A DNA stretch of 53,562 nt, from positions 1-53,562 of the forward strand of contig CALBXK010000370.1 of the NCBI GenBank assembly GCA_937890535.1, read 5' to 3'. The notes below the pieces were generated by a model that saw only the letters and a list, made by a program, of their open reading frames with translations, searched no databases and was not told where the DNA came from. The stretch's first letter is position 1; each line of letters opens with the position of its first letter. A program made the position numbers and the translations under genes. Below are positions 1 through 53,562 of this stretch, piece by piece. Source of the stretch: an uncultured Spartobacteria bacterium. Lineage in GTDB: Bacteria; Verrucomicrobiota; Verrucomicrobiia; Chthoniobacterales; Terrimicrobiaceae.

Positions 1-510
1 TTTAATAATCCTGTAAATCTTGTTAATCCTGTCAAAAAATTGCTTTTGTCGAAGTTGGACACGATTTGGAAGAGAGGGCGGGGAGGTGGGAGTTTGGACA
101 GGATTAACAGGATTGGTTGGATGGGGGGATCCGTATGTTTTGAATTTTCGTTTTACTTCCAAACTTTTCGCACCGAAGTTGATAAGGAGTCCATCTTCGA
201 TGGCAGTTGCGGTGAGATAGTTTACCAATTGAACCTCGTGGGCTTGATTGAGTGCCAAGACGGCCTTGAGTTCGAGAATCAAGCAGCCTTCGACGACAAT
301 GTCTGCCAGGAATGAGCCAACAACCTGAGCACGGTATCGAACTTCCAGCGGAGCCTGTATTTCGCAGGCGAGTCCAGTACGTTCGAGTTCCAGAATAAGT
401 GCATTTTGATAAACGGACTCAAGAAAGCCACTCCCGAGCGTGCGATGCACGCTCATGGCGGCCCCAATGACCTTCTCAGTCAGGTCGGAAATGTTTTCGG
501 GTGTCTTCAA
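1..510 (-). CDS. GxxExxY-family protein (PDDEXK_3-like), truncated by the left window edge; TTG start
   Basis: Not in the ORF track. Reverse-complement translation from TTG at 510: LKTPENISDLTEKVIGAAMSVHRTLGSGFLESVYQNALILELERTGLACEIQAPLEVRYRAQVVGSFLADIVVEGCLILELKAVLALNQAHEVQLVNYLTATAIEDGLLINFGAKSLEVKRKFKTYG..., the characteristic GxxExxY layout with LELK and LLINFGA. Frame open to the window edge. Confidence 0.85.
   Translation of the reverse strand, partial: MKTPENISDLTEKVIGAAMSVHRTLGSGFLESVYQNALILELERTGLACEIQAPLEVRYRAQVVGSFLADIVVEGCLILELKAVLALNQAHEVQLVNYLTATAIEDGLLINFGAKSLEVKRKFKTYGSPHPTNPVNPVQTPTSPPSLPNRVQLRQKQFFDRINKIYRIIK
7..39. repeat. R1 repeat: 9-nt period AATCCTGTA/AATCTTGTT/AATCCTGTC + AAAAAA
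   Basis: Same 33-nt sequence as at 509-542; related copies at 94-117 (inverted), 1046-1075 (inverted) and 1169-1201. Confidence 0.9.
94..117. repeat. R1 repeat, inverted orientation
   Basis: TTGGACAGGATTAACAGGATTGG; preceded by GGGGAGGTGGGAGT, which also precedes the copy at 1046. Confidence 0.85.
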
Positions 511-542
511 TCCTGTAAATCTTGTTAATCCTGTCAAAAAAA
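509..542. repeat. R1 repeat between the prepilin stop (545) and the GxxExxY start (510)
   Basis: AATCCTGTAAATCTTGTTAATCCTGTCAAAAAAA. Confidence 0.9.
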
Positions 543-544
543 TG

Positions 545-1213
545 TCATTGGGCGTTCATCAGAGTGACGAAGGTGTAGCTGGAACGGTTTGTCGTCGCTG
601 CAGCGGCCGGTGTGGACACGGTAGTTTGGACGCGAGTCAATTCGGAGATCGGATTGTTTGGCGTAATAGACACTGAGGCTTCGTAAATGGCCTCCGAGGA
701 GTTGGCTGTGCCGAGCACAGCTCCGGAGGAATCGAAGTAGACCGAATTCGTGCTGCTCGCGGTCAGACTTAGTGAGATCCGGTTTGTAGCGTAGTCGCTT
801 CCCGTAACGAGAAAGCGGTCGGGGCCTGACATGCTGGAAAGATCGCTGAAGATTTGTTGGGCGATATGGGCGGAGCGAGTCTCGCGTTGGCTCTCCTGAG
901 CGGATTTCATTGCGACGGGAAAGAGTCCCATGATGCCAACAAGAGCGAAGGAGATGATGCCGAGAGCGAGGACGATCTCGATAAGTGAGAACGCGGCTCG
1001 GCGGATTCGGACAGGATTTACAAAAAGGGATGGGGAGGTAGGAGTTTGGACAGGATTAACAAGATTTACAGGATTTGGAGAGAGGTTGGGGGATGAGAAA
1101 GGAGTCCGAGCTTGAGCGGCGGCTGAAGAATGGGCGTTCAAACTGCGCATCGAGCTTCTGGATTTAACAATCCGGTATATCTTGTTAATCCTGTCAAAAA
1201 ATGGAGTTTTCAC
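545..1213 (-). CDS. Prepilin-like protein, Verru_Chthon cassette protein B type
   Basis: FSLIEIVLALGIISFALVGIMGLFPVAMKSAQESQRETRSAHIAQQIFSDL. Type IV prepilin N-terminal motif and LLPVGL/LFPVAM signature shared with 3126-3692. The long N-terminal leader contains R1 repeats (FFDRINKIYRI, NPVNLVNPV). Confidence 0.8.
   Translation of the reverse strand: MKTPFFDRINKIYRIVKSRSSMRSLNAHSSAAAQARTPFSSPNLSPNPVNLVNPVQTPTSPSLFVNPVRIRRAAFSLIEIVLALGIISFALVGIMGLFPVAMKSAQESQRETRSAHIAQQIFSDLSSMSGPDRFLVTGSDYATNRISLSLTASSTNSVYFDSSGAVLGTANSSEAIYEASVSITPNNPISELTRVQTTVSTPAAAATTNRSSYTFVTLMNAQ
1046..1201. repeat. R1 repeat pair in inverted arrangement (1046-1075 / 1169-1201), inside the prepilin leader
   Basis: TTGGACAGGATTAACAAGATTTACAGGATT ... 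AATCCGGTATATCTTGTTAATCCTGTCAAAAAA. Confidence 0.85.
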
Positions 1214-1872
1214 TGGACGGTGGAGATGTCGAGTTGGGCGCGCCCGGTGTAGCGGGAGAGGGAAATGATCTCGAAGCCCCCGGCGGATTGGGCCTGCTTT
1301 TTGGTGCTAAGCAGCGCCTCGGTGCCGCCATCGCCGCGAATGCCTTCACTAATGATGAGCTTACGATTGGCTTTGGTTGTTGGAAATGCCACGCCACCAG
1401 TTTCGTTGAAAGCCAGGACATTGAGAGACTCTCCGGTCTGGACAATTGGGGCCTTGGGCATTCGGGCGCTGTCGAAAACCGAAGCGGGATCGATGGAAAG
1501 GAGGCTGCTGCCTACAGTGGGCTGATGAAGGAGAATATTTTTTGGGAGCTTAATCCATTGCGTCAGTTGCTCATAGGTGCCGGTTCCGTCCTCGGTTTCC
1601 CTCAGTACCATGATGGCATCTGGCTCCGGAAAGATCCGTCGCCAGAAGAGCACGTAAACCTGCCGTCCCGACTCCAAGGCCGCCACTCGGGACTGTTCGA
1701 AAGTATTCATCACGGTTGTCACTGCGCCGCGGCGTCCGGCGGTGCTTGAAAATCCAGAAATGGCGGGCAGCATCATGGAAACCATAATGGCGATGACCGC
1801 CACGACCACGAGCAGCTCAATGAGGCTGAAACCCTTCGCTGGGCTCGGGGGCTTTGGATTCATGGTGTTCAT
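1210..1872 (-). CDS. Prepilin-like protein, Verru_Chthon cassette protein D type
   Basis: KGFSLIELLVVVAVIAIMVSMMLPAISGFSSTAGRRGAVTTVMNTFEQSRVAALESGRQVYVLFWRR. Confidence 0.8.
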   Translation of the reverse strand: MNTMNPKPPSPAKGFSLIELLVVVAVIAIMVSMMLPAISGFSSTAGRRGAVTTVMNTFEQSRVAALESGRQVYVLFWRRIFPEPDAIMVLRETEDGTGTYEQLTQWIKLPKNILLHQPTVGSSLLSIDPASVFDSARMPKAPIVQTGESLNVLAFNETGGVAFPTTKANRKLIISEGIRGDGGTEALLSTKKQAQSAGGFEIISLSRYTGRAQLDISTVQ

Positions 1873-1942
1873 GATGTGAACATTGTTCGGGAACTTCCCT
1901 TGCGAAAATAATCGTTATGTTACAAAATAATTACAATCTTAA

Positions 1943-1957
1943 GCAGGTTTAGTGCCA
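1943..1957 (-). promoter_or_regulatory. Predicted sigma54 (-24/-12) promoter for the minus-strand pilin cassette
   Basis: Minus strand TGGCACTAAACCTGCTT: GG-N10-GC spacing, about 70 nt upstream of the ATG at 1872; nearly identical to the site upstream of the glutamine synthetase gene. Confidence 0.75.
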
Positions 1958-2088
1958 TGTCAGGGGGAATGAGGAGGGGGCGTCTAAGAAAACATCTGAC
2001 GCAGTGTATCCTGCGCTCTCTCACAAAGCAAGGCATTTACATTGTATTTACATTGATGAGATTCATTCTCAGGAGGCGGGGCGAATTC

Positions 2089-2105
2089 CTGGCTCGTCCC
2101 ATGCC
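2089..2105 (+). promoter_or_regulatory. Weaker sigma54-like -24/-12 candidate for the plus-strand pilin cassette
   Basis: CTGGCTCGTCCCATGCC: GG-N10-GC, with a mismatch in each element; more than 250 nt upstream of the CDS. Confidence 0.35.
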
Positions 2106-2331
2106 TTCAGTTGGCGAGGTCGGATGAACCTAAAAACGGGGAGAGACAGGAATAAGAAGATTTACATGACTGATTGGGAAACATCTTCTCACTTTGCCTT
2201 TTCAAAGACCAAGGGCAATCACCCGCTGGAAATAGCGAGGAACCCGACATTCTTCATAAGTGTATTTCCTTGTGGGCTTTGCGATATCAGAGATAACCTC
2301 TTCTGGCGGATTTAGGCGCGAGGAAGTTTCG

Positions 2332-2358
2332 GGTCACGGTAAGCGGGTGACCGTTTTT
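2332..2358 (+). terminator. Intrinsic terminator-like hairpin in the leader of the plus-strand pilin cassette
   Basis: GGTCAC-GGTAAGCGG-GTGACC followed by GTTTTTT. Confidence 0.55.
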
Positions 2359-2360
2359 TC

Positions 2361-3116
2361 TTGCTCAGATCCATCAAAATGCACATGCATTATAAATACA
2401 TGTGCAACTCTCCAACCAAGAGCTTTCCTCAGAGAATGTCCCGCCGCGCTTTGCGGCCTGAGAATTTTTCGGAGGGCCATGGGTTTTCGCTGGTCGAACT
2501 GCTCGTTGTCGTTGCGATCATTTCCATCATGGTTTCCTTCGTCGTCACAGGATTCAAAAACATTGCGGTCTCGCGTGGTGTTGGCCAGGCGGCATCCGAC
2601 ATCAATGGAATTCTCGAACTCGCCCGCAATGAAGCCGTCACCCGCCGGACGTATGTTTGGGCCACATTCCAAGAGGCGCCCAACTCCGGCATTCTTGAGA
2701 TCCAAATGGCCTTGGCCGGCTCGATTGACGGAACTCCCAATGCCGCTGGAACAAACCTCACCTCGCTCAGCCGGGTCGTGCGGGCGCGGAATGTCGGGTT
2801 GACGAATTGGGCGGGCCTGAAGTCGGGAACAAATACAGGTGTTACCGATTTAGTCGGCAGCAGCGTCGGCATTACCTACGCCAATCTTTCTACGAAATTC
2901 ACAAACCGGGCGACGATCACCTTCACCCCACGCGGGGAGGCCATGCTGGAAGGTTCTCCGGCTGCCACCGATGGATTTGATGCCCTGATCGGCATTGGCA
3001 TCGTTCCAGCACGGGGAGATGTCAAACAAACCACCGCAACCGGCCTGAAGGAAGACAGCGCGGTCTTGCTCGATGGCAGCACCGGCATGTCCCGCGTTCT
3101 CCGTGTTAATCCCTGA
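2361..3116 (+). CDS. Prepilin-like protein, Verru_Chthon cassette protein D type (start may be 2436)
   Basis: HGFSLVELLVVVAIISIMVSFVVTGFKNIAVSRGVGQAASDINGILELARNEAVTRRTYVWATFQE. Confidence 0.85.
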   Translation: MLRSIKMHMHYKYMCNSPTKSFPQRMSRRALRPENFSEGHGFSLVELLVVVAIISIMVSFVVTGFKNIAVSRGVGQAASDINGILELARNEAVTRRTYVWATFQEAPNSGILEIQMALAGSIDGTPNAAGTNLTSLSRVVRARNVGLTNWAGLKSGTNTGVTDLVGSSVGITYANLSTKFTNRATITFTPRGEAMLEGSPAATDGFDALIGIGIVPARGDVKQTTATGLKEDSAVLLDGSTGMSRVLRVNP

Positions 3117-3125
3117 TCAAACTGC

Positions 3126-3692
3126 ATGAAAACTCCTTCCTCGCCGACTAGCTTCAAAAAAGGGCCTCTTGTTCGCTTCTTCCTATGGGGCGTGGGCTGG
3201 GCGCCCCCTGTCATCCTTCGCCGCCGAAGCGCGTTTTCTCTTGTGGAGGTCGTCATAGCGCTCGGCTTGGTTTCCTTCTGCCTCCTCGCCATCGTCGGAC
3301 TTCTCCCGGTCGGACTCAAAGCTGTTAAAAATTCCCGCGAGGAATCCGCCGCTGCCAACGCGCTCAATCAATTGGCCGAGGCGGTGCGCAATGCGACGAC
3401 GACGGCCCCAGGAGTTTATGTTGCGGACGGAGCATTCACCAACATCACTTGGAGCCTCGGCTCGGGGAGTGCCAGTTTTACAAACCCACTTTCCCTGTAC
3501 GGCCAGACGACAAATAGTGCGGGATCCCGGCTTGTCGCAAGGGTTGATATCGTGCCCCCCGTCGACACTCGCTCGGTTGGTCGTGCCAGTGTCTCCATCG
3601 CCTGGCCCAGCGCCGCAACTTGGAGCAACAACGCCTGGACCCAATCCGACGGCTCCGTCAGTGCCGGGATACAATTTCTTCCAAAACAATGA
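3126..3692 (+). CDS. Prepilin-like protein, Verru_Chthon cassette protein B type
   Basis: SAFSLVEVVIALGLVSFCLLAIVGLLPVGLKAVKNSREESAAANALNQLAEAVRNATTT. Confidence 0.85.
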   Translation: MKTPSSPTSFKKGPLVRFFLWGVGWAPPVILRRRSAFSLVEVVIALGLVSFCLLAIVGLLPVGLKAVKNSREESAAANALNQLAEAVRNATTTAPGVYVADGAFTNITWSLGSGSASFTNPLSLYGQTTNSAGSRLVARVDIVPPVDTRSVGRASVSIAWPSAATWSNNAWTQSDGSVSAGIQFLPKQ

Positions 3693-3693
3693 T

Positions 3694-3822
3694 GAGATTT
3701 TCGATTTTCGACTTGCCATTTGCGATTTCGCACAGCGTGTGGCGTGGGGTGATTGCGCATTCGCCAACCGCTCATTGCCGCTTCAGCCATTCGAAAACCG
3801 AAAATCCCAAATCGAAAATCTC
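3694..3822. repeat. R2 repeat pair: perfect 14-nt inverted repeat GAGATTTTCGATTT (3694-3707) / AAATCGAAAATCTC (3809-3822)
   Basis: Direct reading; the right arm overlaps the TGA stop of the four-helix-bundle gene. Confidence 0.9.
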
Positions 3823-4153
3823 AAGAACGGGCTGTCTTTTTCGATGCAACCATGATTGCGGTCAGCTCGGAGGCCTCTTGGAGGAGGGCAACCAGTTTGG
3901 CATGGGGCAAAAGCTTGCGTTCGTTGATCAAATCCAACCAGAAACCGCATTCGTCGGCTTCTTCCTCCACGGTTCCCAGTTTTGCAATGAATTCGGCCTT
4001 GCTGCGGGATCTGCATGCCGCGCGATAATTGGCTCCGACACTCGTTCCGGAACGCCCCAATTGTCGCCCCAAAATCTCAGCGGAAATCCCCTTGGGCAAA
4101 GCTTCCGCCACATCCAGACAGCGATGGGAAAATGTCTTGGTCCGCTCCTTCAA
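3821..4153 (-). CDS. Four-helix-bundle protein (S23 rRNA intervening-sequence / Avd-like family), TTG start
   Basis: MKERTKTFSHRCLDVAEALPKGISAEILGRQLGRSGTSVGANYRAACRSRSKAEFIAKLGTVEEEADECGFWLDLI. Signature (GRQLxRSGTSVGANYRAACRxRSKAEFIAKLxxVEEEADE) recognised from the family. Confidence 0.93.
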   Translation of the reverse strand: MKERTKTFSHRCLDVAEALPKGISAEILGRQLGRSGTSVGANYRAACRSRSKAEFIAKLGTVEEEADECGFWLDLINERKLLPHAKLVALLQEASELTAIMVASKKTARS

Positions 4154-4180
4154 ATCCTACCGAGTCATGGGGAAAATGTT

Positions 4181-4268
4181 GGATTGTCGATCTGCGATTG
4201 TCGATTGTCGAATGAAGAAAAGTCCTCCCACGCAAAACGCGCGAATCGCAAATCGCAAATCGCAAATT
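4181..4268. repeat. R2 repeats including a perfect heptanucleotide tract (AATCGCA)x3 at 4244-4264
   Basis: GGATTGTCGATCTGCGATTGTCGATTGTCG ... AATCGCAAATCGCAAATCGCAAATTCCC. Confidence 0.9.
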
Positions 4269-5095
4269 CCCACGCTTTCACGGTTTTGGAGCTTCTGGTC
4301 GCCACCGCGGTCATGGCCATGCTTTTGGTCCTCCTCTTGCAGATCACGAACCACACGCTGCAGGCTTCGAAGACGGCCACTCAGCAGATGGATTCGACGC
4401 AGTCCGCCCGTCAAGCCTTGGATGTCCTTTCGAGTGACATCGCCAGTGCGCTCACTACCGATGGAGCGACCTTGCTCACGCAGACAGTCAATGGAGCCCC
4501 ATCGCTCGCCTTCCTGACTGCAGGCAGAGGCCCATCCTCCACTCCCACTCGCTTTCTCGCCGTCAACTACAAGCTTGAGAGCAACCAACTCCTGCGCGCT
4601 TACAAAGCGGTTGACTGGTCTTCTCCCAGCCTTCTCGCCGCCGCAGAAACTGCATCGGCAACGCCAGACTCGACCTCCGTGCTGGCCGAAGGAATTCTGC
4701 AATTTGCCGTGTTGGCGGTTCTTGAGAATGGCGACATGGTTTCGCTTCTTGCCCCGCCGGCCAATGCTGCTGGGGCCTCCGGGACAGTGCTCTTCGAAGG
4801 GCAAACGGTTCCCACCTTATGGAGCGCCCTTGTTCCATCGCGTTCGCCCATCCCCTCGCCATTGAATTTTAACACCGCCCGCGTACGTGCCCTGCTTGTG
4901 GCCATTGCCTCTGTGGATGGACAAAATTTTGGACTGCTCAGCAGCGGTCAAAGAGCCTTGTTTACAAACCCCTCTTCTTCCGGCCCCACCTCCGACCCGG
5001 TCATTGCGTGGGAAGCAGCACTTCAAGCCGGGAGCGTTCCCTCCGCCGCCCGGTCCGCCATTCGATTCCACAGCAAAGTCATTCCCCTGCCATGA
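4184..5095 (+). CDS. Prepilin-like protein, Verru_Chthon cassette protein C type; start uncertain (in-frame TTG 4184/4205; ATG 4212 is out of frame)
   Basis: Frame of ORF 3620..5095: ...NRKSQIANSHAFTVLELLVATAVMAMLLVLLLQITNHTLQASKTATQQMDSTQSARQALDVLSSDI. Upstream part of the track ORF overlaps the antisense four-helix-bundle gene. Confidence 0.8.
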   Translation: MSICDCRLSNEEKSSHAKRANRKSQIANSHAFTVLELLVATAVMAMLLVLLLQITNHTLQASKTATQQMDSTQSARQALDVLSSDIASALTTDGATLLTQTVNGAPSLAFLTAGRGPSSTPTRFLAVNYKLESNQLLRAYKAVDWSSPSLLAAAETASATPDSTSVLAEGILQFAVLAVLENGDMVSLLAPPANAAGASGTVLFEGQTVPTLWSALVPSRSPIPSPLNFNTARVRALLVAIASVDGQNFGLLSSGQRALFTNPSSSGPTSDPVIAWEAALQAGSVPSAARSAIRFHSKVIPLP

Positions 5096-7674
5096 AGAAA
5101 TTTACGATTGCCAATTTGAGATTGCCGATTTCGCACAACGCGCAAAGCGTGCTCACTTTCCATTCGAAGATCGAAGATCGGAAATCGACAATCCAACAAT
5201 CCGGCATGGCCCTGGTCGTGTGCCTGGCGCTCATCGTTTTGCTCACGGCGGCTGTGCTTGCATTTTTTGCTCGCGCCACGTCGAACCAAGTGACCGAAGC
5301 CTCGCGGTCGAATCGCGTGGAGGCCGAGCAAATGGCCAAGACAGCCGCAGACTATGTCATCTCCAGCTTTTTACGGGAAACGACCAATACGCTCAGTGCA
5401 TCAAATGCCGTTCCCCAGCGCCCATTGCCTGGCGCACTGGCCTCGGATACCAACTTCGCAAATCTCATCCGTCGCAGTGTGAATGACTCTGTCTCCGTGG
5501 GCGAAACAAACGCCTCCACCCACAGCACGGCCACGGCTTCGGGGAATGGCCGGGTGGTCGGCACCAACCGCTGGAACGCGCCGGTGCTCCTTTCCGGCGG
5601 CGGCTTCACCAATACGACGGATCTTCCGAATTGGATCTACATCAACGCAGATGGCTCCGCCACCAATACTGCCTCGACGAATGCCATCGGGCGCTTTGCT
5701 TACAATGCCTATGACGTCGGCGGTTTGCTGGATGCCAACGTCGCGGGGTATCCTCCTTCCATTTCCGCGGGGTCAACAAACATGGCCATCCTCAAAGGCA
5801 CCCTCGCCGGGGCGGATCTATCGATGATCGGAGTCGATGCAGCCACCTTTGTGAGAGGCTGGAGAAACGCCGCAAGCGCCGTAAGCTCCAACGCCTACGT
5901 CACCGCCGTCACCAATGCCGCCGCGAATGGATTTCTCAACGCAGCGAGCGGTGACAATCGCATCACCAGCCGCCAGGATCTTATCAAACTGGCGGGAGCC
6001 GGTTATATCCCCACCAACGCGCTGCCCTATCTTACGCATTTCACCAGGGAACTGGCGCGACCTTCGCTGGACTTCAATGGCCTCACGAATATGACAAGCC
6101 GCTATGCGCTTTCCCAACTGGCCACACTGACCAACACCGGCCTGACGAATACGTCCACGAATAATTTCACCTACACAAGCACTCTGTCCCCGACTCTTTC
6201 GACGAATAATCCCAATTTTTTCCAAGTGGTTCGGGCAGCCATTGCCTATACGAACAACCCTTGGGAAACTAACCAGCCGCCCACGGGCGCTTTTCCTCCG
6301 CCTGCACCTAACTGGACTACGAATTTGAACCTCAAAGCCGTGGCTCTGGGTGCCAATGTGATTGATCAGTTCGCCGTAGCCACCGAACCAACCCGGATTC
6401 TCCTTGGCACCGATCGTGTGGCAGGAAAGAAACCTCTTCCGATGGTGATGCAGGTCTTCTTGGCCTACAAAGTCGATGTCGCGACAACAAACCTCTACTT
6501 TTCCGTGATCCCTCAAGTGTGGTCGTCGGCCGCCTCAAGTGGAACAACACTCACCGCCTCCCTCACTAGTGGAAGAGTCACCGTGGATGGGGCAGTCACG
6601 GCCTTGCCTACCGCAACAGTGACGGTAAACACTCCGGGCACCGCCGGAGCTTCTGCCATGACGAACGGAAATGCGATTCCTGCCTTGAGCGGTTTTTTCG
6701 CAACAACGGTTCCCTTGACCAATGCTTCGCCAGCGAATCTGGCAATAAATCTTACCGGCTTGTCCTTGATTTTGAATTCTCCCACCGCAAACGCCTACAA
6801 CGCGTTTGGAACAAATGCGGCGTCATCCGCTAACCTCCCAATCTCGGCCGAGCTCACGGCAAACGTCACAATCACAACCCCGGTAACTACGAATGTTTTG
6901 GACGGTTTCACTATTCAAACTGTTGACCCGAGAACTCTCCGACTCGCCGGGGGGACAAATACTTTTTTTGGAACCAATGCGCTGACTACGATGATCCTGC
7001 CGGTGAGCACTCCAGCCTATGCAAATAGCATCACCGATACGACGATTGCTTCTCCGACGAGCCAGATTTCCAGCGTGGGAGAGTTGGGGCGGGTCTTTCG
7101 TGAATCTCCCTGGCGAACCATGGATTTTGTGTCCGCCGACAGTCCCGACAAAGCCCTGTTGGATGCCTTCTCGGCGTATGCGACGCCAACCAACGCCGCA
7201 GGGCTTCCCGTGCGTGCCGGGGTGATCGATCTCAATACCCGGCAGAGTGTGGTGCTCGCAGCTTTGCTTTCCGGTGCGGCAACAAGCGCCGCCAACACCG
7301 GCTTCCTCTCCCCGGCCAACGCAACAACGATTGCCAATCAGATGGTCGCCTCTACCGCTGCTGCCGCCAATTCCCTAACCAATCGTTCCCAGTTGGTAGA
7401 TCTTGTAGCTGACAACACATTGACGATTGCATCAGGAGGTGACAAAGGCGTGCGCGAGACCGCGATCCGGGCTTTGGCGGAAGTCGGGCAGACGCGGACA
7501 TGGAACATCATGGTCGACGTGGTGGCGCAAACCGGCACCTTTCCCGCCCCACCCGCCAACCCCAGCGAGAGCAACTTCAGGGTTGAAGGCGAGCGGCGGC
7601 TCTGGATCCATGCCGCGATTGATCGCCCCACCCAGAGCGTGATTTCGGAAGCCACCGAAGCCGTCTTGGAATAA
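5092..7674 (+). CDS. Verru_Chthon cassette protein A-type large pilin-like protein
   Basis: SGMALVVCLALIVLLTAAVLAFFARATSNQVTEASRSNRVEAEQMAKTAADYVISSFLRE; ATGA overlap with the preceding CDS stop. Confidence 0.85.
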   Translation: MKKFTIANLRLPISHNAQSVLTFHSKIEDRKSTIQQSGMALVVCLALIVLLTAAVLAFFARATSNQVTEASRSNRVEAEQMAKTAADYVISSFLRETTNTLSASNAVPQRPLPGALASDTNFANLIRRSVNDSVSVGETNASTHSTATASGNGRVVGTNRWNAPVLLSGGGFTNTTDLPNWIYINADGSATNTASTNAIGRFAYNAYDVGGLLDANVAGYPPSISAGSTNMAILKGTLAGADLSMIGVDAATFVRGWRNAASAVSSNAYVTAVTNAAANGFLNAASGDNRITSRQDLIKLAGAGYIPTNALPYLTHFTRELARPSLDFNGLTNMTSRYALSQLATLTNTGLTNTSTNNFTYTSTLSPTLSTNNPNFFQVVRAAIAYTNNPWETNQPPTGAFPPPAPNWTTNLNLKAVALGANVIDQFAVATEPTRILLGTDRVAGKKPLPMVMQVFLAYKVDVATTNLYFSVIPQVWSSAASSGTTLTASLTSGRVTVDGAVTALPTATVTVNTPGTAGASAMTNGNAIPALSGFFATTVPLTNASPANLAINLTGLSLILNSPTANAYNAFGTNAASSANLPISAELTANVTITTPVTTNVLDGFTIQTVDPRTLRLAGGTNTFFGTNALTTMILPVSTPAYANSITDTTIASPTSQISSVGELGRVFRESPWRTMDFVSADSPDKALLDAFSAYATPTNAAGLPVRAGVIDLNTRQSVVLAALLSGAATSAANTGFLSPANATTIANQMVASTAAAANSLTNRSQLVDLVADNTLTIASGGDKGVRETAIRALAEVGQTRTWNIMVDVVAQTGTFPAPPANPSESNFRVEGERRLWIHAAIDRPTQSVISEATEAVLE
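5098..5206. repeat. R2 repeats inside the 5' coding region of cassette protein A
   Basis: ATTTACGATTGCCAATTTGAGATTGCCGATTTCGCACAACGCG ... CATTCGAAGATCGAAGATCGGAAATCGACAATCC; the TTGCC...GATTTCGCACA segment is shared with 3711-3733. Confidence 0.8.
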
Positions 7675-7716
7675 CCCTAAAAACGGGGATGGACAGGGCG
7701 CATGCCCGGAAGCTGT

Positions 7717-7803
7717 CGGCTGAGATCCTGACCGGGAGGGCGAGGCTCCGTCCGAGCCGAAATCTATGGGTTCGGACGGAGCCTCACCCTCCCATTTTTG
7801 GTT
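7717..7803. repeat. R5 REP-like palindrome, copy 1 (25-bp arms 7734-7758 / 7769-7793)
   Basis: GGGAGGGCGAGGCTCCGTCCGAGCC-GAAATCTATG-GGTTCGGACGGAGCCTCACCCTCCC followed by ATTTTTGGTTTTT; arms match 23/25. Confidence 0.92.
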
Positions 7804-7837
7804 TTTCTGCCCGCACACTCGAGCCGAGCATGCTCCC

Positions 7838-10800
7838 CTATTTGACGACGATATTGACGAGCTTGCCTTGGACGACGATGACCTTGACGATGGTTTTTCC
7901 TGCGACGGATTCCTGGACTTTCGGCGAGGCGAGGGAGAGGGACTCCACGGCTTTGTCATCCGCCTTGACGCTGGCGGTGATTCGGTCGCGGAACTTTCCG
8001 TTGACCTGCACGACATATTCGACCTCATCGACGACGAGGTATTTTTCCTCATGAGTCGGCCAGGGTTGGGTGGAGGCGAGGCCTTCGAACTTGGGATGTT
8101 TCTTTGCGAGACGCGCCCAGAGTTCCTCGGTGATGTGGGGGGCCAGCGGAGAGAGGAGGGGCAGGAGAATTCGCAAGGCCGCCAGGGGACGGGGCGTCGC
8201 CTTCACAAACTCATTCGTGAAAACCATCAGTTGCGAAATCGCGGTGTTGAAGGTCAGAGCTTCGAAGTCTTCGGTGACTTTCTTTATCGTGGCATGGGCA
8301 ACCCGCAATTGGGAGGGCGTTAGCTCCGTCTCCTTCAGTTCGGAAGAAACCTTCCAGTCTCCTTCCTGCGTCTCTTCCATGGCGAGACGCCAGACGCGTC
8401 CGAGGAAACGATAAACGCCTTCCACACCCTTCATGCTCCAAGGTTTCATCTGTTCGAGAGGACCCATGAACATCTCGTAGAGCCGTAGCGAGTCGGCGCC
8501 GTATTCGGCGATGACGGTGTCGGGAGTGACGACATTGCCCCGGCTCTTGGACATTTTTTGGTTGTCGGGGCCGAGGATGATTCCCTGATTGACGAGACGT
8601 TGGAATGGCTCCGGGGTGGAGACGTGGCCGAGGTCGAAGAGGACCTTGTGCCAGAAGCGGGCGTAGAGAAGGTGCAGGACCGCGTGTTCGGTGCCTCCCA
8701 CATAGAGATCCACGCCCCCGGGATTCGGGATTTTGGACTCGGGATTTTCTCCGGTCATCCAGAATTTTTCAGCGTCCTCGCCCACGAAACGTTTTCGATT
8801 CTTGGTGTCACAGAACCTGAGGTAATACCAACACGAGCCCGCCCATTGGGGCATGGTATTGGTTTCGCGGGTGGCTTTCTCCGAGTAGCGAAGCCAATCC
8901 GTGGCTTTGGAGAGTGGAGGTTCGGCGGTGCCGGTGGGTTTGAAGTCGTCCATCTCCGGCTGGATGACGGGCAATTCGCTTTCGTCGAGGGCGCGGTGCT
9001 GACCGTCCTCCCAGAGAATAGGGAAGGGTTCCCCCCAATAACGTTGGCGCGAAAAGAGCCAGTCTCGCAGCTTGTAGTTCACGGCGGAGCGACCGAGGGC
9101 TTTTTTTGCTAACCAGGTGATGATGGTCTGGCGGGCTTCCTGGGACGAGAGTCCGTCCAGGAAGCGTGAGTTGATCAGGGTGCCTTCGCCGGTGTGGCAG
9201 GCGATGGCGGCGGATTTTTTTTGGACCGTGGCCCCCTTGGCGTCATGATGGCTCCAGTCCTCCAGCCCGGCATTTTTCGGGTCGGTGAGAATCTGTTCGA
9301 GGCGGGCATTGAATTCTTTCTCGCTGGCGAGGGCCTGTTCGCAGGTGTCCTTTTGCCAGAACTCCCCGGAGCGCTTGAGGATCTTGTTGGCCGCGTAGCC
9401 GGTGAGAGATTTCCAGGATTGGACAATGCCTGCCGGGTTGTGATCGTCCAGAGGCACGAAGAGAGCGTGGACGTGATTGGGCATGACGCACCAAGCGAGG
9501 AGATCGTACTTTTTGCCGTCAAAATGTCTGAGTGCATTCTTGACGAGGTCGGCCACCTTGGCCTCCTTCAGCACGCAGTTCCCGTGTCCCTGATCCAAGA
9601 GCGGGTCGACGTGTTTTTTGTAGAACGTCATCCATTGGGAGGTTTCTTCGGGCGATAGGGGGTCTCCAGCTTCGGCCTTCTCAAGGAGGAGCGATGCGTC
9701 GGCGGTGAGTGAGTCCAACGCCTTGAGGGGCAGGGAGTCGGTGAGCCGGAAGGTGATGAAATGGGGAGGGGCCTTGGGATTCCAAGTGGGTCGGGTGGAT
9801 TCTTTTTCACCGCCGGATGTGGGGGCTTCCCCGGCGGGCTGGATCACCGGAAGGACTTTGAGTTTGAACTTTGCGGCAAAGGCAGCGTCCCGTTCATCAT
9901 GGGCCGGCACAGCCATGATGGCCCCGGTACCGTAACCTGTCAGGACGTAGTCGGCGATCCAGATCGGCAGAAGTTCGCTATTGACCGGGTTCATGGCGAA
10001 GGCGCCTGTGAAAACACCGGTTTTGCTCTTGCCGGGGTCGGCACGGTCGCGGTCGGATTTTCCTGAGACTTCCTTCTGATACGCCTCGACCGCGGCGCGT
10101 TGGGCGCTGGTGGTCAGTTTTGCCACGAGGCGATGTTCGGGGGACAAAACCATATAGGTTGCTCCGAAGAGAGTGTCAGGCCGGGTGGTGAAAACTTCGA
10201 CGGAATGCCGGGTGTTGAAGATGGTGAACGTGACCATCGCCCCCTCCGATCGCCCGATCCAGTTTTGTTGCAGAAGCTTGATGCCTTCGGGCCAATCGAG
10301 GCCATCGAGTTCGGAAATCAGGCGTTCGGCAAAGGCGGTGATGCGGAGCATCCATTGCCGCAGCGGGCGGCGTTCCACCGGGTGCCCTCCGACCTCGCTT
10401 TTGCCATCGATGACCTCCTCATTGGCGAGGACAGTGCCGAGTTCGGGGCACCAGTTCACCGGCATTTCAGCCACGTAGGCGAGGCGGACCTTGTCGGGGT
10501 GGGCACCCTTGAACGTGCTGATGGGTTCGGCCTTACGGGTGACGGGATTGAGCCAGGAGTTGTAGAGCTTGAGAAAAATCCACTGTGTCCAGCGGAAATA
10601 TTCTGGATCCGTGGTGCTGACCTCGCGGTTCCAATCGTAGCTGAAGCCAAGGGCTTGAAGCTGGGAGCGAAAGCGCTCCACATTGCGTTCGGTGGTGACA
10701 CGGGGGTGTTGGCCGGTCTTGATGGCGAATTGCTCGGCGGGGAGCCCGAAGGCATCCCATCCCATGGGGTGCAGAACATTGAAACCGCGCATACGCTTGA

Positions 10801-11023
10801 AGCGGGAGACGATGTCCGTGGCCGTGTATCCCTCGACGTGACCGACATGGAGTCCTTCGCCGCTCGGATAGGGAAACATGTCCAGGACATAGTACTTTGG
10901 TTTGGCCGGATCGAAGCCGGGATCACCGGGATTTTTGGCGACGAAGGCTCCTTCCTTCAGCCAGCGTTGTTGCCATCGGGTCTCGAAATCAGAAAAGGGA
11001 AATTGCTTGCGTTGGGCGGCCAT
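7838..11023 (-). CDS. leuS: Leucyl-tRNA synthetase with in-frame RAYT-like insertion in the CP1 editing domain
   Basis: [87 protein letters not shown] for [10 protein letters not shown] at 11023. Confidence 0.97.
9205..9840 (-). mobile_element. RAYT/Y1_Tnp (REP-associated HUH transposase)-like domain embedded in frame within leuS (boundaries approximate)
   Basis: [22 protein letters not shown]...[58 protein letters not shown]...[39 protein letters not shown]...NAGLEDW: canonical RAYT order including HUH (NHVHAL) and SWKS...FWQ blocks. Confidence 0.9.
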
Positions 11024-11042
11024 GATGAAAAGGGGTGGGAAT

Positions 11043-11654
11043 ATGGCAGAATCACATCCATCTGAAAACCATCGTTTGTTAGTTTCGACCCGGAATGCCC
11101 ATAAAGTGGGGGAAATTCGGGCCATCCTCGGGCCGGAATTTACGGTCTCCGACCTTTCGATTTTGCCCGGGATGGGGGAGGTTGAGGAGACTGGTGTCAC
11201 CTTCGAGGAAAATGCGACCCTCAAGGCGGTGGCAGCCTCGGGGCGGTTTGATGACTGGGTGATCGCGGATGATTCTGGTCTGGCGGTGGATGCCCTGGGA
11301 GGCGCGCCCGGGGTACATTCCGCCCGTTATTCCGGGGCCGGGGCGACGGACGCGGCCAATAAGGCCCTGCTTCTAAAAAATCTGGCCGGGGTGCGAGGTA
11401 AGGACCGTTCCGCCCGCTTTTGGTGCCTGATCGTGCTGGCGAGGGCGGGCCGGAAGCTGGCGGCGTTTTCAGGCACCGTGGAGGGGATCATCGTCCCTGT
11501 CGCCAAGGGAGAAGGGGGATTCGGCTATGATTCTCTCTTTCTGCCGGATGGGCATTGCGAAACATTTGGACAACTCCCGGCCGCGGTGAAAAACCAGCTC
11601 AGCCATCGGGCACGGGCCTTGGAAAAACTCCGCGACTGGCGGGGTTGGTGGTGA
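11043..11654 (+). CDS. rdgB: XTP/dITP diphosphatase (RdgB/HAM1 family)
   Basis: [18 protein letters not shown]...[10 protein letters not shown]...[26 protein letters not shown]...[13 protein letters not shown]...SHRARAL. Confidence 0.95.
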
Positions 11655-11800
11655 AGGACGGATTCCCTGAGAGCGCCGTGGGATCAACCGGGTGCTCGCT
11701 GCCGGCTGAGATCCTGACTCGTCGTGCCGTCTGCGGCGGGGGAGGGCCGAGTTATTCGAACCACTTATGGAACACTAACCAATCCCCCGTCAATGGACGG

Positions 11801-11928
11801 TGGAGAAAAGAGGCAGAACCGGCTGGCCGGTTCGCTGGTCTGCGGGAATAAACAATCTCGCAAGTGGGCTTGCAGAGCTGTTTATTCCCGCAGACCGAAG
11901 ATCGCAGCGCGATCTTTGCCTCCGCTCC
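11801..11928. repeat. Cloverleaf-like multi-hairpin element containing a perfect 18-bp inverted repeat
   Basis: GGTCTGCGGGAATAAACA (11837-11854) / TGTTTATTCCCGCAGACC (11879-11896); flanking hairpins AACCGGC-TG-GCCGGTT and AAGATCGC-AGC-GCGATCTT; outer stem GAGGCA (11810-11815) / TGCCTC (11917-11922). Confidence 0.8.
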
Positions 11929-12109
11929 CATGCTGGAAACAAATTGGCGGACGGGGCTGTTGGCCCGGCCAGATAAGTGCTTATGAGTGGTTGACTTTCT
12001 CCTTGGAATATCCCGCCGCTGGGGGCTCAAAGCCTTGCCCACCCATTTTTGGGCCTATCGGTCTGCCATCGGATCAGGTTGTCTGAACTTGGTCCCTGGG
12101 AGTTGTCCG

Positions 12110-12712
12110 TTACATCGTATCGGGGGATTCCGCGGCGGCAGGAGGTTTGGCGGTGTCCGCAGCCGTCGAGGGAGCGGAAGCCGGGTTCCCCTGAAGCTCG
12201 GCGATGACATCTCCTGTGATATCCGCGTCAAGGGCATTGGCCAGGACGACGATGTCGCTCTTCACCAAGACGATGTTCAGTCCCCGAGCCGAGGCGACCC
12301 TCAGGGCGACGGGACGAATCTCCTCCCGAAAACGCATCACCAGTTCGGAGCGTTTATTGGAAATCTCCTGCCGGGCGCTTTGTTGCTTTTGTTGGAATTT
12401 TCCGTTCAGGTCGCGTCCCAGATCGGCGAGCTTTTGATTTTCTTCCGTGGAAGGGGTCTCGCCGACGACTTCCTTGAGTCGGGTGAACTCTTCCTGAAGT
12501 TCCTTCTGAGCAGAAGCGAGCTGGGTTTGGAGTTGCTCTCCGGCGCTTTTTAACTCGGTCTCGATTTCAGTGTCACGTCCGAGGCGCTTGGCGACAGCTT
12601 CCAGATTAACGAGGGCGACTCCGCCCGAAGAGGATGAGGAAGACGACCTGGGATCGCATCCGGTGGTCAAGCTGAGTGCGAGTACGGCCAAAAGGGAAAA
12701 TATCGTCTTCAT
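12110..12712 (-). CDS. OmpH/Skp-like periplasmic chaperone, predicted lipoprotein
   Basis: MKTIFSLLAVLALSLTTGCDPRS lipobox; VALVNLEAVAKRLGRD... coiled coil ...RGLNIVLVKSDIVVLANALDADIT. Confidence 0.75.
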   Translation of the reverse strand: MKTIFSLLAVLALSLTTGCDPRSSSSSSSGGVALVNLEAVAKRLGRDTEIETELKSAGEQLQTQLASAQKELQEEFTRLKEVVGETPSTEENQKLADLGRDLNGKFQQKQQSARQEISNKRSELVMRFREEIRPVALRVASARGLNIVLVKSDIVVLANALDADITGDVIAELQGNPASAPSTAADTAKPPAAAESPDTM

Positions 12713-12821
12713 GGGGGGAGTCTTGTCTGGATTGGGAACGGATTTCCAGCGAATCTTAAGAATATTTTCAGTCGTGGCTGTCGATTGACCGAGGGAGGGT
12801 GAAAGTGTATCCTGCGGGTTC

Positions 12822-13913
12822 ATGCTGGCGGAACTGGAAGCAACAAGTCTCACAGAAAGGGTTCTCGAGGGGATGCGAATCACCCCGGAGGACGCCCGGG
12901 CCCTCTATCGGCTGCCTCTTCACGAACTGGGGGCTCTGGCCGATCATCGTCGCCAGGCCGCCAAGGCGGAAGCCTACGAGGGACGCGGCAATGAAATCGT
13001 CACCTACATCGTGGACCGCAATGTCAATTACACGAATGTCTGCAACGTCTATTGCAAGTTTTGCGCCTTTTATCGCACCGAAAAAGACGACGACCACTAC
13101 GTTCTTACGACGGAACAAATCGATGAAAAGCTCGACGAACTCGCCGCTCAGGGCGGAGTGCAGGTCCTGCTCCAGGGGGGGCATCATCCGAAACTGGAGA
13201 TCGATTTTTATCTAAACCTGCTTTCGCATATCCGGGAGAAATACCCCCAGATCAACATTCACGGATTCAGTCCCCCAGAGTTCAATCATTTCTCGACCGT
13301 GTTTGGGATGCCGCTCCGCGAGGTGGTGGAGAAATTTGTTGAAGCCGGATTGGGCTCCATTCCCGGGGGGGGTGGGGAGATTCTGGTGGACAAAGTGCGG
13401 GATCGGATCGCGCCGTTGAAATGCGACAGCGACCATTGGCTGGAGGTGATGCGGATTGCGCACGGGCTGGGGCTGAACTCCAGTGCCACGATGATGTTTG
13501 GCCATGTCGAGAATCTCGATGACCGGATCGAACACCTCCAGCGCCTCCGTGAAACCCAGGACGAAACCGGGGGGTTCACCGCATTTATTTGTTGGACGTT
13601 CCAGGCCGAAAATACCCGTCTCAAAGCCGAACCGGTCACCTCCGCCGAATACCTGCGCATGCAGGCCCTGGCCCGCATCTATCTGGACAATTTTGCCAAT
13701 GTGCAAAGCTCCTGGGTCACCCAGGGTCCCAAGATCGGGCAACTGGCGCTGAAATACGGGGCCAATGATTTTGGAAGTGTGATGATGGAGGAAAATGTGG
13801 TTTCCAGCGCAGGGACGACGTTCAGCCTCAATGCGCAGGACATCGAGCGTCTCATCCGCGATGCCGGATACGAGCCGCATCGCCGCAGCACCTGGTATCA
13901 GTTGTTGGACTGA
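12822..13913 (+). CDS. mqnC: Cyclic dehypoxanthinyl futalosine synthase, radical SAM (futalosine menaquinone pathway)
   Basis: IVTYIVDRNVNYTNVCNVYCKFCAFYR; VQVLLQGGHHPKLEIDFY; FSPPEFNHFS; SSWVTQGPKIGQLALKYGANDFGSVMMEENVVSSAG. Confidence 0.95.
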   Translation: MLAELEATSLTERVLEGMRITPEDARALYRLPLHELGALADHRRQAAKAEAYEGRGNEIVTYIVDRNVNYTNVCNVYCKFCAFYRTEKDDDHYVLTTEQIDEKLDELAAQGGVQVLLQGGHHPKLEIDFYLNLLSHIREKYPQINIHGFSPPEFNHFSTVFGMPLREVVEKFVEAGLGSIPGGGGEILVDKVRDRIAPLKCDSDHWLEVMRIAHGLGLNSSATMMFGHVENLDDRIEHLQRLRETQDETGGFTAFICWTFQAENTRLKAEPVTSAEYLRMQALARIYLDNFANVQSSWVTQGPKIGQLALKYGANDFGSVMMEENVVSSAGTTFSLNAQDIERLIRDAGYEPHRRSTWYQLLD

Positions 13914-13921
13914 GACCAGGC

Positions 13922-14887
13922 ATGAAAAGATTTTTTGACGGGTTCTTGCTGGCCTTGGCCCTGGCCATCGGATTGGCGTGGATTGCGCCCGGACCCGGTT
14001 CAGAGGACGGTTGGCTGCATCCCAAGATTCTGACCAAGGTGGGCGTCGCGCTGATCTTTTTCCTTCACGGTGCGAATCTTTCATTCACCGCCCTCAAAGC
14101 GGGCACTCTGCGGTGGCCCTTGCATCTGGTGATACAGCTCAGCACGTTTTTGCTTTTTCCGCTTCTTGGATTGGCCGGGTTGTGGCTGGCCGGGAATTCC
14201 CTTTCCCCGGAATTGGGGCTGGGGCTGTTTTTTTTGTGCGCCCTGCCTTCGACAGTTTCGTCCTCCGTCGCCATGACGGCCCTGGCCCGTGGCAATGTCG
14301 CGGCGGCCGTATTCAATGCCACTTTGTCCAGCCTCATCGGTGTCTTCCTGACTCCATTCTGGATCGCCCTCGTTTTGAAGGCCGAGGGGGGGAGCCTGCC
14401 GTTGGGGTCTGTCATTCTTGATCTTGTTCTTTGGCTGATTCTGCCCCTCCTCATTGGCCATGCCATGCGGCCGTGGCTGGGAGCCTTTATCCACCGCCAC
14501 AAAAAGGGGCTTCATCTCGTGGACCGCGGCGTAATCCTCCTGATTGTATATACGTCATTTTGCGATTCCGTCTCGTCCGGGGTCTGGCAGGGCAAAGGCT
14601 GGGACCTTCTGGGTATCACGTTGGGGGTCAGCGTCGGGCTTTTCTTTGTCGTCATGGCGGTGATGCAGTGGGTGTGCCGGATATTGAAATTCCCCATCGA
14701 GGATCGCATTGCCGGGGTGTTCTGCGGATCGAAGAAATCCCTGGCGGTCGGAGTGCCCATGGCGCAGATCATTTTTGCAGGCAATCCTGCCCTCGGACTC
14801 ATTCTCCTTCCCATCATTGTGTACCACTCGTTTCAACTCGCCGTCTGCGCCTGGCTGGCACGGCGTTGGAGCTTAAGAAAATTATGA
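13922..14887 (+). CDS. Bile acid:sodium symporter-like transporter (SBF-like)
   Basis: Ten hydrophobic segments; LTKVGVALIFFLHGANLSFTAL...LCALPSTVSSSVAMTALARGNVAAAVFNATLSSLIGVFLTP. Confidence 0.85.
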   Translation: MKRFFDGFLLALALAIGLAWIAPGPGSEDGWLHPKILTKVGVALIFFLHGANLSFTALKAGTLRWPLHLVIQLSTFLLFPLLGLAGLWLAGNSLSPELGLGLFFLCALPSTVSSSVAMTALARGNVAAAVFNATLSSLIGVFLTPFWIALVLKAEGGSLPLGSVILDLVLWLILPLLIGHAMRPWLGAFIHRHKKGLHLVDRGVILLIVYTSFCDSVSSGVWQGKGWDLLGITLGVSVGLFFVVMAVMQWVCRILKFPIEDRIAGVFCGSKKSLAVGVPMAQIIFAGNPALGLILLPIIVYHSFQLAVCAWLARRWSLRKL

Positions 14888-15004
14888 ATTAAGAATGAGG
14901 AATTAAGAATTAAGAAGTGGAGTCGGGAGCCTTGGAGCATCATGTCGTTCTGAAGCATTTCTAATTCGCTTCTTAATTCCTCATTCTTAATTCATAATTT
15001 TCTT
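14875..15004. repeat. R3 repeat: perfect 35-bp inverted repeat, arms 14875-14909 / 14970-15004
   Basis: AAGAAAATTATGAATTAAGAATGAGGAATTAAGAA ... TTCTTAATTCCTCATTCTTAATTCATAATTTTCTT. Confidence 0.97.
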
Positions 15005-15006
15005 CC

Positions 15007-16038
15007 ATGTCCGATCCCGCTAGAAAATCCATTGCCCAAGTCCGGGCCGAGGCCCGGGAGGGTGCGTTGGGGGCGCGTATTGAGGCCCAGGTCGAGGATG
15101 TGATCCGCAAAGAGGCCCGCAACGGGAAACCGTTCTGGGAAGTCAAATTGCGCGACGGCGGCGATGCCATGACGTTGAAGGCCTGGAGCGACACCCCGCA
15201 GTTCCAGACCTGCGAGGATCTGGCGGCGGGGGAATTGGTGCGGGTGGAGGGCGAGTTTGCTGTGACGCCTTTTGGGCTCGATGCTCAACGCTGGAGTCTG
15301 CAACGACTCGAGCCCGCCGAGGCGGAGGCCTTGTTCGCGGGCGACGAGGCGACCCGAACCATCGCCAAAGCAGATTTTTCGTTGGTTACCGAGCTGGTCG
15401 CCTCGCTGGATGACCTCCGGCTGAAGGCTTTGGCGGATGCCTTTTTGGCTGACTTCGGAGCTCGCTTTCGCCGGGCGGCGGCGGCCCGATTCAATCACCA
15501 CGCGTTCCGGGGTGGGCTTCTGCGTCACACGGCGCAGATGATGAAATCCGCAGACGCGCTGTGCGGGGTCTATCCCCAACTCCATCGCGATCTCCTCTTG
15601 GTCGGCGTTTTGTTTCACGACAGCGGAAAACTCTGGGAGATGTGTCCCGCCGAGACCGGATTTGAGATTCCTCGGGCTGTGCGGGGGGAGCTACTGGGTC
15701 ATATCAGCATTGGCATCGAATTGGTCAACGCCCTCTGGAGGAAACTCCCACTCAAGGATTGGGATGACCTGGAGCCTGCTTCCGAGGATGTGCGTCTCCA
15801 TCTTCTCCATCTCATTGCCTCCCATCATGGTGAGTTGGCCTTCGGTTCTCCCGTGGAACCAAAAACGCCCGAGGCCATCGCTCTCCACTATATCGACAAT
15901 CTGGACGCGAAGATGGAGATGATTTGCACCGCCTATGAGAAACAACCGGAGATCGCGCCCGGGATCTTCGATCGGGTCCGGGCCCTCCATGTCTCGCCGG
16001 TGCGACCGCTGGTTAAGAAAATTACGAGCCGACCGTAG
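15007..16038 (+). CDS. OB-fold + HD-domain protein (YhaM-like 3'-5' exoribonuclease)
   Basis: N-terminal OB-like domain (KPFWEVKLRDGGDAMTLKAW) and HD domain (FNHHAFRGGLLRHTAQM...LLLVGVLFHDSGKLWE...ISLIASHHGEL-type motif). Confidence 0.85.
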   Translation: MSDPARKSIAQVRAEAREGALGARIEAQVEDVIRKEARNGKPFWEVKLRDGGDAMTLKAWSDTPQFQTCEDLAAGELVRVEGEFAVTPFGLDAQRWSLQRLEPAEAEALFAGDEATRTIAKADFSLVTELVASLDDLRLKALADAFLADFGARFRRAAAARFNHHAFRGGLLRHTAQMMKSADALCGVYPQLHRDLLLVGVLFHDSGKLWEMCPAETGFEIPRAVRGELLGHISIGIELVNALWRKLPLKDWDDLEPASEDVRLHLLHLIASHHGELAFGSPVEPKTPEAIALHYIDNLDAKMEMICTAYEKQPEIAPGIFDRVRALHVSPVRPLVKKITSRP

Positions 16039-16068
16039 GCGAATCAATGACGAGTGACGAAACGACAA

Positions 16069-16096
16069 ACGACGCCGTTCTTTCGAACGGCGTCGT
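16069..16096. terminator. Bidirectional-type hairpin between convergent genes
   Basis: ACGACGCCGTTC-TTTC-GAACGGCGTCGT, perfect 12-bp stem. Confidence 0.6.
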
Positions 16097-16123
16097 CGGT
16101 GATTTTCGATTGTGGCGAACGAA

Positions 16124-17146
16124 TTACTTCGTTGGCACAGTGGCGATGGTCTGAAGAATCCGGCTGGCGATCTTGTAGGGATCCCCCTGCGAATTCGGGC
16201 GCCTGTCTTCCAGATAGCCCCGGTAGGCGTTATCGGTCATGAAGGAATGCGGAATCCGGATCGAGGCTCCGCGATTGGCGAGGCCGTAGTTGAATTTGTC
16301 GATCGACTGGGTCTCATGCAGTCCGGTCAAACGCATGTGGTTGTCCGGTCCATAGACGGCGATGTGTTCGTTTTTGTATTTGTCGAAGGCCGCCATGAGT
16401 TTTTCGAAGTAGTCCTTGCCGCCGACGTCGCGCAGGTGGTCGGTCGAGAAGTTGCTGTGCATGCCGGATCCGTTCCAGTCCCCTTCGCCGAGAGGCTTGC
16501 AATGCCAGTTCACATCCACCTGGTATTCCTCACAGAGGCGAAGAAGGAGGTAGCGGGCGACCCAGACTTGGTCGGCGGCGGTGCGGGAGCCTTTGCCAAA
16601 AATTTGGAATTCCCATTGGCCTTTGGCCACTTCGGCATTGATCCCCTCGTGGTTGATGCCGGCATCGAGACAGATATCGAGGTGGGCATCCACGATCTCG
16701 CGGGCGATATCGCCGACGGATTCATATCCGACTCCGGTGTAGTATTTGCCCTGAGGTTGGGGGAATCCGCCGCCTTCGGGAAACCCGAGAGGGACTCCAC
16801 CCTGGTAGAGAAAATATTCCTGTTCAAAACCAAACCAGGCACCGGGATCGTCGATGATGGTGGCGCGGGAGTTGGTGGGATGCGGTTCGCCATCGGGCAG
16901 CATGACTTCGCACATCACGATGGCGGCGTCGCGCCGCGTGGAATCGGGATAAAGGGCCACCGGCTTGAGAATACAATCCGAGTTGCTGCCTTCAGCCTGC
17001 CGGGTCGAGCTTCCGTCAAACCCCCAGAGCGGAATTTCTTCCAGGCTTGGGAATTCTGCGAATTCCTTGACAAGAGTTTTGCTGCGCAGGTTGGCAACCG
17101 GCTCGTAGCCGTCCAACCATAGGTATTCCAATTTGTATTTCGCCAT
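16124..17146 (-). CDS. glnA: Glutamine synthetase, eukaryotic-like GSII type
   Basis: KLEYLWLDGYEPVANLRSKT...PLWGFDGSSTRQAEGSNSDCILKPVALYPD...WFGFEQEYFLY...INAEVAKGQWEFQIF...NGSGMHSNFST...NRGASIRIP. Confidence 0.95.
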   Translation of the reverse strand: MAKYKLEYLWLDGYEPVANLRSKTLVKEFAEFPSLEEIPLWGFDGSSTRQAEGSNSDCILKPVALYPDSTRRDAAIVMCEVMLPDGEPHPTNSRATIIDDPGAWFGFEQEYFLYQGGVPLGFPEGGGFPQPQGKYYTGVGYESVGDIAREIVDAHLDICLDAGINHEGINAEVAKGQWEFQIFGKGSRTAADQVWVARYLLLRLCEEYQVDVNWHCKPLGEGDWNGSGMHSNFSTDHLRDVGGKDYFEKLMAAFDKYKNEHIAVYGPDNHMRLTGLHETQSIDKFNYGLANRGASIRIPHSFMTDNAYRGYLEDRRPNSQGDPYKIASRILQTIATVPTK

Positions 17147-17247
17147 GATGTGAAGTGTCGATTTTTGCACAATCAGAGCCGGAATCTGATCGCAGGTGTT
17201 GATTTTTAGGCTTTCTTTTTAACCCTTCCGGTCTTTCCCCACTTCTT

Positions 17248-17264
17248 AAGCAGGTTCGGTGCCA
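17248..17264 (-). promoter_or_regulatory. Predicted sigma54 promoter of the glutamine synthetase gene
   Basis: Minus strand TGGCACCGAACCTGCTT: GG-N10-GC; about 100 nt upstream of the ATG at 17146. Confidence 0.8.
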
Positions 17265-17356
17265 TGTATGGCGGAGCAAGGGAGTTTTTCAAGAAAATCT
17301 AAAAATTTTTCGAAGGTTTCGGTCTTGTCTGTCGGGCGGTTCGGGGCCATCTCTTT

Positions 17357-17764
17357 TTGATGCGCGATGTGAAGGACACTTTGAGGGCGAGAGTGCGCAT
17401 TGGATTTGATGGTCGGGTGCAAAAAACCTTCCGCGGTCCCAAGGCGGATAAGCGCTATGCCAATGAAGTCCGGGTGTTGCGCGTGTTGGAGGAACGGGGC
17501 TGCGATTTTGTGCCGCGTCTGCTCTCGGCGGATCCGGAAAAGCTCATGATTGTAACCTCGAACTGTGGACAGCGGGTGGATCATTTGGATGACGAGCGCA
17601 TGAAGGAAATCTATGCCGAGTTGGAAGCTTTTGGGGTGCGACACGATGACCCCGAGATGCGAAATGTTACCTACAGGCAGTCTGACGGACGCTTTTGTTT
17701 GATCGATTTTGAGTTTGCCACCCTCCTCCCCGGCTTCCAGCCTCATGATGATGGAGCCGCCTAG
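17357..17764 (+). CDS. Compact protein-kinase-like protein (about 135 aa)
   Basis: VQKTFRG (Lys), HDDPEMRN (HxDxxxxN-type catalytic loop), LIDFEFA (DFG-equivalent). Confidence 0.65.
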   Translation: MMRDVKDTLRARVRIGFDGRVQKTFRGPKADKRYANEVRVLRVLEERGCDFVPRLLSADPEKLMIVTSNCGQRVDHLDDERMKEIYAELEAFGVRHDDPEMRNVTYRQSDGRFCLIDFEFATLLPGFQPHDDGAA

Positions 17765-18599
17765 TAATCCGTCCCCCGGGGTCAAGTGGACTGGACGGAC
17801 CGATCGCGGCCGGGTTCGCACCAACAACGAGGACGCCTTCCTCTGTCTGCGTTTTGATGCCCGGGAGGTGCAGTATTTGGGGAAATACGGCGAAGCCTCC
17901 ACGGCCCGGGCGGATCTGCTCTTTGCGGTTTGCGACGGCCTGGGGGGAGCCCGGGCGGGCGAGTTCGCTAGCCGGGTCGCGGTGGACAAGATCACCCGGC
18001 TTCTGCCCAAGTCCTTCAAACAGTCCGCCTCGGGACTGACGGCAGGCGTCGGCGATGTGCTCGCCGAGTTGTTTGATGAGATCCACAAGGTGCTGACGGA
18101 TTTGGCGGCGGGCGACCCGGACTGCGCCGGGATGGGTACGACGTTGAGCCTGGCTTGGTTCACGCCCGGGCAGATGACTTTTGCCCATATCGGGGACAGC
18201 CGGATCTATTACTTTCCGGCCGCCGGCGGCATGAAGCAACTCACCCAGGATGACACTCACGTTGGGTGGCTTTTCCGGAATGGAAAGATCAACGAGCGTG
18301 AGGCCCGGTCGCATCCCGGTCGTGTTTCCCTGCAAAAAGCTCTGGGGGCTGGCTACCAGTTTGTCACCCCCCAGGTCGGGAGGGTTGCGGTCGAACCCGG
18401 GGACGTCTTTGTGCTCTGTACCGATGGGGTGGTGGACGGGCTTTTTGATTCGCAGATTGAGGAATTGATCCGGTCTCCGGAGTCTGGATCTCCCGATGCT
18501 GCGGAGCAGATTATCCGGGCCTCTCTGGCGCAGTCGGGCCGGGACAATACCACCGTGATCGTTGCCGAAGCCCTGCGGGAGGGAACGGTGGAATCTTGA
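17745..18599 (+). CDS. PP2C-family Ser/Thr protein phosphatase
   Basis: TDRGRVRTNNEDAF, FAVCDGLGGARAGEFAS, AGMGTTLSLAWF, FAHIGDSRIYYF, LCTDGVVDGL, GRDNTTVIV; overlaps the kinase-like CDS by about 20 nt. Confidence 0.95.
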   Translation: MMMEPPSNPSPGVKWTGRTDRGRVRTNNEDAFLCLRFDAREVQYLGKYGEASTARADLLFAVCDGLGGARAGEFASRVAVDKITRLLPKSFKQSASGLTAGVGDVLAELFDEIHKVLTDLAAGDPDCAGMGTTLSLAWFTPGQMTFAHIGDSRIYYFPAAGGMKQLTQDDTHVGWLFRNGKINEREARSHPGRVSLQKALGAGYQFVTPQVGRVAVEPGDVFVLCTDGVVDGLFDSQIEELIRSPESGSPDAAEQIIRASLAQSGRDNTTVIVAEALREGTVES

Positions 18600-18674
18600 T
18601 CTTATAAATAAAATGGGCCCCCTGCAACGGATTGACCCCCGGGCTCCAGGCTGGTAGGTAGTGGCCCCTTTTCC

Positions 18675-21404
18675 ATGACCAGTTATAAGGATACCCTGAA
18701 TCTTCCCCAAACCGATTTTCCGATGAAGGCCGGTCTTACGACCCGTGAACCGGAGATGTTGGCCAGCTGGGAGCAAGCCGGACTCTACCAGCAGATTCAG
18801 GAAGCGAGAAAAGACGCGCCTCTCTTTGTCCTTCATGATGGTCCGCCCTTTGCCAATGGCGATGTCCACATGGGAACGGCTCTGAACAAGGTGCTGAAGG
18901 ATTTTATCGTCAAGTCCCGCACCATGCTCGGCTTTCAGGCGCCTTATGTTCCCGGATGGGACTGTCACGGTTTGCCGATCGAATTCAAAGTGGTGAAGGA
19001 AACCCGGGGGCTTTCGCCGGTTGAGGTACGGAAGCGTTCCGAGGAATACGCCCGCAAGTTTGTTGAGATTCAGAAGCGGCAGTTTCGTCGCTTGGGAGTG
19101 CTGGGGGAATGGGAAAAGCCCTATCTGACATTGGACCCCGGGTATGAAGCGGAAATCCTCCGGGCCTTCGGACGCTTCGTCGAAAAGGGTCTCGTCTATC
19201 AAAGTCAAAAGCCGGTCCTGTGGAGCACGGGGGCGCAGACGGCTCTGGCCGAGGCGGAGGTGGAATATGCACCGCGCACCGATCCGGCGGTTTATGTCAA
19301 ATTTCCCCTCGGGGACGCGGCAATCCCGGAGGGATTGCGGGACCGCTTGAGCAGTGATTGTGGATTCGTGATCTGGACGACGACCCCGTGGACGTTGCCG
19401 GCCAATGTGGCGATCGCTCTTGATCCCAAGGCCGAGTATGTCATCGGAGATTTTGGGGGAACCTGGCTGATCATGGCGCGCGACCGGGTGGAAGCCTTCA
19501 CCGAAGAAACCGGGATGTCCCTTGTCGCTGAGCGGGGTTCGGTCCTGGGGGCGGATCTTCGCGGCATTGAGGTGGCGCATCCCTTCCTGCCTCGCATGTC
19601 CCGGGTGATTACGGCGGATTTTGTCACGATGGACTCCGGCACTGGTCAGGTCCATATCGCTCCGGGTCACGGGAAGGACGATTACGTGGCGGGTCAACAG
19701 AACGGCTTGCCCACGCTTTCTCCGGTCGATGAACACGGCAAGCTGACTGAGGAATGCGGGATGCCACAGTGGGTGGGAAAATACGTTTTCAAGGCCAACG
19801 CCGAGATCGTGGAGTTTCTTCGCGAGCAGGGCGTCCTCCTCGGAGCCAAGGATTATACCCACGATTATCCTCATTGCTGGCGTTCGAAAACGCCCGTGAT
19901 CTTTCGTGCCGTCGAACAATTTTTTATCAATGTGGATGCCCTCCGGGAGGGTGCCTTGAAAGCCATCGACGAAACCAAATGGTTGCCGGCCTGGGGACGC
20001 AAGCGGATTGCCGGGACCGTGGAGTCCCGGCCCGACTGGTGTATTTCCCGCCAACGCACCTGGGGAGTTCCGTTGCCGGTGTTTTATGATGGCGAGGGCA
20101 AACCGATTCTCGATTCGGCGGTGATCGCGGCCGTGGCCGCGCTGGTGGAGGAAGAGGGGACCAATCTTTGGTTTGAGAAAGACGACGCCTGGTGGGCTGA
20201 GAAACTGGGATTGCCCTCCGGGGTCACCCGCCGGCTCGACACCCTGGATGTCTGGATCGACTCAGGGCTTTCCCACCAAGCGATCTTGCGTCGGCGTCCG
20301 GAACTTCAGTTTCCGGCCGATGTCTATTTGGAAGCGACCGACCAGCACCGCGGCTGGTTCCAGAGTTCGCTCCTCACCAGTGTGGCGCTGAATGGAGTCG
20401 CTCCCTACCGGACGGTCATCACCCACGGCTTCGTGGTGGACAAAGACGGCAAGAAGATCTCGAAATCGGCCCAGTACAAAAAGCCGACCCATGCCGAGCA
20501 TTTCGTCAATCAATACGGGGCCGATATTCTCCGGCTCTGGGTTGCCACCGTGCAATACACGGACGAAGTGCCCTTTGGAGAAGACGTGTTCAAACAGGTC
20601 GCGGAACGTTACCGGGGCTTTCGCAATGTCCTTCGGATTCTGCTGGCCAACGGAAGAAACACGCTCGGGTCGGATGTGAAGGCGGATTTGGCCGGAGCCA
20701 CCACGATCGACCGTTGGATGATGAGTCGCTTGCAGGAGGTCACCGCCAAATGCCGACACGCCTATGAGGCCTATGATTTCCGGGTGGTCTTCGACACCTT
20801 GAATCAGTTTTGTGCCGTCGATTTGAGCGCGATCTACATCGATACGACCAAGGATCGTTTATACTGTGATGCGGCCACCAGCCCGCGGCGGCAGGCCACG
20901 CAACGCGTGATGAAGGAGTGTTTCGAAACCCTCTGCCGGCTGCTGGCCCCGATTCTGGTCTTCACGGCCGACGAAGCCTGGGGGCACGGCGGTCACACCC
21001 GGAGTGTGCACCTGGAGACTTTTCCCGAACCGGATGCCACCCATCGCGACGAGGCGCTGGAGGCGAAGGTCGCGGAATGGCTGACGCTGCGAGGCATCGT
21101 TTACCAACAGGCCATCGAACCGGCCCGCCAGGAAAAACTCCTGACCAAACCTCTCGAAGCGAGCGTGACCCTGGAGGTTCCGGCAGCTCAGATTCCTGGC
21201 CTGGAGGCGTTCCGGATGGAACTGGAGGAGCTTTTCATCATCAGCGAATTGCGAATCGTCGGGGGAGTGGGCCCGGTTGCCCGGGTGGAAAAATCGCCCC
21301 ATTCCGGTTGCGCCCGGTGTTGGCGCTTTCTGCCGGACGTGGGCGGATCCCCAGGCTCTGAAGATCTTTGCGTGCGCTGCGCCGAGGCGGTTTCGGCCTC
21401 ATGA
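18675..21404 (+). CDS. ileS: Isoleucyl-tRNA synthetase
   Basis: FVLHDGPPFANGDVHMGTALNKVLKDFIVK, YVPGWDCHGLPIE, DGKKISKSAQ, C-terminal zinc-binding CARCWRFLPD...DLCVRCAEAV. Confidence 0.97.
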   Translation: MTSYKDTLNLPQTDFPMKAGLTTREPEMLASWEQAGLYQQIQEARKDAPLFVLHDGPPFANGDVHMGTALNKVLKDFIVKSRTMLGFQAPYVPGWDCHGLPIEFKVVKETRGLSPVEVRKRSEEYARKFVEIQKRQFRRLGVLGEWEKPYLTLDPGYEAEILRAFGRFVEKGLVYQSQKPVLWSTGAQTALAEAEVEYAPRTDPAVYVKFPLGDAAIPEGLRDRLSSDCGFVIWTTTPWTLPANVAIALDPKAEYVIGDFGGTWLIMARDRVEAFTEETGMSLVAERGSVLGADLRGIEVAHPFLPRMSRVITADFVTMDSGTGQVHIAPGHGKDDYVAGQQNGLPTLSPVDEHGKLTEECGMPQWVGKYVFKANAEIVEFLREQGVLLGAKDYTHDYPHCWRSKTPVIFRAVEQFFINVDALREGALKAIDETKWLPAWGRKRIAGTVESRPDWCISRQRTWGVPLPVFYDGEGKPILDSAVIAAVAALVEEEGTNLWFEKDDAWWAEKLGLPSGVTRRLDTLDVWIDSGLSHQAILRRRPELQFPADVYLEATDQHRGWFQSSLLTSVALNGVAPYRTVITHGFVVDKDGKKISKSAQYKKPTHAEHFVNQYGADILRLWVATVQYTDEVPFGEDVFKQVAERYRGFRNVLRILLANGRNTLGSDVKADLAGATTIDRWMMSRLQEVTAKCRHAYEAYDFRVVFDTLNQFCAVDLSAIYIDTTKDRLYCDAATSPRRQATQRVMKECFETLCRLLAPILVFTADEAWGHGGHTRSVHLETFPEPDATHRDEALEAKVAEWLTLRGIVYQQAIEPARQEKLLTKPLEASVTLEVPAAQIPGLEAFRMELEELFIISELRIVGGVGPVARVEKSPHSGCARCWRFLPDVGGSPGSEDLCVRCAEAVSAS

Positions 21405-21880
21405 GACTGTGGCTTACAGTGGCCCTGCCGCTCTACCTGCTCGACCAGGCGAGCAAGTGGATGGTGTTGCGGAACATCGCCCCGGACGAGCTCGTGACCG
21501 TCATTCCCGGGTTCTTTAATCTCGTCCAGGTGCACAATACGGGAGCGGCCTTCGGCATGTTGCGGGACAACAACGCCTTCTTCATTGGGCTTTCCTCCCT
21601 GGCGATGATTGTGCTGGTTGTGCTCACCCTCCGGAATGTTTTTTCCGATCGGCTCTTGCGCTTCGCGAGCGCCTTGTTGGCCGCGGGGGTGGCTGGAAAT
21701 TTGACCGACCGGATCCTCCACGGTCACGTGGTGGATTTCTTGGATTTTATTCTGCCTTGGTATGGTCGCTGGCCGGCCTTTAACGTGGCGGATTCCTGCA
21801 TTTGTGTGGCGGCGGGAATGCTGTTGGTTTCTTCATTTATTGATGGGAAAAAGTCGCCTCCCGCTTCATCTTCGTCTTAA
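21401..21880 (+). CDS. lspA: Lipoprotein signal peptidase
   Basis: LLDQASKWMV, FFNLVQVHNTGAAFGML, AGVAGNLTDRILHGHVVDFLDF, FNVADSCI; overlaps the ileS end. Confidence 0.95.
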   Translation: MRLWLTVALPLYLLDQASKWMVLRNIAPDELVTVIPGFFNLVQVHNTGAAFGMLRDNNAFFIGLSSLAMIVLVVLTLRNVFSDRLLRFASALLAAGVAGNLTDRILHGHVVDFLDFILPWYGRWPAFNVADSCICVAAGMLLVSSFIDGKKSPPASSSS

Positions 21881-22293
21881 TGAGCTCTCCTCGCAGTCCC
21901 AAGGATCAAGTCGGCGGCATCGTCTATTTTGGTCGCATGCTCGATAAGATTCGCCACAGGGATGGAGGTGATCTTCATTCGGATTTGCACAAGAATTTGG
22001 GCCGGGGATTCGATGACCGCTGTGTGAAGTTTTTGCAGGTGTCCTATGAAGCTCTGGCCGAGGCGGTACGCGGCGGACTTTCGGATGACGACGCGTTGGC
22101 CTGGTGCTTCACGAACGGCCGGAGGCCGAGCGACGAGGAGATTGAGATCTGGAATGAATTTATGCGTAAATGCGGGTGGAGGGATCCCGTGAGTGAGACT
22201 TTGGAAAGCCGCAAGAAACAAAACGGCTTTCAGGATCGCGACGAGATTCAGACGATGTTTGAGTACATCGATGCGGACGAGGGGCGTTTCTGA
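21880..22293 (+). CDS. DUF5069-like protein
   Basis: VGGIVYFGRMLDKIRHRDGGDLHSDLHKNLGRGFDDRCVKFL. Confidence 0.75.
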   Translation: MSSPRSPKDQVGGIVYFGRMLDKIRHRDGGDLHSDLHKNLGRGFDDRCVKFLQVSYEALAEAVRGGLSDDDALAWCFTNGRRPSDEEIEIWNEFMRKCGWRDPVSETLESRKKQNGFQDRDEIQTMFEYIDADEGRF

Positions 22294-22321
22294 TTTTTAG
22301 AGCTGCGTGGAGAGGAAATGT

Positions 22322-22382
22322 TCTCACGCGGAGAGAATATTTCCGTTTTTGAAACTCTCCGCGCCTCCGCGTCTCCGCGTGA
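22322..22382. repeat. R4 palindromic repeat, copy 1 (CTCCGCG family)
   Basis: TCACGCGGAGA (22324-22334) / TCTCCGCGTGA (22372-22382), with CTCTCCGCGCCTCCGCGTCTCCGCGTGA. Confidence 0.85.
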
Positions 22383-22466
22383 GTATTCGCACCACCGTGG
22401 CCAGCCTTGCGGGGTTGTCGTCGGACGGGGTAGGATTCACGACAGGATCATTTTGCTGTACACGAA

Positions 22467-24407
22467 TTGAACATGGGTGAACCGAAGCCATCTATATCCG
22501 AGGAACAGGCTCTTCGCCTTGTCGTTGAGGGCACCGTGTCGGAGACCGGCACGGAGTTCTTCCGCGCCCTGGTGAAGAATCTCGCGACGGCGCTCGGCAC
22601 AGCCGGTGCGTGGGTGACAGAATACTTACCTGAGGAGCAGAAGCTTCGCGCCCTCGCCATGTGGCTCAACGGCAAACACGTTGAGCACTACGAATATTGC
22701 CTCATGGGAACGCCTTGCGAACCGGTGGTGGAGAACCGGGAGTTGGTCCACATCCCGGACAAGATCGTTGAACTGTTCCCTGGTGACAATGATTTGGAGC
22801 CCTTGAACGCCGTGAGCTACCTGGGCATCCCGCTATTCGGAACCGACGGCGCCGTGATGGGCCATCTTTCCGTTCTGGACACCAAACCCATGCCCAAGGA
22901 TCCGCGGATGATTTCGCTGTTCGAAATCTTCGCGGCCCGGGCACAAGCAGAACATCGCCGGCTTCTCGCGGAGCGCGAGGTCCGTGATCGGGAAGAGCAA
23001 CTCTCACTGCTGCTCCAGAGCGCGATGGACGCGATTCTTGTGCTCGACGGCCGCATGGACATTATCCGAATCAATCCTGCGGCAGAACGTCTGTTGGGGT
23101 GCGGCGCGGAAGATCTCGTGGGGGAAAGCATTCGGGACTTTCTTGTGAACGACAGCGCGGCCTGGGTGGAGAAGTTCACCCGCGAGATTGAAACACGACC
23201 TGAAGGGAAGCAACAACTGTGGGTGCCGCAGGATTTGGTGGCGCGGCGCTGGGATCATTCCGTATTTCCGGCGGAGGGGACGTTGTCCCGTTTCGAAAAC
23301 CAGGGCCAATCTTTCTTCACGCTGATTTTGCGAAACGTCGATGAGCGACAGGAGGCGGAGCGCCAGATCCAACGGTTGACACAAGAGGCAGAGTATCTTC
23401 GGGAGGCCGTCCGTGAATTGCCGGGCCATGGGGACCTGTTGGGCCGCAGTGACTGCATGCAGGCGGTATATGCAGCCGTCAAACAGGTTGCTGGCACGGA
23501 TTCGAGCGTGCTGATCTCCGGTGAAACGGGAACCGGTAAGGAGCTTGTCGCGCGATCCATTCACCAGTCCAGCGTGCGGGCCGAGAAGCCGCTCGTGTTG
23601 GTGAACTGTGCCGCGATTCCCGCCAACCTGATCGAGAGCGAATTCTTCGGGCATGAACGTGGGGCTTTTACCGGCGCTGTCACGCGACGTGAGGGCCGGT
23701 TTGCCCTCGCCAACGGCGGCACGATTTTTCTCGATGAGATCGGTGAGCTGCCGCTCGAACTTCAGCCGAAGTTGCTGCGCGTGCTGCAGGAAGGGGAGTT
23801 TGAGCCGCTGGGTAGCTCAAAGACGGTGAAAGTGGATGTGCGGGTCGTCGCCGCGACCCATTGCGATTTGAAAAAAATGGCAGCAGACGGGACCTTTCGC
23901 GAAGACCTCTATTTTCGGCTGAACGTTTTTCCCATCCGGATCCCGCCTCTGCGTGAGCGTGGGCGCGACGTGGAGTTGCTGGCCAGCGCGTTCGTCGAGA
24001 GATTTGCGCGGCGGATGGGCCGGCGCGTCCATCCTCTGGCGGATGATCAGCTCAGTCTGCTCCGCAGGTATGACTGGCCCGGCAACGTCCGCGAACTTCA
24101 GAACGTCATCGAACGTGCCGTTATTCTCACCTCCGGCAGCGAACTGCAACTCGAACGCGCGATGGCGGGTTTCAGCTCAGCCCCTGGCTTTCAGGCCTCT
24201 TCTTCCTCGCCGATTCCGACGGACGCAGACCGCGTGCTCACAATGCGCGAACTCGAAGAAATGGAAGCCGCCAATATCCGGCGTGCCTTGGAATCGTGTC
24301 GCTGGCGGATTTCCGGTGAGAGCGGCGCGGCGCGGCTCCTGGGTATTCCACCGTCCACGCTCAGCTCGCGGATGAAGACTTTGAAGATCCATCGCTCGAT
24401 ATCCTGA
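22467..24407 (+). CDS. Sigma54-dependent enhancer-binding regulator: GAF + PAS + AAA+ + Fis HTH
   Basis: GETGTGKELVARSIH, GHERGAFTGAVTRREGRF (GAFTGA), GGTIFLDEIGELPLELQPKLLRVLQEGEFEPLG, FREDLYFRLNVFPIRIPPLRER, Fis-type C-terminus. Confidence 0.96.
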   Translation: MNMGEPKPSISEEQALRLVVEGTVSETGTEFFRALVKNLATALGTAGAWVTEYLPEEQKLRALAMWLNGKHVEHYEYCLMGTPCEPVVENRELVHIPDKIVELFPGDNDLEPLNAVSYLGIPLFGTDGAVMGHLSVLDTKPMPKDPRMISLFEIFAARAQAEHRRLLAEREVRDREEQLSLLLQSAMDAILVLDGRMDIIRINPAAERLLGCGAEDLVGESIRDFLVNDSAAWVEKFTREIETRPEGKQQLWVPQDLVARRWDHSVFPAEGTLSRFENQGQSFFTLILRNVDERQEAERQIQRLTQEAEYLREAVRELPGHGDLLGRSDCMQAVYAAVKQVAGTDSSVLISGETGTGKELVARSIHQSSVRAEKPLVLVNCAAIPANLIESEFFGHERGAFTGAVTRREGRFALANGGTIFLDEIGELPLELQPKLLRVLQEGEFEPLGSSKTVKVDVRVVAATHCDLKKMAADGTFREDLYFRLNVFPIRIPPLRERGRDVELLASAFVERFARRMGRRVHPLADDQLSLLRRYDWPGNVRELQNVIERAVILTSGSELQLERAMAGFSSAPGFQASSSSPIPTDADRVLTMRELEEMEAANIRRALESCRWRISGESGAARLLGIPPSTLSSRMKTLKIHRSIS

Positions 24408-24446
24408 CCGGGCGCCTACAATCCACGATATCCTGCTGATTTGACT

Positions 24447-24480
24447 CTCGAAATCTCGTGAGTCTCGAAATCTCGCGAGT
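24447..24480. promoter_or_regulatory. Tandem 17-bp direct repeat, candidate enhancer (UAS) sites
   Basis: CTCGAAATCTCGTGAGT (24447-24463) + CTCGAAATCTCGCGAGT (24464-24480), 16/17 identical. Confidence 0.7.
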
Positions 24481-24544
24481 GCGTGTTATTTTGAAGTTTT
24501 ACATAAGTTGTTTGTTTTAAACGATTTGTAGTTATCTATTCGAC

Positions 24545-24560
24545 TTGGCATGGTTCTAGC
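24545..24560 (+). promoter_or_regulatory. Predicted sigma54 promoter upstream of the OsmC gene
   Basis: TTGGCATGGTTCTAGC: GG-N10-GC; about 85 nt upstream of ATG 24644. Confidence 0.65.
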
Positions 24561-24643
24561 GAATGAGGTAATTGTGCCAGCGGAATCCGTTTCCAGCACG
24601 AGGAACAACAAAACCAAAACCAAAAACACAGAAAGCAACGACG

Positions 24644-25210
24644 ATGAAAACAACCACAATTGCCCCCAACGACACCATCCTCAACGGTGTGAATGTAACG
24701 AAGCTCGGCCAGACCATTGAGGCCGTGAAACAACAGCCGGAGATCGCCCAGTTCAAGTTCCGCGCCCGGAACCAATGGGATACCGGTGGACACAACGTGG
24801 CGACCGTGGACACATTCTACGGCACCTGCCAGGAGATGGAGCACAAAGCGCCGTTTGTGATGCACGCCGACGAACCGGCTGTCTTGCTCGGCGAAGACAA
24901 CGGTGCCAACCCCGTGGAGTTTGTCCTGGCCGGTCTCGCCGGTTGCATGACCACCACGTTAGCCTATCACGCCGCGGGTCGCGGATTGAATATTGAAGAA
25001 ATCAGCAGCGAGTATGAGGGCGATCTCGACCTGCAGGGATTGTTGGGCACGGATCCGAATGTGCGGAGCGGCTACCGCGAGATCCGCGTGAAGTTCAAGG
25101 TGAAGGGCGATGCAGACGAAGCCACGATTCAGGAACTGGTCCGCAAGTCACCTGTCTATGACACGCTGGCAAATCCGGTGAAGATCGTGATCGAGGTGGA
25201 GAAGGTCTAA
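24644..25210 (+). CDS. OsmC-family protein
   Basis: NPVEFVLAGLAGCMTTTLAYHAAGRGLNIEEISSEYEGDLDLQGLLG. Confidence 0.92.
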   Translation: MKTTTIAPNDTILNGVNVTKLGQTIEAVKQQPEIAQFKFRARNQWDTGGHNVATVDTFYGTCQEMEHKAPFVMHADEPAVLLGEDNGANPVEFVLAGLAGCMTTTLAYHAAGRGLNIEEISSEYEGDLDLQGLLGTDPNVRSGYREIRVKFKVKGDADEATIQELVRKSPVYDTLANPVKIVIEVEKV

Positions 25211-25263
25211 AATAGGTGATATTTTCCCCAAACCTGAAACCATCATCAACATAGAATAAAAAT

Positions 25264-26349
25264 ATGAAGACTCCACAGCAACAACCGGAACAAAAGCCGA
25301 TCAACGAAGAAAACCTGAACGCCCTCGTAGGGGGCGTTCTCCAGGACCTCGGGGGTGCTTTTAGCGTCCCGCTCGTCCAGATCGGGGAAAGCCTCGGACT
25401 CTATCAGACTCTGAATGAAAATGGTCCGCTGTCCTCCGCGGGGCTGGCCGAGAAGACGGGACTGAACGAGCGCTATCTCCGTGAGTGGCTCTCCGCCCAG
25501 GCGGCATCAAAATATGTCACTTACGAACCGGAGACCGAAACGTTCTCGATGACACCCGAGCAGGCCTTTGTTTTCGCCAATCAGGGCAGCCCTTTCTATC
25601 TGGCACCCGCATTCGGAGCCGCCGCCGCGTTTCAGCATAACATGCCTCAGGTCAAAGAGGCCTTCCGCACCGGTGAGGGTGTCGCGTGGGGTGATCAGAC
25701 CCAGTGCTTGGCCTGCGCCGTCGCCCGCTTCTTCCGTCCAGGATATGACAACCATCTGGTGAGTGCATGGTTGCCGGCGATTGACGGCATGGTTGAAAAA
25801 CTCGAGCAAGGTGGCGAGGTCGCCGACATCGGTTGCGGTCACGGCCTGTCCACGTTGATCATGGCCCAGGCGTTTCCCAACACCAAAGTGCATGGCTTCG
25901 ACTTCCACGAAAAGTCCATCGAAGAAGCCAGAAAGCACGCCAAGGAACACCAGGTGTCGAACCTTGATTTCCACCTCCACGAGGCGAAGGCGCTGCCCGG
26001 AAAATACGATCTCATTACGATGTTCGATTGCCTGCACGACATGGGTGATCCGGTCGGCGCCTTGAAGCACATCCGTGCCGCGCTCAAACCAGGCGGTGCC
26101 GTCATGATCGTCGAGCCCATGGCGGGCGACAGTTTGCAGGACAACCTGAATCCGATCGGACGCATGTTCTATTCCGCATCCACCATGGTCTGCGTTCCCA
26201 CCTCGCTGGCCCAGGAGAAGGGAGCCGCCCTCGGTGCGCAGGCCGGTGAAAAGCGATTGCGAAAACTGATCATGGAAGAGGCGGGCTTTGGTGTGTTCCG
26301 CCGGGCGAGCGAGACTCCCTTCAATCTGATTCTTGAAGCAAGGCCATAA
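25264..26349 (+). CDS. Class I SAM-dependent methyltransferase with N-terminal winged-helix domain
   Basis: LAEKTGLNERYLREWLSAQAA...VADIGCGHGLSTLIMAQAFP...MFDCLHDMGDPVGALKHIRAALKPGGAVMIVEP. Confidence 0.9.
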   Translation: MKTPQQQPEQKPINEENLNALVGGVLQDLGGAFSVPLVQIGESLGLYQTLNENGPLSSAGLAEKTGLNERYLREWLSAQAASKYVTYEPETETFSMTPEQAFVFANQGSPFYLAPAFGAAAAFQHNMPQVKEAFRTGEGVAWGDQTQCLACAVARFFRPGYDNHLVSAWLPAIDGMVEKLEQGGEVADIGCGHGLSTLIMAQAFPNTKVHGFDFHEKSIEEARKHAKEHQVSNLDFHLHEAKALPGKYDLITMFDCLHDMGDPVGALKHIRAALKPGGAVMIVEPMAGDSLQDNLNPIGRMFYSASTMVCVPTSLAQEKGAALGAQAGEKRLRKLIMEEAGFGVFRRASETPFNLILEARP

Positions 26350-26576
26350 GGGAGGCCATCGCCATCACGCCGCCGGGGATGAATTGCCCTCTGACCGTTC
26401 GGCCATGGGCCTGCAGGCGGCGAACCGCGAGGTGGATCTGCTACTTAAGGAAGGCATCGAGGTGTCGGTGCCGGATCCGGGAGATTCGTCGCCGGGAAAA
26501 GGCACGCCTCATCCGGCCTGCGGCCATGCTATCGCCTCGATGCTCTCCGCCCGCAGGCTGGAGCATGGTCGCGGCG

Positions 26577-26700
26577 GGGTGAGAGAAATTGCGGTTTTCT
26601 GAGAATCCCTCTGCCAATATCCCACCCCTTCTGGTAGTCTTAACCCCATCGTGGCCAAAACCTCCCGCTCCGAAAATGCAGATTCATTTGTCATCATCCC
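26577..26700 (+). repeat. R7 direct repeat copy 1 (hsdM leader + first codons; GTG at 26651)
   Basis: GAGAAATTGCGGTTTTCTGAGAATCCCTCTGCCAATATCCCACCCCTTCTGGTAGTCTTAACCCCATCGTGGCCAAAACCTCCCGCTCC; near-identical at 27925-28030 and 29080-29185. Confidence 0.92.
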
Positions 26701-26736
26701 GACGGCAGCGGCGCAGGCAGGGGTGAACCGGCGGCG

Positions 26737-26769
26737 GAGCCTGCCTGTGCGTTGCGCGCAGACAGGCGG
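26737..26769. repeat. REP-like palindrome upstream of the rhuM-like gene
   Basis: GCCTGCCTGTGCG-TTG-CGCGCAGACAGGCGGGC. Confidence 0.6.
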
Positions 26770-26771
26770 GC

Positions 26772-26796
26772 AACTGGTAAGCGTTACTTACCAGTT
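26772..26796. promoter_or_regulatory. Perfect 10-bp inverted repeat directly upstream of the rhuM-like RBS
   Basis: AACTGGTAAG-CGTTA-CTTACCAGTT then GAGAGGAGG; degenerate in the paralogous leader at 28038-28062 (AACTATTAAGCGTTACTTACAAGTT). Confidence 0.6.
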
Positions 26797-26819
26797 CGAT
26801 TTGAGAGGAGGATAAACCC

Positions 26820-27887
26820 ATGAGCAAAAAGAAGCCAACCCCCGGTGGTCGAGCCAAAAAGAAAATCGAAGTCTCCCTGGTTCGTTCGTCGGCGGCGGAA
26901 TATCTGACCTTTGTGGCGGCCAGCGGCCAGGGTGGCGTCGAAGCCGTTTACGCCGATGAAAATGTTTGGCTCAGCCAGAAGATGATGGGGCTGCTCTACG
27001 ATGTGGAGACTCATACCATCAACTACCACCTCAAAAAGGTCTTCGCGGACAGCGAATTGCAGGAGGGTTCAGTTATTCGAAATTTTCGAATAACTGCCGC
27101 CGACGGCAAAACCTACGATACGCAACACTACAACCTCTCCGCCATCATCGCCGTCGGCTACAAGGTCAACTCGGAACGCGCCGTGCAGTTCCGCAAGTGG
27201 GCCACCACCATCATCGAGCAATTCACGATCAAGGGCTTTGCGATGGATGACGAGCGCCTGAAAAATGACGGCTCCATCCTCGGCAAAAAATACTTCGAGG
27301 AACAGCTCCAGCGCATCCGGGAAATCCGCCTGAGCGAGCGCAAGTTCTACCAGAAAATCACCGACATCTACGGCACCTCGACCGATTACGATGTCACTGC
27401 TGCCTCCACCAAACGTTTCTTTGCCACCGTGCAAAACAAACTGCACTGGGCCATCCATGGCCAGACGGCGGCGGAGGTCATCTGCCACCGGGCCGATGCC
27501 GGCAAAGACCGCATGGGGCTTACCACCTGGAAGGACGCGCCCAAAGGGAAGATCCAGAAGTTCGATGTCGTCGTGGCGAAAAACTACCTCACGAAGAACG
27601 AAATGGCGCAACTGCAACGCCTCGTCTCCGCCTACCTCGATGTGGCCGAAGACATGGCACTGCGGCAGATTCCCATGACCATGCAGGACTGGGAAACCCG
27701 CCTCAGCCGGTTCATCGCCGCGACCGACCGGGAAATTCTGCAGGATGCCGGCAAGGTCACTGCCGAGATCGCCCAAGCCCACGCCGAAAGTGAGTTTGAG
27801 AAATACCGCATCGTGCAGGACCGGTTGTTCGAATCGGACTTTGATCAGATGATGAAGGAGTTGCCACCTGAGGCCGACAAACCATGA
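26820..27887 (+). CDS. Virulence RhuM-family protein
   Basis: VEAVYADENVWLSQKMMGLLYDVETHTINYHLKKVFADSELQEGSVIRNFRITAADGKTYDTQHYNLSAIIAVGYKVNSERAVQFRKWATTIIEQFTIKGFAMDDERLKN. Confidence 0.92.
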   Translation: MSKKKPTPGGRAKKKIEVSLVRSSAAEYLTFVAASGQGGVEAVYADENVWLSQKMMGLLYDVETHTINYHLKKVFADSELQEGSVIRNFRITAADGKTYDTQHYNLSAIIAVGYKVNSERAVQFRKWATTIIEQFTIKGFAMDDERLKNDGSILGKKYFEEQLQRIREIRLSERKFYQKITDIYGTSTDYDVTAASTKRFFATVQNKLHWAIHGQTAAEVICHRADAGKDRMGLTTWKDAPKGKIQKFDVVVAKNYLTKNEMAQLQRLVSAYLDVAEDMALRQIPMTMQDWETRLSRFIAATDREILQDAGKVTAEIAQAHAESEFEKYRIVQDRLFESDFDQMMKELPPEADKP

Positions 27888-28034
27888 GCCTCAACGAATC
27901 CCTCCCGCCCCCGCAGCGTCTTGGCGTGAGAAAAATTACGGTTTTCTGAGAATCCCTCTGCCAATATCCCACCCCTTCTGGTAGTCTTCACCCCATCGTG
28001 GCCAAAACCTCCCGCTCCGGAAACGCAGACTGGA
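27875..28034 (+). repeat. R7 direct repeat copy 2 (hsdM-type GTG at 27998)
   Basis: GAGGCCGACAAACCATGAGCCTCAACGAATCCCTCCCGCCCCCGCAGCG...GTGGCCAAAACCTCCCGCTCCGGAAACGCAGA. Confidence 0.92.
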
Positions 28035-28086
28035 GGGGAACTATTAAGCGTTACTTACAAGTTCGATTTGAGAGGAGGCTGAACCC

Positions 28087-28188
28087 ATGAGCGACGAACC
28101 TTTGCCCAATTCTGAAATTATCCTCTACCAGACGGAGGCGGATGTTGCAAAAATTTCCAAACGAAGACCCCAGAAACACGCGGATTGA
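28087..28188 (+). pseudogene. N-terminal fragment of a second RhuM-family gene
   Basis: MSDEPLPNSEIILYQTEADVAKISKRRPQKHAD*: typical RhuM start (EIILYQTE) truncated; leader shares TAAGCGTTACTTAC.AGTTCGATTTGAGAGGAGG with 26778-26811. Confidence 0.75.
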
Positions 28189-28219
28189 CGAAAGTGGGAA
28201 TTCCCACCATATTACAGGC
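28185..28219 (+). promoter_or_regulatory. Toxin-antitoxin promoter with operator palindrome GTGGGAATTCCCAC (28194-28207)
   Basis: TTGACG (28185) -17 nt- CATATT (28208) with a perfect 14-bp palindrome filling the spacer; ATG at 28220. Confidence 0.6.
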
Positions 28220-28510
28220 ATGCCAACCGCGACGATCGAACGTAAGAAGCCAGCAAAGACAATACAAGTCGTTCAAAATTATAGTGTCGCCGCCGACGCG
28301 AAGAACCGCATCAGCCTGCGCGGCGCCAAGACGAAGTATTTTCACGTCATGGCACTCTCCAACGGAGGCTATGTGCTGGAGCCGCGCGTTCTGGTATCGC
28401 CGGAGGCCATCCCGCAGCGGTCGCTGAAGATGCTGGAGCAGTCGCTCGCCTCGCTGAAGAAGGGGAAGGCTTCGCTGCCAATTGATCTGTCCGCATTCAT
28501 TGAGGCCTGA
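28220..28510 (+). CDS. Putative type II antitoxin
   Basis: MPTATIERKKPAKTIQVVQNYSVAADAKNRISLRGAKTKYFHVMALSNGGYVLEPRVLVSPEAIPQRSLKMLEQS; small ORF immediately before a toxin-like ORF. Confidence 0.55.
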   Translation: MPTATIERKKPAKTIQVVQNYSVAADAKNRISLRGAKTKYFHVMALSNGGYVLEPRVLVSPEAIPQRSLKMLEQSLASLKKGKASLPIDLSAFIEA

Positions 28511-28518
28511 GGAGGTTT

Positions 28519-28938
28519 ATGGCGTTCAAGATCCGCATGGGGCAGCCGGAAATGGAATCGCAATGGGTGGACCTCTCCACACGAAAGCAGCAGGGCAAGC
28601 TGGACAAGGATGAAGAGAAGCTCTTCAAGAAACTCGTCAAAGCCCTTGTGTTTCTGAGCGTTGACCCGAAGCATAACAGCCTCGTTTCGCACGAAATCAC
28701 CGACCTGAGCCGCAAACACGGGACGAAGATTTTTCAGTCGTATCTTGAAAACAAAACTCCGGGCGCGGGGCGGATTTTCTGGACCTACGGGCCGGATAAG
28801 GGAGACATCACAGTGCTGGCGATGGAACCGCATCCCGAGGACAAAAAGCGCGGAGCCTACCAGCGGGTCAAGCTGTCGGAGATGCCGAAAGCCGAGACTA
28901 AAGCGGCAACTAAAATCAAAGCGAAAGCAAAGAAGTAA
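28519..28938 (+). CDS. Putative RelE-like toxin
   Basis: EEKLFKKLVKALVFLSVDPKHNSLVSHEITDLSRKHGTKIFQSYLENKTPGAGRIFWTYGPDKGDITVLAMEPHPEDKKRGAYQRVKLSEMP. Confidence 0.65.
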   Translation: MAFKIRMGQPEMESQWVDLSTRKQQGKLDKDEEKLFKKLVKALVFLSVDPKHNSLVSHEITDLSRKHGTKIFQSYLENKTPGAGRIFWTYGPDKGDITVLAMEPHPEDKKRGAYQRVKLSEMPKAETKAATKIKAKAKK

Positions 28939-28941
28939 ACC

Positions 28942-29039
28942 ATGTCACGCAAAAAACAGCCGGAACTGACGTTGCAGCAGCACCTCGCGGATTACCTCAT
29001 CCGCGTGCCCGAACGTGAAGCCGAGGCCGACAAACCATG
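28942..29039 (+). pseudogene. 5' fragment of a type I restriction subunit (hsdR)-like gene fused to the tail of R7
   Basis: MSRKKQPELTLQQHLADYLIRVPEREAEADKP*: N-terminus resembles HsdR openings, then joins the ADKP* tail of the RhuM gene. Confidence 0.5.
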
Positions 29040-29190
29040 AGCCTCAATGAATCCCTCCCGCCCCCGCAGCGCCTTGGCGGGAGAAAAATTGCGGTTTTCT
29101 GAGAATCCCCCTGCCAATATTTCAGCCTTTCTGGTAGTCTTCGGCCCATCGTGGCCAAAACCTCCCGCTCCGGAAACGCCGATTCATCCG
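29020..29190 (+). repeat. R7 direct repeat copy 3
   Basis: GAGGCCGACAAACCATGAGCCTCAATGAATCCCTCCCGCCCCCGCAGCG...GTGGCCAAAACCTCCCGCTCCGGAAACGCCGATTC. Confidence 0.92.
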
Positions 29191-29366
29191 CCACCATTGG
29201 TTTCGAAGTCGTTGCTTTGCGCGATAGCGCAATGGATACGCCGAAGGCCAAGCCGCAGAGTCTGCCAAGGCAACGCGACATCTGCCGCGCCCTCATTCCG
29301 CGCTTCACGCCTACTCTCAAGAGTTTGCGGAGTAAGGTCCGAAAACCGTGTTTGCCGTTGGTGTAG
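29151..29366 (+). pseudogene. hsdM (type I DNA methylase) 5' fragment
   Basis: VAKTSRSGNADSSATIGFEVVALR...: HsdM N-terminus (TIGFE) then loss of homology. Confidence 0.6.
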
Positions 29367-29399
29367 GAGAATCTCTCCGAGCTTTGTGAGAAATGATGT

Positions 29400-32300
29400 A
29401 TGGAAAGTCTCCCGCAAGGCATTTATGAAGCGCTGCTCGATGAAGAGTTGAACTCTATCTTGCAACGCCATCCGGAGCTGCGCTCGGTGTTTGGAAAACT
29501 AGACCCAGAAGAGGAGCCTGCTCGTTACGCCGCCTTTCTCGCAAGACTCTTGGAAAAAGCCCTGCGACTTGAGACTGACCAAGAAACACGACTGCGCCTC
29601 TGCAATGAAATTGTTGAACGCATCGCGGGTAATCCAGTGACGCAGTTCTTAGAAGGAAGTCGCCTCGTCAAGACGGACAAACCTGTTCTGCTTGAAATTA
29701 CGCCACCAAACTATGCGCAAGAAGGTATGCCCCGACCAGAAACCGCTTTGGTGGAGAGCAGCCTCTTCACTGGCTCGCCTGCCGACCCCCAACTTGTGCA
29801 CGAGCTGGGAAGAGAAATGCGGTCTGCGGACTCAGTGGACCTGCTCGTATCGTTCATTAAGTGGTCGGGGCTACGTTTATTGATGCCGGCATTTGAGGAA
29901 ATTACTGCTCGCGGCGGGAACGTGCGAATCATCACGACATCATACATGGGTGCTTCAGATGCGGAGGCGGTAGAGTGGTTGGCGAGTTTGCCTAACGTTG
30001 CGATTCGCGTTTCATACGACACGGAGCGGACACGCCTCCATGCCAAGGCTTATCATTTTCGTCGGGACAGCGGATTTTCGACTGCCTACATCGGTTCAGC
30101 AAATATGTCGCAGGCGGCGATGACGAGTGGGTTGGAATGGAATCTCAAGGTGACCGCGCAGGACATGCCGCACATCTTGTGCAAGTTCCTTGCGGAATTT
30201 GAAACCTACTGGAATAGCCACGAGTTCGTGTCGTTCAACCCGGAAGAGCCGCTCGTATTCCGAGAGGCACTTAAACACGCGCGGTCGACGCGGATGGGAA
30301 TTGCGCCGGTCTTTTTTGACATTCGCCCGCATCCATTTCAGGAAAGAATTCTCGATGCCCTAGAATCCGAGCGCCTCGTTCATGGTCATTGGCGGAATCT
30401 GGTCGTGGCAGCGACCGGGACGGGAAAAACCATTGTGGCGGCGTTTGATTTCAAGCGGTTCTTCGAAGACGAGAAGCGGCAAGCGCGCCTTCTTTTCGTT
30501 GCTCATCGGCAGGAAATTTTGGAACAAGCAGTCGGCACGTTTCGAGCCGTACTTCGGGTTCCGGACTTTGGTGAGCTTCTGGTAGGCCCCCATGTCGCGG
30601 CTCGCTACGATCATCTTTTTTGTTCCGTGTCCATGCTCGGTAACAGGCGCTTGTGGGAGCAAGTCGGCCCTGATTTCTATGACTTCATAGTCGTGGACGA
30701 GGCGCATCATGGTCCCGCGGATAGCTATCGGCCGATTTTTAAGCAATTCAGTCCGCGAATTCTACTTGGTCTGACGGCGACACCAGAGCGCATGAACGGT
30801 GAAAGCGTGGCTGCGGATTTTGGTAACCGTTTCGCCGCTGAGATTCGCTTGCCTGAAGCGCTCGAAGAAAAGCTTCTATGTCCGTTCCACTATTTCGGCG
30901 TAGCTGACCCTGTGTCGCTGGCGCCTGACAACTTCTGGCGAGGCGGGAAATACGATATCGCCGAGTTGGAGAATGTTTATACCGGTTCGCACGCTCTGGC
31001 AGTTCTGAGGTTGGAAGTCGTGGTGAGTTCCTTGCTCCGCTTCGAGCCTGACTTGGAACACGTCCGTGGCATTGGGTTTTGCGTGTCCATTCGACACGCC
31101 GCGTTCATGGTGGAGAAGTTCAACGAGCGTGGGATTGTTTCTGCCATGCTCGTGGGCGAGACCGTCACTGCCGAGCGAACTGTCCTGCTCAACGATTTTC
31201 GGGCTGGGAAAATTCGATTCCTATTCAGCGTGGATGTGCTGAGCGAGGGGCTTGACCTGCCTGATGTGAACACGGTTTTGTTTCTGCGTCCCACGCAAAG
31301 TCTAACCGTATTCCTCCAGCAGCTCGGGCGCGGGTTACGCCACGCGCCGGATAAAGACTGCCTCACGGTGCTTGACTTCATCGGGCAGTCGCACCGCCGT
31401 TATCGGATTGATCGAAAGCTGAAAGCCCTGCTTGCGAAGCGTCGCTTCAATATTCAGCGAGAGGTTGAGATGGATTTTCCCCATCTGCCCTCTGGTTGCA
31501 GCATCCAACTCGACAGGGTTGCCCGCGAGCATGTGATTGCGAACATTCGCGAGAATTTGCGACATCTCGCCGACCAAGTGCCTGACCGACTCGAAACCTT
31601 CGAGCACGAATCAGGACAGCCGTTGACGTTTGGCAACTTCGTCCGCTTCCACGACTATGATCCGGAAACTCTGCTCGCGGGGCAAAAGACATGGTCCCAG
31701 TGGAAAGCTGCAGCCCGTCTTGCCGAGACACCCACCGATCCCGACATTGGCCAACTGAGGCCTGCGCTGATCAGTGCTGCGCAAACGAGCGGCCCACGGG
31801 AAATTGCGCGACATCGGAAAGTCATCGCCTGCTTGAGGGGCGGGGATACAGAAGCAGCTCTCGCTGAAGCTGGAGACTCAGCCCTCCTCACCCACTATCG
31901 CTTCTGGGGTAAGCCCGGCCCCAAGCTTGAAATAGCGAGCATCGAAGAATCGTTCAACCGAGCGGCTCGAAATCCGTCCGTGCTGCGCGATCTTGAGGAA
32001 ATCTTGGTTTGGGCTGATGAAGAGTCTCGTGTCGGCAGCGCCACGCTGAGTCTCTCGTTCCCATGCCCTCTGGAGCTCCATGCTACATACGGCAGCGACG
32101 AAATTAAAGCGGCGCTCGGTAAAGCATCCTTCGAGTCAGCGGGTGAAACAGGCTCTGGAGTCATTCGCTGCCCCGCAATTAAAGCCACTGTAGCACTGGT
32201 CACATTCCAGAAAACCGAGAAGCAATTTTCGCCGAGCACGATGTATCAGGACTATCCCATCAGTCGTGAACTGCTGCACTGGGAAACTCAGGGGTCGACG

Positions 32301-32531
32301 AGCCAAGCGAGTGACACGGGACAGAACCTTATCCACCACCAAGAGCGCGGCCACACGATGCTGTTCTTCGTTCGCTCGCTCAAGAAGGTGGATGGAACCA
32401 CGTCTCCGTTCACGTTCCTTGGCCCGGCGAAGCTCGTTAGTTTCCAATCTGAGCGCCCCATCCAGATGGTTTGGCGACTCGACCACTCGATGCCCGTTGA
32501 GATGTTTGATGAGAATCGCCGCGGGGGTTGA
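29400..32531 (+). CDS. PLD-like nuclease domain + SF2 (DEAD/DEAH) helicase + DUF3427 protein
   Basis: HAKAYHFRRDSGFSTAYIGSANMSQAAMTSGLEWN (HKD/PLD), VVAATGTGKTIVAAFDF, VDEAHH, LGLTATPERMNG, QQLGRGLRHAPDKDCLTVLDFIG, C-terminal LFFVRSLKKVDGTTSPFTFLGPAKLVSFQSERPIQMVWRLDHSMP. Confidence 0.92.
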   Translation: MESLPQGIYEALLDEELNSILQRHPELRSVFGKLDPEEEPARYAAFLARLLEKALRLETDQETRLRLCNEIVERIAGNPVTQFLEGSRLVKTDKPVLLEITPPNYAQEGMPRPETALVESSLFTGSPADPQLVHELGREMRSADSVDLLVSFIKWSGLRLLMPAFEEITARGGNVRIITTSYMGASDAEAVEWLASLPNVAIRVSYDTERTRLHAKAYHFRRDSGFSTAYIGSANMSQAAMTSGLEWNLKVTAQDMPHILCKFLAEFETYWNSHEFVSFNPEEPLVFREALKHARSTRMGIAPVFFDIRPHPFQERILDALESERLVHGHWRNLVVAATGTGKTIVAAFDFKRFFEDEKRQARLLFVAHRQEILEQAVGTFRAVLRVPDFGELLVGPHVAARYDHLFCSVSMLGNRRLWEQVGPDFYDFIVVDEAHHGPADSYRPIFKQFSPRILLGLTATPERMNGESVAADFGNRFAAEIRLPEALEEKLLCPFHYFGVADPVSLAPDNFWRGGKYDIAELENVYTGSHALAVLRLEVVVSSLLRFEPDLEHVRGIGFCVSIRHAAFMVEKFNERGIVSAMLVGETVTAERTVLLNDFRAGKIRFLFSVDVLSEGLDLPDVNTVLFLRPTQSLTVFLQQLGRGLRHAPDKDCLTVLDFIGQSHRRYRIDRKLKALLAKRRFNIQREVEMDFPHLPSGCSIQLDRVAREHVIANIRENLRHLADQVPDRLETFEHESGQPLTFGNFVRFHDYDPETLLAGQKTWSQWKAAARLAETPTDPDIGQLRPALISAAQTSGPREIARHRKVIACLRGGDTEAALAEAGDSALLTHYRFWGKPGPKLEIASIEESFNRAARNPSVLRDLEEILVWADEESRVGSATLSLSFPCPLELHATYGSDEIKAALGKASFESAGETGSGVIRCPAIKATVALVTFQKTEKQFSPSTMYQDYPISRELLHWETQGSTSQASDTGQNLIHHQERGHTMLFFVRSLKKVDGTTSPFTFLGPAKLVSFQSERPIQMVWRLDHSMPVEMFDENRRGG

Positions 32532-32546
32532 CTCCACAGATATGCC

Positions 32547-32650
32547 TTGTCGAACGTGTCGTTCATCGGCTTCACACGCATACCCATCGAGAAGACCGAC
32601 GCGAACACGATGGCAGTCTTCGATGACATCCAGCCCGCCGTCGCCGGCAG
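32547..32650 (+). pseudogene. Internal fragment of hsdR (type I restriction motor domain)
   Basis: [34 protein letters not shown] resembles HsdR [33 protein letters not shown]. Confidence 0.75.
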
Positions 32651-32660
32651 GGTCACGGCC

Positions 32661-35600
32661 TCACGCCGGATGAATCGGCGGAGGGGTGGGGGGCTTTTTT
32701 TCTGCTCGGCGAAAGCATCCGCCCTTGCTGAATTGATCCCAGCCCCAGCGTAGCCAGCGGAGGAGGGAGACTGCCAGCCAGAGGGCCCAGGCGAGCATGA
32801 GAATCCGATACCACCAGAGTGACACCGTAAAACATCCGGGCTGTGGCAGGAGGGCCTCGCAACGTGGCTGATACCAGTGCAGGAGGGAATGGGTCGAGTC
32901 GTTGCCTTGGATGAACATTTGCGGATCGCCAAGAAGCCCGGCTCCCACCACGGCAATGAAGACACCGAGGGCGGCGAGGGTGAGGACAATCAGTGCGAGT
33001 TGCACCAGATTGAATCGTAAGGCCGGCAGGGCGAGACAGGAATCCCATCCCCGGAGAACGAGGAAGAATAACCAGGCCACAATGATCAGCGCGGCGGGGA
33101 GCGGAACCTGAGTGAGTCCAATGGCGAGGAGCATCCACTCGAAGGCCCGAAGGGGCGAGGAGGGGATGCGACTCAGAGCCCAGGCGGCGATGAGGGAACA
33201 GATTAGGATGGTCCAGAATCGAACCGCAGGGCCTCGCAAGGGCCCCTCGGTCCCTAGCACCCAGCGGTTGTCGGGCACGGTGAGGGTGGTTTCGATGTTG
33301 GAACTCTCCACCGGCAGGCGCACTTCGTCGGCGGTGGCTCGCCAGCCGAGAGGGAGGTTGGTTTTCCATCCCATCGAGAGCGTTTGTTCGCCGGGTTGCA
33401 GCGGGATGATGACGTTGCGTCCGTCTCGGCGCACCGGGAGGGTCTTGCCGTTATGGGTCAGGCTGGTGATCTCGGCGTCGGCGGGAAGCTCGATGAGAAA
33501 ATCCTCTCCGAGGCTGCAACGGAGTGAGAGGTCCAGTTGGGAGGTCCTTTGGCGGTGTCCGAGGCTGACCGCGTGGGTGCCGGAATTGACCGTGACGGTG
33601 GCGCCCGCGATGGCTTTGGGACGACTGATCGTAAGGGTCACTTCTTCCCCGGGCCAGGGATGCCAGACCGGAACGAGGGCCGGGTCGCCGGGCTCGAAGA
33701 TGGGAGCGAGTCCGGCGAGGGCCACATTCCAGACCGGCGAAGCGACCAAATGCCAGCGTTCGACCCAGGGATCGGTTTTCTGGGTGGTCAAGGCGATGTG
33801 GTCGGTGGGAGTGAGTTCGCTCTGCCAGGAAAATGTGTCTTGCTGGGCACCGAGGTTGGCTTCGACCCGTCCGTCCCGCACCACAATTTGAGAAGTGAGC
33901 ACGTTTTCTCCGGGGAGAATGGGGATGCGAAGGGCGACGGCTTTGCCTTTGGGGGAGAGTCGGGTGACGGTGGTGCGAACCTGCCAGACGAGTCCGAGTT
34001 CCAGATGCCGGTCCACCACCACGAGGGGATGGAGATCCTGACGATCATAACTGGCGGATCCGGCTTCGGATTTTTGTTGGCGGATAAAGAAAACCTGGGC
34101 CTCAGGAACGCCATCCGGGCGCACTCCGCTGACGGTCCACTCCGGGGCGGTGATGGTGACTTGGCGGGGTTTGAGTTGGAAGGTCCACTCCCATTCCGAG
34201 ACATCGGGCAGAAGGCCTTCCATGCGGATGGTGTGGACGCCTTTGGGAAGGACAATCCAGAGCGAGCCATCGTCCCGGCGCAAGACGGCTTCGGGTTGGC
34301 CATTCACGGTGACCGTCAGCGGCGACCAGTCGGCAAGTCGTCCCGGCAGCGGCACTGCAGTGCGGAGGGCAGTGTGAACCTGGGCCTCCACCACGAGGCG
34401 TTGATCCTTCAGGGTGAGCGAGGCGCTGGGGATGTCGGCGGCATTCGGATAGGCGTCGGAGGGCTGCAACAATCGGTCCCGGAGGGTGTTGAGCATGGAC
34501 TCGTCCGGAAATTGAGCCCTGGCGGTGGCGGTGGGAAGGAGGAGAAAGCCCGCCGCGAGCAGGGCGGCAATTTTTCCCGAGATGCCAGGAAGGATGACGG
34601 CCCGGCGCCGCAGCAAGACGCCGACAAGAGCGAGGAGAAGCAGGACCCTGAAAATGGTGAGAGCCTGTTCCATGGGGAGCGAGATCAGGAGGGGACGGAT
34701 CGTCTGGGTGGCCTGCACCGGGCCATTCCAACCGAAGGTGACCGTGCGCCAGTGCCAGTCGGGAATTCCCGGCCCGGTTTGGATGCGGGCTTTGTCGTCA
34801 TAGAGAAGGTTGCTGGTCTGGGCGCTATTGGATTTCTGGAAGGAGAGAGCGCCTCGGCCCGGTTTGCCCAGTTGGGAACGGGATTTCCGATCTTTATCGA
34901 CGGATTCTTCTTGGACGTTGGATTCCATCGCTAAGGAGGTGGGAGCGGCCATTCCCGATGCTCGTCCGGACAGGGAGATCGACCGTTGGCCGACGACCTC
35001 CAATTGGGGATAGAGCGTCTGTTGCACCTGGGCAGCAACGAAGGGGATAAGAACAAAAATCAGAGCGGCGACAGTGGCCCATTTCCAAGTGAGGAGGACG
35101 GTCCGGCCCCAGCCGGAGGGAACCACCCGTAGAAGAGCCAGGGGAAGCAAGAGGACCAACCAAAGATAACAGGGAGCGCCGGGCTCATGGTAGGAGATGC
35201 CGAAGGCGAAAAAGGCCAGGATCGCGGCGATAAATCCGTAGAGTCGGAAGACGGCAAGGGTGAAGATGAGGAGGAGAAAGAGATCGAGCAATGTCCAGGC
35301 GGTCAGCCAGTCGCCTTTGACCCAGTCCGCGCCAAAGAGGGCAAAGAGCCGCCAGCCCGGGGGGAGATTGAGGGTGACATTGAGCGCGTCGGCGTCGGTG
35401 CGCCAACCGGTGGCGGAAAGGGTGCTCTCCCGATCCATTCGCCCCGTGGCCTGGAGGTCAAGGTTTCGGGTTCGGATTTCGATGCCGGGAGCATCGTTTT
35501 CCGGGTTAAGGGTGATGAGTTGACCGTCTCCGTGACTGCGAACCGACCCGAGGTCGAGCCCGGAAGCGGCGTCGAGGCGCCAGATCTGTTGACGCTTGCC

Positions 35601-36764
35601 CGTGATCTGATCGCGAAAGGTGAGGGCGCGACCGTTCTCGTCCAACCACCAGGTGCGGGAGATGGTGAGTCCCTCGGGTTTCTGCAGTCCCATGCCGCGC
35701 ATGCGTTCCACGATGGAAAACGGGGTGGCGGTGTCCCAGCGGTAAACAGGCAGGTTGCGCCAGGCTTTGGGAAACGGGGTTTGGGACACATCGATGGTCG
35801 GCGAACCCTCGATGTCGATCATCCGAAAATCTGGATCGGCCTGGAAGGCGACCAACTCATCGGCCACGGCCGGGTCGGGGCCGTAGGAAAATTCCTTGGG
35901 ATCATCGAGGCGGAAGGTGGCGAGTTGAATTTTCCAACGTCCGGCCCGCACCTGCGCTTTGAGCCGGCCCTCCTCGTCCACGGCGACGGGAATTGGACTC
36001 TGGACGGCGGAGAGATTCCAGCCCTGCGGAAGCACGCTTCCGAGGTCCACCTCGCGACTCTTGCCCGCCACGATCAACTCGACCTCGGTCTGAAGCTGAA
36101 GGGGAATGCCGTCTTTCAGGAGGGCGTTGACCTTGACCTCAAGGAAGTCCTTGTCCGCCACGCCGGAGGTGAGTCCGCGCTTCATCCACAAAATGCCTTT
36201 TTCGTCCCATGAGGGGGAGGGCACCGGCTCTCCATCCAGAACGAGACTGAGAATGCCAACGCTTTCTGGAAGGTGGAGGCTTCGCGGAATCTGTTTCCAT
36301 CGAAAGGTGCCTTGGACGGTGTGGGTCCCGGCGGGAAGCTCGACCGCAGGGTGGCCGTCCTTTTCGAGCACTGGCACCGGCTGGTTATTGACTTGGACAT
36401 CCAGAGGCCAGCCACCGGCATCGCCGGGGAGGGGCACCCAGGTGGTGGCATAGACGGTGACTCCGAGATTGAATTGGCCACCCTCGGGGTCGATTTTCAG
36501 CGAGAGGCGGGAGGGCCAGAAGCAGCGGTGGGTTTTGGGGTCCGAGTAGGGAGTCGGGCAGTCGCGGTGCGGAGCATCCCAAGTGGCCCAATCCTGCCAG
36601 GGAATTAATGCGGGGGGGATTTCCTGGTCGAGATGGGGGGCGGGGGCGGGAGTAGGCGAAGTCGTCGGGGAAAGCGCGGCCTGGGATGGCCAGGGGAGAA
36701 GGGTCAACCCAAGAATCAGGCAGGGAAGGAATCGGGAGGTGGTCAGGTTGGTCATGGGCGACAA
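32661..36764 (-). CDS. Giant multi-domain membrane protein of unknown function (1367 aa)
   Basis: Signal peptide (FLPCLILGLTLLPWPSQA), beta-rich modules, several TM clusters, internal duplication (VPLPG..PL.V.VN.QP..VL..DG...ELP.GTHT twice). Confidence 0.85.
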   Translation of the reverse strand: MSPMTNLTTSRFLPCLILGLTLLPWPSQAALSPTTSPTPAPAPHLDQEIPPALIPWQDWATWDAPHRDCPTPYSDPKTHRCFWPSRLSLKIDPEGGQFNLGVTVYATTWVPLPGDAGGWPLDVQVNNQPVPVLEKDGHPAVELPAGTHTVQGTFRWKQIPRSLHLPESVGILSLVLDGEPVPSPSWDEKGILWMKRGLTSGVADKDFLEVKVNALLKDGIPLQLQTEVELIVAGKSREVDLGSVLPQGWNLSAVQSPIPVAVDEEGRLKAQVRAGRWKIQLATFRLDDPKEFSYGPDPAVADELVAFQADPDFRMIDIEGSPTIDVSQTPFPKAWRNLPVYRWDTATPFSIVERMRGMGLQKPEGLTISRTWWLDENGRALTFRDQITGKRQQIWRLDAASGLDLGSVRSHGDGQLITLNPENDAPGIEIRTRNLDLQATGRMDRESTLSATGWRTDADALNVTLNLPPGWRLFALFGADWVKGDWLTAWTLLDLFLLLIFTLAVFRLYGFIAAILAFFAFGISYHEPGAPCYLWLVLLLPLALLRVVPSGWGRTVLLTWKWATVAALIFVLIPFVAAQVQQTLYPQLEVVGQRSISLSGRASGMAAPTSLAMESNVQEESVDKDRKSRSQLGKPGRGALSFQKSNSAQTSNLLYDDKARIQTGPGIPDWHWRTVTFGWNGPVQATQTIRPLLISLPMEQALTIFRVLLLLALVGVLLRRRAVILPGISGKIAALLAAGFLLLPTATARAQFPDESMLNTLRDRLLQPSDAYPNAADIPSASLTLKDQRLVVEAQVHTALRTAVPLPGRLADWSPLTVTVNGQPEAVLRRDDGSLWIVLPKGVHTIRMEGLLPDVSEWEWTFQLKPRQVTITAPEWTVSGVRPDGVPEAQVFFIRQQKSEAGSASYDRQDLHPLVVVDRHLELGLVWQVRTTVTRLSPKGKAVALRIPILPGENVLTSQIVVRDGRVEANLGAQQDTFSWQSELTPTDHIALTTQKTDPWVERWHLVASPVWNVALAGLAPIFEPGDPALVPVWHPWPGEEVTLTISRPKAIAGATVTVNSGTHAVSLGHRQRTSQLDLSLRCSLGEDFLIELPADAEITSLTHNGKTLPVRRDGRNVIIPLQPGEQTLSMGWKTNLPLGWRATADEVRLPVESSNIETTLTVPDNRWVLGTEGPLRGPAVRFWTILICSLIAAWALSRIPSSPLRAFEWMLLAIGLTQVPLPAALIIVAWLFFLVLRGWDSCLALPALRFNLVQLALIVLTLAALGVFIAVVGAGLLGDPQMFIQGNDSTHSLLHWYQPRCEALLPQPGCFTVSLWWYRILMLAWALWLAVSLLRWLRWGWDQFSKGGCFRRAEKKPPTPPPIHPA

Positions 36765-36897
36765 GGGAGTTTCTCAAAATAGGGCCGAGAGCCGTGCCGT
36801 TGCCAGTCCAATCTCAGACAACCTCATCCCATGGAAACCCGATGAAGCCAGAAGACTCACGCGGCTGCAACGGATGCGCAGCAACGGCCAGGCTTTC

Positions 36898-36956
36898 AAC
36901 CGCGGAGACGCGGAGAGGATGTTGTATTTAAGTCCTTCTCCGCGCCTCCGCGTGAT
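36898..36956. repeat. R4 palindromic repeat, copy 2
   Basis: AACCGCGGAGACGCGGAGAGG ... TTCTCCGCGCCTCCGCGTGA. Confidence 0.85.
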
Positions 36957-37029
36957 AATTCTTCCGTCTCCCTCCGATTCCTTGTTCGGATTTACTTTCT
37001 CCAGTGAGGTCAGGAGTTCTGAATCTGCG

Positions 37030-38271
37030 TCAGCGGCGGGCGAGATCTTCCGCCCAGTCGGCCAGCGCTGGCCAATCGTCGCCGGAGGCCATGAGGGTCT
37101 GGAATTCGCGGCAACGGGCCCGGATGGTTGGCGAGGTGATCAACTCCTGGAGGGCGCGGTCGATGCGGGGATCACCGCCTGGTCGGGTCCGATAGGGAAG
37201 TGTTTTCCCCAATCCGAGCGCGACCACCCGGCGGGCATTGTCGGGTTGGTCATGGGAGCGGGGAATGATGAGCTGCGGGATGCCGGCCCCGATCGCCTTG
37301 GCCACCGTTCCGATTCCTCCGTGATGGACGACAGCGGCGACCCGGGGAAAAACATCTTCGAAGCGAATATGGGTGAGGTGCAAAACGCCGACCGGCAGCG
37401 GTGAGGGCGGTGCGGCCAGGCTGACCAGCAGACTGCGAAGACCAAGTCGGGTCGAAGTGGCGATGGCGTTTGCTTGAAATGCTTTGGTATCGAAATTTGC
37501 CGACCCATGGGTCCAGAGGACGGGCGGGGAACCGGCGGCGAGAAAATTTTCCAGATCCGTCGGGAGTTGATTTTTGGGAGAGGTAGGCGGAAACCCGAAC
37601 TGGCGGAGTTCGGGCCAGTCGGGCTGCGGGGCGGCGAACCAAGAGGGAAAGAGCGCGGCCACCCCGTCCCCGCCATGAATGGCCTCGTCGAAAAAGTTTC
37701 GCAGCGGTGGCAGGTTTAATTCCCGACGAAAGTGATTGATGGGCTTCTTAAGAAGACGCCAAAAAACAAGATCGATGCAGCGGAAGGCCAGCCGTTTGAT
37801 GAAGCGGGGCGCGTGTCTCAGCCAGGCGAGTTCCGAAACAAAAAGAGGACAGTCGAAGGTGCTGTGAAGACAGACGGGTTGGAGATGGAGGTTGAGTCGT
37901 GGAATGCCGGCGGCCTCGGCCAGAGCGGCGGCCGCGAGGCCAAATGTGGAGGTGACGACCAGGTCGATCGGCTCCTGCAGGGTGGAGAATGCCTTCTGAA
38001 AGGCTGGCAGGGAATCCACCAAATTTTTTACGACAAACTCCGGTCCGCGCAGACGGTCCCAGGCTCGTGGGTCGTTGGCCACCCTGCGGAAATCCTCCTC
38101 GGTGCCGATCGGAATCCATCGGAACCCCCGCCGTTCCGCGTGGGCCTTGTAGTGGGGAGTGAGCAAAAAAACGATTTCATGCCCCCGTGCCGCCAGGCGA
38201 TCAGCGAGAGTAAATAGGGGATTCACATCGCCCTCGCTGCCGAAGGGAACAAAAAGAATGCGGAGTGGCAT
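37030..38271 (-). CDS. Glycosyltransferase, GT1/MGT-like
   Basis: ILFVPFGSEGDVNPLFTLADRLAARGHEIVFLL...VHHGGIGTVAKAIGAGIPQLIIPRSHDQPDNARRVVALGLGKTL. Confidence 0.93.
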   Translation of the reverse strand: MPLRILFVPFGSEGDVNPLFTLADRLAARGHEIVFLLTPHYKAHAERRGFRWIPIGTEEDFRRVANDPRAWDRLRGPEFVVKNLVDSLPAFQKAFSTLQEPIDLVVTSTFGLAAAALAEAAGIPRLNLHLQPVCLHSTFDCPLFVSELAWLRHAPRFIKRLAFRCIDLVFWRLLKKPINHFRRELNLPPLRNFFDEAIHGGDGVAALFPSWFAAPQPDWPELRQFGFPPTSPKNQLPTDLENFLAAGSPPVLWTHGSANFDTKAFQANAIATSTRLGLRSLLVSLAAPPSPLPVGVLHLTHIRFEDVFPRVAAVVHHGGIGTVAKAIGAGIPQLIIPRSHDQPDNARRVVALGLGKTLPYRTRPGGDPRIDRALQELITSPTIRARCREFQTLMASGDDWPALADWAEDLARR

Positions 38272-38371
38272 GGGCGGATTCTGAGCGGTCGGAAATCGTG
38301 GAGTCGGAGAAAAACAGGGTTGGTGGAATTTTTCAACTGCGGTCCGGTCCGGCATCGGATACAGTGCGGGT

Positions 38372-38734
38372 ATGGCGACGAATGTTCTTGGTGGTGAATT
38401 GGAGGGATGTTGCAGCGATCCCATGACGGGATTTTACCGGGATGGCTATTGCCACACCGGGCCTGGCGATCGGGGATTGCATACCGTCTGCGTCGTGATG
38501 ACCCGGGAATTTTTGGAGTTTTCTGCGGCCCGGGGAAACGATCTGAGCACCCCGCATCCCGAGATGGAATTTCCCGGCCTCAAATCCGCGGACCGGTGGT
38601 GCCTCTGTGTGGAACGCTGGAGTGAGGCACTGGATGCGAAGATGGCGCCAGCCGTCGTCCTGGAGTCGACCCATATTTCTGCGCTCGAGTTTGTCTCCTT
38701 GGAGGATCTCCAGGCTCATGCGGTGAAGGCCTGA
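38372..38734 (+). CDS. DUF2237-like protein
   Basis: NVLGGELEGCCSDPMTGFYRDGYCHTGPGDRGLHTVCVVMTREFLEFSAARGNDLSTP.PEMEFPGLKSADRWCLCVERW. Confidence 0.9.
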   Translation: MATNVLGGELEGCCSDPMTGFYRDGYCHTGPGDRGLHTVCVVMTREFLEFSAARGNDLSTPHPEMEFPGLKSADRWCLCVERWSEALDAKMAPAVVLESTHISALEFVSLEDLQAHAVKA

Positions 38735-38771
38735 AAGCGTAACGGATCGAACGTTCTCTTTCGCCATCGAG

Positions 38772-39554
38772 CTATTCTTGATGTCCGGGATGGATCCGAT
38801 GGTCATCGGCCCGCACCCCGGTCGCATACTTCCAGGATTGGTGGAAGCGTGATTCCGGTCCCTTCGCCCACTGGCGAAACGACCTCGCGTGATGAAACTG
38901 CCCTGCATTTTCAAGTTGGTGGGCCAGGTCTTCCGCGATGGCTCTTGGATCCTCGTATTCCTCGATCCAATGATCATGCACCAGCGGGGTAAAATCCGCC
39001 TTGGTGAGCCAGTCCCGCAAATGAGTGCCCGCCGTGGGGTGGGCCCCTTGGCGTTCTTGCAAATGGCGGTAGGCATTCATGGCGAGGGCGAGTTCCGGAT
39101 CCAGGGTGCTGCCGTCCCAGTCGGGACTGCTCACCGCGATGAATCCGCCGGGGCGGGTCACCCGATGAAGTTCCTTCAGCGCCGCGATCGGATCCGGAAG
39201 ATGCTCCAGGAGCGCATGGGCGAACACCACATCGAAGGAATGGTCGGCGAAAGGCAGGTGATTCACCGAAGCGGTCACAAAATCGATGTTCATGATCTCA
39301 CGGCCTTGGGTGAGCCTGCGCGCGGTTTCGACTTGGGCTGGCGCGATGTCAATGGCCGTCACTCGTCCGGGAAAAACCGATCCGGCGATGCCAGCCGTGA
39401 TGGTGGCGGGGCCGCATCCGGCATCGAGCACGTCGAAGCCGGGCAGCAGCAGGGGCATGAGGAAAAATCCGTGGCTTTCGAGTTCCCGCGCCGCCATGGA
39501 GGCGAATGCGGTCGGCGAATGCTTCGGGGTGGTGCAATCTTGAGTTGGATTCAT
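38772..39554 (-). CDS. Class I SAM-dependent methyltransferase
   Basis: DVLDAGCGPATITAGIA...VTAIDIAPAQVETARR...HLPFADHSFDVVFAHALLEHLPDPIAALKELHRVTRPGGFIAV. Confidence 0.92.
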   Translation of the reverse strand: MNPTQDCTTPKHSPTAFASMAARELESHGFFLMPLLLPGFDVLDAGCGPATITAGIAGSVFPGRVTAIDIAPAQVETARRLTQGREIMNIDFVTASVNHLPFADHSFDVVFAHALLEHLPDPIAALKELHRVTRPGGFIAVSSPDWDGSTLDPELALAMNAYRHLQERQGAHPTAGTHLRDWLTKADFTPLVHDHWIEEYEDPRAIAEDLAHQLENAGQFHHARSFRQWAKGPESRFHQSWKYATGVRADDHRIHPGHQE

Positions 39555-39608
39555 GGGTTGTTGGTTTTTTGAAAACCCCCAAGTCCTGGCTTCGTCGCGA
39601 AATAAAAA

Positions 39609-39637
39609 TCCCACGACCGTTACAGGGCCGTGGGCGT
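39609..39637 (-). terminator. Intrinsic terminator on the minus strand, after a possible small ORF
   Basis: Minus strand: CCCACGGCC-CTGTAAC-GGTCGTGGG then ATTTTTATTT. Confidence 0.65.
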
Positions 39638-39878
39638 TTCGGAGATTGTGAATCAGCTCCGCAAAATCGCCACGGCTCCTGGGCCGACGACGGCCAGGGA
39701 GACGATGCTAATCTTGACGGATACGAGCTGATTCATTGCTGAGGCGGTTAGAAGTAGGTGAAAATTTTTGAATGGCAAGCGGAAAGTTGCGTCATGTTGC
39801 TCGCTTGCTCGCCGATCTTCATCGCGGAATTTCGCACGGGACTTTCCCAATATCTGAATTAGTGCCACCCTTCCTGAT

Positions 39879-42167
39879 ATGAACGACTCCCATCATCAAT
39901 GCTGTCGGGGGAAGAAGGCGGAATCTCCTGCCAGTTCACCGGCAAAGTACACTTGTCCGATGCATCCCGAGGTCGTCTCGGACGGGCCGGGCGACTGTCC
40001 AAAGTGCGGTATGGCACTTGAGCCGGTGACTCCGATCGTGCCCCGGGGAACGATTTTTACCTGCCCGATGCATCCGGAGATTGAGCAGGATCAACCGGGG
40101 GATTGCCCAATCTGCGGGATGGCGTTGGAACCGAAAGGTGGAGCAAGCGATCAGGAGGGGGAACAGCGGGAGATCCGTTCGCTGTCCCGCAAGTTCTGGA
40201 TCGCTTTGGTGCTGACGGTTCCGGTTTTTGTGCTTGCGATGGGGATGTTGATCCCGGGGGTGAATATCCATGACCTCATTCCGCGAAACGTCTCACAGTG
40301 GATTGAGTTCGCCCTCAGCACACCAGTGGTTCTCTGGGCGGGTGGGATATTTTTTCTAAAGGGTTGGCGTTCGATCGTGAGCCGGAATTTGAACATGTTC
40401 ACTTTGATTTCGGTCGGGGTGGGCGCGGCCTATCTCTATAGCGCCATCGCCGTGGTCTTTCCGTGGATCTTTCCCGAATCGTTGCGGCCGGGGGGCCATG
40501 TCGCACTCTATTTTGAAGCGGCGGCGGTGATCACGGTGTTGGTTTTGCTCGGGCAATTGCTGGAGGCGAAGGCGCGCAGCCGGACCGGGCAGGCGATTCA
40601 GTCCCTGCTTGGCCTTGCGGCCCGTACCGCCCATCGGGTGAAGGAGGATGGTGGGGAGGAGGACATCCCGGTCGAGGAAATCGAAAAAGGGGATCGCCTG
40701 CGGGTGCGACCCGGGGAAAAGGTGCCTGTCGATGGCGTGATCGTGGAAGGCAGGAGTTCGCTGGACGAGTCCATGATCACTGGCGAACCGATGCCGGTGG
40801 AGAAGTCCGCCGAGGACGCCGTCGTGGGAGCGACTCTTAATCAAACCGGAGCGTTCGTCATGCGGGCGGAGAAGGTGGGTTCCGACACCTTGCTTTCACA
40901 GATCGTGCACATGGTCGCCGAGGCGCAGCGCAGTCGGGCCCCGATTCAGAAACTCGCCGACACCGTGGCGGGATGGTTTGTGCCTGCCGTGATCGGCATC
41001 GCAATCCTGACATTCTTGCTCTGGTGGATTTTGGGGCCAGCTCCGTCCCTGGCGTTCGCATTGGTCAATGCGGTTTCCGTTCTCATTATTGCCTGTCCCT
41101 GCGCCCTGGGCTTGGCCACACCGATGTCGATTATGGTGGGGGTGGGGCGGGGTGCGCTGAGCGGCATTCTTATCAAGAACGCAGAAGCCATTGAGCGCAC
41201 CGAAAAAGTCACAACTCTGCTCACCGACAAGACCGGTACCCTCACCGCCGGCAAGCCCGGCATCACCTCGATCGAATCCGCGGAGGACTTCGATAAAGAC
41301 CGTCTTCTCGCCCTGGCCGCTGCGCTGGAGTCCAGCAGCGAGCATCCGCTGGCCCGCGCCATCGTCCAGGGTGCCAAGGAGCGCGAAATCGATTGGGAGG
41401 AGGTGACGAACTTCGCCTCCACCACCGGCGGCGGGGTCTCAGGCGAGGTGGGCAAGTCTCGGGTTTTGATCGGAAAGGAAGCATTTCTGGTCGCTGCCGA
41501 TATTCTGATTCCGGAGGCCCTGGCCGCGACCGGTCGCGATCTTCAGGAAGCGGCGCAGACGGTCGTTTGGATTGCGGCGGACGGAAAGGTGATAGGAATC
41601 CTCGGGATCTCCGATGCGATCAAGGCCTCGACCCCTGGAGCCATTGCGAAGCTCCATAAGCTCGGCATCAAGGTGATCATGGCCACCGGCGACAACCAGA
41701 AAACGGCAGAGGCCGTTGCGCGGGAGTTGAAGATCGACGAAGTTCGCGCTGGACTCGACCCGAAGGATAAAGGGGACATCGTCCGGGATCTCCAGAGCGC
41801 TGGCGAGGTCGTGGCCATGGCGGGAGATGGCATCAACGACGCTCCGGCGCTCGCCGCCGCCGATGTCGGTATTGCGATGGGCACCGGCACGGATGTCGCG
41901 ATGCAGAGTGCCGGCATCACCCTGGTGAAAGGCGATCTCGACGGCATCGCCCGTTCCATCGCGCTCAGTCGGGCCGTGATGCACAATATTCGGCAAAACC
42001 TCTTCTTTGCCTTCATCTACAATGCCATCGGTATTCCCATCGCGGCGGGCGCACTCTATCCCGTCTTCGGTCTTTTGCTGAGCCCAATGATCGCCGGAGC
42101 GGCCATGAGTGTGAGTTCGGTTTCGGTGATCTTGAACGCCCTCCGGCTGCGCGAAATGAAACTGTGA
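39879..42167 (+). CDS. copA: Cu/Ag-translocating P-type ATPase with two N-terminal YxCPMHP heavy-metal-binding domains
   Basis: [26 protein letters not shown] and [56 protein letters not shown]. Confidence 0.95.
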
Positions 42168-42233
42168 TTTTTTACAAAAATTGCGGAAGGGATTGACGGT
42201 GAGTTTAAGAATCAGGCGTTTCCAGGGTGGATA

Positions 42234-42268
42234 TTGACAAGGTGTCAGATTCGCATCATGATGCGGAT
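42234..42268 (+). promoter_or_regulatory. vapBC promoter/operator: TTGACA -17- CATGAT within palindrome CGCATCATGATGCG
   Basis: Perfect 14-bp palindrome at 42252-42265 overlaps the -10; ATG at 42269. Confidence 0.65.
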
Positions 42269-42517
42269 ATGAGGACGACAATTGACATCAGTGATGCGTT
42301 ATTGCGACAAGTGAAAGAACAAGCCGGGAAGTCTGGTCTCCCGATCAAGCGGGTTTTTGAGCAACTCCTCTCGTTGGGACTCAATCAAATGGAACACGCG
42401 GCGACACCCAGGAAGTATCGGGTAAAAACCCACCCTTTGGGATTGAAGCAGGCATTTCGAGGGCAGAGCATGAACCAATTGTATGATCAGATGGAAGCGG
42501 AGGATGCGGCGCGATGA
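42269..42517 (+). CDS. vapB: VapB-type antitoxin
   Basis: MRTTIDISDALLRQVKEQAGKSGLPIKRVFEQLL; overlaps a PIN toxin gene. Confidence 0.8.
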   Translation: MRTTIDISDALLRQVKEQAGKSGLPIKRVFEQLLSLGLNQMEHAATPRKYRVKTHPLGLKQAFRGQSMNQLYDQMEAEDAAR

Positions 42518-42945
42518 TCCTTCCCGATGTCAATCTCCTGATCTATGCGCATGATGAAACCTCCCCGTTTCATGAGAAAGCGCGGCTGTGGTGGGAGTCG
42601 GCGCTTTCGGGACGCGAACCCATCGGCATCCCGGTCGTCGTTGCGCTCGCGTTTGTGCGTCTCGTCACGCATCCGACGATCAACCAAAACCCGATGACAG
42701 TCGCCATGGCGAGGGAGCGGGTGGAAAGCTGGGAGAAAGTGCCCATCGTCAGTCTGCTGTCCGGCAGTGCCTTGACGCTTCGGCTGGTTTGGGAGTTTCT
42801 CGAAGCCGCAGAGGCCGGTGGCAATCTTACGACCGACGCGATGATTGCCGCCCACGCATCCGAGAGGGGCGGAACCGTGTATTCCAACGACCGCGACTTT
42901 GACCGCTTCCCAAAAATTCGATGGATTAATCCTCTGAGGGAGTGA
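42514..42945 (+). CDS. vapC: VapC-type PIN-domain toxin
   Basis: MILPDVNLLIYAHDETSPFHEKARLWWE...LTTDAMIAAHASERGGTVYSNDRDFDRFPKIRWINPL. Confidence 0.92.
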   Translation: MILPDVNLLIYAHDETSPFHEKARLWWESALSGREPIGIPVVVALAFVRLVTHPTINQNPMTVAMARERVESWEKVPIVSLLSGSALTLRLVWEFLEAAEAGGNLTTDAMIAAHASERGGTVYSNDRDFDRFPKIRWINPLRE

Positions 42946-42999
42946 TTGCTTGGAAATTGAGAAAATAGATTTCGCAAAACTTGAGAGCTGGGGCTATAT

Positions 43000-43554
43000 T
43001 TGAGCTTCAATACGAGAGTGATGCGAATTGAGGACAATGGATTGGAATCGTGGGGACACCGAAGGGGTGTTTTTCACCGACCGACCGGACGACTTCCGAT
43101 AAGGAGAAAGGCCGGTCATCGATCCTTTGTAAGGATCGCCGCCGTCTCTCTGATGACGATGGCCGCCTGGTTGGTGGCAGCCAATCATTGTACGATTGCG
43201 ACCTGGCACTTTGGCTCAGCTACGGACGTGTCCACGGGTTCCTGTCATTCGACCGGTTCGGGCAATTCGGGCGACGATTCCCTCCCGACGCCGGGCATGC
43301 AAATGTTCTGCGGGGATGAACTGACATCTCCCGTGCCACCGATGCTGGATGCTCCTGCCACCCAGTTTTATTCTTTTAAGCCGGCTTGGGTTGCGATCGC
43401 CGCGATTCAGTTGGAAAAGCCTTCCGTCGAAACACGGTTTTTTCCTGGTCACTCTCCGCCGGGCGGCGCCTCGTTTGTTGAGAAGTTTCTAAGCCGTCGC
43501 ATGCTCGCGCACGCTCCGCCTCTTTGCGGTGCCTGCGTCCCTGCTTTCGTCTGA
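43000..43554 (+). CDS. Small Cys/His-containing membrane-anchored protein at the head of the RND operon
   Basis: One TM/signal segment (IAAVSLMTMAAWLVAA), then NHC...WHFG...CH...MQMFC; directly upstream of cusC-type gene. Confidence 0.5.
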   Translation: MSFNTRVMRIEDNGLESWGHRRGVFHRPTGRLPIRRKAGHRSFVRIAAVSLMTMAAWLVAANHCTIATWHFGSATDVSTGSCHSTGSGNSGDDSLPTPGMQMFCGDELTSPVPPMLDAPATQFYSFKPAWVAIAAIQLEKPSVETRFFPGHSPPGGASFVEKFLSRRMLAHAPPLCGACVPAFV

Positions 43555-43670
43555 TCCTATTCCGGACGAGTTTGGCGGAGGGACAAAGGTGCTTCGTCCA
43601 ATTTTTCTTTGCCCCATTGGGGTGAATTCTTTTCTGTCCACTCTGTGCAAATTCCTCACCAACCAAATCA

Positions 43671-44984
43671 TTGAAAACCAACTTACTTAAACAAATTCTC
43701 CGGTGCAGCCTCCTTGCTGCCGCAGCGCTTTCATCAGCCAGGGGCGGCGGTTCCTCGCCGATGGTGGACCAATTTTTGGCGGAAGTTTTGACGGTCAATC
43801 CGGGGATTGAAGCCGCCCGATTGGATTGGGAGGCGATGACCGAGATGCCCGAAGTCGTCGCGTCCCTGCCGGACCCGATGGTGAGCTACGGCTATTATTT
43901 TACCAGTGTGCAAACTCGAACCGGGGCCATGCGGCAGCGCTTTGGAGTTTCACAAAAGATTCCCTTTCCTGGAAAACTCGGCACCGCCAAGGCCCGGTCG
44001 GCGGCCGACGCTCAAGTTGCGTATTGGAGGTTCCGCGCCGCTCTGCGCGATGTCTTCGCTCAGGGGCGCACCTTGCTGGCAGACCTCTACCGTGCCGATG
44101 GAGCGATTCTCGTTCTTCGCGATCAGGAGTCCCTCCTGCGCCAGACGGCGGACTCTGCCAAAGGGTTGGTCGAAAGCAATCAAGGGAGCCTTGCCAATGT
44201 GATCCGTAGCGAGGTGGCTGCCGAGGAAATTGCGGTCCGCATCGCGCAGATTGAAGCCGAGAGGACCGGGGTCATCGCAAGGATGGGAGCCCTTCGGGGT
44301 GAAGTGGAACCCTCCACCGCGGTGCCGCGGTACGCTGATCCCAAGTTGCCCAAGTTGCCGTCACTCGCCGCGGTCATGCGCCGCTCGCTGACCGCGAATC
44401 AGGATGTGGAAGCGGCCCGCGCGGCCGTGGCTCGCGACGATCTCGGCATCCGTGCCGCCGCCTTGGAGTATTTTCCCGACATCACTCTCGGGGTCGATTA
44501 CTCGCTGGTTGACAACAGCACGGTGTTGCCGATGACACCTCAGAACGGCGAGGATCCGTTCCTGGGAACGGTCTCATTTAATGTGCCGATCTGGTGGGAC
44601 AAGCTCGGTGCCCAAAAACGCGCGGCCGTGGCCCGGCGGGGATCGTCCGCCTCCCGGCAGGCCCAGCTCACCGCCGATGTCAGTGCCAATGTGCAATCCG
44701 CCTATGCCATGGCGCGCGCCATGCGCGAGCAACGGGACCGCTTCGCGTCGGAGATCATCCCTGGGGCCCGCCAAGCCTACGAATCGACTTCTTCGGCCTA
44801 TCGCACCGGCGCGACTTCGCTGACCGACCTGCTCGACGTGCAACAGGCCTTGCTCGGGGCCGAGCTCGGACTCATCGACCGAACCTCGGGTTATCTCCGT
44901 GCCGTCGCGGATCTCGAACGTGCTATTGGCGAACCGCTCGATCAGCAGATTTCTCAAACCACGAACGCACTGACTAAGCCATGA
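43671..44984 (+). CDS. TolC-family outer membrane efflux protein (CusC/CzcC-like), TTG start
   Basis: Long alpha-helical repeats; IPFPGKLGTAKARSA...; AYESTSSAYRTGATSLTDLLDVQQALLGAELGLID. Confidence 0.9.
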   Translation: MKTNLLKQILRCSLLAAAALSSARGGGSSPMVDQFLAEVLTVNPGIEAARLDWEAMTEMPEVVASLPDPMVSYGYYFTSVQTRTGAMRQRFGVSQKIPFPGKLGTAKARSAADAQVAYWRFRAALRDVFAQGRTLLADLYRADGAILVLRDQESLLRQTADSAKGLVESNQGSLANVIRSEVAAEEIAVRIAQIEAERTGVIARMGALRGEVEPSTAVPRYADPKLPKLPSLAAVMRRSLTANQDVEAARAAVARDDLGIRAAALEYFPDITLGVDYSLVDNSTVLPMTPQNGEDPFLGTVSFNVPIWWDKLGAQKRAAVARRGSSASRQAQLTADVSANVQSAYAMARAMREQRDRFASEIIPGARQAYESTSSAYRTGATSLTDLLDVQQALLGAELGLIDRTSGYLRAVADLERAIGEPLDQQISQTTNALTKP

Positions 44985-46780
44985 ATGAACCCTCTGAAAT
45001 TCCACCCCGTTCCCGGCGCATGCGCTGGATTCTCACCGCCCTTGCCCTTGGGATTCTCGCCCTCGCGGTCGTTTTCATTGTGCCCCGCTGGTTCTCCGAC
45101 GGCCGCGCAACAGACGGAGCGACCCATGATCACGACAGCGCCTTACAATACTGGACGTGTGGGATGCACCCCTGGGTTGTTCTGCCGGAACCGGGGCTCT
45201 GTCCGATCTGCGGGATGGATCTCGTTCCGCTCGACCCGGCGAAGTTCACGGGCGAGATCGCGATCAGCCCGGTCATCGTGCAAAACATGGGAGTTCGGAT
45301 TCAGGAGGTCACGGAGGGTCCGTTGGTGAAAACAATTCGCACCGTCGGAATAGTGGATTACAACGAGGAGACCGTCCGGGACGTGAATACGAAGGTCTCC
45401 GGTTGGATTGAGAAGCTCTATGTCGACTCGCTCGGAGCGAAGGTCGAAAAGGGCGAGCCGCTCTTTTCGCTCTATTCTCCCCAGCTTTATTCGGCGCAGG
45501 AAGATTATCTCATCGCGAGGAAGGGCGGGCGGGGAACGACCGGAATCGATCTGCTGAAATCGGCCCGCACCCGGCTCGAATATTTCGACATCACCACGGC
45601 TCAGATCGAGGCCCTGGACAAACGCGGAACCGCCCAAAAGGCACTTGATGTGGGGAGTCCGTTTTCGGGCATTGTCATTGCCAAGCACGCCAACGAAGGC
45701 ATGAAGATCGAGCCGGGAATGCAGGTCTTTCGCATCGCGGACCTGACCAAGGTGTGGGTCCTCGTCACGGTCTATGAATACCAGCTTCCCTATGTCGAGG
45801 CCGGGCAGGATGCCGTGATGACGCTACCCTATATCCCAGGCAAGACTTTCGAGGGCAAGGTCATTTATGTCTATCCTTACCTGGACAAAAAAACCCGCGA
45901 AGCGCAGGTGCGGCTGGAGTTTGATAATTCGGATGGCATCTTGAAACCGGGCATGTTCACCACGGTGGAGCTGCGTCGACAGCTTGCGGCAGAAAAAACG
46001 CTTGTTCCGCGCTCGGCCGTCATTGACACCGGGGCTCGGCAGGTGGCCTTCGTGAGTCTGGGGGAGGGAAAATTCGAGCCACGAAACGTGGAGACCGGCG
46101 TGGCCACGGACGACGGAAATGTCGAGGTCCTCAGCGGGTTGGAACCCGGTGAGATGGTGGTCACTTCGGGACAGTTCCTTCTCGATAGCGAAGCGAACAT
46201 GCGCGAGGCGCTGGCAAAAATGGTGGAGGGCAACCCGGCCTCGGAACAAAAGGCGCAGGTCATCCTGGACGGGGGCAGCACGCTGGAGTCCCTGCCCGCT
46301 CCGCTTGAGTCGAATCTCATCAAGGCTCTCGATTCATATTTTTCGATTCAGGACGCTCTCGCCAACGACTCGACCGACGACGTCAGCGCTTCAGCTCGCT
46401 CGCTCGCCGCCGACATCGGAGAGATGCAAAAAATTCCAATTCCTGATGACCCGGATTTCTGGGGGCAACTTGCCGATCCGCTTGCGGTCATTGTGCGCGA
46501 AAGTGCGGCGGTTGCGACCGCCTCCGACATCGCCGCCAGTCGGCTGGCCTTTGGCAATCTCAGTGTTGCTTTTCGCAAGCTGGTGGGTGCCACCGGGATT
46601 CCCCTCGGATACCCTCAGGCGGTTCAAGCGATGCATTGCCCGATGTTTTCCGAAGATCAGGGTGGTGCCGTCTGGCTACAAATCGGCGATGAGGTGCGTA
46701 ATCCCTACATGGGCTCCGCCATGCTGGGTTGTTTTGACGATCGCAAGGTGATTCCAGTGACGGGAGGAGCCGAAAAATGA
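44981..46780 (+). CDS. cusB: RND periplasmic adaptor (CusB-like) with N-terminal heavy-metal-binding domain
   Basis: YWTCGMHPWVVLPEPGLCPICGMDLVPLDP; VSGWIEKLYVDSLGAKVEKGEPLFSLYSPQLYSAQEDYL; DLTKVWVLVTVYEYQLPYVEAGQ. Confidence 0.93.
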   Translation: MNEPSEIPPRSRRMRWILTALALGILALAVVFIVPRWFSDGRATDGATHDHDSALQYWTCGMHPWVVLPEPGLCPICGMDLVPLDPAKFTGEIAISPVIVQNMGVRIQEVTEGPLVKTIRTVGIVDYNEETVRDVNTKVSGWIEKLYVDSLGAKVEKGEPLFSLYSPQLYSAQEDYLIARKGGRGTTGIDLLKSARTRLEYFDITTAQIEALDKRGTAQKALDVGSPFSGIVIAKHANEGMKIEPGMQVFRIADLTKVWVLVTVYEYQLPYVEAGQDAVMTLPYIPGKTFEGKVIYVYPYLDKKTREAQVRLEFDNSDGILKPGMFTTVELRRQLAAEKTLVPRSAVIDTGARQVAFVSLGEGKFEPRNVETGVATDDGNVEVLSGLEPGEMVVTSGQFLLDSEANMREALAKMVEGNPASEQKAQVILDGGSTLESLPAPLESNLIKALDSYFSIQDALANDSTDDVSASARSLAADIGEMQKIPIPDDPDFWGQLADPLAVIVRESAAVATASDIAASRLAFGNLSVAFRKLVGATGIPLGYPQAVQAMHCPMFSEDQGGAVWLQIGDEVRNPYMGSAMLGCFDDRKVIPVTGGAEK

Positions 46781-49700
46781 TCGAGAAAGTGATCGATTTG
46801 TGCATCCGCAATCGGGTGATGGTGTTGTTGCTTACCGGCTTTCTCGTCCTTGCGGGGGTGTGGTCGGCGAGGAACATCACCATCGACGCCATCCCGGATC
46901 TTTCGGATGTCCAGGTCGTCATTCGCACCGAATATCAGGGGCAGGCTCCGCGCATTATCGAAGATCAGGTCACCTATCCGCTGACCACTGCGATGCTGTC
47001 GGTACCGTTTGCGAAACACGTGCGTGGGTACAGCCTTTTTGGGACCAGTTTTATCTATATCATCTTCGAAGATGGCACCGACCTTTACTGGGCGAGGAGC
47101 CGGGTGCTTGAGCAGCTCAATACGATCACGAACCGCTTGCCGCCGGGTGTCGCGCCGCAGCTCGGACCGGACGCGACCGGGGTCGGCTGGGTCTTTCAAT
47201 ACATCCTGACCACGGGGCCCTATTGTAAGCAGCATCCTCAGGGCCTTTTTCGCGATCCTGAGACCGATCAGTGGTATGGCAGCAGGGAGGATGCGCCCGC
47301 CGGGGACCGTGAACGCCTTGTCCGTCAGCGGATCTTTCCGGGGCTTACGAATTGCCCGCTCGACGGGTCCCCGTTGGTCCCGGCCGATCTTGACCTTTCG
47401 GACCTCCGTGGTTTGCAGGATTGGTACCTCCGCTACGAACTCACCGCCGTCGATGGGGTGAGCGAAGTCGCGCCGACGGGTGGGTTTGTGAAGCAATACC
47501 AAGTGGTCGTTGATCCGGTGAAGCTGCTCGCCCTGAACATTTCGCTGCAAAAAGTCAAGGTGGCTATCCAGCGCTCGAATAATGACGTGGGGGGTCGGAT
47601 TATCGCGCAGAGTGAGAACGAGTACATGGTTCGTGGCCTTGGCTATCTTGGCGCCCTTTCACCTGAGGAGTCCGAGGAGGCGGTGACATCCGGCAAGCGC
47701 CTCGAAGACGTGCGGTCCGAGAAAGTGCTGGAAGGATTGCGCAAAGTTTCGCTGGGGGTGAACGCGGAGGGTTCGCCGATCTATCTCGCCGATGTGGCAG
47801 ACATCCGCATCGGACCGGAAATTCGCCGAGGGATTGCGGAATGGAACGGGGAAGGGGAGGTCGTGGGGGGGACGATCATCATGCGTTCCGGCGAAAACGC
47901 AAAGCGCACCATTGAGAACGCCAGCAAGAAGCTCTACGAACTCGAGGCCGGACTGCCGCCCGGCGTCGCCATTGAGGTCGCTTATGATCGCTCGGACCTG
48001 ATCGAGCGGGCCGTCGAGACGCTCCAGCACACGCTTTTTGAGGAAATCTTCATCGTGGGCCTCGTCTGCATCGTCTTTCTTCTTCATGCCCGCAGTGCGC
48101 TTGTGGCCGCCTGCGTGTTGCCCCTCGGGGTGCTTGCCACTCTGACAATCATGTATGCCTTCGGCGTCAACGCCAACATCATGTCGCTCGGCGGCATTGC
48201 CATCTCCATTGGTGTGATGGTGGACAGTTCGATCATCATGGTTGAGAACGCGCACAAATATCTGGAGGCGGATCGGAAGCGGGTGGCGGCCGGATCCGCT
48301 CCGCAGCCGCATCTCCAACTCATCGGCGACGCTGCGAAAGAGGTGGGCCCCAGCCTCTTTTTTGCGCTGCTCATTATCGTTGTGAGTTTTCTGCCCATTT
48401 TCGTTCTGGGCGAACAGTCGGGCCGGATGTTCAAGCCGTTGGCTTTTTCTAAAACCTTTGCCATGACGGCGGGTGCCATCCTGGCCATCACGGTCATTCC
48501 TGTGTTGATGACCCTCTTCCTCACCGAACGCACATTGCCCGAGCGATGGAGTCGGCGTCGCAGTATTTTGACCTGTCTCACGGCCATCATTCTCCCGGCA
48601 GTCGTATTGTCCATTGTCCCGCTCCAGGCCCTCGATTCCTGGCGCGCCTGGCTGGTTGGTGGCTGGCTGGTTTTTAGTGCCATGATCCTGTGGCCCCAGC
48701 GCATCCCAAGCGAGGATCACAATCCGATCAGTGGGTTCCTCGAACGCATCTATGATCCGGCCTTCCGCTTTGTGATGCGCTTCAAGGGCCTCACTCTCGT
48801 CCTCGCCCTCATCGCTCTTGCGGCGACCTGGTTCCCCTTCAGCAAGTTGGGCAGCGAATTTATGCCTCCCCTTGAAGAGGGTGATTTGCTCTACATGCCT
48901 ACGACCGATCCTGGCCTGAGTATCACCAAGGCGCGTGAGATCCTTCAGCAGACCGACAAACTCATAAAACTTTTTCCCGAAGTCGAGTCGGTCTATGGCA
49001 AAATCGGACGGTCCGAGACCGCCACCGACCCCGCCCCGATTTCGATGGTGGAAACTACCATTCGTCTCCACCGCGATAAGGCGAAATGGCGCGAACGCTC
49101 CGTGGAGCGATTTTACGATGCCTGGCCACACTGGCTGGGCTGGCTGCCCCGCCAGATTTGGCCGTCGGTCCGCCCGATCACCCAGGAGGAACTCGTCTAT
49201 GGTTATGAATTGCCCAATGGCCAGGGCGGAACGCTCCATGCGCCCGGTTTGAATGATGCTGTCCAGTTTCCTGGTCTGACCAATGCCTGGACGATGCCGA
49301 TCAGGACCCGCATCGACATGCTCTCGACCGGGATCAAAACACCCGTCGGCATCAAGATCATGGGGTCAGACCTCAAAATTCTTTCCGAGCTTGCCAGCAA
49401 AGTTGCCAATGCGGTCAAGACCAGCCCGCAGACCCGGCCCTATACGTCGAGCGCATTTGCCGAAAAATCGGTCGGGGGAAACTACTTTGACATCGCTGTG
49501 GATCGTGACGAGATCGCCCGCTACGGCCTCAATGTCAGCGACGTGCAGGATGTCATCATGTCAGCACTCGGGGGAATGAATGTGACCTCGACCGTCGAGG
49601 GATTGGAGCGTTACCCGGTGAACGTTCGTTATCCCAGTGAACTCCGCGATGATATCGATGCGGTCAAGCGCACCCTCGTATCCACGCCATCGGGGGCCCA

Positions 49701-50457
49701 GGTGCCGCTGGCGCAGCTGGCCAACATTTCGATCCATAAAGGACCGCCCATGATCAAAAGCGAAAATGCGAGGCTGACCAGTTGGGTCTATGTCGATATT
49801 GTCGATATCGACGTGGGCACCTATGTCCAGCGCGCTCAGGAGGTCGTGGCTCGGGACGTCAAATTGCCGTCTGGCTACAGTATTGTCTGGTCCGGACAGT
49901 ACGAATACATGGAAGCTGCGGCGAAACGCCTGGCCGTTGCCATTCCCCTGGCGCTCGTCGGTATCGTCCTCCTGCTCTACCTCTCCACCCAAAGCTGGTT
50001 GCGGGTCTGCATTGTCCTCTTGGCGGTGCCATTTTCGCTCATCGGTGCCATTTGGTTCCTTTACTTCATGGATTACCATTTCTCGATCGCCGTTTGGGTT
50101 GGGCTCATCGCGTTGGCCGGTCTCGATGCCGAGACCGGCGTTGTGATGCTCCTCTATCTCGACACCAGCTACCAAAAATTCAGCGAAGCAGGGCGGATGC
50201 ACCATCCCCAGGATCTCTGGCATGCGGTTCACGACGGGGCCGTGAAGCGGATCCGACCTAAAACAATGACCGTCATGGCCATCTTCATGGGGCTCCTCCC
50301 GTTGCTTTGGGCCTCCGGCGCCGGAGCCGACACCATGCGGCGTCTCGCCGTACCTATGATTGGCGGTACGGTCTCCAGCTTTTTTCTCGAACTCCTGATC
50401 TACCCGGTCATCTACTATTTGGCCCGGAGGGTGAGTCTTGATCGCAAGGTGGCATAG
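46777..50457 (+). CDS. cusA: Heavy-metal RND efflux permease (CusA/CzcA family)
   Basis: VFLLHARSALVAACVLPLGVLATLTIMYAFGVNANIMSLGGIAISIGVMVDSSIIMVENAHK...FMPPLEEGDLLYMPTTDPG...GLIALAGLDAETGVVMLLYLD. Confidence 0.96.
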   Translation: MIEKVIDLCIRNRVMVLLLTGFLVLAGVWSARNITIDAIPDLSDVQVVIRTEYQGQAPRIIEDQVTYPLTTAMLSVPFAKHVRGYSLFGTSFIYIIFEDGTDLYWARSRVLEQLNTITNRLPPGVAPQLGPDATGVGWVFQYILTTGPYCKQHPQGLFRDPETDQWYGSREDAPAGDRERLVRQRIFPGLTNCPLDGSPLVPADLDLSDLRGLQDWYLRYELTAVDGVSEVAPTGGFVKQYQVVVDPVKLLALNISLQKVKVAIQRSNNDVGGRIIAQSENEYMVRGLGYLGALSPEESEEAVTSGKRLEDVRSEKVLEGLRKVSLGVNAEGSPIYLADVADIRIGPEIRRGIAEWNGEGEVVGGTIIMRSGENAKRTIENASKKLYELEAGLPPGVAIEVAYDRSDLIERAVETLQHTLFEEIFIVGLVCIVFLLHARSALVAACVLPLGVLATLTIMYAFGVNANIMSLGGIAISIGVMVDSSIIMVENAHKYLEADRKRVAAGSAPQPHLQLIGDAAKEVGPSLFFALLIIVVSFLPIFVLGEQSGRMFKPLAFSKTFAMTAGAILAITVIPVLMTLFLTERTLPERWSRRRSILTCLTAIILPAVVLSIVPLQALDSWRAWLVGGWLVFSAMILWPQRIPSEDHNPISGFLERIYDPAFRFVMRFKGLTLVLALIALAATWFPFSKLGSEFMPPLEEGDLLYMPTTDPGLSITKAREILQQTDKLIKLFPEVESVYGKIGRSETATDPAPISMVETTIRLHRDKAKWRERSVERFYDAWPHWLGWLPRQIWPSVRPITQEELVYGYELPNGQGGTLHAPGLNDAVQFPGLTNAWTMPIRTRIDMLSTGIKTPVGIKIMGSDLKILSELASKVANAVKTSPQTRPYTSSAFAEKSVGGNYFDIAVDRDEIARYGLNVSDVQDVIMSALGGMNVTSTVEGLERYPVNVRYPSELRDDIDAVKRTLVSTPSGAQVPLAQLANISIHKGPPMIKSENARLTSWVYVDIVDIDVGTYVQRAQEVVARDVKLPSGYSIVWSGQYEYMEAAAKRLAVAIPLALVGIVLLLYLSTQSWLRVCIVLLAVPFSLIGAIWFLYFMDYHFSIAVWVGLIALAGLDAETGVVMLLYLDTSYQKFSEAGRMHHPQDLWHAVHDGAVKRIRPKTMTVMAIFMGLLPLLWASGAGADTMRRLAVPMIGGTVSSFFLELLIYPVIYYLARRVSLDRKVA

Positions 50458-50479
50458 CCGACGCATTTCTGAAGTTGTA

Positions 50480-50573
50480 TGCTGAGATCCTGACCAAGGG
50501 CGAAGCTCCGCCCGAGCCGAAATATATGGGCTCGGGCGGAGCCTCGCCTTCCCATTTTTGGTTTGTCTGCCCG
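50480..50573. repeat. R5 REP-like palindrome, copy 2
   Basis: GCTGAGATCCTGACC-AAGGGCGAAGCTCCGCCCGAGCC-GAAATATATG-GGCTCGGGCGGAGCCTCGCCTTCCCATTTTTGG. Confidence 0.92.
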
Positions 50574-50717
50574 TTTTGCAGTTTTTGGATATGCACCCGG
50601 TCGCCGTCCGGCCCTTGTCAATTTCTTGTGGTTTGTCTGAGAAGCGGGCATGGTTCCGCCAAGGTCGACCGGCACCCTGACGGGCCAGTGCGCCGAAAAT
50701 TTCAACCCCAGTCCGCT

Positions 50718-51602
50718 ATGCAATGGAAAGGCCGCAGAGAAAGTGCAAATGTCGAGGATGCGCGTGGGCGATCGACCGCGGGTTTGGGGGGGAGCCGCGG
50801 GGGTGGCTTGGGATTGTTGAATCTGATCGGCCGAAAATTTGGCATCAAAGGGATTCTGATCGCCATCGGAGTCGGGGTGGTGTTTTGGAAATTGGGGATC
50901 GTCGACCCCAGTATGTTGCTGGGCGACGGTGTTGCCACCACCACACAGCCGGTTGAGGTCAGCCCGGAGGAACAGGAACAATTTGATTTCGTCAAGGTGG
51001 TCATGGCGGATACCGAAGACGTCTGGACTTCAGAATTCCAGAGGGTTGGAAAAAATTATGCATTGCCGAATCTGGTCGTTTACCGTGGGCAGGTGCGCAC
51101 CGCCTGTGGTGTGGGCAGCGCCGAGATGGGACCCTTTTATTGTTCGGGAGACCAAAAAATCTATATCGATCTGAGTTTCTACGACGAATTGGCGCAGACG
51201 TTTCAATCTCCAGGAGATTTTGCCCAAGCTTATGTCATTGCGCACGAAGTTGGTCACCATATTCAGAAGCTTCTCGGGATTTCTGACAAGGTGGCCGCGA
51301 TGCAGAACCGACCGGATTCGAACGAATATTCGGTGCGCCTGGAGTTGCAGGCGGACTATCTTGCGGGAGTGTGGGCCCACCATTCGCAACAATATCTTGA
51401 AGAGGGCGACATCGAGGAAGCCATGCGGGCGGCCAATGCGATCGGCGACGACGCGATTCAGAAAAAAATGCAAGGTCGCGTCGTCCCGCATGCCTTCACT
51501 CACGGAACATCCGAACAACGCATGCGGTGGTTCAAGAAGGGATTGAAAAGCGGCCGGATCGAGGACGGCGATACATTCTCAATGCCTTACCAGCAATTGT
51601 GA
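50718..51602 (+). CDS. Neutral zinc metallopeptidase (YpfJ-like)
   Basis: MQWKGRRESANVEDARG; TACGVGSAEMGPFYCSGDQKIYIDLSFYDEL; AYVIAHEVGHHIQ; RLELQADYLAGVWA. Confidence 0.95.
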   Translation: MQWKGRRESANVEDARGRSTAGLGGSRGGGLGLLNLIGRKFGIKGILIAIGVGVVFWKLGIVDPSMLLGDGVATTTQPVEVSPEEQEQFDFVKVVMADTEDVWTSEFQRVGKNYALPNLVVYRGQVRTACGVGSAEMGPFYCSGDQKIYIDLSFYDELAQTFQSPGDFAQAYVIAHEVGHHIQKLLGISDKVAAMQNRPDSNEYSVRLELQADYLAGVWAHHSQQYLEEGDIEEAMRAANAIGDDAIQKKMQGRVVPHAFTHGTSEQRMRWFKKGLKSGRIEDGDTFSMPYQQL

Positions 51603-51611
51603 TCGGTAGCG

Positions 51612-51684
51612 CTTCGCGCAGGGCAGTCGAAACCGCGGCCTCCTCGTCCCGGACGAGGCGCTCCACCAAGCTGCGCCACGGACC
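51612..51684 (-). tRNA. tRNA-Pro(CGG)-like sequence with degenerate T-arm/acceptor (probable tRNA relic)
   Basis: Minus strand GGTCCGTGGCGCAGCTTGGTGGAGCGCCTCGTCCGGGACGAGGAGGCCGCGGTTTCGACTGCCCT: good D-arm and anticodon stem (CCTCG TCCGGGA CGAGG); 3' side does not pair with GGTCCGT. Confidence 0.45.
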
Positions 51685-51886
51685 AATTGATAGGGAGACT
51701 TTTGCCCCGCGAGGATGCTTTCCCCCGGAAATGATTCGTTTCGTTGCAGAACTCTTTTGAATCCTGTGCGTGCCGGACTTGACTGGCGTTACCCTTCCGG
51801 ATTTTTTTGACAATTTGGGACAGTGAAAATTGAGACAATAAGACTTGCCATCGGGAAGAACTGGCCTAGATTCCTCGTTCACTCTT

Positions 51887-52156
51887 ATGGCGAAAAAATC
51901 CTGGACAGAGCGCGACAAGCGCAAGCGGAAGACAGTTGAGAAGTATGCGGAACTCCGCGCGGAACTGAAGGAAAAGAAGGATTACGCCTCGATTTCCCAG
52001 CTTCCCCGCAATGCCAGCCCGGTTCGGCTGACAAATCGTTGTCTCATGACTGGTCGTCGCCGGGCTTTCATGCGTCGCTTCAAACTTTCCCGAATCGCTT
52101 TTCGCGAGCTGGCCTTGAGCGGGATGATCCCCGGGGTCACCAAATCGAGTTGGTGA
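51887..52156 (+). CDS. rpsN: 30S ribosomal protein S14 (long, non-zinc form)
   Basis: [33 protein letters not shown]...[51 protein letters not shown]. Confidence 0.96.
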
Positions 52157-52218
52157 TGAGTTGGTGGTCATTCTGACCGGCATCGGTTGAGCGTCTGCTC
52201 GGGACGTTAAAAAATTTC

Positions 52219-52258
52219 AACCCCGATTCCTGGGAGCAGGAGTTGGGGACTTTTTTTG
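52219..52258. terminator. Intrinsic terminator, probably bidirectional (rpsN / AAA gene)
   Basis: CCCCGATTCCTG-GGAG-CAGGAGTTGGGG then ACTTTTTTT; A-tract AAAAAAATTT on the other side. Confidence 0.7.
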
Positions 52259-52314
52259 TGGAAGTCCGGGCGGCTTGCCTGGCACCGGCGTCGCCGGAGA
52301 GCGGAACAAGGACG

Positions 52315-53562
52315 TCAGCCTTGGCGGACCGGAAGCGGAGCGCGCAGAATCTGCCGCGGCGACGATCCGTTCTGACCGGAGGCCTCGTGGAGTTCCCGAT
52401 AGGAGGTGCCTTCTTTCCAAGTCCCCCAGGCGGCGGTGTAGGGGGCTTCGCAATGCAGGCAGACAAAGGATGGGGCCAGTTCCGGCAACCAGGGGTTTTC
52501 TTTATTGCAGGTGGGACACCAGGTCACGAATGCGGGGGATCGATCAAGGGCGTTGTGGAGGGTGTTGTCCTGCGGGACGTCGAGATCGCGGGCTTCGATT
52601 TGCAAATCCACTCGATTGGCCAAACTGCAACGTTCGAGAAACCGGTGCCGGGACGTTTCGTAGAGTATCTCGACCCCGGTGGTATTTGCGAACCGCTTGT
52701 CCTTGCGCTCACAATAGAGTTGCAGGGTCGCCAGCAATGTTTGGGTGGCTTCATGACTTATGGCGATTTGGTCGATTTCACTCAGTTTGGCAAAGTGGGA
52801 TGCCAATTCGATGGGGCCGTAGCGGGTGAAGTAAAGTGTCTTGCGGAACATGCGTTCCAATCCATGCACCGAGCGAAGCACCCGGCGGAGCGGATCGCGC
52901 TCTCCCTCCAGGATGACGATTGTGTCCGGTTGATCGAGGAGGTGGGCAAGCACCTGTCGAAGTCCCGGGGAGGGTGTGACAGAATCATGGACACGAAGGA
53001 AAATTACTCCCTCCTCTCTCTTGGGAATCTTCACTTCCGCTTCGGTGGTCGCCGATTCCAAGTCGTCGAGATGAAGTTCTGCGACTCTGGAATTGGCAAT
53101 GGCGTCGAAGGCAAAAAGGGCTTCGGCGAGCACGCGAGCGGCTGCAATTTTTCCCGTGCCAGGGGGACCCATGAAGACGCAGTGAAAATTGCGATCTGTG
53201 ACGGGTAAGCCTTGCAGTTTGCGTTGTTGGCCGGCGTGGGCAAGGCGCAGGATGCGCTCCAGGTCTTGTCGCACCGACTCCTGAACAATGGATTTTTGAA
53301 GAATCTGGATGGCGGTGTCGATGGCGGAAGTGACTTCCTGTGGGTCCCCCGGCACCAAATCGTCGGAGGTCTCCAGAAGGGCGCTGGACGACAGATTCAA
53401 CTGCGGACTGACCGTCACCTTGGTGGGTGGTTGTCCGATGAGTCGGGAGGAGCGAAATTCGCCCTGGCAGCCGGAGGCGGTAAGGGCGGGGCCGCCTTGA
53501 GACTCCGCGGTGACGGATTCGCCCGAGACGTGGCAGGAATGGATGTCGATGGCGGTCGCGCC
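52315..53562 (-). CDS. AAA-type ATPase-like protein with C-terminal zinc ribbon; N-terminus runs off the right edge
   Basis: CVFMGPPGTGKIAAARVLAEALFAF; TWCPTCNKENPWLPELAPSFVCLHCEAPY. Frame stays open from GTG 53418 to the window edge (GATAIDIHSCHVSGESVTAESQGGPALTASGCQGEFRSSRL...), so the track start is probably internal. Confidence 0.75.
   Translation of the reverse strand, partial: GATAIDIHSCHVSGESVTAESQGGPALTASGCQGEFRSSRLIGQPPTKVTVSPQLNLSSSALLETSDDLVPGDPQEVTSAIDTAIQILQKSIVQESVRQDLERILRLAHAGQQRKLQGLPVTDRNFHCVFMGPPGTGKIAAARVLAEALFAFDAIANSRVAELHLDDLESATTEAEVKIPKREEGVIFLRVHDSVTPSPGLRQVLAHLLDQPDTIVILEGERDPLRRVLRSVHGLERMFRKTLYFTRYGPIELASHFAKLSEIDQIAISHEATQTLLATLQLYCERKDKRFANTTGVEILYETSRHRFLERCSLANRVDLQIEARDLDVPQDNTLHNALDRSPAFVTWCPTCNKENPWLPELAPSFVCLHCEAPYTAAWGTWKEGTSYRELHEASGQNGSSPRQILRAPLPVRQG

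What the first reader, a model, noticed from the sequence alone, without database searches (positions are those of the whole stretch)
9205..9840. RAYT (REP-associated HUH transposase)-like domain embedded in frame in the editing domain of leucyl-tRNA synthetase
The only leuS in the window is one uninterrupted ORF of over 1000 codons with intact LeuRS signatures on both sides ([18 protein letters not shown] before; [19 protein letters not shown] after). Between VLPVIQPAG and [11 protein letters not shown], inside CP1, where bacterial LeuRS normally has only a short loop, about 190 aa read as a RAYT/Y1_Tnp domain: [60 protein letters not shown]. The HxH motif is kept. At the WQxxY position of the classic E. 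coli REP transposase the sequence is WQKDT, so the usual catalytic Tyr is absent there; some RAYT groups also lack Tyr at this site, so that alone does not prove inactivity. An essential translation enzyme carrying a transposase fold in its proofreading domain is either a tolerated insertion or an exaptation (ssDNA/RNA binding, altered editing, or coupling of REP dynamics to LeuRS expression).
Basis: partly seen in the sequence, partly recalled or inferred. Interest (0 to 1): 0.9.

Follow-up and report, generated by a model that had tools for sequence, protein, structure and literature searches.

The report
Transposase gene living inside leucyl-tRNA synthetase
In this verrucomicrobial genome the only leucyl-tRNA synthetase gene carries, in frame, a decayed REP-element transposase as an extra protein domain, and relatives show this is one worn copy of a widespread mobile element that lives inside essential proteins instead of breaking them.

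Summary
leuS (window 7838-11023, minus strand, about 1061 codons) is one open frame with intact LeuRS on both sides and about 208 extra residues in the CP1 editing domain. The insert is a RAYT domain: NCBIfam E=7e-13, Pfam 8e-5, best PDB fold match TnpA-REP 4ER8. No second leuS was found in this 94%-complete genome.

The story is larger. Seven relatives' LeuRS carry RAYTs at this loop; dozens of close relatives do not (pairs 96-97% identical differ). Two unrelated RAYT clades entered the same loop. Intact copies end in translated REP palindromes whose copies fill some genomes (146 in the sister species, about 105 in another, none here). In one species pair insert and REPs are younger than the flanking gene (7.5% vs 25.5% third-position differences, p=1e-10). 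The same REP-RAYT-REP unit sits in frame in ValRS, AlaRS, ThrRS, CarB, ClpB, RecG, MetH, IspG, FabZ, Sua5 and R-M genes across phyla.

Best reading: REPtrons that insert as translated guest domains in tolerant loops of essential proteins. The window copy has lost its REPs and is a decaying relic, not an evident exaptation. In-frame solo REPs are known (PMC3733652); an embedded transposase I could not find described. Mobility and expression are inferred.

The parts
7838..11023 (-). leuS, leucyl-tRNA synthetase with embedded RAYT (about 1061 aa), only leuS found in the genome
9206..9829 (-). whole insert (about 208 residues) replacing the short CP1 loop of related LeuRS
   Evidence: loop comparison with about 20 empty LeuRS
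9254..9802 (-). RAYT (Y1/HUH) domain; AlphaFold pLDDT 90 alone, best PDB match 4ER8 (TnpA-REP)
9467..9475 (-). HUH motif (HVH), kept
   Evidence: sequence; invariant in 66 aligned RAYTs
9344..9346 (-). position of the catalytic Tyr, here Thr ([12 protein letters not shown]; most relatives WQxE[Y/S][F/Y]DxxxR)
9803..9829 (-). left linker where relatives have a translated REP; eroded, low confidence in the fold model
9200..9253 (-). right linker where relatives have a translated REP (HQQDADAT in the sister species, HHDAKGAT here); eroded, low confidence in the fold model
   Evidence: the homology of HHDAKGAT to the REP is an inference
9821..10267 (-). LeuRS editing domain up to the insertion point (PF13603, residues 251-399)
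8543..8557 (-). KMSKS signature, intact, downstream of the insert

Best explanation
The insert is a decayed copy of a RAYT-REP mobile element (REPtron) of a kind that lives in frame inside host proteins. SHOWN: the intact element is REP - RAYT - inverted REP; it has no stop codon in the host frame; it sits in variable loops of essential proteins; on paper it is translated as an extra domain between flexible linkers; it is present or absent between very close relatives; some of its REP families are dispersed as short REP pairs (REPINs) that are the two ends of the element without the transposase. INFERRED: the host protein stays active because the domain loops out of CP1; the RAYT, expressed from the leuS promoter as part of LeuRS, binds and cuts its REP hairpins as ssDNA and so moves REPINs and occasionally the whole unit; any imprecise deletion kills an essential gene, so the element is protected and only in-frame removal, for example between the short repeats shared by its two REPs, survives. 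In the window genome the REP family has vanished, the REP ends have eroded, and the transposase has changed at the Tyr position and at near-invariant D and R residues, so it is now a foldable but probably inactive passenger domain of LeuRS.
For: RAYT identity: (4ER8 E 1.5e-7). Same loop in LeuRS of G001, G011, G013, G020, G025, G056, G074. Presence/absence: G025 with insert vs G023 without, core 97/96% identical; G020 with vs G009 without, 96/97%; the insert label needs 7 changes on the core tree, at least 5 forced by well-supported branches. Two origins in the same loop: the RAYT tree puts G000+G001 with Sua5-embedded RAYTs (100/97) and the other LeuRS inserts in a separate clade (100/99). 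ValRS was hit at one site (WGHRIPxWY) by two RAYT clades. REP ends: GGGAGCACGGGCGTCCCGCCCGTG and its inverse; in G001 the LeuRS RAYT has one GGCATCGGC-type REP at each end, with 146 genome hits at up to 3 mismatches vs 2 for the reversed-pattern control, and only 7 weak hits in the window genome; G001 REP pairs repeat the element's left and right end types; G074 has about 105 copies with inverted pairs like its LeuRS element's ends. Younger than its host: G056/G074 insert 18/241 third-position differences vs 214/839 in flanks, p=1.3e-10, boundaries near the REPs; dS .11 vs .45-.49. RAYT dN/dS .04-.25. Scar: G008 LeuRS holds one REP reading as the 5' half of the left REP joined to the right REP. 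Ten hosts confirmed by family models together with the RAYT. 43 of 80 GTDB loci have the RAYT in a much longer ORF. Fold model: LeuRS fold (2BTE E 2e-70), low-confidence linkers at 398-407 and 593-604 exactly flanking the domain.
Against: No expression, protein or transposition data. REP copy number does not simply follow the embedded RAYT (G056 has 3 copies with a 94%-identical RAYT; G020 and G025 have only the two ends). G001 and G074 also carry other Y1 transposases, so mobilisation in trans by another enzyme is not excluded, although in the listed G001 places no other RAYT lies next to this REP. Many embedded RAYTs including G001's lack the Tyr. No target-site rule or exact insertion boundary could be fixed, because the loop evolves fast. 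The window copy is not evolving neutrally at the protein level (pN .33 vs pS .69 against G001, pS near saturation), so some constraint, at least on folding, remains.
Confidence: 0.82

Rival explanations
1. Exaptation: the RAYT domain was recruited by LeuRS for a host job (ssDNA/RNA or tRNA binding, altered editing, regulation of leuS through REPs).
For: HVH and the fold are kept in the window copy; dN/dS below 1 for the domain in several pairs; it sits in the editing domain of the only LeuRS.
Against: Absent from very close relatives; scattered gains and losses; two unrelated RAYTs at the same loop; same unit in proteins without a shared function; the window copy is the most eroded one.
Confidence: 0.08
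2. Inert relic of an ordinary one-off insertion: a standalone RAYT gene fell into leuS once and is merely tolerated; the wider pattern is coincidence.
For: The window copy does look inert (no REPs, Thr for Tyr, long branch).
Against: Same-loop insertion at least twice, dozens of in-frame insertions into other essential genes, and insert younger than host in one pair.
Confidence: 0.06
3. The insert is removed before the protein works: an intein, or an RNA intron whose ORF runs in frame with the exons.
For: Essential host genes, variable presence and insertion in the same site resemble inteins and mobile introns.
Against: No Hint/intein or LAGLIDADG domain; no group I/II intron or other Rfam match at the insert in eleven loci with several kinds of host; both junctions stay in frame and stop-free, which an RNA intron does not need; sites are variable loops, whereas inteins favour conserved active-site motifs (general knowledge).
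Confidence: 0.04

Closest known systems
RAYT / TnpA-REP and REPtrons (E. coli TnpA-REP, PDB 4ER8)
   Same: HUH transposase fold, WQxxY region, one RAYT flanked by inverted REPs, REPINs dispersed in the genome, often a single copy of the RAYT per genome
   Different: Known ones are free-standing genes; here the coding region has no stop in the host frame and is part of an essential host protein. Many have Ser/Thr/Asn at the Tyr position.
In-frame solo REPs and Rickettsia palindromic elements (RPE) in ORFs (described in PMC3733652)
   Same: Short palindromes inserted in frame in protein genes, including tRNA synthetases and DNA repair genes, and translated
   Different: Those encode about 20 to 82 residues and carry no transposase; here the transposase itself is inside the host protein.
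Inteins and mobile introns
   Same: Parasitic insertion into essential genes, presence/absence between close relatives, re-insertion at the same site
   Different: No splicing domain or ribozyme found; the guest apparently stays in the mature protein.
IS200/IS605 family (TnpA of IS608, ISDra2)
   Same: Y1 HUH fold, hairpin ends (Foldseek matches 2XM3, 2VJV)
   Different: Closer to RAYT by sequence and fold; flanked by REPs; in frame inside a host gene.

Membership tests
RAYT (REP-associated transposase) | Y1/HUH domain closer to TnpA-REP than to IS200 transposases | tested here: met
   NCBIfam REP_Tyr_transpos 7.1e-13 vs transpos_IS200 0.043; 4ER8 first by profile and by fold. The NCBIfam score 48.7 is below that model's own cut-off of 80.
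RAYT (REP-associated transposase) | HUH motif | tested here: met
   HVH at 9467-9475; invariant in 66 aligned RAYTs
RAYT (REP-associated transposase) | catalytic Tyr in the WQxxY region | tested here: not met
   Thr in the window copy; Ser in sister G001; Tyr in the other LeuRS inserts and 35 of 66 aligned RAYTs. So the window copy is RAYT-derived, not shown to be a working RAYT.
RAYT (REP-associated transposase) | flanking REPs and REP family in the genome | tested here: not met
   None of the two tested REP families in the window genome; met in G001, G074, G013, G020, G025
Leucyl-tRNA synthetase (bacterial) | complete family match with signatures on both sides of the insert | tested here: met
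   TIGR00396 3e-292; LHVGH, KMSKS; fold 2BTE E 1.9e-70
Leucyl-tRNA synthetase (bacterial) | aminoacylation and editing activity | not testable with these tools
   needs biochemistry
Intein | Hint splicing domain | tested here: not met
   no such Pfam match in P0001 or ten other hosts
Group I/II intron | ribozyme structure at the insert | tested here: not met
   no Rfam match but one unrelated tRNA in eleven loci
Mobile element | gain/loss and movement between genomes | tested here: met
   for the class; the window copy itself is not shown to be mobile

The most novel reading that the evidence does not exclude
A distinct lifestyle of mobile DNA: autonomous transposase elements that colonise essential genes as permanently translated guest domains (in-frame REPtrons), homing repeatedly to the same tolerant loops, using the host's promoter and its essentiality as protection, and spreading their REPs from inside aminoacyl-tRNA synthetases and other core enzymes. 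Many may use Ser or Thr in place of the Tyr.
Probability: 0.65. Interest if true: 0.93.

Novelty: new variant of a known kind. Interest (0 to 1): 0.86.

Why it matters
It shows a way for a transposase gene to persist in the most conserved genes of a cell without breaking them, gives natural maps of insertion-tolerant loops in tRNA synthetases, CarB, ClpB, RecG and others, offers a testable answer to how REP/RAYT systems are kept (expression and protection by an essential host), and warns that annotation pipelines are calling two-in-one proteins. The sister-species pair (conserved RAYT with 146 REP hits; decayed RAYT with none) is a ready-made before/after comparison.

Tried and rejected
Intein, group I/II intron and other structured RNA: no match. 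Assembly chimera: rejected because many independent assemblies have orthologous junctions. Second leuS: not found. Horizontal transfer of the whole leuS as the cause of the scatter: not needed for most (core identities follow genus; rdgB lies divergently upstream in the window and in G056), but G001's LeuRS core is itself odd. Exact target site and duplication: G025/G023 DNA compared, no clean rule. Some long ORFs around RAYTs are not true embeddings (L096 upstream of a recF-like frame, L037 tandem copies, L099, L101) and were not counted as hosts. Literature searches for embedded RAYTs gave nothing; most subscription papers and all bioRxiv preprints are not covered.

Full report
1. What is there. 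The minus-strand ORF at 7838-11224 encodes LeuRS (TIGR00396 E=3e-292); the likely start is the ATG at 11021-11023 ([10 protein letters not shown]). It is open throughout. Between the editing-domain motif VPAHDERD and the GEGTLINS segment, where related LeuRS have 11-20 residues, it has 217, of which about 208 are insert (window ~9206-9829). NCBIfam finds REP_Tyr_transpos there (7.1e-13) and Pfam Y1_Tnp (7.7e-5). The isolated domain folds with pLDDT 90 on an alignment of 66 sequences, and Foldseek's first hit is the E. coli RAYT 4ER8. In the full-length model the two lowest-confidence stretches (398-407, 593-604) are exactly the linkers around the domain, and the rest is LeuRS (2BTE). No second leuS was found (assembly 93.6% complete).

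2. Relatives. Of 58 genomes searched near G000, LeuRS of G001 (same genus), G011, G013, G020, G025 (same family) and G056 (another family) carry a RAYT in the same loop; G074 was added. The others checked have a short loop, and sampled members of other orders and classes of the phylum show no insert-spanning match (by split alignments). G025/G023 and G020/G009 are 96-97% identical in the LeuRS core yet differ in the insert. On the LeuRS core tree the insert needs 7 changes, at least 5 of them forced by well-supported branches. The order is therefore probably Chthoniobacterales (inference).

3. Anatomy of an intact copy. In G020: GGGAGCACGGGCGTCCCGCCCGTG ... RAYT ... CACGGGCGGGACGCCCGTGCTCCC, two inverted REPs translated as STGVPPV and TGGTPVLP. 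The RAYT has WQEEYYD, with Tyr at the position that aligns with the cleavage position of 4ER8 (the 4ER8 chain shows F there, which I recall is the Y115F mutant). The insert keeps the frame and is stop-free. G008 has no RAYT but a REP at the same place that reads as the left REP's first half joined to the right REP, as a deletion between the CACGGGCG repeats would give; G021/G016 have a weaker REP-like trace (the scar reading is an inference).

4. REPs elsewhere. G020 and G025 have that REP only at the two ends; G013 has 20, G056 3, G074 105, the window genome none. In G074 the dispersed units include inverted pairs whose two halves resemble the two ends of the leuS element. G001's element has another REP family (GGCATCGGCTTCCAGCCGATG left, a GGCATCTGCATCCTGCTGATG variant right); G001 has 146 hits against 2 for the reversed pattern, the window genome 7 weak ones. 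Many G001 copies are pairs with the left-end and right-end types in the element's order. Thus, between the two members of genus g1, one has the REP population and a conserved RAYT, the other has neither REPs nor conserved ends, and its RAYT branch is about 40 times longer (1.29 vs 0.031).

5. Movement. The RAYT tree separates G000/G001 (with RAYTs embedded in Sua5/threonylcarbamoyl-AMP synthase, 100/97) from the other LeuRS RAYTs (100/99). The same loop was therefore entered at least twice. In G056/G074 the insert and REPs are 95% identical with 18/241 third-position differences, the flanks 84-89% with 214/839 (p=1.3e-10), the change lying close to the REPs. The element is younger than the split of its host genes, so it arrived later or was converted. 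This is one pair; in G020/G025 and G011/G013 the insert is not younger. dN/dS of the RAYT is .04-.25 in these pairs, so its sequence is under constraint.

6. Not only LeuRS. A profile of the inserts against 147 genomes of the order gave many hits in long frames. Reading them shows RAYTs with REP-like flanks inside ValRS, CarB (about ten genomes, one site, one RAYT clade), ClpB (three), RecG, AlaRS, ThrRS (G001), MetH, Sua5, adenosine deaminase, and several restriction-modification proteins. Ten examples were confirmed by family models that match both host and RAYT. In GTDB, 43 of the best 80 loci have the RAYT in an ORF at least 150 aa longer than the domain; by eye about 38 have a recognisable host, including ValRS, AlaRS and FabZ in Planctomycetota, IspG in Akkermansiaceae, DnaE in Limisphaerales, MetH, DinG-like helicases, and DNA methylases in several phyla. 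These 80 were the best matches to a profile of embedded RAYTs, so the fraction is not an unbiased rate. ValRS and RecG, like LeuRS, were hit at the same site by RAYTs that are not each other's closest relatives.

7. How it most likely works. See best explanation. Shown: position, frame, ends, presence/absence, REP copies, relative ages. Inferred: translation into one polypeptide, host function kept, REP cutting by the embedded RAYT, protection by essentiality. The in-frame state itself needs no special targeting: an out-of-frame or antisense insertion into leuS would be lethal, so survivors are in frame. What is notable is how large a share of these RAYTs live this way.

8. The window copy. 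Thr at the Tyr position, E for the near-invariant D two residues on, and A for the near-invariant R six residues on; no REPs; long branch. It keeps HVH and a foldable sequence. I call it a relic passenger. An unrecognised host role cannot be excluded.

9. Novelty. REPs inserted in frame in ORFs, including tRNA synthetases, and Rickettsia RPEs are described in PMC3733652; the RAYT classification in PMC6006769 reports no such host fusions in the passages searched. I found no paper on RAYTs embedded in host proteins, within open-licence PMC. I rate the class a new variant of a known kind (REPtrons) with a real chance of being regarded as a new lifestyle of mobile DNA.

Noticed in passing
G001:C17:38644-41895 (L009): G001's LeuRS core is unusually divergent from its family (long branch, different N-terminal signatures such as HIGHPLQKTACDIV) although same genus as the window; possibly a replaced or recombinant leuS that still carries the RAYT.
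   Followed up: partly
A3 alignment, Tyr column: 31 of 66 aligned RAYTs lack Tyr (22 Ser, 5 Thr, 2 Asn, 1 Leu, 1 Ala) while W, the HUH motif and the D and R around it are kept; G001 with Ser has 146 REP hits. Suggests another nucleophile or a non-cutting RAYT class.
   Followed up: partly
L100 (ORF residues 769-974); L101 (ORF residues 79-309): RAYT domains themselves interrupted in frame by REP-like translated palindromes.
   Followed up: no
L037 (G008:C330:22155-23588): Two RAYT copies with equal scores in tandem with REP-like repeats between and after them, apparently a fresh duplication.
   Followed up: no
L106 (G001:C44), ThrRS: The window's sister species has a second, different in-frame RAYT (short class) in threonyl-tRNA synthetase.
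   Followed up: partly
L213-L232 (G001), e.g. L213 1975-2021: A second repeat in G001: two REP-like palindromes facing the other way inside a longer unit ending in GAGATGGT, with many near-identical copies.
   Followed up: no
L203, L204 (G074): REP pairs in tandem arrays with a period of about 222 bp.
   Followed up: no
window 18675-21404 (+): Isoleucyl-tRNA synthetase (TIGR00392), uninterrupted, in the same window as the interrupted LeuRS.
   Followed up: yes
window 46777-50457 (+): CusA/CzcA-type efflux pump of 1226 aa, longer than the 1051-position model, with a Cys-containing extra stretch near residues 145-205; an outer-membrane efflux protein and a heavy-metal P-type ATPase lie upstream.
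   Followed up: partly
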